Below, one piece after another: positions 1-37,353 of a stretch of 37,353 nt of DNA. Position numbers and translations under genes: made by a program. The DNA is taken from positions 1-37,353 of the forward strand of contig VXRD01000098.1 in assembly GCA_009838845.1 (NCBI GenBank). The letters are read 5' to 3'. The DNA comes from Gemmatimonadota bacterium. GTDB lineage: Bacteria; Latescibacterota; UBA2968. Position 1 is the stretch's first letter. Every line of letters begins with the position of its first letter. The notes under the pieces were generated by a model. It searched no databases. It was not told the origin of the DNA and saw nothing but the letters and a program-made list of their open reading frames with translations.

Positions 1-151
1 CAATTTATTTTTTGTGAAAACTGGTCTTGAAAAAAATGACTCCCGTGGATCAAGGCAATAAACTCATTTGAAGGACCAAAACCTTCTCATTTGACTTTTT
101 CTAATAATTTCTTTCCTTGTTATGTCCTCTCACCCTACAACGAGGCATCCA
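1..151. other. Leader region of the M14 gene
   Basis: AT-rich stretch with no gene. A TTGACT hexamer lies at 91-96, but no good -10 box is found 16-18 bases downstream, so no promoter is called. The window may begin inside a longer intergenic region. Confidence 0.4.
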
Positions 152-2743
152 ATGACACGCCTATTGATCGTCCTCATCGCATTGATCGGGTTGAACACAC
201 CGGCTCATTCTCGTGTTGACCTCAGCTATTACCTGCCCGAGGGCACGACCTACGATCCCGACATCCCCACACCCGAAGACTTTTTCGGATTTCAGATTGG
301 CGATTGGCACCTGCGACACGACCTCATCGTGAACTACCTGTACACATTGGCCGAACGCTCCGACCGCATTGCCCTCACGCAATACGCCCAAACATACCAG
401 CAACGCCCCCTATTATTACTCACCATCACATCCCCGCAAAACCACCAGAACCTCGAAGCCATCCAGACACAACACCGGCAACTCACAAACCCGGACCAAT
501 CGTCCGCGCTCGACATCAACACAATGCCCGTAGTCGTGTACATGGGATATAGCATCCACGGCAATGAACCCAGCGGCGGCAACGCCGCGCCATTAATTGC
601 ATATCATCTGGCGGCGGCGCAAGGTCCTGCCATAGACAACCTCCTCGCCAATACCGTCATCTTGCTCGATCCCGTATCCAACCCCGATGGCTTCAGTCGC
701 TTTGCACACTGGGCAAACATGCACCGCAGCAAACAACTCGTTGCCGATCCCGAACACCGGGAACATCGAGAAATCTGGCCGAGTGGGCGCACCAACCACT
801 ACTGGTTTGACCTCAACCGCGACTGGGTATTTCTTCAACATCCCGAAAGCCGGGGGCGGATTGAAACATTCCACGCCTGGAAACCGAACATGCTCACCGA
901 CCACCATGAAATGAACACCAATTCCACTTACTTCTTTCAACCGGGCATACCCTCGCGCAACAATCCCCTCACCCCGGCACGCACATATCAACTCACCGCT
1001 GCAATCGCCGAACGCCACGTCAGCGCGCTCGATAAAATCGGCACACTATATTACACACGGGAGTCATTCGACGACTTTTACATCGGCAAAGGATCGACCT
1101 ATCCCGATCTCAACGGCGGCGTGGGCCTTCTCTTTGAGCAAGCCAGCGCACGCGGACTTATGCAAGAAAGCATTCACGGACCGATCTCCTTTCCCTTTGC
1201 CATACGCAATCAGATAAGAACTGCCCTATCGGCACTCCAGGCAGCCCGTGAACTGCGCACCGAATTGCTATCGCATCAGCGCGATTTTTACATCTCCGCA
1301 ACCCGGGAAGCCGAGGGTGCCGCCATCAAAGCTTATGTTTTTGGCGATCCGGATGACGTGGCGCGCACCCATCATTTTATCGACGTACTCCAGCAACACC
1401 ACATACAGATCTACGACCTCGCGCGCCCCATGCGCATCGGTGGTCAAACCTTCTCGCCCGGCTCGGCCTATATCATTCCCACCGAGCAACCGCAATACCG
1501 CTTGCTCACCAGCCTGTTTGAGCGCCGTACCACCTTTACAGACAGCTTATTTTACGATGTCTCAGCCTGGACACTGCCCCTGGCATTTAACATGCCCCTA
1601 TTAGAAATCAAATCGTCATCCCAGGAATTTATCGGCGACCTGTTGCCGCCGTCTAAATTTCCTCGTGGCCGTCTATCTGTCTTCAACCCGGAGATCAATA
1701 CTTATGCGTACCTTTTTGAATGGAATGGGCATTACGCACCTCGCGCACTCTACCGCATGCAAAAAGCCGGTATAAGAGCCAAAGTAGCCTCGCGACAGTT
1801 CAGCATGCGTATTTCCTCAGACTCGGAGAATGAGCACTTATTTAACTACGGCACCATACTCATCCCCATGGGCATTCAAAAAAATGATCCACAAACAATT
1901 CGAAACCTCATGCAAACAATCGCGCAAGAAGATGCTCTCAATGTATTTGCCGTCTCCACCGGGCAGACCGACAGCGGTATTGACCTGGGTAGCCCGGGGT
2001 TTGTCCCCCTCAAAATGCCTCAAATAGCCCTTTTAATTGGCAAAGGCACCGATGTCTATAACGCCGGTGAAGTGTGGCATTTGTTAGACCAGCGCTATAA
2101 TATGTCCATCAGCCTCATAGACGCCAGCCATGTGCGCGATATAGACCTCAATCGCTATAATACAGTAATCGCAGCAGGCGGACCTTATAGCAACCTCGAC
2201 TCTACTGGCGTCAACGCCTTAAAACAGTGGTTGCGCCAGGGCAACACACTCATAGCACTCAACAGTGCTGTTCATTGGGCCATCAATACCAAGCTCGCCA
2301 GTGCCCAATTCGTCGAGCGAAATCGAGGAAATTACAGTGACCGCAAAGCTTATATCGACGCAGCCAGCGACCGGGGAGCGCAAATTATTGGCGGTGCTAT
2401 CTTTCGGGTTCACCTGGACCGCACCCATCCCCTCGCCTATGGGTATCTCAGCAATAGCCTGCCAGTCTTTCGGCGCGGCACACTCTTTATCAAACCAGTA
2501 AACCCTTATGCCACCCCTTTGCAATACACCAAACAGCCCTTGCTCGCAGGATATATCTCTGAACAGAACCACAATTACATCGCCGAATCCGCATCCACTC
2601 TCGTCGCCAAACAGGGCAATGGCCGCGTCATACTCATGCTCGACAACCCCACCTTCCGCGCCTATTGGTACGGCACCCAAAAACTCTTTGCCAACGCCCT
2701 CTTTTTCGGTCCCACCATCAGCCTCCGCACATTGGATGAGTAA
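152..2743 (+). CDS. Secreted M14-type zinc carboxypeptidase-like protein
   Basis: A predicted exported metallopeptidase of 863 residues. The reading frame extends to an ATG at 122, but the ATG at 152 has a GAGG six bases upstream and begins directly with a signal peptide (MTRLLIVLIALIGL...), so 152 is preferred. The peptidase M14 signature is visible: HGNE (H136, E139) would supply two zinc ligands, the TDHHEMN segment near 251-252 the third, and the LLFEQAS glutamate near 329 the catalytic base. The second half is not peptidase. Around AAGGPYSNLD it looks like the glutamine-amidotransferase-like fold attached to some large bacterial M14 proteins. It stands alone, convergent with the lipoprotein operon and separated from it by a terminator. 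Substrate is unknown; amidase or peptidase activity on cell-wall or dietary peptides are both possible. Confidence 0.85.
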   Translation: MTRLLIVLIALIGLNTPAHSRVDLSYYLPEGTTYDPDIPTPEDFFGFQIGDWHLRHDLIVNYLYTLAERSDRIALTQYAQTYQQRPLLLLTITSPQNHQNLEAIQTQHRQLTNPDQSSALDINTMPVVVYMGYSIHGNEPSGGNAAPLIAYHLAAAQGPAIDNLLANTVILLDPVSNPDGFSRFAHWANMHRSKQLVADPEHREHREIWPSGRTNHYWFDLNRDWVFLQHPESRGRIETFHAWKPNMLTDHHEMNTNSTYFFQPGIPSRNNPLTPARTYQLTAAIAERHVSALDKIGTLYYTRESFDDFYIGKGSTYPDLNGGVGLLFEQASARGLMQESIHGPISFPFAIRNQIRTALSALQAARELRTELLSHQRDFYISATREAEGAAIKAYVFGDPDDVARTHHFIDVLQQHHIQIYDLARPMRIGGQTFSPGSAYIIPTEQPQYRLLTSLFERRTTFTDSLFYDVSAWTLPLAFNMPLLEIKSSSQEFIGDLLPPSKFPRGRLSVFNPEINTYAYLFEWNGHYAPRALYRMQKAGIRAKVASRQFSMRISSDSENEHLFNYGTILIPMGIQKNDPQTIRNLMQTIAQEDALNVFAVSTGQTDSGIDLGSPGFVPLKMPQIALLIGKGTDVYNAGEVWHLLDQRYNMSISLIDASHVRDIDLNRYNTVIAAGGPYSNLDSTGVNALKQWLRQGNTLIALNSAVHWAINTKLASAQFVERNRGNYSDRKAYIDAASDRGAQIIGGAIFRVHLDRTHPLAYGYLSNSLPVFRRGTLFIKPVNPYATPLQYTKQPLLAGYISEQNHNYIAESASTLVAKQGNGRVILMLDNPTFRAYWYGTQKLFANALFFGPTISLRTLDE

Positions 2744-2763
2744 CAGGCGCGTTCCACCTTGCA

Positions 2764-2806
2764 CAAAATAAAAGAGCACTGATTCTGACGAACCAGTGCT
2801 CTTTTT
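2764..2806. terminator. Bidirectional intrinsic terminator
   Basis: AAGAGCACTG (2772-2781) pairs with CAGTGCTCTT (2794-2803) around a 12-base loop. A T-run follows on the plus strand and an A-rich run (2764-2773) precedes the stem, giving a U-run on the minus strand. It separates two convergent genes and probably serves both. Confidence 0.85.
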
Positions 2807-2825
2807 ATCATTCGCGTCGCAGTAT

Positions 2826-3596
2826 TCACCGTTGAATATCGTGACGCGTGGCATCTCTGGGCACGGGCAAAACAAAGTCCTTGTCAGCCAGACCCGTATT
2901 AATAGCGCGCGATTTGATCTGGATAAGCATCACATCCTCTCCTTGCCGAATCTCGATACGCCGGGGTAGTGCAAAACCGTCATCCATGCGATAATCGGAC
3001 AGCATGCGCGCCGATACGAGTTGTCCATCGGCGTTATAGACCCTCTCCTCGCGCAAAAAACCCGTACTTGTCTCAATCCAGAGACGGCGCAAATAAAGAT
3101 CGTATTGCAACTCGAGAAAAATATGTTTTTCCTCGGGTTCAAAGCGCACCACGCGAGAGGCATCCAGGAGAGAGAGATTGGGCAAGCCGAGAATAGCGCG
3201 ATCATACGCATAATAGGACAGATCGACGTCCGTGAGCACGTAGAGCACATCTTCGGGAGGACCCACGAGATAGCGATTCTCACGGGGCAGGTGAACGTGC
3301 AGCGTATCATCCTGGGCACGCGCGGCCATGACCACGGTACCGAAACCGCCAACCACGAGTTTGAGATCCGAAGGAAATCGGTGGCGCACAAGCGCAGAAG
3401 CCCTGCGTTCGCGCACCCCATCAATAGTGAGGTCAATACTCGCGCGAACCTCCTGATTGTGCAAACTGTCGTAGCGGGTAGCGATGAGATGGAAAAATTC
3501 GGTTGAAGAAGTAACAGGCGGCAAAAGAGCGGGACGATTGGCGACACAGCCAGCGATCAGAAAGAGGAGAATAAGGAGATATTTAGGATTGTGCAT
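2826..3596 (-). CDS. Outer-membrane lipoprotein, LolB/DUF4292-like
   Basis: A 256-residue lipoprotein, the last gene of a four-gene minus-strand operon. The frame is open further upstream, but the ATG at 3596 starts immediately before a lipoprotein signal (MHNPKYLLILLFLIAGC), whose LIAGC lipobox fits signal peptidase II. The mature part reads as one long antiparallel sheet protein: SIDLTIDG, RRASALVRHRFPSDLKLVVGG, then alternating short strands to the C terminus. This resembles the half-barrel fold of LolB and DUF4292 lipoproteins that carry lipids or lipoproteins at the outer membrane. No enzymatic motif is seen. The gene starts 28 bases after the TPR gene. The fold assignment rests on sequence pattern only; the lipoprotein call is firm. 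Confidence 0.7.
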   Translation of the reverse strand: MHNPKYLLILLFLIAGCVANRPALLPPVTSSTEFFHLIATRYDSLHNQEVRASIDLTIDGVRERRASALVRHRFPSDLKLVVGGFGTVVMAARAQDDTLHVHLPRENRYLVGPPEDVLYVLTDVDLSYYAYDRAILGLPNLSLLDASRVVRFEPEEKHIFLELQYDLYLRRLWIETSTGFLREERVYNADGQLVSARMLSDYRMDDGFALPRRIEIRQGEDVMLIQIKSRAINTGLADKDFVLPVPRDATRHDIQR

Positions 3597-3624
3597 TTGG
3601 CATTTGAGGCAGGGCGGGGTTCGT

Positions 3625-5529
3625 CTATTCGGAATAACTCGCATCTCTGGAAAGATTTTTGAATTTTTCCCGCAGAGTTTGATTGTCGGGATCAAATTCT
3701 ATAGCGCGTTCATAGTGGTGGCTCGCGCGGTCGAGATCACCCATTTTTTGCGCTGCGTCGCCCGCGTGCTCGTGAATAACCGCGAGATTTTCGCGCAGAC
3801 CATCTACAATTGGGGAATTGGGATCGGTTTGGCGAAGGGTTTCTTCCTCTACGGCGAGTGCACGGTCGAGCCAACGCGCGGCGTTTTCGTACTGCTTGAG
3901 CTGATAATAGACCCAGCCGAGGCTGTCGAGATAAGCGCCGTTCTCCGGGTCAATTTTCAGAGCGCGTTCAATTAACTTTTTTGCCTCTGTGAGGCGTTCA
4001 CCGCGCTCGGCGAGCATATACCCCAAATAGTTGCTGGCATCTGCGTGATCCTGATCCAGTGCCAAAAGGCGCTGAAATACTGCGACAGCGCGATCGAACT
4101 GTCCCGCCCGTTCAAGACTGCGTCCCAGATCGAAGAGGACATGCTCGAGAAACTCGGGATTATTTTCCGTATCGGCGACGAGTGGCTCCAGCAGGGGAAT
4201 GGCTCTTTCCCAGTTGCGATCAAAAAGATATGTACGCGCCAGTTCGTAGCGAAAACCCGTATTTTTGGGCCTCGCGTCAACAGCCTGTTGATAGATAATG
4301 CGCGCACTGGCAATTTCGTTTTGGCGCAAATAAACGCGGGCAAGATCAAACGCAATTTGATCGTAATACTCGCTTTCAGGGCGCGTGTCTCCATGGAGCT
4401 TTTCTAAAATCTGTTGCGCGCTTGCCCAGTTTTCCTCGGCCCTGTAAGAACGGGCAATGCCGAGATGATATTCGGTCTTTTCACCCTGTAAGTTGGCGTG
4501 GCGATAGGTTTTGCGCGCATCGGCCGTACGGTTGGCATCGAGCAACAAACGGGCTTTTATGCCCAGCAGAGTCTGGTTTTCGGGATCGGTTTGCAACTGG
4601 TGATTGAGAACGCGTTCGGCCATATCGACAAATAGCATTTTCTCGTCGTGATCGTGACGCCCCTTCACCATTCTGAGGAGCACATTGCCCAACTGATTGA
4701 CCAGACGGACATCTGGTTCCTCAAAGAGGTAATTGAGATAGGGTTCGTGGCTGTAAATGTGTACTAATTGAACCCAGACCGGGACGTTCTCCCTGGTAAC
4801 GCTATAATCTTGCCGCGCGATTATCCATCGGAAATTTTGTTCGGCAGCCAATGTATCGCCCCGAGAGAGATGTGTTATGCCCAGCTTAAACTGGAGATCA
4901 TCGTTATTGGGGTCGTCTTTGAGGATATCGCGATAGATTTGCGCTGCTTTGTCAAACGCGCGCTGCTGATTGTAGATGTCAGCGGCAAAGCGCTTTTCGC
5001 GCGCCCCCATCAGTCCGGGCATGGCAACAATGCTATCGAGCAATGTCATAACTTTGCCGCGCTGCCCTCTGGCCCTATAAATTTGAAAAAGATGTTGATA
5101 AGCACTCAGGTCTCGCGGCGCGAGGCGCACAATGGCATTCAACTGGTCAATCGCACTGGTAGTATCGCGCAGGCCCCGGCTGAGGGCTTCGTAATAGAGC
5201 CAGCGGGTTTGCACATTTTGGGGATCAATTTGAACGGCTCGCCGCGCGGGTTCAACCGCCTGTTGAAATCGCCGAACAGCATTGAGATTGCGAGCCAGTG
5301 CGCTGTAGAGTGTCGCAGAGGTTGAGTCGTATTGCACAGCGGCTTGCAATTCTTCAATAGCCCGATCGCGTTGGCCTGCGGATTCTGCAAATCTCGCCCG
5401 CAAAAAGTGCGTGACAGCATGGGGATGAGGGGATGATTTTTTGGGGACAGAGCGCAAGCTAATCTGCGGTTGCTGCGGTGATACACAGCCGATGAGCAGT
5501 GTGAACAAACAAAAGAATGTGTAACGCAT
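3625..5529 (-). CDS. TPR-repeat lipoprotein
   Basis: A 634-residue lipoprotein made almost wholly of tetratricopeptide repeats. The ATG at 5529 is chosen because it opens with MRYTFFCLFTLLIGC, a short signal with an LIGC lipobox; it sits two bases after the TGA of the upstream gene, so translation is probably coupled. The repeats run from about residue 40 to the C terminus, with typical W/L-G-Y-A-P spacing (for example DAAQKMGDLDRASHHYERAI followed by EFDP). TPR lipoproteins act as scaffolds for periplasmic or outer-membrane assembly. The neighbours, three other exported proteins, support an envelope role, but the partner is unknown. A longer start at 5580 would overlap the upstream gene by 49 bases and spoil the signal peptide. 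Confidence 0.88.
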   Translation of the reverse strand: MRYTFFCLFTLLIGCVSPQQPQISLRSVPKKSSPHPHAVTHFLRARFAESAGQRDRAIEELQAAVQYDSTSATLYSALARNLNAVRRFQQAVEPARRAVQIDPQNVQTRWLYYEALSRGLRDTTSAIDQLNAIVRLAPRDLSAYQHLFQIYRARGQRGKVMTLLDSIVAMPGLMGAREKRFAADIYNQQRAFDKAAQIYRDILKDDPNNDDLQFKLGITHLSRGDTLAAEQNFRWIIARQDYSVTRENVPVWVQLVHIYSHEPYLNYLFEEPDVRLVNQLGNVLLRMVKGRHDHDEKMLFVDMAERVLNHQLQTDPENQTLLGIKARLLLDANRTADARKTYRHANLQGEKTEYHLGIARSYRAEENWASAQQILEKLHGDTRPESEYYDQIAFDLARVYLRQNEIASARIIYQQAVDARPKNTGFRYELARTYLFDRNWERAIPLLEPLVADTENNPEFLEHVLFDLGRSLERAGQFDRAVAVFQRLLALDQDHADASNYLGYMLAERGERLTEAKKLIERALKIDPENGAYLDSLGWVYYQLKQYENAARWLDRALAVEEETLRQTDPNSPIVDGLRENLAVIHEHAGDAAQKMGDLDRASHHYERAIEFDPDNQTLREKFKNLSRDASYSE

Positions 5530-5531
5530 GA

Positions 5532-6788
5532 TCAATCCCTGGGTGGGCGAGTTTTTGATTTGGGTTTTTTGAACTCCCACATCAGTTCGCTGCGGCCAAA
5601 ATCGGTTTCGTGAGACTGTACGATGAGTTTGATGTACTTAGTCCGATCTGAAACAACCGGTGTTTTCATAACAGTGTGCGCGGAAAAATAGAGTATAAGC
5701 AATTTTTCATTGCCCACATAAGTAATATTCACGGGCGGCTCTGCAAAATAGCGCACTTTTTCACCGGGCGTATAAGTGGGATAAATATACGTGCCAAATA
5801 CATCTGTGACTTCAATTTCTCTGCCCGGCACAGACACCTGGAGTGCTTCGAGCGGATAAAATGCCCGCTCTTCAATTTTGTCGGGTTCATACCCGATGTC
5901 TTCGCTGTCTTCGAGATAAATTGTCCAGCGACTCAGATCGAGATATGCCTTGTCGTAGATGGTATTGAATTTTAAGCGAATTTGAATATCGTCACCGAGC
6001 TGATTCTGGCTGGCATAATCGTCCCAGGTCTGGGCAGAAATGCTATCGGCGCCGTAGTGGGTCTGCAACATATCAAATTCTGAACGCACGAGATCCGGGA
6101 CGTACAGCGTAGCTGAAATGAGCAGCGGGGAACGCACGACGCGATAGCGTTCGGAAACCCCCAACTCCCGGAATTGCAAATCGGGATGATCGGCAATACT
6201 CGGTGCCTGCGGCAAATCATCTATAGGACGCACCGAGGGAATAAAGCTCCGCACTGTCCATACCTTGAGCAATTGGGGATATGTCCAGGTGTTATCTGGA
6301 TCGGGTTCTGAAGGCAGGGTGAGTTTATAGACCTCTTTTTTCCCTGAAAACTCCGGAAAAAGCGGAGAATTCTGAACGTGGTAATAGGGATATTCCGCAA
6401 TGGGAATGGCAAAAACATCGCCCTTTTTGATGAGCTTATCCAGGCGTTCTATTTGCTTGCTATCAAGCGCTGTTTTGAGCGCATCAAACACGGCACTGGC
6501 ACTGTCATTCGCGCTCTGGCGCAGGCTTCTCAGATCCTTGAGTTTTGGGATATAGCCCTGCCACAAAAGGGCTTCGTTGGTTCGGCGCGCGCGTTCAGTT
6601 TGATATTCAATCACGATATCGCGAAGTGCGGAAACGTGTTTGGCAACATGTTCTTTCTGATCGCCCTTCGCCTTGAGGTGCTTACTCAATCGATCCGCTT
6701 CAAGCAGATCCTTCGTATTGGCACCCCAGGCGGTCTGAAGCGCAAAAAGTAAAAGCGCAACAAAAATTTTGGCTACACGGAAAAACAT
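5532..6788 (-). CDS. Secreted protein of unknown family
   Basis: A 418-residue protein with a clear Sec signal peptide (MFFRVAKIFVALLLFALQ, cleavage likely near TAWGA). After the signal comes a charged helical stretch (about 25-120, rich in K, E, R), then a beta-rich region to the end with many aromatic strands (YTPGEKVRYFAEPPVNITYVG, MWEFKKP). There is no lipobox and no recognised catalytic motif. I looked for the GWxTD motif common in such operons and did not find it. It starts 3 bases after the stop of the upstream lipoprotein gene and ends 2 bases before the TPR gene, so it belongs to the same operon. A periplasmic or surface assembly factor is the best guess from context alone. Confidence 0.75.
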   Translation of the reverse strand: MFFRVAKIFVALLLFALQTAWGANTKDLLEADRLSKHLKAKGDQKEHVAKHVSALRDIVIEYQTERARRTNEALLWQGYIPKLKDLRSLRQSANDSASAVFDALKTALDSKQIERLDKLIKKGDVFAIPIAEYPYYHVQNSPLFPEFSGKKEVYKLTLPSEPDPDNTWTYPQLLKVWTVRSFIPSVRPIDDLPQAPSIADHPDLQFRELGVSERYRVVRSPLLISATLYVPDLVRSEFDMLQTHYGADSISAQTWDDYASQNQLGDDIQIRLKFNTIYDKAYLDLSRWTIYLEDSEDIGYEPDKIEERAFYPLEALQVSVPGREIEVTDVFGTYIYPTYTPGEKVRYFAEPPVNITYVGNEKLLILYFSAHTVMKTPVVSDRTKYIKLIVQSHETDFGRSELMWEFKKPKSKTRPPRD

Positions 6789-6791
6789 AGG

Positions 6792-7208
6792 TCAATGTTC
6801 CGATGAACCGATTTCGACGTGTACGCTCCACCAGTTAAAATTCTGTCCGTTGGCCTCAAGTGTGACCGGGCTTACCTGTCCTGCCGTCATATTCACTCTG
6901 GAGGTAGGACCGAGTTCAACCCTGTTTGACAGGTGGATCTCGACACGGACATTGGAGACAGTCGCGCTGGTCGTATTGGTCAATGTTCCCGTGAACATTT
7001 CTTGCTGACTGTCGTAGCGCATGACGAGCTCAACTCCGCTTCGGGCCTCCTTAGCCTCATCTGCCAGTCCATACTGAATTCCGGATTCACCTTCTTCACC
7101 CGATTCGGTTGGACTGCCCGCGCACGCCATGAAGACCAGCGTAAAGACACACGCCAGAGCATAGAGAGATGAAGTTCGAGATGGTTCAGGGTGTGTGGAT
7201 ATTGACAT
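6792..7208 (-). CDS. Small lipoprotein with FxLYD/Ig-like domain
   Basis: A 138-residue protein, first gene of the four-gene export operon. The ATG at 7208 is fixed by AGGAGG at 7217-7222, eight bases upstream; an earlier in-frame ATG at 7244 lacks this. The signal ends at a probable lipobox (VFMAC), followed by a low-complexity acidic linker (SPTESGEEGESG). The remainder, about residues 50-138, reads TGTLTNTTSATVSNVRVEIHL then SNRVELGP, the pattern of a small Ig-like beta sandwich such as FxLYD. It carries no enzymatic motif and probably binds another envelope component. The family assignment is tentative. Confidence 0.75.
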   Translation of the reverse strand: MSISTHPEPSRTSSLYALACVFTLVFMACAGSPTESGEEGESGIQYGLADEAKEARSGVELVMRYDSQQEMFTGTLTNTTSATVSNVRVEIHLSNRVELGPTSRVNMTAGQVSPVTLEANGQNFNWWSVHVEIGSSEH

Positions 7209-7391
7209 GGTTGTATCCTCCTGTCGGAATGTTGTTATCCACATCTTCTTTCGGAATGTATGGTTCTAATGTCTAAATAAAAAAAAGGTTCAAATTTTTT
7301 TCTAAAATCGAAACAGATCATTGTATTTCTATCTTTTAAAACTTTAAAAAACAATAGTTTAAAAATATAAATTACACACGACATATTTTTG
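7209..7391 (-). other. AT-rich upstream region of the export operon
   Basis: About 180 bases, very A/T-rich between 7275 and 7390. On the minus strand a TTGAAC near 7307 could be a -35 box, but the -10 at the right distance (ATTAGA) is poor. No hairpin terminator for the RNase R gene is seen here. Confidence 0.35.
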
Positions 7392-9542
7392 TTATTTTCG
7401 TCGGTGTCGCGTGCGTTTGGCGTGATTTTTGCGGCGATGTGGGATGTGTTTCAGCAGGTGAAAGTCTATCCGCAGGCGTTGCTGGTCGAGCTGGGCGAGT
7501 TGTACCTGAACCGAATCCCCAAGTCGGAAAGTCGTCCCCGTGGATTCGCCCACGAGTGCGCCTTGCAACTCGTGGTAAATATAATAATCATCCCAGAGAT
7601 ATTTTACGTGAACCAGGCCCTCGATGAGCACATCATTGAGTTGAACAAAAAAACCAATAGAACGCACATCGACGATAACAGCATCAAAACACTCGCCCAT
7701 CTTATCTTTCAAATAGAGAATTTGCATAAGCCGAATAGCATCCCTCTCGGCTTGTTGCGCGGCGATCTCGCGTTGCGTCGCCAGATCCCCAATATCGGGC
7801 AAGCGGCGTGCGCGGCGCGCCATCTGTCCGGGCGTGCTACCATCGTTGATCGCATCGCGCAAAATCCGGTGAAGAATCAAATCGGGATAGCGCCGAATGG
7901 GCGACGTGAAATGCGTATAAGTATCGCAAGCCAACCCGAAATGACCGACATTTTCGGGTGTGTACACCGCTTTCTTCATTGAACGCAACAGGCGATGGCT
8001 CAAAATATGACCAACAGGCTCATCCTTGAAATTTGCGAGAAACGCCTGGATATTTTCCGCCCGCGAAGGATTGGAAAGGCGATACCCCAATGTTCTCGCC
8101 AGATCGCAAAATTCGGCGAGTTTTTCACCGTCGGGCGGTTCGTGGACGCGATAGAGAATCGGGATACCGCCATCGGCCATACGCCGCGCAACGATTTCAT
8201 TTGCCAGAAGCATAAATTCTTCAATAAGACGATGACTATTCAAACGAGCGCGGGGACCAATGTGAATGGGATGACCCTGATCATTGAGGACAATACGCGG
8301 TTCGGGAATCTCAAAATCAATCGTACCCCTTGCCATGCGTTTCTCTGTCAGACGAATCCTCAGAGCCTCCATATGCATGAGAACATCGGCATACGGTTCG
8401 GCGGGATTGGCCGCGCCCCTATCGCAATCGAGCACGCGCTGAACCTCTTCATAAGACAGGCTCGCGCGGCTGCGTATAACCGTCTCTGCAATTTGGGTGT
8501 CTATCAACTCGCCATCGGGGGTAATATGCGCCAGAATACTCAGAGCGAGGCGATCTTCACCGGGCTGTAGAGAACAGATATTTGCAGAAAGCCTCTCCGG
8601 CAACATGGGAATGACGCGATCGGGAAAATACACACTGCTGCCGCGTGCGAGGGCTTCGTGATCAAGGGGCGAGCCTTCGGGAACATAGTAGCTGACATCG
8701 GCAATGTGAATACCCAGACAATAGGTCTGATCATCGAGAACCTGAAGCGACACGGCATCGTCGTGATCGCGCGCATCAACTGGATCAATGGTAAAACAGG
8801 TCAAATCGCGCAAATCGAGGCGACGGTCGATCTCCTCTGCGGGAATATCTTCTGTAATCTCTTCTACAGCTTCGAGCACATGTTGAGGAAAAACGAGAGG
8901 AAGGCCGAGTTTTTTGATGAGAATCAGGGTCTCAATCCCCGCATCGTCCGCATTGCCCAGAACCTCGACAATCTGACCATCGGGATGGGCATTGGGTGAG
9001 GAATATTTAAGGTGCACAACCACCTTTTGCCCCGCCTTAGCTCCGCAGGTCAGGTCATCGGGGATATGAACGCGTGCGCGAATGCGCGGATCGTCGGAGA
9101 CCACAAGAGAAACGCCATCATACGTGCCCACCATTGTTTGCTCGGCGCGTTCCACAATGCGAACCAACTCACCCTCTGCGCGGTCACTGCCTTGTGCCCT
9201 GCGCGTGAGTCGCACCAAAGCGCGGTCGCCGTGTCGCGCACGCCTCATGTATCTCGCACCAATGAAAATATCTGCGCCGCCATCGTCGGGCGCGAGCAAG
9301 CCATATCCACTGGCCTGGACACTGATGCGACCAACGACGAGATTGTGTTCAGACGGAATCCCGTAACGGCTACGGCGCAACTTGACGAGAGACCCATCGC
9401 GCACCATGCCGCGAATCAGGCGGCGAAAATCTGAATACGCCCGATCAGAAACGCGAAGCGCGCGAGCAAGTTCCCTGATTTTGAGCGGACGCCTATGTTG
9501 TTGACGCACAAAATTCAGTACTTGATCACGAGAGACAGACAT
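7392..9542 (-). CDS. rnr: Ribonuclease R (RNB-family exoribonuclease)
   Basis: A 716-residue 3'-5' exoribonuclease that degrades structured RNA, mRNA and rRNA. Domains in order: an N-terminal winged-helix (MSVSRDQVLNFVRQQHRRPLK...), cold-shock-type RNA-binding segments (VVGRISVQASGYGLLAPDD), the RNB catalytic domain opening with IDPVDARDHDDAVS, whose spaced aspartates bind the two metal ions, and a C-terminal S1 domain (FDAVIVDVRSIGFFVQLND) followed by a short basic tail (RRKNHAKRTRHRRK) typical of RNase R. The open frame continues to a TTG at 9560, but the ATG at 9542 starts at the usual point of the family; neither has a good ribosome site. It appears monocistronic. RNase II is less likely because of the helix-turn-helix and basic tail. 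Confidence 0.95.
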   Translation of the reverse strand: MSVSRDQVLNFVRQQHRRPLKIRELARALRVSDRAYSDFRRLIRGMVRDGSLVKLRRSRYGIPSEHNLVVGRISVQASGYGLLAPDDGGADIFIGARYMRRARHGDRALVRLTRRAQGSDRAEGELVRIVERAEQTMVGTYDGVSLVVSDDPRIRARVHIPDDLTCGAKAGQKVVVHLKYSSPNAHPDGQIVEVLGNADDAGIETLILIKKLGLPLVFPQHVLEAVEEITEDIPAEEIDRRLDLRDLTCFTIDPVDARDHDDAVSLQVLDDQTYCLGIHIADVSYYVPEGSPLDHEALARGSSVYFPDRVIPMLPERLSANICSLQPGEDRLALSILAHITPDGELIDTQIAETVIRSRASLSYEEVQRVLDCDRGAANPAEPYADVLMHMEALRIRLTEKRMARGTIDFEIPEPRIVLNDQGHPIHIGPRARLNSHRLIEEFMLLANEIVARRMADGGIPILYRVHEPPDGEKLAEFCDLARTLGYRLSNPSRAENIQAFLANFKDEPVGHILSHRLLRSMKKAVYTPENVGHFGLACDTYTHFTSPIRRYPDLILHRILRDAINDGSTPGQMARRARRLPDIGDLATQREIAAQQAERDAIRLMQILYLKDKMGECFDAVIVDVRSIGFFVQLNDVLIEGLVHVKYLWDDYYIYHELQGALVGESTGTTFRLGDSVQVQLAQLDQQRLRIDFHLLKHIPHRRKNHAKRTRHRRK

Positions 9543-9607
9543 ATTTTTTACAGGAGCCAAGGATAGACTAACAGGCGGGAGATATGGTGGCGGTGTTTGA
9601 ACGAAAG

Positions 9608-9616
9608 TGTTATACT
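9608..9616 (+). promoter_or_regulatory. Possible extended -10 promoter for the protease gene
   Basis: TG-T-TATACT matches an extended -10 element (TG at 9608-9609, TATACT at 9611-9616), 48 bases before the protease start. There is no good -35 box, which extended -10 promoters tolerate. Confidence 0.4.
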
Positions 9617-9663
9617 TCTGAGGAAAACTCAGGGCAAATATACGGAAAGGGCGCGAAAAAGCA

Positions 9664-10743
9664 ATGCAAAACCTCTACTACCTGATCGCTCTCTTGTGCT
9701 TTGGGGGATGCGCCGCGCAATACGTTCTGGCACCCGATGGGGAATACGATTATCGCGTACCCGTTGGGCGAGGCGATGCCCAGGCGGGATTTGAAACCCT
9801 GTTCACCTCCACCGTAAAAGTCGTGTGGACGCCCCAATATGCCAACGTGTTCTACACACATAATATGAGAGATGACAGGGGCTTTTCACGCCATTTGCCT
9901 TTAACAGATAAAAACAGCCCAACGGGGTATCGGCTGGCGCGAGATGGTATCCGCAAAACCGTCGATTCTTATTCCAAAGTGGGCACCGCGCTTGTGGTCA
10001 CGCGGCAAACCTCGACCAATCGATACGATGTGGCAATTGCACTGACAAATGCACATGTGGTGACAGCACCGGATACCATTCGGTATTTTATGCGGGACGC
10101 CCGGGGCATGGAAACGAAGGTACTCGAACGGATTTCCATCAAAATCAGCACCTCATTGCACGTGGTCAATCGCAATGGCGAAAGCATCTCTGCAAAAATC
10201 GTGCGCCTCGACCCTGAAGTAGATCTGGCTTTGCTCAAACTCAATATTCCCAACCCGATGAGAGACCCATCGCCTTTTTCTCGGCGGCTGGGCAAAACAT
10301 CGGATCTGCAATGGGGCAATTTTGTCTATATCGCAGGTCATCCAAAAAACAAGATGCGCCTCACTGCGGGCACAGTGAGTTTGGACGAAGACAAAGATCG
10401 GTTTTTTGTCGATGCGCCCATCCGTGCGGGCTACAGTGGCGGGCCTGTAGTTGCCGTGCGAGATGGACTGCCCAATTTTGAACTCGTGGGTCTTTGTCGG
10501 GGAGCCACAACAGAAACATTCCGATTGCTGGTACCCAACCGAAAACTGAATGAAGGGGCGACATTATCGCCCGACTTGCTCGGTCACATCTCGGTTGAAG
10601 AGCGCGAGGTCGTGGAACCCGGTTTGGGTATCATCGTGGGAATAGAAGCCGTCAAACGCTTTCTATTGGACAGTCGCGAACCGCTCCGCGAGATCGGTGT
10701 AAATATCAAAACCGACGCGGCAATGCGAATGTGGGGGTTTTGA
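9664..10743 (+). CDS. Trypsin-like serine protease lipoprotein
   Basis: A 359-residue lipoprotein with a chymotrypsin/HtrA-type protease domain. The signal ends at CFGGC (lipobox). The triad is readable: His in LTNAHVV near residue 125, Asp in DPEVDLALLKL near 183, and Ser in GYSGGPVV near 261, the last in the classical GxSGGP context with a preceding AGHP strand. There is no PDZ domain; the C-terminal 60 residues (VVEPGLGIIVGIEAVKRFL) close the barrel. It probably cleaves misfolded or specific proteins in the periplasm or at the outer membrane. A segment of about 50 residues between the lipobox and protease domain is of unknown function. It is not closely linked to either neighbour. Family is clear, substrate is not. 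Confidence 0.88.
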   Translation: MQNLYYLIALLCFGGCAAQYVLAPDGEYDYRVPVGRGDAQAGFETLFTSTVKVVWTPQYANVFYTHNMRDDRGFSRHLPLTDKNSPTGYRLARDGIRKTVDSYSKVGTALVVTRQTSTNRYDVAIALTNAHVVTAPDTIRYFMRDARGMETKVLERISIKISTSLHVVNRNGESISAKIVRLDPEVDLALLKLNIPNPMRDPSPFSRRLGKTSDLQWGNFVYIAGHPKNKMRLTAGTVSLDEDKDRFFVDAPIRAGYSGGPVVAVRDGLPNFELVGLCRGATTETFRLLVPNRKLNEGATLSPDLLGHISVEEREVVEPGLGIIVGIEAVKRFLLDSREPLREIGVNIKTDAAMRMWGF

Positions 10744-10814
10744 ATCCGGGCGGATTTGTATTATATTCCAAATTACGCGATGTGTGACTTGAAAAATAAA
10801 TGTGCTATACACCG

Positions 10815-10917
10815 TGTCATGCTGAGGAAGCCGATAGGCTGACGAAGCATCTGTTGCCCATGCACACTGTTGAGGCAGCAGATGCTTCGACTCCGCTGCG
10901 CTCCGCTCAGAATGACA
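10815..10917. repeat. Dispersed-type imperfect palindromic repeat (TGTCATGCTGAG...CTCAGAATGACA)
   Basis: The ends TGTCATGCTGAG (10815-10826) and CTCAGAATGACA (10906-10917) are imperfect inverted repeats, and GAAGCATCTG on the left pairs with CAGATGCTTC on the right. This sequence type is a widespread non-coding intergenic repeat in diverse bacteria (recognised from general knowledge). It has no transposase and could be MITE-like. Confidence 0.7.
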
Positions 10918-10982
10918 GGGCTCTTATGACCTCTGACTTGAAATTACACATGACGTTCCAAATTGTTAATCCGAATTTGTAG

Positions 10983-11004
10983 GGGCGACCCCCTGTGGTC
11001 GCCC
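10983..11004. repeat. Small palindrome GGGCGACC-N6-GGTCGCCC
   Basis: A perfect 8-bp stem with a 6-base loop just upstream of the superoxide dismutase gene. Its TAGGGGCG...CGCCCGT frame recurs at 11543-11569, suggesting a family of short palindromes. It has no T-run, so it is not a typical terminator. Confidence 0.6.
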
Positions 11005-11030
11005 GTTGACCTTTTTACAAGGAGACCAAT

Positions 11031-11474
11031 ATGAAACATTTTACTGCTTCTTTGCTGAGCGTATTCCTTTTTCCCATTCTCGTCGGGGCGCACTGCGAGA
11101 TACCGTGTGGGATCTATGGCGATGAGGGTCGGTTTGCTCTGCTATTGGAAAATGTGACCACCATTGAAAAGTCGATGAATGAAATCAATAAATTATCGGG
11201 AGAAAGCGAGAAAAACAACAACCAGATCGTGCGTTGGGTTGTCAACAAAGAGCACCATGCCGATCAGATTCGCGACATTGTCGCACAATACTTCCTGGCG
11301 CAGCGGATCACAGAACCTGCGGAAGGGGATGCCGCAGCCTATACTGAAAAGCTAATAGCCCTGCACAAAATTATACGCACGGCAATGAAATGCAAGCAAA
11401 CCACAGACCCGAAAAACGCGCAGACCTTGCGCGATCACATAAACGCTTTTCAGACGCTTTACAATGCGAAATAA
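11031..11474 (+). CDS. sodN: Nickel superoxide dismutase with Sec-type signal peptide
   Basis: Converts superoxide to oxygen and hydrogen peroxide with a nickel ion held at the mature N terminus. The 147-residue precursor begins with a normal Sec signal (MKHFTASLLSVFLFPILVGA); cleavage after A20 would expose HCEIPCGIY, matching the nickel hook HCxxPCxxY (His1, Cys2, Cys6, Tyr9). The rest is a helical bundle, with VVNKEHHADQIRDIVAQYF resembling the family. In many bacteria the hook is released by a dedicated SodX peptidase, and no sodX is in this window. Here signal peptidase I could make the mature end during export, placing the enzyme in the periplasm. AAGGAG at 11019-11024 fixes the start. 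A terminator follows at 11581. The cleavage model is inferred. Confidence 0.92.
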   Translation: MKHFTASLLSVFLFPILVGAHCEIPCGIYGDEGRFALLLENVTTIEKSMNEINKLSGESEKNNNQIVRWVVNKEHHADQIRDIVAQYFLAQRITEPAEGDAAAYTEKLIALHKIIRTAMKCKQTTDPKNAQTLRDHINAFQTLYNAK

Positions 11475-11487
11475 AGGACCGGGGACC

Positions 11488-11509
11488 GGGACGGCACAGG
11501 GGCCGTCCC
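11488..11509. repeat. Short palindrome GGGACGGC / GCCGTCCC
   Basis: GGGACGGC (11488-11495) pairs with GCCGTCCC (11502-11509) around a six-base loop, 14 bases after the sodN stop. There is no T-run, so it is more likely a repeat or mRNA-stabilising hairpin than a terminator. Confidence 0.5.
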
Positions 11510-11542
11510 CTACGATCTCCTGCGTTTGAACACAATCATTTT

Positions 11543-11567
11543 AGGGGCGGTGTCCCCGTGCCCGCCC
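11543..11567. repeat. Short palindrome of the GGGGCG...CGCCC type
   Basis: AGGGGCGG and CCGCCC flank a small loop, resembling the palindrome at 10983-11004. Together they bracket the sodN gene. Function is unknown. Confidence 0.45.
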
Positions 11568-11580
11568 GTCACAATTCATG

Positions 11581-11619
11581 GGACAATCTCCATCGAGACT
11601 GTCCTATTTTTTTTATTTT
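11581..11619 (+). terminator. Intrinsic terminator downstream of sodN
   Basis: GGACA-A-TCTC (11581-11590) pairs with GAGA-C-TGTCC (11595-11604) with one A/C mismatch and a four-base loop, followed by a T-rich run to 11619. It would isolate sodN from groES. Confidence 0.75.
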
Positions 11620-11622
11620 TTC

Positions 11623-11651
11623 TTGCGCTTCTGAAAGGTCTTTGATATATT
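11623..11651 (+). promoter_or_regulatory. groESL promoter (-35 TTGCGC, -10 TATATT)
   Basis: TTGCGC at 11623-11628 and TATATT at 11646-11651 are separated by exactly 17 bases, the spacing of a housekeeping sigma promoter. Transcription would start near 11658, placing the CIRCE operator at about +5. Confidence 0.75.
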
Positions 11652-11661
11652 CTCCGCCCCA

Positions 11662-11688
11662 TTAGCACTCGACAAGTGAGAGTGCTAA
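11662..11688. promoter_or_regulatory. CIRCE operator (HrcA-binding site)
   Basis: TTAGCACTC, nine bases, GAGTGCTAA: a perfect CIRCE element. HrcA represses groESL by binding this site, and heat titrates HrcA. hrcA itself is not in the window. Confidence 0.95.
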
Positions 11689-11739
11689 AACACATCATCC
11701 GTTTCTTTTCACTCCACCTCGCAGAAGGAGGCTATAACA

Positions 11740-12030
11740 ATGGCGAAGGTGAAACCCCTCGGGGATCGCGTACTACTAAAACCTGTTGAAGAAGACGAAC
11801 AGGTCAAGGGCGGCATCATCATTCCCGACACAGCCAAAGAAAAACCCCAGCGGGGCGAAATTGTGGCTGTTGGCGATGGCAAGCCCGACGATTCGGGCAA
11901 CCGGATCCCGTTGTCGGTCGCATCCGGCGATACAGTACTTTACGGCAAGTATTCAGGCACAGAAGTCCGTCTGGACGACGAAGACTATCTGATCATGCCC
12001 GAAGGCGATATTTTAGCGATCATTGATTAA
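11740..12030 (+). CDS. groES: Co-chaperonin GroES
   Basis: The 96-residue cap of the GroEL chamber. It has the normal length and signature: [17 protein letters not shown] at the N terminus, the mobile loop around [16 protein letters not shown], and [15 protein letters not shown] at the C terminus. The ribosome site AGAAGGAGG lies about ten bases upstream. It is the first gene of a two-gene heat-shock operon repressed through CIRCE, with groEL starting 42 bases downstream. Confidence 0.98.
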
Positions 12031-13698
<1,668 letters not shown>

Positions 13699-13714
13699 AC
13701 GGTCAGTCTTTCGC

Positions 13715-13747
13715 AAAAAAAGGACATCCTGTTGGGTGTCCTTTTTT
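13715..13747 (+). terminator. Intrinsic terminator of groESL
   Basis: GGACATCC pairs with GGGTGTCC around TGTT, flanked by A-run and T-run (T6 from 13742). This is a strong rho-independent terminator. Confidence 0.95.
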
Positions 13748-13777
13748 GTTTGGAATTATATACAATATACCAGGATC

Positions 13778-13826
13778 AATCAGTTTTGGACCGTAGAATC
13801 GAGGTTCGAATCCCAGTTGGGCAACC
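13778..13826 (+). pseudogene. tRNA-like 3' fragment
   Basis: TTTTGGA at 13783-13789 looks like an anticodon loop with TTG (Gln), and GGTTCGAATCC at 13803-13813 is a typical T-loop, followed by CAGTTGGGCAACC resembling an acceptor 3' strand. The D-arm and 5' acceptor are absent, and the T-stem and anticodon stem have mismatches. It is a remnant or fragment rather than a functional tRNA, possibly an integration scar. Confidence 0.4.
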
Positions 13827-13862
13827 TATTTTTTCGCTGAACTTTGATTCTATCTTCAAAGA

Positions 13863-13916
13863 CCGTAAGAGTTTTTGCTCCAACTGAGCAACACTTACGG
13901 CCTTTTATTTTTTTAT
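13863..13916 (+). terminator. Hairpin with T-run
   Basis: CCGTAAG (13863-13869) pairs with CTTACGG (13894-13900); an inner stem TTGCTC/GAGCAA (13875-13880 with 13886-13891) closes it. CCTTTTATTTTTTT follows. It has the form of a strong intrinsic terminator for anything transcribed from the tRNA-like fragment. Confidence 0.75.
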
Positions 13917-14033
13917 CAAAAGTTTCGAAAGCGATCAATTCTTTCACCATACCGCTCATTCATCGCTCAAATTTTACACTAACGCCCGTTCTCCTCTATC
14001 CCCGCTTCAACAGGCAATCTTGAAATTCAAGCT

Positions 14034-14249
14034 GTGAATAAGACCGCAATACAGCATATCAAAGGCATAATAAGGTACCTGAACTTCTTTGGAGCCTTTT
14101 TATCGTGCAATTTTGTGATATTTGCATTTTTTGGCTCGATATTTGCTTTGGATTCTGACTGTTGCGTTTGTCCAAAATACGACCAAATCCCAGACCAAGC
14201 ATATCACAGGGCAGACATTGAAACCATATCCAGGCCGAAATTGCATTAG
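14034..14249 (+). CDS. Doubtful small membrane protein
   Basis: A 71-codon open frame beginning with GTG. It contains one hydrophobic segment (FFGAFLSCNFVIFAFFGSIFA) followed by a cysteine-bearing tail (DSDCCVCPKYDQ). There is no good ribosome site and no recognised family. It lies just upstream of another small membrane protein, so it may be real, but coincidence cannot be excluded. Confidence 0.2.
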   Translation: MNKTAIQHIKGIIRYLNFFGAFLSCNFVIFAFFGSIFALDSDCCVCPKYDQIPDQAYHRADIETISRPKLH

Positions 14250-14299
14250 AAATCTATTTTCTCTATACTTATATTAGAAAAGTGAAAAGGCACAACAGA

Positions 14300-14731
14300 A
14301 TGGCGGAGAAAACAGACGAAGAAAGGGTGTCAATTTGGAGCACGGGAGACACAGAAAGAACATGGCTGATAGCTTTAGCAGTACTGTTCTTTGTCTCTTC
14401 TCTATCACTGGTTCTTTGGTACAATTGGTACAAAATTACTAAACCTGATTACGATGCAATTATTACGGTAATCAGTATTATAGGATCCATAGGTCTCTCT
14501 GCTATCACTTTAGCATTCTTCATTATAGAGGGGGTAAATCTCATGATCGTCCCAGTTCAAAAAATCCGTGCTGAGACTGAAAGATATCTTGAAAAACGCT
14601 TCCAAGATGGGCAAAGAAAAGGACATGAGGAAACCATTGCCATAGTAAAAAAAATGCATCCGGATATTGACATAGAAGCCATACGCGCTGCCTTAGAAGA
14701 TCAAAATGGGAGTACAACAAATGGTCAGTGA
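14300..14731 (+). CDS. Small two-TM membrane protein of unknown function
   Basis: A 143-residue protein from the ATG at 14300; a GTG at 14282 would add six residues. It has a short charged N terminus, two transmembrane helices (about LIALAVLFFVSSLSLVLWY and IITVISIIGSIGLSAITLAF), and a cytoplasmic helical tail rich in charge (KIRAETERYLEKRFQDGQRKG) ending in KMHPDIDIEAIRAALED. The tail could form a coiled coil. No family is recognised. It stands in an AT-rich, gene-poor stretch and is convergent with the sialidase operon. Its base use differs from neighbouring genes, which would fit acquisition by transfer, but this is weak evidence. Confidence 0.6.
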   Translation: MAEKTDEERVSIWSTGDTERTWLIALAVLFFVSSLSLVLWYNWYKITKPDYDAIITVISIIGSIGLSAITLAFFIIEGVNLMIVPVQKIRAETERYLEKRFQDGQRKGHEETIAIVKKMHPDIDIEAIRAALEDQNGSTTNGQ

Positions 14732-14799
14732 TTATAAAAATCCTTTACAAAGAGAAGCTCACATGGACCTTATCTGCGAATCATTTCTTTTTTAATACC

Positions 14800-16092
14800 T
14801 TACCCACCACAAAAAAACACCCGATTATTGATCACCTCGCCTATTTCTTTATCCGGATAACGGGATTCCCCATCAAAAAAAACAAAAGGCGGGTACTGCC
14901 CTGCGGGAATGGTATTGGCACCAGCAGGACGTTCCAGATTCGCCTCATTAAAAATCGCATCCTGGGGCAAAGCGAGTTGCGACTTCCAATCCCCATCCTG
15001 CAAAGTCAACCAGACCAGACGCTTATCCTCTGTCTCCCAATTTAATCCACGCGTGGGCTTGCCCTCATTCCAGCCCCTTCCAAGAGGCTGAAACTCCAGC
15101 AAAGCATAAAGCGTACCCGCTTCATCCATACTAAACGCCCCCCGGCACCCCGTCGGCCGGTGGCCTGGAAAACCCGTATCAATGGACTCTCGCTGCCACA
15201 CACCCTTTGCATCGAGATAGGCGTGAACGATCTCACCCGGCTCATCCAAATGTGAAACATAGAGAATATGTGGTCCCTCAGAAGAAACCACAATACAACC
15301 CTGTGAGAGAACCTCGGGACGGGGCATAGGTTCGTGGCGCTCATCCTCCTCAGAACGCGCAAGAACATCGAGCTGCTCGGGCCGCGCTGGCAACTCGACG
15401 CGCGAGCCATCGGCCCTCTCCCACGTCTCGCCACCATCTCGGCTACACATATAACACACAGCCTGATGCAGCCCGCGCTGATCGTAGATTCCCCTGCCCT
15501 CGTAAAAATCCACCACAAGATGAAGAACACCATCTGCACCCACAGCCATACCAGTCTGGAAAGCACCATAACCCGTATAATCCTCACGCCGTTTGACCAA
15601 TTTCCCGCGCGCTTCCCAGACTCCACCCTTATCTTTAGAATAAAAATCCACACCATCCCAGCGATTGGATGAACGCACCGTCAAATAAAGCGCATCGTCC
15701 AAACCGCACACAACAACCGGATAGGTCCCCGACCCGGCTGGCTCTCCCTCTGTCCACTCACTCGCATCATTGGGCCGCACCGACCGCCGATACGTCACCG
15801 GCGAATTATGACCACTCATAATAGCCTGCAAGTAGCCCTGATGGTCAATAGTCATAACCGGACGCGCGTGATTATCGCGTCCCTGATTAAGCGTAAACGG
15901 TCCCAAACATTCGCCAGTATCGCGATCAAAAGTGCAAACCCTGTTAAAATAGCCCTCACGCGTAACATCCTGCCAGACCACATGCGTCCTACCCTCGTAC
16001 GTAACAACCTTATTCCCCGCGCCAGAAGTCGCGCGCTCACTACCAATTTGAGAAATTAATCTGGTCACATTGAACTCCCTCGAGTGCATCAT
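14800..16092 (-). CDS. BNR-4 repeat protein, sialidase/polysaccharide-lyase-like propeller
   Basis: A 430-residue beta-propeller protein, third gene of the amidohydrolase/sialidase operon. NHARPVMTIDHQGYLQAIMSGHN-type residues near 95 and the alternating 'DG...H/Y' blades match the BNR-4 group (seen in unclassified propellers and some ulvan-type lyases). One Asp-box-like CSRDGGETW occurs near 220. There is no signal peptide, so it is cytoplasmic. The start overlaps the upstream stop as ATGATG (4-base overlap), indicating translational coupling; a second ATG one codon on is equally possible. Substrate is probably an acidic or deoxy sugar polymer fragment, inferred from neighbours. Precise activity is not determinable. 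Confidence 0.75.
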   Translation of the reverse strand: MMHSREFNVTRLISQIGSERATSGAGNKVVTYEGRTHVVWQDVTREGYFNRVCTFDRDTGECLGPFTLNQGRDNHARPVMTIDHQGYLQAIMSGHNSPVTYRRSVRPNDASEWTEGEPAGSGTYPVVVCGLDDALYLTVRSSNRWDGVDFYSKDKGGVWEARGKLVKRREDYTGYGAFQTGMAVGADGVLHLVVDFYEGRGIYDQRGLHQAVCYMCSRDGGETWERADGSRVELPARPEQLDVLARSEEDERHEPMPRPEVLSQGCIVVSSEGPHILYVSHLDEPGEIVHAYLDAKGVWQRESIDTGFPGHRPTGCRGAFSMDEAGTLYALLEFQPLGRGWNEGKPTRGLNWETEDKRLVWLTLQDGDWKSQLALPQDAIFNEANLERPAGANTIPAGQYPPFVFFDGESRYPDKEIGEVINNRVFFCGG

Positions 16093-17114
16093 ATCCTAAA
16101 CCGCTCAAAAATTAGATACTGATACGAATGTTCTTCGCCCGCCTCATACAAACACCCAACATCTCCATCGGGTAACAGAGTTAGGCAGGAATACGCTGCT
16201 GGACCCTCGTGCAACAGCTTTTCCCGGACCCATGTCTCTCCGCCATCCTCGCTCAAACGCACAGTCATATTCTCGCGCTCGCCTCTACCCTTCCCCGGAT
16301 AAAACCGATCTCCAGCTTCGGGACTTTCCACCGGCGTAAGCGACACCGGATTTGAAAAAAACAATCGGTCGCCTTCGCCTATCAAACTCGCCTGACATTT
16401 TGGACACGGCAAATTCGCATCGTGTACAACCTCCGACCAACTGTGTCCACCATCCCCACTCACCGAAATCCCCCGCAACCCTTCGCTAAACGTCTGCATC
16501 CGAATATTCATCTTCAACGACCCATCCGCCAGTTCCACAACCTGACATTCATTCGCACCCGGTGTAATCAACGCACTCATCTGCCAAGTCGCCCCGTGGT
16601 CATCGCTATAAATTGTATGCGAACCATTCCCATAAGTCTCATCCTCTCGATGATCGCACGGAATCACCAGCCGCCCCCTGTGCTCCCCCCGCTGCAATTG
16701 AATACCAACACCCGGACCCGTCGCATACCAATTCCACGAAGGCTTCTTCACAACCGCAGTAATCTCCGTGGGATCTGCCCACGTCTTCCCATCATCCCCA
16801 CTATGCGTAATGAACACATCGTCATTCTCCCGACAAAACGGTAGCCAGATCACACCCGTATCACCATCCACCACAGGACACGGATTACCAATCGTCACCT
16901 CCCCAGGCTCCCCGTAAATCAACAACTGTTCAGACCACGTCTCCCCACCGTCCTCTGACCGCTTCACCAGCAAATCGAGATCCCCGTGATCCCCGCGCCC
17001 GGTGCGCCGCCCCTCGCAAAACGCCAGCAAAGTCCCCGCCTTTGTCACCAGCAATGCCGGAATGCGATACGTGTGATACCCATCCTGGCCACTGGTATAT
17101 ACATGTGTCTTCAT
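16089..17114 (-). CDS. Exo-sialidase-like glycosidase (GH33 type)
   Basis: A 341-residue six-bladed propeller of the sialidase family. It shows the YRIP motif (R17, first arginine of the triad), EGRRTGRGDHGD (putative acid Asp42), several Asp-boxes (SEDGGETW, SGDDGKTW, SDDHGATW, SGDGGHSW), GNPCPVVD, ANECQVVEL and the late tyrosine in AAYSC. These are the features of GH33 enzymes that cleave terminal sialic or related acids. There is no signal peptide, which argues for an intracellular enzyme acting on imported oligosaccharides, or for a different acidic substrate. GGGAGG at 17119-17124 sits four bases before the ATG. The upstream amidohydrolase ends 15 bases away, so the two are co-transcribed. 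Confidence 0.85.
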   Translation of the reverse strand: MKTHVYTSGQDGYHTYRIPALLVTKAGTLLAFCEGRRTGRGDHGDLDLLVKRSEDGGETWSEQLLIYGEPGEVTIGNPCPVVDGDTGVIWLPFCRENDDVFITHSGDDGKTWADPTEITAVVKKPSWNWYATGPGVGIQLQRGEHRGRLVIPCDHREDETYGNGSHTIYSDDHGATWQMSALITPGANECQVVELADGSLKMNIRMQTFSEGLRGISVSGDGGHSWSEVVHDANLPCPKCQASLIGEGDRLFFSNPVSLTPVESPEAGDRFYPGKGRGERENMTVRLSEDGGETWVREKLLHEGPAAYSCLTLLPDGDVGCLYEAGEEHSYQYLIFERFRI

Positions 17115-17129
17115 AACGCCTCCCTTGTA

Positions 17130-18005
17130 TTATGACCTCTCCACAGGAACCAGCCGCAGTGCATTCTCGCAATAAATCTTCCGCCTGACATCCTGTGGCA
17201 AATCTAACCCATCTATATGTACCTGCAACGCATTCCCCGGAGCATCGCGCCCAAACAACAAACGATCCTGATACTCGATCAAAAAATCCCGCCCCCTATC
17301 ATCCATCCGCGTCAACGCATTCAAACCAGAACCCGCCGACAAATCCGCCCAGAGATTCGCATAGTGTGCAAACAAATCAAACAAACGCCCCCCCGGCACA
17401 ATTGGACCCGAAGGATATACCTCCGCATCAGTCGCCTCATCCCCACTCACATGCCGCCAGAACCCAGGCGCGTGACCGACAAACGTCGTATCTGGACACG
17501 CCTGCAACGCCTGCTCCAGCGCGCCAATCTCCCCACCATACCAGGCCTCCTGATACACCCCATTCAAAAACGGCGTATCAATATGCAACACCACTGGCGC
17601 ACCCAACTCACCCGCCTTGCGAAACAACAAAATCGCACGGGGATCGTTCAACAACATCCGATAGCTCCACTCCCCACACACCCGAACACCATGCGAATAA
17701 TACGCAGCCTCAAAAAGCCCTGCGGCATCGCCCTCTGAAGGACAGGGACAATATCCCGCCACAAACCGATCGGGATATTTCTCACACGCCCGCGAAAGAT
17801 CATTCAACGTCGTCCCCGCGTGCGTGCCATCGGGCCGTGCATTGACCGGATTAAACACGCGATGGCTGCTCGCCACATGCTCACCCGGCGGCAAATACCA
17901 CGTAAGCAACCACGCCACATCATACCCGAACTGATCCATCTCATTCAGCACGCCCTCGGCATTCAAACCGTGATAATAAATGTGATTATGCGCATCAATA
18001 ATCAT
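17130..18005 (-). CDS. Amidohydrolase (amidohydrolase_2 / TIM-barrel metal hydrolase)
   Basis: A 291-residue metal-dependent hydrolase of the amidohydrolase_2 family, whose members hydrolyse or decarboxylate cyclic acids and lactones. Metal ligands are visible: H6 and H8 in MIIDAHNHIYY, the histidine of VVLHID, FVGHAPGFW, and D in LLFGRDAPG. The C terminus KIYCENALRLVP is typical of the family. It is the first gene of the operon, upstream of two sialidase-fold genes, suggesting it may process a sugar acid or its lactone released by them. This link is inference from position only. A divergent gap of 101 bases separates it from pyrD. Confidence 0.82.
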   Translation of the reverse strand: MIIDAHNHIYYHGLNAEGVLNEMDQFGYDVAWLLTWYLPPGEHVASSHRVFNPVNARPDGTHAGTTLNDLSRACEKYPDRFVAGYCPCPSEGDAAGLFEAAYYSHGVRVCGEWSYRMLLNDPRAILLFRKAGELGAPVVLHIDTPFLNGVYQEAWYGGEIGALEQALQACPDTTFVGHAPGFWRHVSGDEATDAEVYPSGPIVPGGRLFDLFAHYANLWADLSAGSGLNALTRMDDRGRDFLIEYQDRLLFGRDAPGNALQVHIDGLDLPQDVRRKIYCENALRLVPVERS

Positions 18006-18035
18006 CGTACAAACCCCCGGATTTCATGATTTCCC

Positions 18036-18063
18036 TTGACGAAGTTCAATCCTAAAATAATAT
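18036..18063 (+). promoter_or_regulatory. Probable pyrD promoter
   Basis: TTGACG at 18036-18041 and TAATAT at 18058-18063 are 16 bases apart. Transcription would start near 18070, leaving a leader of about 37 bases before pyrD. Confidence 0.5.
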
Positions 18064-18106
18064 TAATCTCGCGTCATTCAAGAACGAAAACCCCAATCAC
18101 GGTCAA

Positions 18107-19045
18107 ATGTCCAACTCTCAATTAGATCTCTCGACAAAAATCGCCAAAAGGCTCACGCTCAAAAACCCCGTCATCATGGCATCGGGCACTTTTGGACACG
18201 GCGCCGAATACGCGTCTCTCTTTGACCTGAGCAAAATCGGCGGCATCGTCACAAAAACCATCACCTATCACCCCCGGGCGGGCAACCCACCGCCGCGCAC
18301 AGCCGAAACCCCATCCGGCATGCTCAACGCCATTGGACTGACCAACCCGGGCATCGACGCATTCATCGCCGAAAAAGTCCCACCCCTCGCCGCGCTCAAC
18401 ACCGGACGCATCGTCAGCATAGCGGGGACATCGGACCGGGAATTTGCCGACATGGCCGCCCGATTCAACGACCTCGAAGGCATAGACGCCCTTGAACTCA
18501 ACATCTCATCGCCCAACATGAAAGACGGCGGCATGCTCTTTGGCTGTTCCGAACGCGCCGCCCACAACGTAACCCGAGCCGTCAAAGCCGTATCGCAATT
18601 ACCCATCATCGTCAAACTCACCCCAAACGTAACCGACATCGCCGCCATAGCCGGCGCAGTCGAAGAAGGCGGAGCAGACGGCATCGCCCTCATCAACACC
18701 CTGCTGGGCATGGCAATAGACATAGACACCCGCCGTCCCATCCTGGGAAATATCACAGGCGGCTTATCAGGCCCCGCGATCAAACCCGTCGCCCTCGCCC
18801 TGCTCTGGAAAGTCGTCGAACGCGTCTCTGTCCCGGTCATCGGCATGGGCGGCATAGCCACAGCGCGCGACGCCATTGAATTCCTCATCATTGGCGCATC
18901 CGCCATACAGGTCGGAACCACGACCTTTGTTCGCCCCCTTGCAGCCCTGGAGATACTCAATGGCATTGCAGACTATTGCAAAGCACACAAAATCGACCGC
19001 ATATCCGACCTCGTCGGCAGCATGCAACCACCTGCGGCGCATTAA
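18107..19045 (+). CDS. pyrD: Dihydroorotate dehydrogenase, class 1-like
   Basis: Oxidises dihydroorotate to orotate in pyrimidine synthesis, using FMN. The 312-residue length, lack of an N-terminal membrane extension, and GTFGHGAEYASLFDL and LNAIGLTNPG segments fit the soluble class 1B form, which normally pairs with PyrK. The active-site loop reads NISSPNMKDGGMLFG: class 1 enzymes normally have Cys at the position of S135, whereas Ser is the base in class 2 (NISSPN). The neighbouring GG and FG residues are class 1B-like. No pyrK is adjacent. GNITGGLSGPAIKP and GMGGIATARDAIEFLIIGASAIQVG form the FMN phosphate site. The electron acceptor is therefore uncertain. Confidence 0.93.
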   Translation: MSNSQLDLSTKIAKRLTLKNPVIMASGTFGHGAEYASLFDLSKIGGIVTKTITYHPRAGNPPPRTAETPSGMLNAIGLTNPGIDAFIAEKVPPLAALNTGRIVSIAGTSDREFADMAARFNDLEGIDALELNISSPNMKDGGMLFGCSERAAHNVTRAVKAVSQLPIIVKLTPNVTDIAAIAGAVEEGGADGIALINTLLGMAIDIDTRRPILGNITGGLSGPAIKPVALALLWKVVERVSVPVIGMGGIATARDAIEFLIIGASAIQVGTTTFVRPLAALEILNGIADYCKAHKIDRISDLVGSMQPPAAH

Positions 19046-19487
19046 AATCTCCCACCTGCTCTGCATCCTCCTCTGCGTCTCTATCATGGGATGTGCCTCG
19101 CATCCCCGCTATCGCGGCAAACCCATCACAGACAAACCCAAACCCTCCAAACCCTCCAGGACCGTATCTCCGTCCCCCAAATACCGATCATCTCAAATAG
19201 GCTACACATCCTACTACGCGCACAAATTTCACGGACGACCAACAGCCAGCGGTGAAATCTACGACATGAACGGCCTATCCGCCGCACACCGCGAATTGCC
19301 CCTCGGCACAATCATTCGCGTCACCCACCTGGGCAACGGCAAATCCGTCGTCGTCAAAGTAAATGACCGCGGTCCCTTCGTTGATGGACGCATCCTCGAC
19401 CTCTCCCTCGGTGCAGCCAAAAAACTCGACATGGTCGATGAAGGCGTTGCCAGAGTCAAAATCGAAATCGTCAAAGCCGTCAATTAA
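18960..19487 (+). CDS. rlpA: RlpA-like lipoprotein (double-psi beta-barrel)
   Basis: A septal or cell-wall lytic transglycosylase-like lipoprotein acting on peptidoglycan. The DPBB domain is clear: GYTSYYAHKFHGRPTASGE, SAAHRELPLGTIIRVTHLG, VVVKVNDRGPFVDGRILDLS, with the Asp of NDRGPF and Arg/His of the conserved patch present. The lipobox is SIMGC near residue 46. There is no SPOR domain, unlike E. coli RlpA. The start is uncertain: ATG at 18960 lies inside pyrD and gives a long N-region before the hydrophobic segment; a rare start nearer 19032-19041 would give a more normal signal. The stop overlaps the convergent ABC ATPase gene by 8 bases. Confidence 0.8.
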   Translation: MALQTIAKHTKSTAYPTSSAACNHLRRIKISHLLCILLCVSIMGCASHPRYRGKPITDKPKPSKPSRTVSPSPKYRSSQIGYTSYYAHKFHGRPTASGEIYDMNGLSAAHRELPLGTIIRVTHLGNGKSVVVKVNDRGPFVDGRILDLSLGAAKKLDMVDEGVARVKIEIVKAVN

Positions 19488-20502
19488 CCCCATCCCAATA
19501 TTCATACATATCCGCAATCACATCGTCAATCGGAGCGCGGTGGGTTTCCACATCGCGAATAGTCGCTTGCTCTGCCGCTTCATCGAGCAATGTCGGTATC
19601 GATATCTGTGCCGCATCGAACGTAAAGTGATGGCGATTGCCTTCGCTCTCAATAAACTGAACGCCTGAAAGTTGCGGTGGAAACGTATCGGCAGTCTCAA
19701 TAATAAGATGCCTGCGGTCCCCAAATTGACCGCGCAATTCTCGAAAATCCCCATCAAACGCGATATTGCCCTTATCGATTATCACAATGCGCCCCGCGAG
19801 CTGCTCCAGCTCATCCATATCGTGACTCGTGATCATAACCGTAACGCCCTTTTCGCGATTGAGATTCTTGATAAACTCCAGCATATTGCGTTTGGCAAGC
19901 ACATCAACCCCAATGGTAGGCTCGTCCAAAAAGAGAATCTCAGGCTCGTGCATAAGCATAAGCGCGAGATCCGCCCGCATCTTTTGTCCCAGACTGAGTT
20001 GACGCGCGAGACTATTGAAAAATTCATCAATCCCGAGAAGATTCTTCACAAAATCGAGCATAGCATCATACCGATCCCGGGGAATATCCCAGACCACCCG
20101 CTTCCACTCAAAACTCGCCGCAACGGGCTGATCCCACCACAACTCTGTCCGCTGACCAAAAACCACGCCAATGCGCTCGACATAATGCACGCGATCCTTC
20201 ATCGGATCCATACCCAGACAGCGAACCGTCCCAGACGTCGGTGCAAGAACACTGGAAAGCAGCTTAACAGTCGTGGATTTTCCCGCACCATTGGGACCTG
20301 CATAGGCGACAATCTCGCCGCGGCGAATCTCGAGATTCACCTTCTGCAACGCGCGAATCTCCCGGACATTGGGCCGAAACAAATTCTTGAAAACATCCCG
20401 AACCTTCTCCGAACGCTGGCGCTGGTAAAAAATCTTATCGACCTCGGTAAGCTCAACCGCGATGTCCGAAACCGAGGTAGCGCTGTGACCCGGTCTGTGC
20501 AT
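19480..20502 (-). CDS. ABC-2 transporter ATP-binding protein
   Basis: A 340-residue ATPase that powers an ABC-2 exporter. Walker A is GPNGAGKST (69-77), the signature motif LSLGQKMRAD, and Walker B ILFLDEPTIGVD with an SHD switch. The C-terminal 90 residues form a small domain (DRRHLIIETADTF...) seen in exporters of the COG4586 type. The ATG at 20502 overlaps the upstream permease by 50 bases, but an AAGGA lies about ten bases before it, so the overlap is probably real. It is the last of three genes (two permeases upstream) and ends convergent with rlpA. Cargo is unknown; related systems export lipids, peptides or antibiotics. Confidence 0.92.
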   Translation of the reverse strand: MHRPGHSATSVSDIAVELTEVDKIFYQRQRSEKVRDVFKNLFRPNVREIRALQKVNLEIRRGEIVAYAGPNGAGKSTTVKLLSSVLAPTSGTVRCLGMDPMKDRVHYVERIGVVFGQRTELWWDQPVAASFEWKRVVWDIPRDRYDAMLDFVKNLLGIDEFFNSLARQLSLGQKMRADLALMLMHEPEILFLDEPTIGVDVLAKRNMLEFIKNLNREKGVTVMITSHDMDELEQLAGRIVIIDKGNIAFDGDFRELRGQFGDRRHLIIETADTFPPQLSGVQFIESEGNRHHFTFDAAQISIPTLLDEAAEQATIRDVETHRAPIDDVIADMYEYWDGVN

Positions 20503-21286
20503 AGTGCTGCATTCCTTTTTTAAATAAAATCCATGCGATCAGAGACAGAACCGCCGCCACAAGCGGCGTATGCCACAGGCTCGACGGCGCAATACCCAGC
20601 AACTGGCGGCAGGGATACCACGCGACAAAACCCACGGGCAAAACAGTAAGCATACTGACAAGCACATAGCTGCTCAGCCCATCCAGCGGAAAAGACTTGA
20701 GCTGGAACATAAAATTGACCGCGCGGCTGCTAATTTCCTCCGCGGCAACCGGCGCCCAAAAAGCCAGACTTCCCCACACAAAAGAAAAAGCCAGCACAAT
20801 CGCGCAGGAAGACGCGAGATTGCAAAAAAACATCAACCACCAGTACATGGTAAGCACCGCATCGAGCTGAAAAATAGCCCATGTCCAAATACCAATCCCC
20901 GTGAACAAAGACCACGACCCGGAAAAAGGCATAAAACCCTCGGTTAATAGACCCATCCACACCGGCTGGGGTTGCACGAGCGTATGATCCATCTGACCGC
21001 GCCCAATGCGGCGGCTGATCTGGAGCACATTATAGCTAAACCCCATATCTAAAAACCCGCGAACAAGCGCGGCATACCCCAGCATAAAAACAATTTGATC
21101 CCGCGACCACAGGCCAATACCCTCAAACCGCTCAGCCAGCAGAAAAACCGCTGTAACACCCGCGAGATTGAGAATGATATCGGAGACAATATTAATAAAA
21201 AAAAACCGAAAATCCCGCGTCATCCACATAAAATCCAGATAAGCCTGCACCCGCCAGCGGGCGAAGAGTTTTGTCAAAGTCTTCAC
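20453..21286 (-). CDS. ABC-2 transporter permease (first)
   Basis: A 277-residue integral membrane protein with about six transmembrane helices, matching the ABC2_membrane_6 group that pairs with COG4586-type ATPases. Start is a GTG at 21286 with AGGAGG at 21297-21302, ten bases upstream. Hydrophobic stretches are visible at INIVSDIILNLAGVTAVFLL, ASSCAIVLAFSFVWGSLAFW and LVAAVLSLIAWILF. The gene overlaps the ATPase by 50 bases. It forms half of a heterodimeric channel with the gene at 21419. A palindromic repeat lies in its leader. Confidence 0.85.
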   Translation of the reverse strand: MKTLTKLFARWRVQAYLDFMWMTRDFRFFFINIVSDIILNLAGVTAVFLLAERFEGIGLWSRDQIVFMLGYAALVRGFLDMGFSYNVLQISRRIGRGQMDHTLVQPQPVWMGLLTEGFMPFSGSWSLFTGIGIWTWAIFQLDAVLTMYWWLMFFCNLASSCAIVLAFSFVWGSLAFWAPVAAEEISSRAVNFMFQLKSFPLDGLSSYVLVSMLTVLPVGFVAWYPCRQLLGIAPSSLWHTPLVAAVLSLIAWILFKKGMQHYAQTGSQRYLGFGHRG

Positions 21287-21301
21287 AAAAATTAAACCTC
21301 C

Positions 21302-21341
21302 TGGATCGCGGCTTTAAGCATGCCGCGATGACGATGGTCCG
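21302..21341. repeat. REP-like palindrome, copy 1
   Basis: ATCGCGGC (21305-21312) pairs with GCCGCGAT (21322-21329), followed by GACGATGGTCC. The same core occurs at 22238-22279. Copy 1 lies between the two permease genes, next to the ribosome site of the first. Both copies are followed by runs of CTTCACA. Confidence 0.8.
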
Positions 21342-21418
21342 CCCTTTACTCTTCACACTTCATCGTGAACTGGTCTGGACTGCGACCAGTTGTACCCCGT
21401 TCCACACTTCACACTTCT

Positions 21419-22213
21419 TTATCCCCCATGCGAAACCAGACGTTCGCGATTGGCATTCCAGAGCAAGTGAGCGACGGGCCAGAGCACAACAGCCCAGAAA
21501 GCTTGAAGACCGATGAGAAAAAGGGGATCCCCCGTACCCGTATAAATGCGCAGCGGCGCGGACGCCAGCGAGGCAAAAGGCAAAAAAGTCAGAAAATCCC
21601 CAATCCCCCATGGCATCAGCGCAAGTGGAATAATCGCGCCCGACAACAAAACGCTAACCGCATCTCGAATCTGCGTCAAAGCATAGACATGTTGTTCCAG
21701 CAAAACCATAAAACTCGCAAAAATGAAATCAAACGCCGCGCCGATGGCAATGCCCAGCACCAGACTACACAAAAACAAAACACCGGCAAACGCGCTTTCC
21801 GGCAAAGGATCGACCCCCAGAAGGGGCGCCAGACAAAAAAGCGGCAGTGAAAACAAAATGAGATTGGGCAAACCCGAACCAAACATCTCCGCAATAAACT
21901 GGCCGTAAATCCCCACCGGGCGCAAAAAGCGATTGGCAATATCCCCGCGCCAGAGCGCCCCGTCCAGACCTGTACGCACAGAAATCTGCCCGGCAAAAAC
22001 CTCGGCAATCAGAGTATAAGTAAGCACCGCATTGCGCGTCATACCAGAAACCTCTCCGGACTCGGGCAACAACATCCGCCACAAAGAAAGCAGAAACACC
22101 ACGCGCAACAGACGCAAAACAGAGCCACCGACAAGAACCCACCCCTTGTCATCCAGCGACCGGGTGGCAACCATGATAATCGTCTTAAAATGTTTATGAG
22201 TTGTAATGAACAT
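21419..22213 (-). CDS. ABC-2 transporter permease (second)
   Basis: A 264-residue membrane protein with about six transmembrane helices (for example LRLLRVVFLLSLWRMLLP, LILFSLPLFCLAPLLG, and SAFAGVLFLCSLVLGIAIG). It matches the second permease type (COG4587-like) of the same exporter. It is separated from the first permease gene by about 130 bases holding a REP-like element, and starts 77 bases after hemY ends. The cluster may therefore be read from the heme operon or from its own promoter. Cargo is unknown. Confidence 0.83.
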   Translation of the reverse strand: MFITTHKHFKTIIMVATRSLDDKGWVLVGGSVLRLLRVVFLLSLWRMLLPESGEVSGMTRNAVLTYTLIAEVFAGQISVRTGLDGALWRGDIANRFLRPVGIYGQFIAEMFGSGLPNLILFSLPLFCLAPLLGVDPLPESAFAGVLFLCSLVLGIAIGAAFDFIFASFMVLLEQHVYALTQIRDAVSVLLSGAIIPLALMPWGIGDFLTFLPFASLASAPLRIYTGTGDPLFLIGLQAFWAVVLWPVAHLLWNANRERLVSHGG

Positions 22214-22237
22214 GGATTCATCAATAATGAAAAAACA

Positions 22238-22279
22238 CTGGATCGCGGCTCAACATCATGCCGCGATGACGATGGTCCT
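22238..22279. repeat. REP-like palindrome, copy 2
   Basis: ATCGCGGC (22242-22249) pairs with GCCGCGAT (22260-22267) around a ten-base loop, followed by GACGATGGTCC. It matches the copy at 21302-21341 and sits between hemY and the ABC permease genes. Such palindromes can stabilise upstream mRNA or slow transcription. Confidence 0.8.
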
Positions 22280-22290
22280 CCCTTCACACT

Positions 22291-23670
22291 TCACACTTCC
22301 CCAAAAATCCGATCCACTGTATCCACCGCCTGCACAATACAATCGGGAATCGCCGATCCGCGATACGCACTCCCCGTCAAAAACAACCCACCCACCTGTG
22401 CGGCGAGACGCTCCATCTCAGCCACGCGCTCCAGATGCCCCACATCGAACTGGGGGCGTCCTCTTCTCCAGCGAAAAATGCGCGCAAACAGAGGATCAGC
22501 CGTCAACCCCATCAAATCTTCCAACTCCTCGCGCGACAGTGCAATCAGCGCCTCATCATCCAGATCCACCAGATCTTCCTGCCCTGCTCCTCCCACAAAA
22601 GTACGCACCAGAACACCATCGTCCGGCGCGCGAAAATTCAACTTCGTCGAAACCCATGTACACGCCGTAATCCGACGCCCCTCGTGTTTTGGCGACAAAA
22701 AACCAAACCCCTCAAAATCGTGTTGCCCCTCAACATCCCTCTTCCGATACGCCAGCGAAACCGTCGCCGTTGAAACATAGCGAATACCGCGCAACAAAAG
22801 ACTCAAATCCGGCGCAAAATCCGCCACCAGATCAGCGGACACATAAGCCGGCGTCGCCATCACCACGGCATCTGTCCCGATCACCTCATCACCAGCGACC
22901 ACCTCAAATCCCCCACCCACCTTTCTAACAGACCCAACCGCAACACCCCGGCGCAAATCCCCATCCAAACCCGCAATCAAAGTATCGACCAACTCACCCA
23001 TCCCACCGACCAGCGTCTGAAATATCGCAGTCCCCGTAGATGCGCGCGCCTTCCTCATCGCCCGCACCCCCTTAATCAAACTCCCATAGCGCTGCTCCAT
23101 CGCCACATACATCGGAAACGCACATTGCATACTCAAACGCTCTGCATCTGCACTGTGGATACCCGCCAGCATTGCCCCGCCAATATTCACAGCCTCCACG
23201 CCCAAACGCCGCCGAATAAAACTCGCCAGACTCTCATCGCCCTCGTCTCTCCGCCGCGGAACAAACACCTCCAGCCCCATCCTCACCTTTCCACAAAACG
23301 AATACAAAGGTGACGTCGCAAGGGACCAAAATCTCACAGGCACCAGTGAAAAATCCTCCGGAAAAGCCACCAACTTCCCATCCCGCACCAAAAACGTCCG
23401 CTGCCGATCATTATTCGTCGAAATCAGCCGATCCGCCAACCCCAGATCCTCACACAACTGAATACCCGCGGGCTTTTGCGTCAGCAGCAAATCCGGACCG
23501 CCCTCAATCAAAAAACCATCCACCGACTCCGTCGCAATCATCCCGCCCCATCGGTCACTGCGCTCCAGCAAGGAATACTGAATGTCCCGACCTTGCTCTC
23601 GCGCTCTTTTTTCCAAATAAAAAGCGGTCGCAAGACCCGCTATGCCACCGCCAATAATAGTTATATGCAT
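22291..23670 (-). CDS. hemY: Protoporphyrinogen/coproporphyrinogen oxidase (HemY-type)
   Basis: A 459-residue FAD enzyme that aromatises protoporphyrinogen IX or, in coproporphyrin-dependent bacteria, coproporphyrinogen III, consuming oxygen. The N terminus has the FAD-binding dinucleotide motif HITIIGGGIAGLATAFYLEKR, then LLERSDRWGGMIAT and FLIEGGPDLLL typical of the family. The C-terminal FLTGSAYRGSAIPDCI is the conserved second FAD contact. The alternative name hemG/cgoX applies depending on substrate. It lies 21 bases after hemH, which precedes it in the operon; gene order hemE-hemH-hemY matches many Gram-positive and FCB genomes. No coproporphyrinogen oxidase is in the window, so the pathway branch is undecided. 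Confidence 0.93.
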   Translation of the reverse strand: MHITIIGGGIAGLATAFYLEKRAREQGRDIQYSLLERSDRWGGMIATESVDGFLIEGGPDLLLTQKPAGIQLCEDLGLADRLISTNNDRQRTFLVRDGKLVAFPEDFSLVPVRFWSLATSPLYSFCGKVRMGLEVFVPRRRDEGDESLASFIRRRLGVEAVNIGGAMLAGIHSADAERLSMQCAFPMYVAMEQRYGSLIKGVRAMRKARASTGTAIFQTLVGGMGELVDTLIAGLDGDLRRGVAVGSVRKVGGGFEVVAGDEVIGTDAVVMATPAYVSADLVADFAPDLSLLLRGIRYVSTATVSLAYRKRDVEGQHDFEGFGFLSPKHEGRRITACTWVSTKLNFRAPDDGVLVRTFVGGAGQEDLVDLDDEALIALSREELEDLMGLTADPLFARIFRWRRGRPQFDVGHLERVAEMERLAAQVGGLFLTGSAYRGSAIPDCIVQAVDTVDRIFGEV

Positions 23671-23691
23671 ATCGCTCTCAGCCTTCAGCTT

Positions 23692-24624
23692 TTAAATCAC
23701 CTCTTCCACCGCATCGGCAATCGCCTCGATAAACACGGGATCGCTATTCATCATCTCTGTGCGTTCCAGACGCATCCCGCATCTTTGTGCAATCTCCTGG
23801 CAACCGATATCAATATCGTAAAGCACCTCCACGTGATCGCACACAAAACCAATAGGCGAGACCAGAACATCGCGATAATTGCCAGAAGCCAGAGCGGGAA
23901 TCACATCCTCAATCTGCGGACCCAACCATGGCTCGCCCGTATGTGCGGCGCTCTGATATGAAAACATCCAATCCACCGGACCCAATCGATCCACAATCGC
24001 CTGAGCATTGCGCTTTAATTCATCGTCATAGGGATCGCCCATCTTCAGCAACCGGGCCGGCAAACTATGCGCCGAAAAAACCACCTTTGCCTTCCGCCTC
24101 GCATCCTCCGGAAACCTCTCCAACCCCGCCCGTACCTTTGCCGCCTGCGCCTCAATCAACCGGGGCTGATCGCACCACGAATTGACATAGGCAAACTCAA
24201 TATCACTCCCCACCTCTTTTAATGCATCCTCAACCTTCTGCTGATAGAGCCAGGTACTCATCCGCGAATAATGCGGCGCCATCACAATGCCCACAGCCTT
24301 TTCAACACCATCCCCCTGCATCTTCGCCACCGCCTCCACGATCCGCGGCTTCCAGTGACGCATCCCCGTATATGCCTTCACATCCCGCCCGCGTTTCTTC
24401 AACACCGCCTCGACATGCCCTGCCTGCTCAAACGTGCGTTCATTCAGCGGCGACCTGCCACCGATCTGCGCGTAGCGACTGCGAAACTCCGCCACAAAAT
24501 CTGGCGACATCGGCCTCCCACCCCGAATATCGCTCAAATAAGCCGCCATATCATCCAGCGAATCGGGGCTGCCATAAGCCATTAAAAGCACGCCAATTAT
24601 TTTCTCATCGCGCCGTATATTCAT
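23692..24624 (-). CDS. hemH: Ferrochelatase
   Basis: Inserts ferrous iron into protoporphyrin IX (or coproporphyrin III). The 310-residue form from ATG 24624 begins MNIRRDEKIIGVLLMAYGSPDS, the usual family start, and overlaps the hemE stop by 20 bases. Features include RYAQIGGRSPLNERT, GMRHWKP, the metal-binding histidine in VFSAHSLPARL near residue 190, and the glutamate in SPIGFVCDHVEVLYDID, which is the hallmark of the ferrochelatase active site. No iron-sulfur cysteine cluster is seen at the C terminus. It lies in the hemE-hemH-hemY operon. Confidence 0.95.
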   Translation of the reverse strand: MNIRRDEKIIGVLLMAYGSPDSLDDMAAYLSDIRGGRPMSPDFVAEFRSRYAQIGGRSPLNERTFEQAGHVEAVLKKRGRDVKAYTGMRHWKPRIVEAVAKMQGDGVEKAVGIVMAPHYSRMSTWLYQQKVEDALKEVGSDIEFAYVNSWCDQPRLIEAQAAKVRAGLERFPEDARRKAKVVFSAHSLPARLLKMGDPYDDELKRNAQAIVDRLGPVDWMFSYQSAAHTGEPWLGPQIEDVIPALASGNYRDVLVSPIGFVCDHVEVLYDIDIGCQEIAQRCGMRLERTEMMNSDPVFIEAIADAVEEVI

Positions 24625-25648
24625 GCACAAAATCAACCAATTTCCGCACATTTTCCACAGGTGTGCGCTGTAAAATCCCATGACCCAAATTAAAAATATG
24701 TCCCGGCCTTCCCCTCACCGAATCCAATATGCGCCTCGTCTGCCGCATTATCTCCTCAAAAGGCGCGAACAACACAACGGGATCCAGATTGCCCTGCACA
24801 CCCACATCATCGCCCAAACGGCGCCACGCCACATCTATATCAATGCGCCAATCAACGCCAATAACATCGCCCCCCGCCTCTTTCAACAACTCGAGAATAC
24901 CCGCCGTACCCGTGCCAAAATGAATAAGCGGCACATCCACCTCTTCTTTCGCAATCGCAATCGCCTTTTGCGAATGCGGCAACACGTACTCGCGATAATC
25001 AGCCGGACTCAACGCCCCGACCCAGCTATCAAACACCTGCAACACCCCGGCACCCGCCCGGGCCTGAGCGATGAGATAATCCCCAATAGCTGTCGCCATC
25101 ATATCCATCAAACGATGCCATTGCGCTGGCTCGCCGTACATCAACCCCTTGGCAATCTCGTAATTGCGCGACGAACCGCCTTCCACCGCATAACAAACCA
25201 GCGTAAAAGGCGCACCTGCAAAACCAATCAACGGAACGCGACCATTGAGTTCTGCGACAGCCATCCGAATGGCATCGCCCACATAAGGCATCGCCTCTTC
25301 GGCGGGACTCACGGTCAACGCATCGATATCTGCCACCGTGCGAATCGGATTGTGAATAACCGGACCTTCTCCTTTTACATAATCCAGATCCAAACCCATC
25401 GACTCGAGAATCGGCAGCAAATCCTGAAAAATAATCGCAGCATCCACATCATAGGCGTTCACGGGTTGCATCGTAATCGCCGTAGAGATCTCGGGCGTCT
25501 TCACCATATCGAGAAAACTATAGCGATCGCGATACGTCCAATAAGCCTTCATATACCGCCCGGCCTGACGCATGAACCAAACAGGCGTCGCATCCACACA
25601 TTCGCGACGACACGCCTTTAAAAAACGATCTGAACCCTCACGCATCAT
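24605..25648 (-). CDS. hemE: Uroporphyrinogen III decarboxylase
   Basis: Removes four carboxyl groups from uroporphyrinogen III to give coproporphyrinogen III. The 347-residue protein has the family signature PVWFMRQAGRYM near 22-33, AAIIFQDLLPI with the catalytic aspartate, and GFAGAPFTL near the middle. HFGTGTAGIL and GVDWRIDI mark the C-terminal half of the TIM barrel. Start is ATGATG at 25648; a GGAGG lies just upstream. It overlaps the small cysteine protein gene by 11 bases and hemH by 20 bases, so the four genes are tightly coupled. Confidence 0.97.
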   Translation of the reverse strand: MMREGSDRFLKACRRECVDATPVWFMRQAGRYMKAYWTYRDRYSFLDMVKTPEISTAITMQPVNAYDVDAAIIFQDLLPILESMGLDLDYVKGEGPVIHNPIRTVADIDALTVSPAEEAMPYVGDAIRMAVAELNGRVPLIGFAGAPFTLVCYAVEGGSSRNYEIAKGLMYGEPAQWHRLMDMMATAIGDYLIAQARAGAGVLQVFDSWVGALSPADYREYVLPHSQKAIAIAKEEVDVPLIHFGTGTAGILELLKEAGGDVIGVDWRIDIDVAWRRLGDDVGVQGNLDPVVLFAPFEEIMRQTRRILDSVRGRPGHIFNLGHGILQRTPVENVRKLVDFVHEYTAR

Positions 25649-25883
25649 CCATCCCCTCCAGCACCCGCATCAAATCCTCCAGCGATACAATTTCTTCGCC
25701 AGTTCTGAGAGCCTCTGGCGCGGCATCTTCCCCAGCAGTACCAAACACAAACCACTCAAACTCGCGCAAAAACTTCAAACAATGCCACTCACCTGTACGC
25801 GCGTAATCTTCGCTACACAACTCCCGTGGAATCGGGCACCCGTCGTAAAGCCCGCGGGGACACGGCCGGCGTTTTTTCCCCAT
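25638..25883 (-). CDS. Small four-cysteine protein of unknown function
   Basis: An 81-residue protein lying between glnA and hemE and overlapping the hemE start by 11 bases. It has four cysteines (C8, C16, C23, C35) in the basic N-terminal half, spaced C-x7-C-x6-C-x11-C, which could bind zinc or an iron-sulfur cluster. The C-terminal half is acidic (EEIVSLEDLMRVLEGMDD) and probably helical. No family is recognised. Tight coupling to hemE suggests a role linked to heme or iron, but nitrogen control through glnA is equally compatible with position. Confidence 0.65.
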   Translation of the reverse strand: MGKKRRPCPRGLYDGCPIPRELCSEDYARTGEWHCLKFLREFEWFVFGTAGEDAAPEALRTGEEIVSLEDLMRVLEGMDDA

Positions 25884-25892
25884 CCTTATACC

Positions 25893-27227
25893 TCACAAAA
25901 TTTTAAGATGTTGATCCAATTCGTAACCCGTCACCTGCGCCCTGTAATTGGCCCATTCGATCTTCTTATTCGCAATAAACTTCTCAAAAATGTGATCCCC
26001 CAGGGCATTGCGAAGCAAATCGCTACCCTCGGCCAGATCAATAGCCTGTGACAGATCCAGAGGCAGAGTCTTAATACCCGCGTTCTCCCGCTCGGCACTG
26101 GACATCTCAGCCACATTTTTTTCCATAGGCGGCGGCACCTCATACTGTTTTTCAACACCCTCTAATCCCGCAGCCAACATAATTGCAAATGCCAGATAGG
26201 GATTGCAGGCCGGATCGGGCGACCGGTATTCGATGCGCGTTGTACTCTCCTTATCCAGAGAATAGGCCGGCACGCGCACCAGATCCGATCGGTTAACCAC
26301 CGACCACGTCGTGTACAAAGGCGCTTCATAACCCGGCACCAACCGCTTATAAGAATTGACCCACTGATTGGTCACCAGCGTTATCTCACACGCGTGTTTG
26401 AGCAAACCCGCGATAAAATACCGCGCCGTATCCGACAGATGGTATTCGCCTTCAGCGTCGTAAAACGCGTTAGCCTCTCCCTTAAACAGCGACATATTCG
26501 TATGCATACCATTGCCATTGACGCCAAAAATGGGTTTGGGCATAAACGTCGCCCAAACGCCGTGCTTCACGGCAATCTCCTTCACAACCAAACGGTAGGT
26601 CATCGCATTGTCCGCCATCGTCAGCGCATCGGTATAAAGCAAATCGATCTCGTGCTGGCTCGGCGCGTCCTCGTGATGGCTGGACGCCACCTCAATCCCC
26701 ATCTTCTCCAGCGTCAACACCGTATCCCGGCGCAAATCACTCGCCACATCCAGAGACGTCTGATCAAAATATCCACCCTCATCCAAACCCACGAGAGGAA
26801 CCTCGGGTTTTTCAAAATAGAAAAACTCCATCTCTGGACTGACGTAAAACGCAAAACCCATATCGCCTGCGCGTCTCAAATTTTTTTTCAGCACCCAGCG
26901 CGGATCTCCCCGATATGGATTTCCCCCCGGCTGGAGAATATCGCAAAACATACGCGCAACCGTACCGCCTTCTTGCGGACGAAAAGGCAGCACCTGAAAA
27001 GTATTGGGATCGGGCATCGCGATCATATCGCTCTCGTCAATGCGCGCAAAACCCTCTACGGACGACCCATCAAAACCGATCCCCTCTGTCAAAGCACCAT
27101 CGAGTTGCTCAACGGGAATGGCGACACTCTTTAGAAAACCCAAAATATCCGTAAACCAGAGCCTGACAAATTTGACCCCGTGTTCTGACGCGGCATTCAA
27201 CACGTATTCGCGGCTTCCTTCATTCAT
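25893..27227 (-). CDS. glnA: Glutamine synthetase, type I (GSI-alpha-like)
   Basis: Makes glutamine from glutamate, ammonia and ATP. At 444 residues it has the usual GSI length for the alpha subtype, with GIGFDGSSVEGFARIDESDM, the metal site region EMEFF, HHEDAPSQHEID, NGNGMHTNMSLF, the active-site loop SYKRLVPGYEAP, and the EYRSPDPACNPY motif. The segment ending MEKNVAEMSSAEREN lacks the tyrosine that GlnE adenylylates in beta-type enzymes, so it is probably controlled by feedback or transcription instead. The ATG at 27227 has AGG eight bases or so upstream. The small cysteine protein and heme genes follow closely. Confidence 0.97.
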   Translation of the reverse strand: MNEGSREYVLNAASEHGVKFVRLWFTDILGFLKSVAIPVEQLDGALTEGIGFDGSSVEGFARIDESDMIAMPDPNTFQVLPFRPQEGGTVARMFCDILQPGGNPYRGDPRWVLKKNLRRAGDMGFAFYVSPEMEFFYFEKPEVPLVGLDEGGYFDQTSLDVASDLRRDTVLTLEKMGIEVASSHHEDAPSQHEIDLLYTDALTMADNAMTYRLVVKEIAVKHGVWATFMPKPIFGVNGNGMHTNMSLFKGEANAFYDAEGEYHLSDTARYFIAGLLKHACEITLVTNQWVNSYKRLVPGYEAPLYTTWSVVNRSDLVRVPAYSLDKESTTRIEYRSPDPACNPYLAFAIMLAAGLEGVEKQYEVPPPMEKNVAEMSSAERENAGIKTLPLDLSQAIDLAEGSDLLRNALGDHIFEKFIANKKIEWANYRAQVTGYELDQHLKIL

Positions 27228-27502
27228 AGTTCTGACCTGTATTTTAACTGTGAAACAGCATCGAAATAATAGTCAAACTTACGCTGATTATATTTCCAGC
27301 AGGTTTCATAAGTGTTTCGCTAATATTAAAAGCAATGGGATTTATGCAGAGAAAATCTATTTGCTTACCAGGGTATCTTTTATTATGCTGTCTGCGATTC
27401 GGTTACAAACGTTTCTTATTGCTCCATAGTTTTAAAAAACAACTCCTCAGAGAGAGGACGCAGCTATAGGGGCTTATTTTTCCAAAAGGGAGGACCATCG
27501 TT
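27228..27502. other. Divergent control region of glnA and the Cache array
   Basis: About 275 bases without a gene. On the minus strand a good -10 box TATAAT occurs at 27287-27292 but with a poor -35, and could serve glnA with a leader of about 50 bases. On the plus strand only weak boxes precede the first Cache gene (TTACAA at 27403-27408, CATAGT at 27425-27430). A hairpin CCTC-AGAGA-GAGG sits near 27444. Confidence 0.4.
27287..27292 (-). promoter_or_regulatory. Possible glnA -10 box
   Basis: A perfect TATAAT on the minus strand, 60 bases before the glnA start. No good -35 is seen 16-18 bases upstream, so an activator may be needed. Confidence 0.35.
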
Positions 27503-29284
27503 ATGAACCTTCGAACATTACTCACTATTCCCATTGTCGGACTGCTCGTGCTGGCCGGCGTCTTTTCCAATGCGCCTCCTGCCCTGGCAGATTGTCCACC
27601 CCCTCCCGGCGTGACGCCTCCTGCGGAACCGAGTGTGACGGCACAACAGGTGGAAGATGGCAGCGCCACCCTGAAGGAATTCGCGCTGGCCCTGAAAAAT
27701 CATCCGGAGTTTAGCCAAGTATCGGCGAGTTTGCATAGGCTATTGCACCTTGGATGTCTCTTCAGGCAGGAGGGGGGGCCGTACCGTTCCGGTTCCACCT
27801 ACATCGTGCAACTGACGCCCGACGGCAGGCTATCCGCTCACGCAAAGAACATGTCCTTGTCGGGCCGGCTACTCAACCCCTTGATATATGGAGCGATCCT
27901 TCAAGCATTGGGAATCAACCCAGCCGACCTCACCGACCGTGCTGCGGCCCTAGCCGCTTTCGCTGCCGCGGTAGCCGGGGATGGCGGCCCGTTCAATGTG
28001 CCCGATATCCCAGGGGCTTCCGGCTATGCCGCCGCAGTTATATCGCCCAGTTTCCAGACCCCGATCGTGCTGCTCGTGGGATTCGATCTCAACGAATCTC
28101 ACGTAGTTGAAGAAGAGATCGATTACGGCGACCCGACCATTACCGCCAGGGACGTGGTAGATCGAGAAACCCTGAAGGCCTTCGTCACGCAAGCGGGGGA
28201 GCGGTATCGCGAAATCTCACAGAGCGGCGATCCAGCCGCTTTCTATAAAGCCAGGATCGCACTTCGGGATGAGAACGGGCCCTGGAGACACGGTTCCGTG
28301 TACCTCTATGTCCTGGATCTTACCAGCAACATCATCACGTTTCACGGTGCGTTTCCGGACAGATTCGAGCTTCGACCTCTGATAGCCACTGTCCGAGACG
28401 TCGTTACTGGAGAGCTCATTCTGCCTCAGGTCATCGAAGCGGCAAAAAGTAACCCGGAAGGCGGCTTCGTGGAGTATTACTTCGACGATCCCACCGACGA
28501 CACAGACAGCGCCGACATCCCTAAGGTGGGATACGCACGCGAGTTCAAAGGTGAACTCATTTTAGGTGACCGCGTAGTCCCACTTCACTTCATCATTGGA
28601 TCGGGTTTTTATGGGCGCGCACCCGATGGTGTCTCGACTGATCCCCGTACAGAAGTGGAAGCCACAGTTATAGGCGACGCCGTCGAGGGATTGACCGTCG
28701 AGTTTGCGCGATCCATCGCTGGCCAACAGCCCGACTACGCCTATAGCGCCATCACAGATGCTGCTGGCTATTTATCCCTCACCATCTCCAGCGCGGACGG
28801 GGTAAGTGGTTACTATCTCGCCCGTGCCCGCAACGCCGATGGCGAGATCGTCGGTCAGTGGCACAGCATTCCCCTCAACCAGAATCAACGCCAGGTCCTG
28901 GAACTGACCCTAAGCGGCGATATGAAGGTCGTACGCGTCGAACCACTAACCGCATCCAAGCCCGTGGTCGTATCCGAGCCCGTGGCAGTATCCGAGACAG
29001 TACCAGAAGTTAGTGGTCTGGCACCCAACTTTCCCAACCCATTCAACAGCGCCACCCTGATTACCTACCACCTGTCCAGCCCCGGTCCGGTGCAACTGGT
29101 AATCTACAATGTGCTGGGTCAGCCCGTACGCACGCTGGTGGATCAATCCCAGGCCGCAGGCTCCTACCAGATACGGTGGGATGTTCTCGACCAGCGGGGC
29201 GTCTCGCTGTCAACGGGGATCTACATCGCACGTCTGAGCTATCCTAACGGGATACAGACGCAACGGTTGCTCTACCTCAAGTAG
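27503..29284 (+). CDS. Secreted double-Cache protein with C-terminal sorting domain, copy 1
   Basis: A 593-residue exported protein, first of four tandem paralogues. Order: signal peptide 1-29 (cleaved after ALA, before DC), a first Cache-like unit (about 45-190; CLFRQEGGPYRSGSTYIVQL near 84), a second Cache unit of the sCache_2 type (about 210-375; GPWRHGSVYLYVLD, GGFVEYYFDDP, HFIIGSGFYGRAP), a beta-sandwich domain (about 385-470), a proline/valine linker, and a FlgD/type IX-like sorting domain (PNPFNSATLITYHL...IYNVLGQPVRTLV...LLYLK). There are two cysteines (C31 and the GCLF cysteine). This copy lacks about 20 residues present in the others between the two units. GGGAGG lies nine bases before ATG. 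Cache domains bind small ligands; no signalling domain is attached, so it may be a binding protein or surface sensor. Confidence 0.85.
   Translation: MNLRTLLTIPIVGLLVLAGVFSNAPPALADCPPPPGVTPPAEPSVTAQQVEDGSATLKEFALALKNHPEFSQVSASLHRLLHLGCLFRQEGGPYRSGSTYIVQLTPDGRLSAHAKNMSLSGRLLNPLIYGAILQALGINPADLTDRAAALAAFAAAVAGDGGPFNVPDIPGASGYAAAVISPSFQTPIVLLVGFDLNESHVVEEEIDYGDPTITARDVVDRETLKAFVTQAGERYREISQSGDPAAFYKARIALRDENGPWRHGSVYLYVLDLTSNIITFHGAFPDRFELRPLIATVRDVVTGELILPQVIEAAKSNPEGGFVEYYFDDPTDDTDSADIPKVGYAREFKGELILGDRVVPLHFIIGSGFYGRAPDGVSTDPRTEVEATVIGDAVEGLTVEFARSIAGQQPDYAYSAITDAAGYLSLTISSADGVSGYYLARARNADGEIVGQWHSIPLNQNQRQVLELTLSGDMKVVRVEPLTASKPVVVSEPVAVSETVPEVSGLAPNFPNPFNSATLITYHLSSPGPVQLVIYNVLGQPVRTLVDQSQAAGSYQIRWDVLDQRGVSLSTGIYIARLSYPNGIQTQRLLYLK
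28922..29284 (+). repeat. 363-bp 3' constant module, copy 1
   Basis: From ATGAAGGTCGTACGCG to the stop codon, encoding the linker and sorting domain. The same 363 bp occurs at 30793-31155, 32658-33020 and 34732-35094, with the first 213 bp differing at only one base (28954) and the remainder by a handful of mostly silent changes. Confidence 0.9.
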
Positions 29285-29300
29285 TGCCAATTTTTTCGAG

Positions 29301-29306
29301 AAGGAG
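29301..29306 (+). promoter_or_regulatory. Ribosome site fixing the GTG start of Cache copy 2
   Basis: AAGGAG lies seven bases before the GTG at 29314. The same arrangement occurs at 31172-31177 before the GTG at 31185. It rules out the earlier in-frame GTG at 29284. Confidence 0.8.
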
Positions 29307-29313
29307 AACCATT

Positions 29314-31155
29314 GTGATAAAAGCTCGAACATCACTCACATACATGATTCCTGTTGTCGGACTGCTCGTGCTGGCTGGCGTCTTTTCCAACGCCCTGGCA
29401 GATTGTCCACTTCCTCCCGGCGTGACGCCTCCTGCGGAACCGCCTGTGACGGCGCAACAGGTGGAAAACGGCAGTGCTACCCTGAGGGACTTCGCGCTGG
29501 CCGCGAGAGATCGATATAGGACCCCGATAAGCACTCTGGAAGGAGCACTATACTTTCAATGTCTCATCAGGCAGGAGGGAAGCCCCTATCGTTCCGGCTC
29601 CACCTACCTCATTCAACTGACGCCCGACGGCAGGGTGTACGAACACGCGAAGTCCATGGCATTGTCGGGCAGACTACTCAACCCCTTGATTTATGCAGAG
29701 ATCCTTTCTGCGCTGGGAGTCGAACCAACTGTGCTGGCCAACCTGGCTTTTCCTGACCCTGATACCGCCGCCCAGGCTTTCGCCGCCGTCATGGCCACAT
29801 TACAGCAAGAACCGGATGCTCCATTTGATGCGACCACTCCTATACCAGGCTTGCGACCAGGTATCCCAGGTGCTTCCGGCCATGCTGCCATTTTCTTGCT
29901 GGAAAATTCCGGCTTCCCGATCGTGTTGCTCGCCGGATTCGATCTCAATGAATCTCACCTGGTTCCCATTAGCGATGAAGCAATCGATTACGGCGACCCG
30001 ACCGTTACCGCCAGGGACGTGGTAGATCGAGAAACCCTGAAGGCCTTCGTCACGGAAGCAGGCGAGTACTTTATCGCAATCCAGGAGAATGCCACCAGTC
30101 CATCCGATATCGCGAAAGCCAGGATCGCCGCGCGCGATCCGAACGGGCCCTGGAGACACGGCCCCGTGTACCTCTACGTCCTGGATCTTACCAGCAACAT
30201 CGTCCTGTTTCACGGCGCGTTTCCGGACAGATTCGAGTGGCGACCTCTGGTGGCGACCGTCCGAGATGTCGTGACCGGATGGCTCATTCTGCCGCAGGTC
30301 ATCGAAGCGGCGAAGAGTAGCCCGGAAGGCGGCTTCGTGGAGTATTACTTCGACGATCCCACCGACGACACAGACAGCGCCGACATTCCCAAGGTGGGAT
30401 ACGCACGCGAGTTCACTACTACAGTCGGGAGGACTGATGGAACCGCATTCACACTAAACCTCGTCATTGGATCGGGTTATTATGGGCGCGCCCCCGATGG
30501 TGTCTCGACTGAACCCCGTACAGAAGTGGAAGCCACAGTCATAGGCGACGCCGTCGAAGGATTGACCGTCGAGTTTGCGCGATCCATCGCCGGCCAGCCA
30601 GCCGACTACGCCCATAGCGCTGTCACAGATGCCAATGGCTCTTTGTCCCTGACCATCTCCAACCCAGATGGGGTCAGTGGTTACTATACAGCCCGCGCCC
30701 GCAACGCCGATGGCGAAACCGTCGGCCAATGGCACAGCATCCCCCTCAATCGCAATCAACGCCAGGTCCTGGAACTGACCCTGGGCGGCGGTATGAAGGT
30801 CGTACGCGTCGAACCACTAACCGCGTCCAAGCCCGTGGTCGTATCCGAGCCCGTGGCAGTATCCGAGACAGTACCAGAAGTTAGTGGTCTGGCACCCAAC
30901 TTTCCCAACCCATTCAACAGCGCCACCCTGATTACCTACCACCTGTCCAGCCCCGGTCCGGTGCAACTGGTAATCTACAATGTGCTGGGTCAGCCCGTAC
31001 GCACGCTGGTGGATCAGTCCCAGGCCGCAGGCTCCTACCAGATCCGGTGGGATGTTCTCGACCAGCGGGGCGTCTCGTTGTCAACGGGGATCTACATCGC
31101 ACGCCTGAGCTATCCTAACGGGGTGCAGACGCGACGGCTACTCTACCTCAAGTAG
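29314..31155 (+). CDS. Secreted double-Cache protein with C-terminal sorting domain, copy 2
   Basis: A 613-residue paralogue of the preceding gene, starting 29 bases after its stop and probably co-transcribed. The signal peptide (cleavage after ALA29) matches copy 1. The variable region carries CLIRQEGSPYRSGSTYLIQL and ARIAARDPNGPWRHGPVYLY. Compared with copy 1, it has an added segment (LAFPDPDTAAQAFAAVMATL near 155) before the second Cache unit. The last 120 residues are almost identical to those of the other copies. The ligand is unknown; differences among copies concentrate in the sensor part, suggesting different ligands or immune-like escape of phage or antibody recognition. That last idea is inference. 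Confidence 0.85.
   Translation: MIKARTSLTYMIPVVGLLVLAGVFSNALADCPLPPGVTPPAEPPVTAQQVENGSATLRDFALAARDRYRTPISTLEGALYFQCLIRQEGSPYRSGSTYLIQLTPDGRVYEHAKSMALSGRLLNPLIYAEILSALGVEPTVLANLAFPDPDTAAQAFAAVMATLQQEPDAPFDATTPIPGLRPGIPGASGHAAIFLLENSGFPIVLLAGFDLNESHLVPISDEAIDYGDPTVTARDVVDRETLKAFVTEAGEYFIAIQENATSPSDIAKARIAARDPNGPWRHGPVYLYVLDLTSNIVLFHGAFPDRFEWRPLVATVRDVVTGWLILPQVIEAAKSSPEGGFVEYYFDDPTDDTDSADIPKVGYAREFTTTVGRTDGTAFTLNLVIGSGYYGRAPDGVSTEPRTEVEATVIGDAVEGLTVEFARSIAGQPADYAHSAVTDANGSLSLTISNPDGVSGYYTARARNADGETVGQWHSIPLNRNQRQVLELTLGGGMKVVRVEPLTASKPVVVSEPVAVSETVPEVSGLAPNFPNPFNSATLITYHLSSPGPVQLVIYNVLGQPVRTLVDQSQAAGSYQIRWDVLDQRGVSLSTGIYIARLSYPNGVQTRRLLYLK
30793..31155 (+). repeat. 363-bp 3' constant module, copy 2
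   Basis: Same length and near-identical DNA as the modules ending copies 1, 3 and 4. It differs mainly in the last 30 bases (CAGACGCGACGGCTACTC). Confidence 0.9.
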
Positions 31156-31184
31156 CGCCAATTTTCCCGAGAAGGAGAATCATC

Positions 31185-33020
31185 GTGATAAAAACTCGAA
31201 CATTACTCACTATTCCTGTTGTCGGACTGCTCGTGCTGGCCGGCGTCTTTTCCAACGCCCTGGCAGATTGTCCACTTCCTCCCGGCGTGACGCCTCCTGC
31301 GGACCCGCGTGTGACGGCGCAACAGGTTGAAGACGGCAGCGCGAGCTTGGAGGAATTCGCGCTGGCCGCGAGAGATTTCTTTAGGAGCGAGTCCCGGGGA
31401 CAACCGACTCTTGAACGAGCGGCATACATCGGATGTCTCACAAGGCAGGACGATGGAATTTGGCGTTCCGGTTCTACGTACATCGTGAGCCTGACGCCCG
31501 ACGGAAGGGTGTTCATTCACGCGAAGGACATGTCATTGTCGGGCAGGCTGCTCAACCCCGTGATTTATGGAGCGATCCTTTCCGGGCTGGGCGTATCCAT
31601 GAGCGATCTGGCCAATCTGGTATCTCCTGATCCTGCTGTCGCCGCCCAGGCGTTCGGCGCCGTCATGAGCACATTGATTCAGGAACCGGACGGCGCATTC
31701 GATGCGACCACCCCTATTCCAGATCTGTCACCAGGCATACCAGGCGCCTCCGGCTATGCCGGCGTCTACTTCTCACTCGGTTTTCAGAGCCCGATCGTGG
31801 TGCTCGCTGGGTTCGATCTCAATGAAACTCACTTGACTGAAGAAGACATCGATTACGGCGACCCGTCCGTTACTGCCAAGGACGTGGTGGACCGCGAAAC
31901 CTTGAAGGCCTTCGTCACGCAAGCGATGATCTACTTTCGCGCAGCCTACGAAACCGGAGGTATAAGCGCTATCTCGAAGGTCAGGATAGCCTTTCGGGAT
32001 CCGAACGGGCCCTGGAGACATGGTTCCGTGTACCTCTACATCCTGGATCGTACCAGCAACACAATTCTACTTCACGGCGCGTTTCCGAATAGATTCGAGC
32101 TTCAACCTCTGGTTGCGACTGTCCGAGATGTCGTGAGCGGACATCTCGTTCTGCCGCAGGTCATCGAGGCGGCGGCCAGCAGCCCGGAAGGCGGCTTCGT
32201 GGAGTATTACTTCGATGACCCCACTGACGACACCGACAGAGCCGACATCCCCAAGGTGGGATACGCACGCGAGTTCACCGGTGAAATCCAAAGGCCAGAC
32301 GGAAGCGTAGTCCCAACTCACTACGTCATTGGATCGGGTTTTTATGGGCGCGCACCCGACGACGTTGTCTCAACCGATCATCGTACCCAAGTAGAGGCCA
32401 CAGTCTCAGGCGACGCCATTGAGGGCTTGACCGTCGCGTTTGCGCGATCCATCGCTGGCCAACAGCCCAACTACGCCTATAGCGCTGTCACCGATGCCAA
32501 TGGCTCTTTGTCCCTCACCATCTCCAGCGCAAATGGCGTGAGTGGGTACTATATGGCCCGTGCCCGCAACGCCGATGGCGAGACCGTCGGCCAGTGGCAC
32601 AGCATTCCCCTCAATCGCAATCAACGCCAGGTCCTGGAACTGACCCTGGGTGGCGGCATGAAGGTCGTACGCGTCGAACCACTAACCGCGTCCAAGCCCG
32701 TGGTCGTATCCGAGCCCGTGGCAGTATCCGAGACAGTACCAGAAGTTAGTGGTCTGGCACCCAACTTTCCCAACCCATTCAACAGCGCCACCCTGATTAC
32801 CTACCACCTGTCCAGCCCCGGTCCGGTGCAACTGGTAATCTACAATGTGCTGGGTCAGCCCGTACGCACGTTGGTGGATCAATCCCAGGCCGCAGGCTCC
32901 TACCAGATCCGGTGGGATGTCCTCGACCAGCGGGGCGTCTCGCTGTCAACGGGGATCTACATCGCACGCCTGAGCTATCCCGGCGGGGTACAGACGCAAC
33001 GGCTGCTCTACCTCAAGTAG
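31185..33020 (+). CDS. Secreted double-Cache protein with C-terminal sorting domain, copy 3
   Basis: A 611-residue paralogue, starting with GTG 29 bases after copy 2, with AAGGAG seven bases upstream. Its domain order is the same. Distinct residues include GCLTRQDDGIWRSGSTYIVS in the first unit and AYETGGISAISKVRIAFRDP before the second. One Cache residue set changes near DDTDRADIPKVGYAREF. The signal peptide reads TLLTIPVVGLLVLAGVFSN then ALADC. It ends the first transcription unit, since a terminator and a new promoter follow before copy 4. Confidence 0.85.
   Translation: MIKTRTLLTIPVVGLLVLAGVFSNALADCPLPPGVTPPADPRVTAQQVEDGSASLEEFALAARDFFRSESRGQPTLERAAYIGCLTRQDDGIWRSGSTYIVSLTPDGRVFIHAKDMSLSGRLLNPVIYGAILSGLGVSMSDLANLVSPDPAVAAQAFGAVMSTLIQEPDGAFDATTPIPDLSPGIPGASGYAGVYFSLGFQSPIVVLAGFDLNETHLTEEDIDYGDPSVTAKDVVDRETLKAFVTQAMIYFRAAYETGGISAISKVRIAFRDPNGPWRHGSVYLYILDRTSNTILLHGAFPNRFELQPLVATVRDVVSGHLVLPQVIEAAASSPEGGFVEYYFDDPTDDTDRADIPKVGYAREFTGEIQRPDGSVVPTHYVIGSGFYGRAPDDVVSTDHRTQVEATVSGDAIEGLTVAFARSIAGQQPNYAYSAVTDANGSLSLTISSANGVSGYYMARARNADGETVGQWHSIPLNRNQRQVLELTLGGGMKVVRVEPLTASKPVVVSEPVAVSETVPEVSGLAPNFPNPFNSATLITYHLSSPGPVQLVIYNVLGQPVRTLVDQSQAAGSYQIRWDVLDQRGVSLSTGIYIARLSYPGGVQTQRLLYLK
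32658..33020 (+). repeat. 363-bp 3' constant module, copy 3
   Basis: Near-identical to the other three. Distinct bases are TTG for CTG at the conserved ACGCTGGTGG and GTC for GTT in the following DVL codons. Confidence 0.9.
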
Positions 33021-33073
33021 CGCGCCGAACGGTTGGGTAAGACGCGCTATCCGCCCATCTCGCACACAAAGCC

Positions 33074-33116
33074 AACCAAACCCTCGCCCGGAAGAACCAG
33101 GCGAGGGTTTGGTTTT
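33074..33116 (+). terminator. Terminator after Cache copy 3
   Basis: A perfect 15-bp stem, AACCAAACCCTCGCC (33074-33088) with GGCGAGGGTTTGGTT (33100-33114), and an 11-base loop. The T-run is short (TTTT), but the stem is very stable. It would stop most read-through into copy 4. Confidence 0.75.
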
Positions 33117-33141
33117 AGTGTAATTGTAGATTATGCAGAAC

Positions 33142-33170
33142 TTGACCTTTTTTTGTAACAGCAATATATT
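33142..33170 (+). promoter_or_regulatory. Promoter of Cache copy 4
   Basis: TTGACC at 33142-33147 and TATATT at 33165-33170 are 17 bases apart, a strong match to a housekeeping sigma promoter. Transcription would begin near 33177, leaving a leader of about 73 bases. Confidence 0.7.
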
Positions 33171-33175
33171 CAAAG

Positions 33176-33213
33176 GCGATATATAAACCAAAAGTCTATA
33201 TATCGCTTTTTTT
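33176..33213 (+). other. Hairpin with T-run at the 5' end of the copy-4 leader
   Basis: GCGATATATA (33176-33185) pairs with TATATATCGC (33197-33206), followed by seven T. It resembles a terminator, but it begins at the predicted transcription start, where an RNA too short to be released would form it. It may stabilise the 5' end, or the promoter may lie elsewhere. Confidence 0.6.
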
Positions 33214-33249
33214 GAAAGTCTTAAATCTAACTCAAAAGGGAGGACCATC

Positions 33250-35094
33250 GTGATGAAAACTCGAACATTACCCACATACCTGATTCCCATTGTCGGACTG
33301 CTCGTGCTGGCTGGCGTCTTTTCCAATGCGCCTCCTGCCCTGGCAGATTGTCCACCCCCTCCCGGCGTGACATCCCCTGTGGCACCGCGTGTGACAGCGC
33401 AACAGGTGGAAGACGGCAGCGCTACCCTGAAGGACTTCGCGCTGGCCTCGAGAGATCAATTCGTTATTCAGCTTCAGACGGCTGAGAATCTGGGACAAGT
33501 GGTATACTATGGATGTCTCTTCCGGCAAGAGGGGAGCTATTGGTATTCCGGTTCCACCTACCTCGTGGTTCTGAAGGCCGATGGCAGTATTTTGATTCAC
33601 GCGAAGAACATGGCATTGTCGAGCAGGCGACTCAACCCCCTTATTTATGCAGAGATCCTTTCTTCGCTGGGAGTACCCTCAACCGTTCTGGCCAACCTGG
33701 CATCTCCCGATTCTGAAATTGCCGCCCAGGCTAATGCCGAAGTGGTTAATATATTGTCGCAAGAACCGGATGGCGCATTCGATGCGACCACCCCTGTATC
33801 AGGCCTGCGACCAGGCATACCGGATGCCTCCGGCTATGCCGCCGCATATTGGTCGGACTTTTTTAGAGGCCCGCTTGTGATGATAGCCGGTTTCGAGCTC
33901 AATGAAACTCACGTAGTTGAAGAAGAGATCGATCACATTACCCCGACCGTTACCGCCAGGGACGTGGTAGATCGAGAAACCCTGAAAACCTTCGTCACGG
34001 AAGCAGGGGAGTACTGTCTCGAACTTCGGAAAACCGGCAATTTCCCCGGTGGGATCGCCAGGAGCGCACTTCGGGATCCGGACGGGCCCTGGAGACACGG
34101 TTCCGTGTACCTCTATGTACTGGATACTACCAGCAACGTAATCCAAATACACGCTGCATTTCCGAACAGATACGAGCTTCGACCTCTGATAGCGACCGTC
34201 CGAGACGCGGTCACCGGAAAACTCATACTACCGCAGGTCATCGAAGCGGCGAAAAGTGATCCGGAAGGCGGCTTCGTGGAGTATTACTTTGACGATCCCA
34301 ATGACGACACCGACAGCGCCGATATCCCCAAGGTGGGATACGCACGCGAGTTCAAAACGAAAACCGAGATAGGTGGAAGGGTAATCCCGTACAACTTCAT
34401 CATTGGGTCGGGCTTTTATGGGCGTGCACCCGAGGTTGTCGTCCCAACTGAACCTCATACGGTAGTGGACGCCACAGTTATGGGCGACGCCGTCGAGGGA
34501 TTGACCGTCGAGTTTGCTCGATCCATCGCCGGCAGCCAGCCCGACTACGCCTATAACGCCGTCACCGATGCCAATGGCTCTTTGTCCCTCACCATCTCCA
34601 GCGCGGACGGGGTAAGTGGTTACTATCTCGCACGCGCCCGCAACGCCGATGGCGAAACCGTTGGCCAGTGGCACTCCATTCCCCTTAACCAGAACCAACG
34701 CCAGATCCTGGAACTGACCCTAAGCGGCGGCATGAAGGTCGTACGCGTCGAACCACTAACCGCGTCCAAGCCCGTGGTCGTATCCGAGCCCGTGGCAGTA
34801 TCCGAGACAGTACCAGAAGTTAGTGGTCTGGCACCCAACTTTCCCAACCCATTCAACAGCGCCACCCTGATTACCTACCACCTGTCCAGCCCCGGTCCGG
34901 TGCAACTGGTAATCTACAATGTGCTGGGTCAGCCCGTACGCACGCTGGTGGATCAATCCCAGGCCGCAGGCTCCTACCAGATACGGTGGGATGTTCTCGA
35001 CCAGCGGGGCGTCTCGCTGTCAACGGGGATCTACATCGCACGTCTGAGCTATCCCGGCGGGGTGCAAACGCAACGGCTGCTCTACCTCAAGTAG
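33250..35094 (+). CDS. Secreted double-Cache protein with C-terminal sorting domain, copy 4
   Basis: A 614-residue paralogue with its own promoter, starting at GTG 33250 or ATG 33253 (GGGAGG just upstream). Domain order matches the others. The variable part is the most divergent: FVIQLQTAENLGQVVYYGCLF, RQEGSYWYSGSTYLVVLKAD, and EYCLELRKTGNFPGGIARS. It has an extra cysteine (EYCLEL) not seen in the other copies. The second Cache unit keeps GPWRHGSVYLYVLD and GGFVEYYFDDP. The signal ends APPALADC as in copy 1. A strong terminator follows at 35113. Confidence 0.85.
   Translation: MMKTRTLPTYLIPIVGLLVLAGVFSNAPPALADCPPPPGVTSPVAPRVTAQQVEDGSATLKDFALASRDQFVIQLQTAENLGQVVYYGCLFRQEGSYWYSGSTYLVVLKADGSILIHAKNMALSSRRLNPLIYAEILSSLGVPSTVLANLASPDSEIAAQANAEVVNILSQEPDGAFDATTPVSGLRPGIPDASGYAAAYWSDFFRGPLVMIAGFELNETHVVEEEIDHITPTVTARDVVDRETLKTFVTEAGEYCLELRKTGNFPGGIARSALRDPDGPWRHGSVYLYVLDTTSNVIQIHAAFPNRYELRPLIATVRDAVTGKLILPQVIEAAKSDPEGGFVEYYFDDPNDDTDSADIPKVGYAREFKTKTEIGGRVIPYNFIIGSGFYGRAPEVVVPTEPHTVVDATVMGDAVEGLTVEFARSIAGSQPDYAYNAVTDANGSLSLTISSADGVSGYYLARARNADGETVGQWHSIPLNQNQRQILELTLSGGMKVVRVEPLTASKPVVVSEPVAVSETVPEVSGLAPNFPNPFNSATLITYHLSSPGPVQLVIYNVLGQPVRTLVDQSQAAGSYQIRWDVLDQRGVSLSTGIYIARLSYPGGVQTQRLLYLK
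34732..35094 (+). repeat. 363-bp 3' constant module, copy 4
   Basis: Near-identical to the other three, sharing CCCGGCGGGGT near the end with copy 3 but GCACGTCTGAGC with copy 1. This mixed pattern suggests gene conversion. Confidence 0.9.
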
Positions 35095-35112
35095 CGCGCC
35101 GAACGCACAAAA

Positions 35113-35152
35113 AAAGCCCGCTGATCATACCGATCAACGGGCTTTGCTTTTT
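35113..35152 (+). terminator. Terminator of the Cache array
   Basis: AAAGCCCG-C-TGATC (35113-35126) pairs with GATCA-A-CGGGCTTT (35132-35145), five-base loop, followed by GCTTTTTT. It lies between the array and the convergent lipoprotein gene. Confidence 0.9.
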
Positions 35153-35180
35153 TGCTTATCAGAAGACCGGGCCGTTAGCG

Positions 35181-35687
35181 TTACTGAACCCGCGCCCATG
35201 TATCGACCCATGCCCCCTCATAAGATGCCGTCATCGTATTGCCTTCAAAAACCCACTGCTGCTCATCGTGTGCAATCTCAATTTTATCGCCCTCAACCGT
35301 AATCTTGCCCTTCACGCTCTTGGCCTTGGGATAAATCGACATCGGAGCTTCGGCAGAAGAGCGATACCCTTGGCGAACCAGCACATGCCTGGCTCGCGTA
35401 ATCGCCGATGTAGAAATTTCATACGTACTGGCAGCATAATTAAATCGCCGGGGCGTACCGTCTTTTGTGTCCTCCAGAAGATTGAGCGTAATATGTGCTT
35501 TTCGAGAACTGATCGGCTCCCAACAAAGCGACCCTTTTATATGCGGGGCGCGCAACACAGTACCATCTTGCAATTGACGCGTTTGCAAAACCCAGGTACC
35601 TGCCAGTTGTGTTTGCATATCTGACAAACGATCACTACACCCCTGCAGCGCGAACGCGGAAAGAAGACATATCATCAGGCGTTTCAT
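35181..35687 (-). CDS. Lipocalin-like lipoprotein
   Basis: A 168-residue lipoprotein. The ATG at 35687 starts right before a signal ending at ALQGC, and AGGGAG lies upstream; the frame's earlier start at 35726 adds residues that break the signal. The mature part begins LAGTWVLQTRQLQDGT, the GxW pattern of lipocalin-like barrels, and continues as alternating strands (GKITVEGDKIEIAHDEQQWVF, TMTASYEGAWV). Such proteins bind lipids or small hydrophobic molecules at the outer membrane. It is convergent with the Cache array and separated from the sigma factor gene by 75 bases or more. Fold assignment is moderate. Confidence 0.7.
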   Translation of the reverse strand: MKRLMICLLSAFALQGCSDRLSDMQTQLAGTWVLQTRQLQDGTVLRAPHIKGSLCWEPISSRKAHITLNLLEDTKDGTPRRFNYAASTYEISTSAITRARHVLVRQGYRSSAEAPMSIYPKAKSVKGKITVEGDKIEIAHDEQQWVFEGNTMTASYEGAWVDTWARVQ

Positions 35688-35772
35688 CTCAATCTCCCTG
35701 CAAGTTATCATCCGAAAAATGAACAACTACAGTATATTTTTCGATTTGCGCGCTGTCAAGCCAAAAAAACGT

Positions 35773-35798
35773 AAAAAAAAGAGCACCAAAAGGTGCTC
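35773..35798 (-). terminator. Terminator of the sigma factor gene
   Basis: GAGCACC (35781-35787) pairs with GGTGCTC (35792-35798) with an AAAA loop. On the minus strand the stem is followed by a U-run of eight, just after the sigma factor stop. Confidence 0.9.
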
Positions 35799-35806
35799 TT
35801 AAAAAA

Positions 35807-36658
35807 TCAGGTCACTTCCAGCAGTGGCTCAAGCCGCGAGCGACGACGCGGATGGCGCAATCTGCGCAGTGCTTTCTCCTTAATTTGCCGCACGCGCTCT
35901 CGGGTCAAATTGAACCGAACGCCGATCTCTTCAAGCGTAAGCGGCTCTTCACCGCCCAGACCAAAATACAGGCGTAAAACCTCGGTCTCCCGGTCATCCA
36001 GAGACGTGAGCACATCTTTTACCTGCTCGCGCACTGAATCCTCTACAACTTCCTCATCCGGTGCCTTTTGCGTCTTATCGGGCAACACATGCAGCAAACT
36101 GTGGTCATCCTCCTCGCGGAAAGACGCATCCAGAGACCAGACATCGCGCGCGCGCATCAGCGTATCCTGAACCATCTCCACCGACACACCGAGTTCTTTT
36201 GCCACAGTTTCGGGTTCGGGTTCGGTCTCGCTTGACTGCCTCAGTTCGCGCGACACCTTTGAAATATTGTGCAACAAATCAATGCGATTAATGGGCAACC
36301 GCACAACCCGTGAATCCTGTGCCAGACTCTGGTGAATCGCCTGGCGGATCCACCATACCGCATAAGAAATAAACTTAAAGCCCCGCGTGCCATCAAAGCG
36401 CTCGGCAGCCGTCATCAGGCCCATATTGCCCGCGCTGATCAAATCGGCCAGAGGCACCCCGTGATTTTGATATTCGCGCGCCACACTCACCACAAAACGG
36501 AGATTGGCCGCAACCAGTTTATCTCTGGATCTCTGACAACCTTTGTGGATCTTCTTTGCCAGTTCAATTTCTTCTGCACTCGAAAGGGGTTCAGACGAGG
36601 CAATGTCTCGCAGATACAAATCCAGAGACTCACTATCTTGTATCATAATTCCAGGCAA
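35807..36658 (-). CDS. rpoD: RpoD/SigA-type RNA polymerase sigma factor
   Basis: A 283-residue sigma-70 of primary type but short, without region 1.1. Region 1.2 (DSESLDLYLRDIASSEPLSS), region 2 (AANLRFVVSVAREYQNHGVPLADLISAGNMGLMTAAERFD, then AVWWIRQAIHQSLAQDSRVVRLP), region 3 and region 4 (LTLEEIGVRFNLTRERVRQIKEKALRRLRHP) are complete. It therefore recognises -35/-10 promoters like those seen here. The TTG start at 36658 is chosen because AGGAGG (36665-36670) lies six bases upstream; the ATG at 36646 would be 18 bases away. The length is similar to Bacteroidetes primary sigma factors; a second sigma may exist elsewhere. The PTS IIA gene ends 33 bases upstream, so they are co-transcribed. Confidence 0.93.
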   Translation of the reverse strand: MPGIMIQDSESLDLYLRDIASSEPLSSAEEIELAKKIHKGCQRSRDKLVAANLRFVVSVAREYQNHGVPLADLISAGNMGLMTAAERFDGTRGFKFISYAVWWIRQAIHQSLAQDSRVVRLPINRIDLLHNISKVSRELRQSSETEPEPETVAKELGVSVEMVQDTLMRARDVWSLDASFREEDDHSLLHVLPDKTQKAPDEEVVEDSVREQVKDVLTSLDDRETEVLRLYFGLGGEEPLTLEEIGVRFNLTRERVRQIKEKALRRLRHPRRRSRLEPLLEVT

Positions 36659-36664
36659 GGGGAA

Positions 36665-36670
36665 CCTCCT
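36665..36670 (-). promoter_or_regulatory. Ribosome site fixing the TTG start of rpoD
   Basis: AGGAGG on the minus strand six bases before TTG 36658. It makes the rare TTG start more likely than the downstream ATG. Confidence 0.8.
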
Positions 36671-36691
36671 GTAAAAGATGGGGGAGAACCA

Positions 36692-37258
36692 CTATAAAAC
36701 AGAATGGGGAGCCGACATCTTGCGAATTTGCGCCAGATGTTTCGTCATGAATTGATACATACTCATCGATGTGTCGCAAGCCATCAAACCCGCTCGCACA
36801 TCTGAATTTTTAAACAACAGAGCCAAATTGCTCAAAACCGATAGATAAGGCACAGGAGCCGCATCGGGTACCGCAACCATGCATATCACGTGAACGGGTT
36901 CTGCATCTGGGGGAAAAGCAATACCCGTCTGAGAAATGCCCAACGCCACACCGGGCTGAGCAACCGAGCGGCATCGCGCATGGGGCAGTGCAACACCCCT
37001 GCCCAAAACAGTACTCATCTGATCTTCTCGATCCAAAATAGTTTGCAAAAATTTCAGACTATCGACCACCTTCCTGCGCCCATAGAGCCGATCGACCAGT
37101 TCTTTGATCGCCCCCAGGCGATCTTGTGATTGCAACTCGGGTACAAGAAGCGAAACGTCAAAATGAAAAACATCGTCTTCAGATAAAATTGTCGTTTGAG
37201 TCACCTGGCCCCCACACGCAACAAAATGCAGAATTTGCACCTTCAAACTATAAGACAT
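36692..37258 (-). CDS. PTS IIA / EIIA(Ntr)-type phosphocarrier protein
   Basis: A 188-residue protein with a fructose/PtsN-type IIA domain. The phosphorylated histidine is H93 in RGVALPHARC. Features LGAIKELVDRLY, REDQMSTVLGRG and VICMVAVPDAAPVPYLSVLSNLA match the family. The N-terminal 40 residues are an extension beyond the usual PtsN start; the first ATG at 37258 has no clear ribosome site, so the true start may be further in. In this type of protein phosphorylation state regulates potassium, nitrogen or sigma-54 processes rather than sugar uptake. Here it is coupled to a primary sigma factor, not to rpoN. No other PTS gene is in the window. Confidence 0.85.
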   Translation of the reverse strand: MSYSLKVQILHFVACGGQVTQTTILSEDDVFHFDVSLLVPELQSQDRLGAIKELVDRLYGRRKVVDSLKFLQTILDREDQMSTVLGRGVALPHARCRSVAQPGVALGISQTGIAFPPDAEPVHVICMVAVPDAAPVPYLSVLSNLALLFKNSDVRAGLMACDTSMSMYQFMTKHLAQIRKMSAPHSVL

Positions 37259-37353
37259 TTATTAGAAATAGAGAAAAACGCATTAACATCAATAAAAACA
37301 AAGGTTAATCTCCAAACACCCCACCAACATCAGAAATCCACGCCATATAACAG
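37259..37353. other. End of the window
   Basis: About 95 bases upstream of the IIA gene with no gene seen. It is too short to judge the promoter. Confidence 0.4.

Follow-up and report, generated by a model that had tools for sequence, protein, structure and literature searches.

Cache domains, to our knowledge, have been studied almost solely as the input part of membrane receptors. The locus described here, four adjacent genes in a stretch of 37,353 nucleotides (the window) from a bacterium of the Latescibacterota (deposited as Gemmatimonadota bacterium, contig VXRD01000098.1), raises the question of what such a domain does in a protein that is exported and has no output, and of why one genome should keep four of them side by side.

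Composition and export of the array

The array consists of four tandem open reading frames (Table 1). Each encodes a signal peptide, two Cache units, a β-sandwich and a C-terminal type IX secretion system (T9SS) sorting tail, an architecture that a sequence-only reading of this DNA had proposed and that open reading frames, family profiles and a structural model now bear out. For copy 2, the GTG preceded by a ribosome-binding site is the better start. Copies 2 to 4 share 77–79% identity with copy 1, and all four proteins terminate in LLYLK. Each protein possesses a single N-terminal hydrophobic segment (Kyte-Doolittle maximum 2.0–2.1). The mature parts peak at 1.3–1.7, the peak in copies 1 to 3 being a buried strand, and a second membrane helix is therefore not credible. 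The C-terminus comprises the sandwich and the sorting tail, consistent with the earlier claim that neither a transmembrane segment after the signal nor an output domain is present. The genome also encodes, at other loci, lipoprotein-like binding proteins that contain this β-sandwich module.

Table 1 Features of the tandem-Cache gene array in window coordinates.
Feature	Position	Strand	Basis or remark
Copy 1 gene, 593 aa: signal peptide, two Cache units, β-sandwich, T9SS tail	27503–29284	+	ORF, family matches
Copy 2 gene, 613 aa from GTG 29314	29314–31155	+	ORF (open from 29284), AAGGAG
Copy 3 gene, 611 aa	31185–33020	+	ORF
Copy 4 gene, 614 aa; AF2 model made	33250–35094	+	ORF, models
Copy 1 tandem-Cache head	27626–28627	+	93–99% nt, most of length, in other-family G045, G040
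Copy 2 tandem-Cache head	29437–30498	+	Nearest head in another family: G017, 81% aa
Copy 3 tandem-Cache head	31302–32360	+	99% aa in G003, same genus
Copy 4 tandem-Cache head	33385–34434	+	Clade sister to Acidobacteriota heads (98/92)
Copy 4 Cache unit 2, predicted carboxylate pocket, Y287 to K361	34108–34332	+	Invariant in 62/62; PMC5062169
Copy 4 β-sandwich (weak Big_1)	34447–34749	+	Family match, model
Copy 1 T9SS sorting tail	29030–29266	+	Family profile
Copy 2 T9SS sorting tail	30901–31137	+	Family profile
Copy 3 T9SS sorting tail	32766–32999	+	Family profile
Copy 4 T9SS sorting tail	34840–35073	+	Family profile

Pfam dCache_2 matches unit 2 only and exceeds its cut-off of 26.5 bits in copy 4 alone (30.9 bits; copies 1 to 3, 16.9–24.5 bits). 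The Cache assignment is secured by a paralogue in the same genome with two strong sCache_2 units (90.6 bits), by profile matches to the sCache_2 structures 2QHK, 4K08 and 4EXO, and by structure prediction. A full-length fold search was dominated by β-sandwich matches, and an AF2 model of the head of copy 4 was used instead (pLDDT 89.9, pTM 0.86). This model has the Cache fold: helices at residues 60–77 and 242–261 are each followed by strands, giving a long helix and a PAS-like sheet per unit, and the best PDB matches are 2QHK and 4EXO (TM on target 0.67–0.68, probability 1.00, at a modest Foldseek E-value of 1.5e-3). Profiles and predicted structure together show the head as two sCache_2 units in tandem. 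The fold is common to the sCache_2 and dCache_2 domains (PF17200/PF08269; PscD, 4K08, 4EXO), whereas the array heads differ in being exported without a transmembrane helix or output, in being exchanged as cassettes, and in Pfam scores that mostly lie under the cut-off.

The four tails score 44.0–45.1 bits against the NCBIfam family TIGR04183 (cut-off 23); FlgD_ig also lies above its cut-off, and Pfam Por_Secre_tail just under. A search of the genome for the secretion machinery recovered SprA (618.5 bits, cut-off 200), 23 members of the PorV family above cut-off, and a C25 PorU-like protein of 1898 amino acids whose 244 bits fall under the PorU cut-off of 420. Together, the tail family and this machinery suggest that the type IX tail carries the proteins across the outer membrane. 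With a sorting tail above cut-off alongside SprA and PorV-type genes, the array resembles T9SS type A cargo (TIGR04183). A literature search found no paper joining 'Cache domain' with 'type IX secretion', nor any description of tandem-Cache T9SS cargo.

Ligand pockets and a possible sensing role

The acetate/propionate sensor PscD holds its carboxylate with Tyr90, His103, Tyr143 and Lys156 (PMC5062169). In unit 2 of the array the corresponding residues (Y287, H301, Y345 and K361 in copy 4) are the same in all 62 sequences, so that all four carboxylate-binding residues of PscD-type sCache_2 domains are shared. Unit 1 retains the tyrosine and the histidine (H117) and lacks the lysine, which is replaced by alanine (A193) in 53 sequences; eight paralogues carry the canonical lysine at this position. 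Unit 2, with its predicted complete C2/C3-carboxylate pocket, probably binds acetate- or pyruvate-like acids, and its invariance favours a small ligand that has been kept. Unit 1, having lost the carboxylate lysine and evolving faster, probably sets a different ligand, which would be specific to each copy. The prediction for unit 2 is precise enough to be taken to a thermal-shift assay. Capture of small carboxylates at the cell surface is our best guess for the function; as no uptake gene is adjacent, nutritional capture is something we infer.

Some chemoreceptors take ligand that is presented by periplasmic binding proteins. The exported Cache proteins could likewise act as detached sensors that pick up a ligand and hand it over to another protein, a transmembrane receptor; this is the pairing behind the earlier proposal of a 'sensor array'. 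It has family precedent, as Cache, described as the commonest extracellular sensor domain in prokaryotes, serves in known proteins overwhelmingly as sensor input (PMC4822843). Against it, a domain search of the genome, which is 97.8% complete, returned neither an MCPsignal nor a dCache_1 domain, with matches in the control genomes, and a comparison of neighbourhoods across genomes found no adjoining gene kept outside the genus and so no conserved partner or transporter. Moreover, a receptor in the inner membrane would be hard to reach for a binder that is extracellular and anchored by its tail. We therefore regard detached sensing as improbable, and the proposed sensor array is not supported by these searches for MCPsignal, dCache_1 and conserved neighbours.

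The companion suggestion, free or surface-anchored ligand-binding proteins without output, is supported by the type IX machinery and by the close relatives found, none of which carries a signalling domain. Transmembrane Cache sensors (MCP, HK, GGDEF) possess a helix after the domain and a cytoplasmic output, whereas the array proteins have neither. Extracytoplasmic solute-binding proteins (Peripla_BP_6 and others) are exported and output-less like the array, and some in this genome share the β-sandwich module; the array differs from them in its Cache head in place of a two-lobed fold and in having no adjacent transporter.

Mosaic heads on homogenised ends

Rather than being simple duplicates, the four genes form a mosaic of independently inherited heads on homogenised ends, a feature that, like the spread of heads across phyla, was absent from the sequence-only reading. 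Each head belongs to a clade of its own, and monophyly of the four is rejected (p-AU 3e-70); the tails, in contrast, form one clade (99/97) and are nearly identical also at silent sites. Among the four copies, dS amounts to 0.45–0.69 in Cache 1 and 0.27–0.54 in Cache 2, compared with 0–0.04 in the linker, 0.05–0.11 in the tail and 0.08–0.19 in the signal peptide; dN is 0–0.019 in the tails, and dN/dS is about 0.4–0.6 in the Cache units. Of 32 proteins from multi-copy genomes, 1 finds its closest head within its own genome and 17 find their closest tail there, counting ties.

The head of copy 1 is 93–99% identical at the nucleotide level, over most of its length, to heads in G045 and G040, two genomes of another family in the same class, but identity to G045 falls to 63–77% past residue 400; GroEL shares 78% of its amino acids between these genomes. 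Similarly, the counterpart of the copy 3 head in G003, of the same genus, shares 92% of its amino acids with G045. Contamination is an unlikely source of these shared heads, since within one open reading frame head and tail have diverged to different degrees, and the G045 contig has a divergent GroEL of its own next to these genes.

Ordinary tandem duplication, in which heads diverged and tails stayed alike under strong protein-level constraint with no exchange, would account for the way the genes stand in tandem at a single locus, which the genus retains next to glnA and a sigma-70 gene. We give this account almost no credence. It is rejected by the likeness of the tails at silent sites and by the tree tests, in which tails form a clade and heads do not, and it conflicts with heads of more than 90% identity that carry different tails in other families.

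Proposed head exchange across genomes and phyla

The distribution of the heads is patchy, with 19 of 64 genomes of the phylum carrying them. In other phyla the same head recurs, at 77–80% DNA identity at best, as the passenger of an autotransporter or with another C-terminus. Six relatives carry the autotransporter barrel PF03797 (E-values 6e-13 to 1e-6), none of them with a T9SS tail. Tail types among relatives comprise T9SS, autotransporter, other C-terminal domains and none, and mapping them on the head tree takes 14 changes or more. Relatives in Pseudomonadota, Myxococcota and Gemmatimonadota share the C-terminal barrel of classical autotransporters, ending in W or F where complete, but their passengers are one, two or three tandem-Cache heads instead of a β-helix or protease; our literature search found no paper on such passengers. 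As heads match between families and phyla while tails differ, the head behaves as a mobile cassette displayed by the secretion tail of its host. The viral contigs searched held no relative, and thus no phage vehicle was seen. The cross-phylum transfer rests on metagenome-assembled genomes, at least one of which is possibly misbinned: L099, labelled 'Nitrospira', shares its source metagenome with L097, the record nearest to it. Many of the bacteria from other groups with matching heads are probably sponge residents.

Some relatives hold broken copies (one TAG in G004, one TAA in G018), as would be expected of degenerate chemoreceptor sensor domains that have lost their output and drift without function. 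Such decay is extremely unlikely in view of a dN/dS well below 1, the invariant pocket and the repeated fusion to export tails. Host- or phage-facing recognition, with sponge contact or escape from phage or immunity driving head variation and small-molecule binding secondary, is a more serious candidate, although we still consider it unlikely. It draws on the predicted surface location via several secretion routes, the fast change of the heads, their patchy distribution, and Cache Pfams that are enriched in or specific to sponge Thaumarchaeota, for which host recognition was proposed (PMC7848895). The four pocket residues, unchanged in every sequence, and a dN/dS below 1 speak against it.

We consider it fairly probable that these are exported surface ligand-binding proteins whose head is a recombining cassette, likely capturing small acids and not signalling. 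After entry into the periplasm by way of the Sec signal peptide, each protein would be taken across the outer membrane by its type IX tail. New heads could be crossed into resident export frames through the conserved DNA found both at the signal peptide and at the sandwich and tail end, and a single genome could in this way gather several heads with identical tails; in other phyla, autotransporter barrels or other C-termini would be attached to the same head. The least certain step is the job itself, in which the proteins would most likely capture small acids, along with related solutes, at the surface of the cell. A broader proposition, which we hold to be evenly balanced, is that tandem-Cache heads are surface modules of a multi-phylum symbiont community, probably of sponges, exchanged horizontally by homologous recombination into the frame of each lineage, be it type IX, autotransporter or other.

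A Cache family appears here as an exported, output-less surface protein whose head moves between families and phyla and is displayed by unrelated secretion routes. A module usual in membrane sensors thus emerges as a tradable surface part, with each lineage keeping its own export tail. If the broader proposition is true, surface recognition of small molecules would be a community trait, spreading independently of secretion system and phylum. The array also makes it possible to test directly which selection favours ligand binding at the surface where symbionts live in dense communities.

Layout and export of the tandem proteins

The array encodes four proteins of 593, 613, 611 and 614 residues (copies 1–4; the start of copy 2 is taken as GTG 29314), arranged head to tail between glnA and a sigma-70 gene. 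Each consists of a signal peptide, two Cache units (the head), a β-sandwich and a linker, followed by a type IX sorting tail that ends in LLYLK and matches TIGR04183 at 44–45 bits (cut-off 23). The sequence-only reading, which had described four tandem exported double-Cache proteins with type IX-like tails, was right in this. A sequence scan of the proteins gave no credible candidate for a second membrane helix. Two cysteines occupy equivalent positions in every copy and may form a disulfide; in copy 4 they are residues 34 and 89. Type IX genes are found elsewhere in the genome, namely SprA (618.5 bits, cut-off 200; neighbours included), 23 PorV-family genes over the cut-off and a PorU-like C25 protein that scores below the PorU cut-off, which makes export of copies 1–4 by this system likely. 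These 23 PorV-family loci (L167–L174 included) represent a large expansion of the family in this genome (G000).

Coordinates of the array, its flanking genes and related sandwich-bearing proteins
Feature	Position	Strand	Remark
glnA	25893-27227	-	one flank of the array
Copy 1	27503-29284	+	
Copy 2	29314-31155	+	
Copy 3	31185-33020	+	
Copy 4	33250-35094	+	
Sigma-70 gene	35807-36658	-	other flank of the array
Sandwich-bearing binding proteins	L032 8133-9152 and 11098-12813	-	also L018, L019, L021, L024, L025, L029
Sandwich-bearing fusion protein	L024 952-2910		

Cache identity and related modules

Pfam evidence by itself is weak, with dCache_2 above cut-off in copy 4 only; the Cache identity of the heads is firmly supported by other evidence. 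The same-genome paralogue C126 (531 aa, identical layout, 39% identity to copy 4) contains two strong sCache_2 units, and a family profile search retrieves 2QHK, 4K08 and 4EXO, handled as single-Cache structures in PMC4822843 and PMC5062169. Structure prediction of the head (pLDDT 89.9, pTM 0.86) returned the proposed Cache fold, with 2QHK/4EXO as top matches (TM on target 0.67–0.68). Each unit of the model has its own long helix, and the predicted structure agrees with the view of dCache_2 as a duplicated sCache_2 (PMC4822843).

The further proposal of an extracellular sensor array is unsupported. dCache_1 and MCPsignal are absent from the genome, though control genomes were positive; all sCache_2 domains detected in the genome lie in output-less, apparently exported proteins; and no neighbouring gene is conserved with the array outside the genus. 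As far as the dCache_1, MCPsignal and neighbour tests go, the array would not be a sensor array.

The β-sandwich (motif SIAGQ.PDY) also stands N-terminally in lipoprotein-like proteins (CGGERVTQSQ), where it is followed by Peripla_BP_6, by one or more sCache units or by other modules, and is thus a scaffold common to binding proteins of this genome. In L024 it precedes a fusion of Peripla_BP_6 with a Cu/Zn superoxide dismutase domain. Two output-less exported proteins apparently carry four sCache units in series, one with a signal peptide (L165, C86), the other with a lipoprotein-like start and the sandwich (L162, C170).

Mosaic heads and uniform ends

Among the four copies, dS is 0.45–0.69 in Cache 1, 0.27–0.54 in Cache 2 and 0.25–0.45 in the sandwich, against 0–0.04 in the linker, 0.05–0.11 in the tail and 0.08–0.19 in the signal peptide. 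The four tails form one clade (support 99/97); a single clade for the four heads is rejected (p-AU 3e-70). Of 32 proteins in multi-copy genomes, 1 has its best-matching head within the same genome and 17 have their best-matching tail there, ties included. The copy 1 head shares 93–99% DNA identity across most of its length with heads in G045 and G040, genomes of another family, whose GroEL is 78% identical in protein to that of the source genome. Beyond residue 400, identity to the G045 gene, which extends that far, falls to 63–77%. A head that evolves fast, is more similar between the genomes than GroEL and shares one ORF with a divergent tail implies transfer and recombination; misbinning cannot produce such a split.

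Among the GTDB species genomes scanned, heads occur in records named Latescibacterota, Gemmatimonadota, Acidobacteriota, Pseudomonadota, Myxococcota (titled Deltaproteobacteria), Binatota and Nitrospirota, with a top cross-phylum DNA identity of 77–80% over ~1 kb. Six of the relatives, from Pseudomonadota, Myxococcota, Gemmatimonadota and an unassigned bin, were tested and carry the autotransporter barrel PF03797 behind the head, and a custom barrel profile detects further barrel-bearing relatives. Acidobacteriota head proteins have different C-termini with no Pfam match; two such unmatched types stand behind heads of Acidobacteriota and an Aminicenantes bin (L078, L079, L081, L082, L092). Tail-less Cache proteins of relatives (L098, L100, L102, L103) share a C-terminal motif, SWGQLKS.F, possibly another sorting signal. 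On the head tree, tail type changes at least 14 times. General misbinning is unlikely because heads lie on long contigs (L083, 344 kb, three head units; L090, 410 kb, two) and recur in independent bins; L099, a 'Nitrospira' record from the same metagenome as its nearest neighbour L097, is doubtful.

Predicted ligands and function

In PscD, the carboxylate is hydrogen-bonded by Tyr90, His103, Tyr143 and Lys156 (PMC5062169). The unit 2 counterparts, Y287, H301, Y345 and K361 (copy 4 numbering), are each invariant in 62/62 aligned sequences, flanked by the aromatics Y289 (52/62, the remainder mostly F) and F347 (56/62, the remainder Y). A study of gut receptors (PMC12415202) reports that, at the His103 position, His is associated with pyruvate and Leu with lactate; unit 2 always has His. 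The predicted ligands of unit 2 are therefore acids resembling acetate or pyruvate. Unit 1 is more variable and keeps the pocket Tyr and His, with Ala at position 193 in 53 sequences and Lys solely in eight canonical paralogues; its predicted ligand is probably another one.

About half of the head-bearing records have bin prefixes (RHO, COS, IRC, APA) that match host names in a sponge study (PMC8163846), a link made through the prefix and not record metadata. Sponge Thaumarchaeota are enriched in Cache Pfams, and host recognition has been proposed for them (PMC7848895). For the present proteins, host- or phage-facing recognition is an improbable second to the capture of small acids. Within Latescibacterota, close heads are found in 19/64 genomes and 5/24 genera; copies broken by an in-frame stop occur in relatives (G004 C73, G018 C46).

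As a whole, a better description of the array is a set of ligand-binding heads that can be exchanged on a single export frame; the function ranked first, as slightly more likely than not, is surface capture of small acids.
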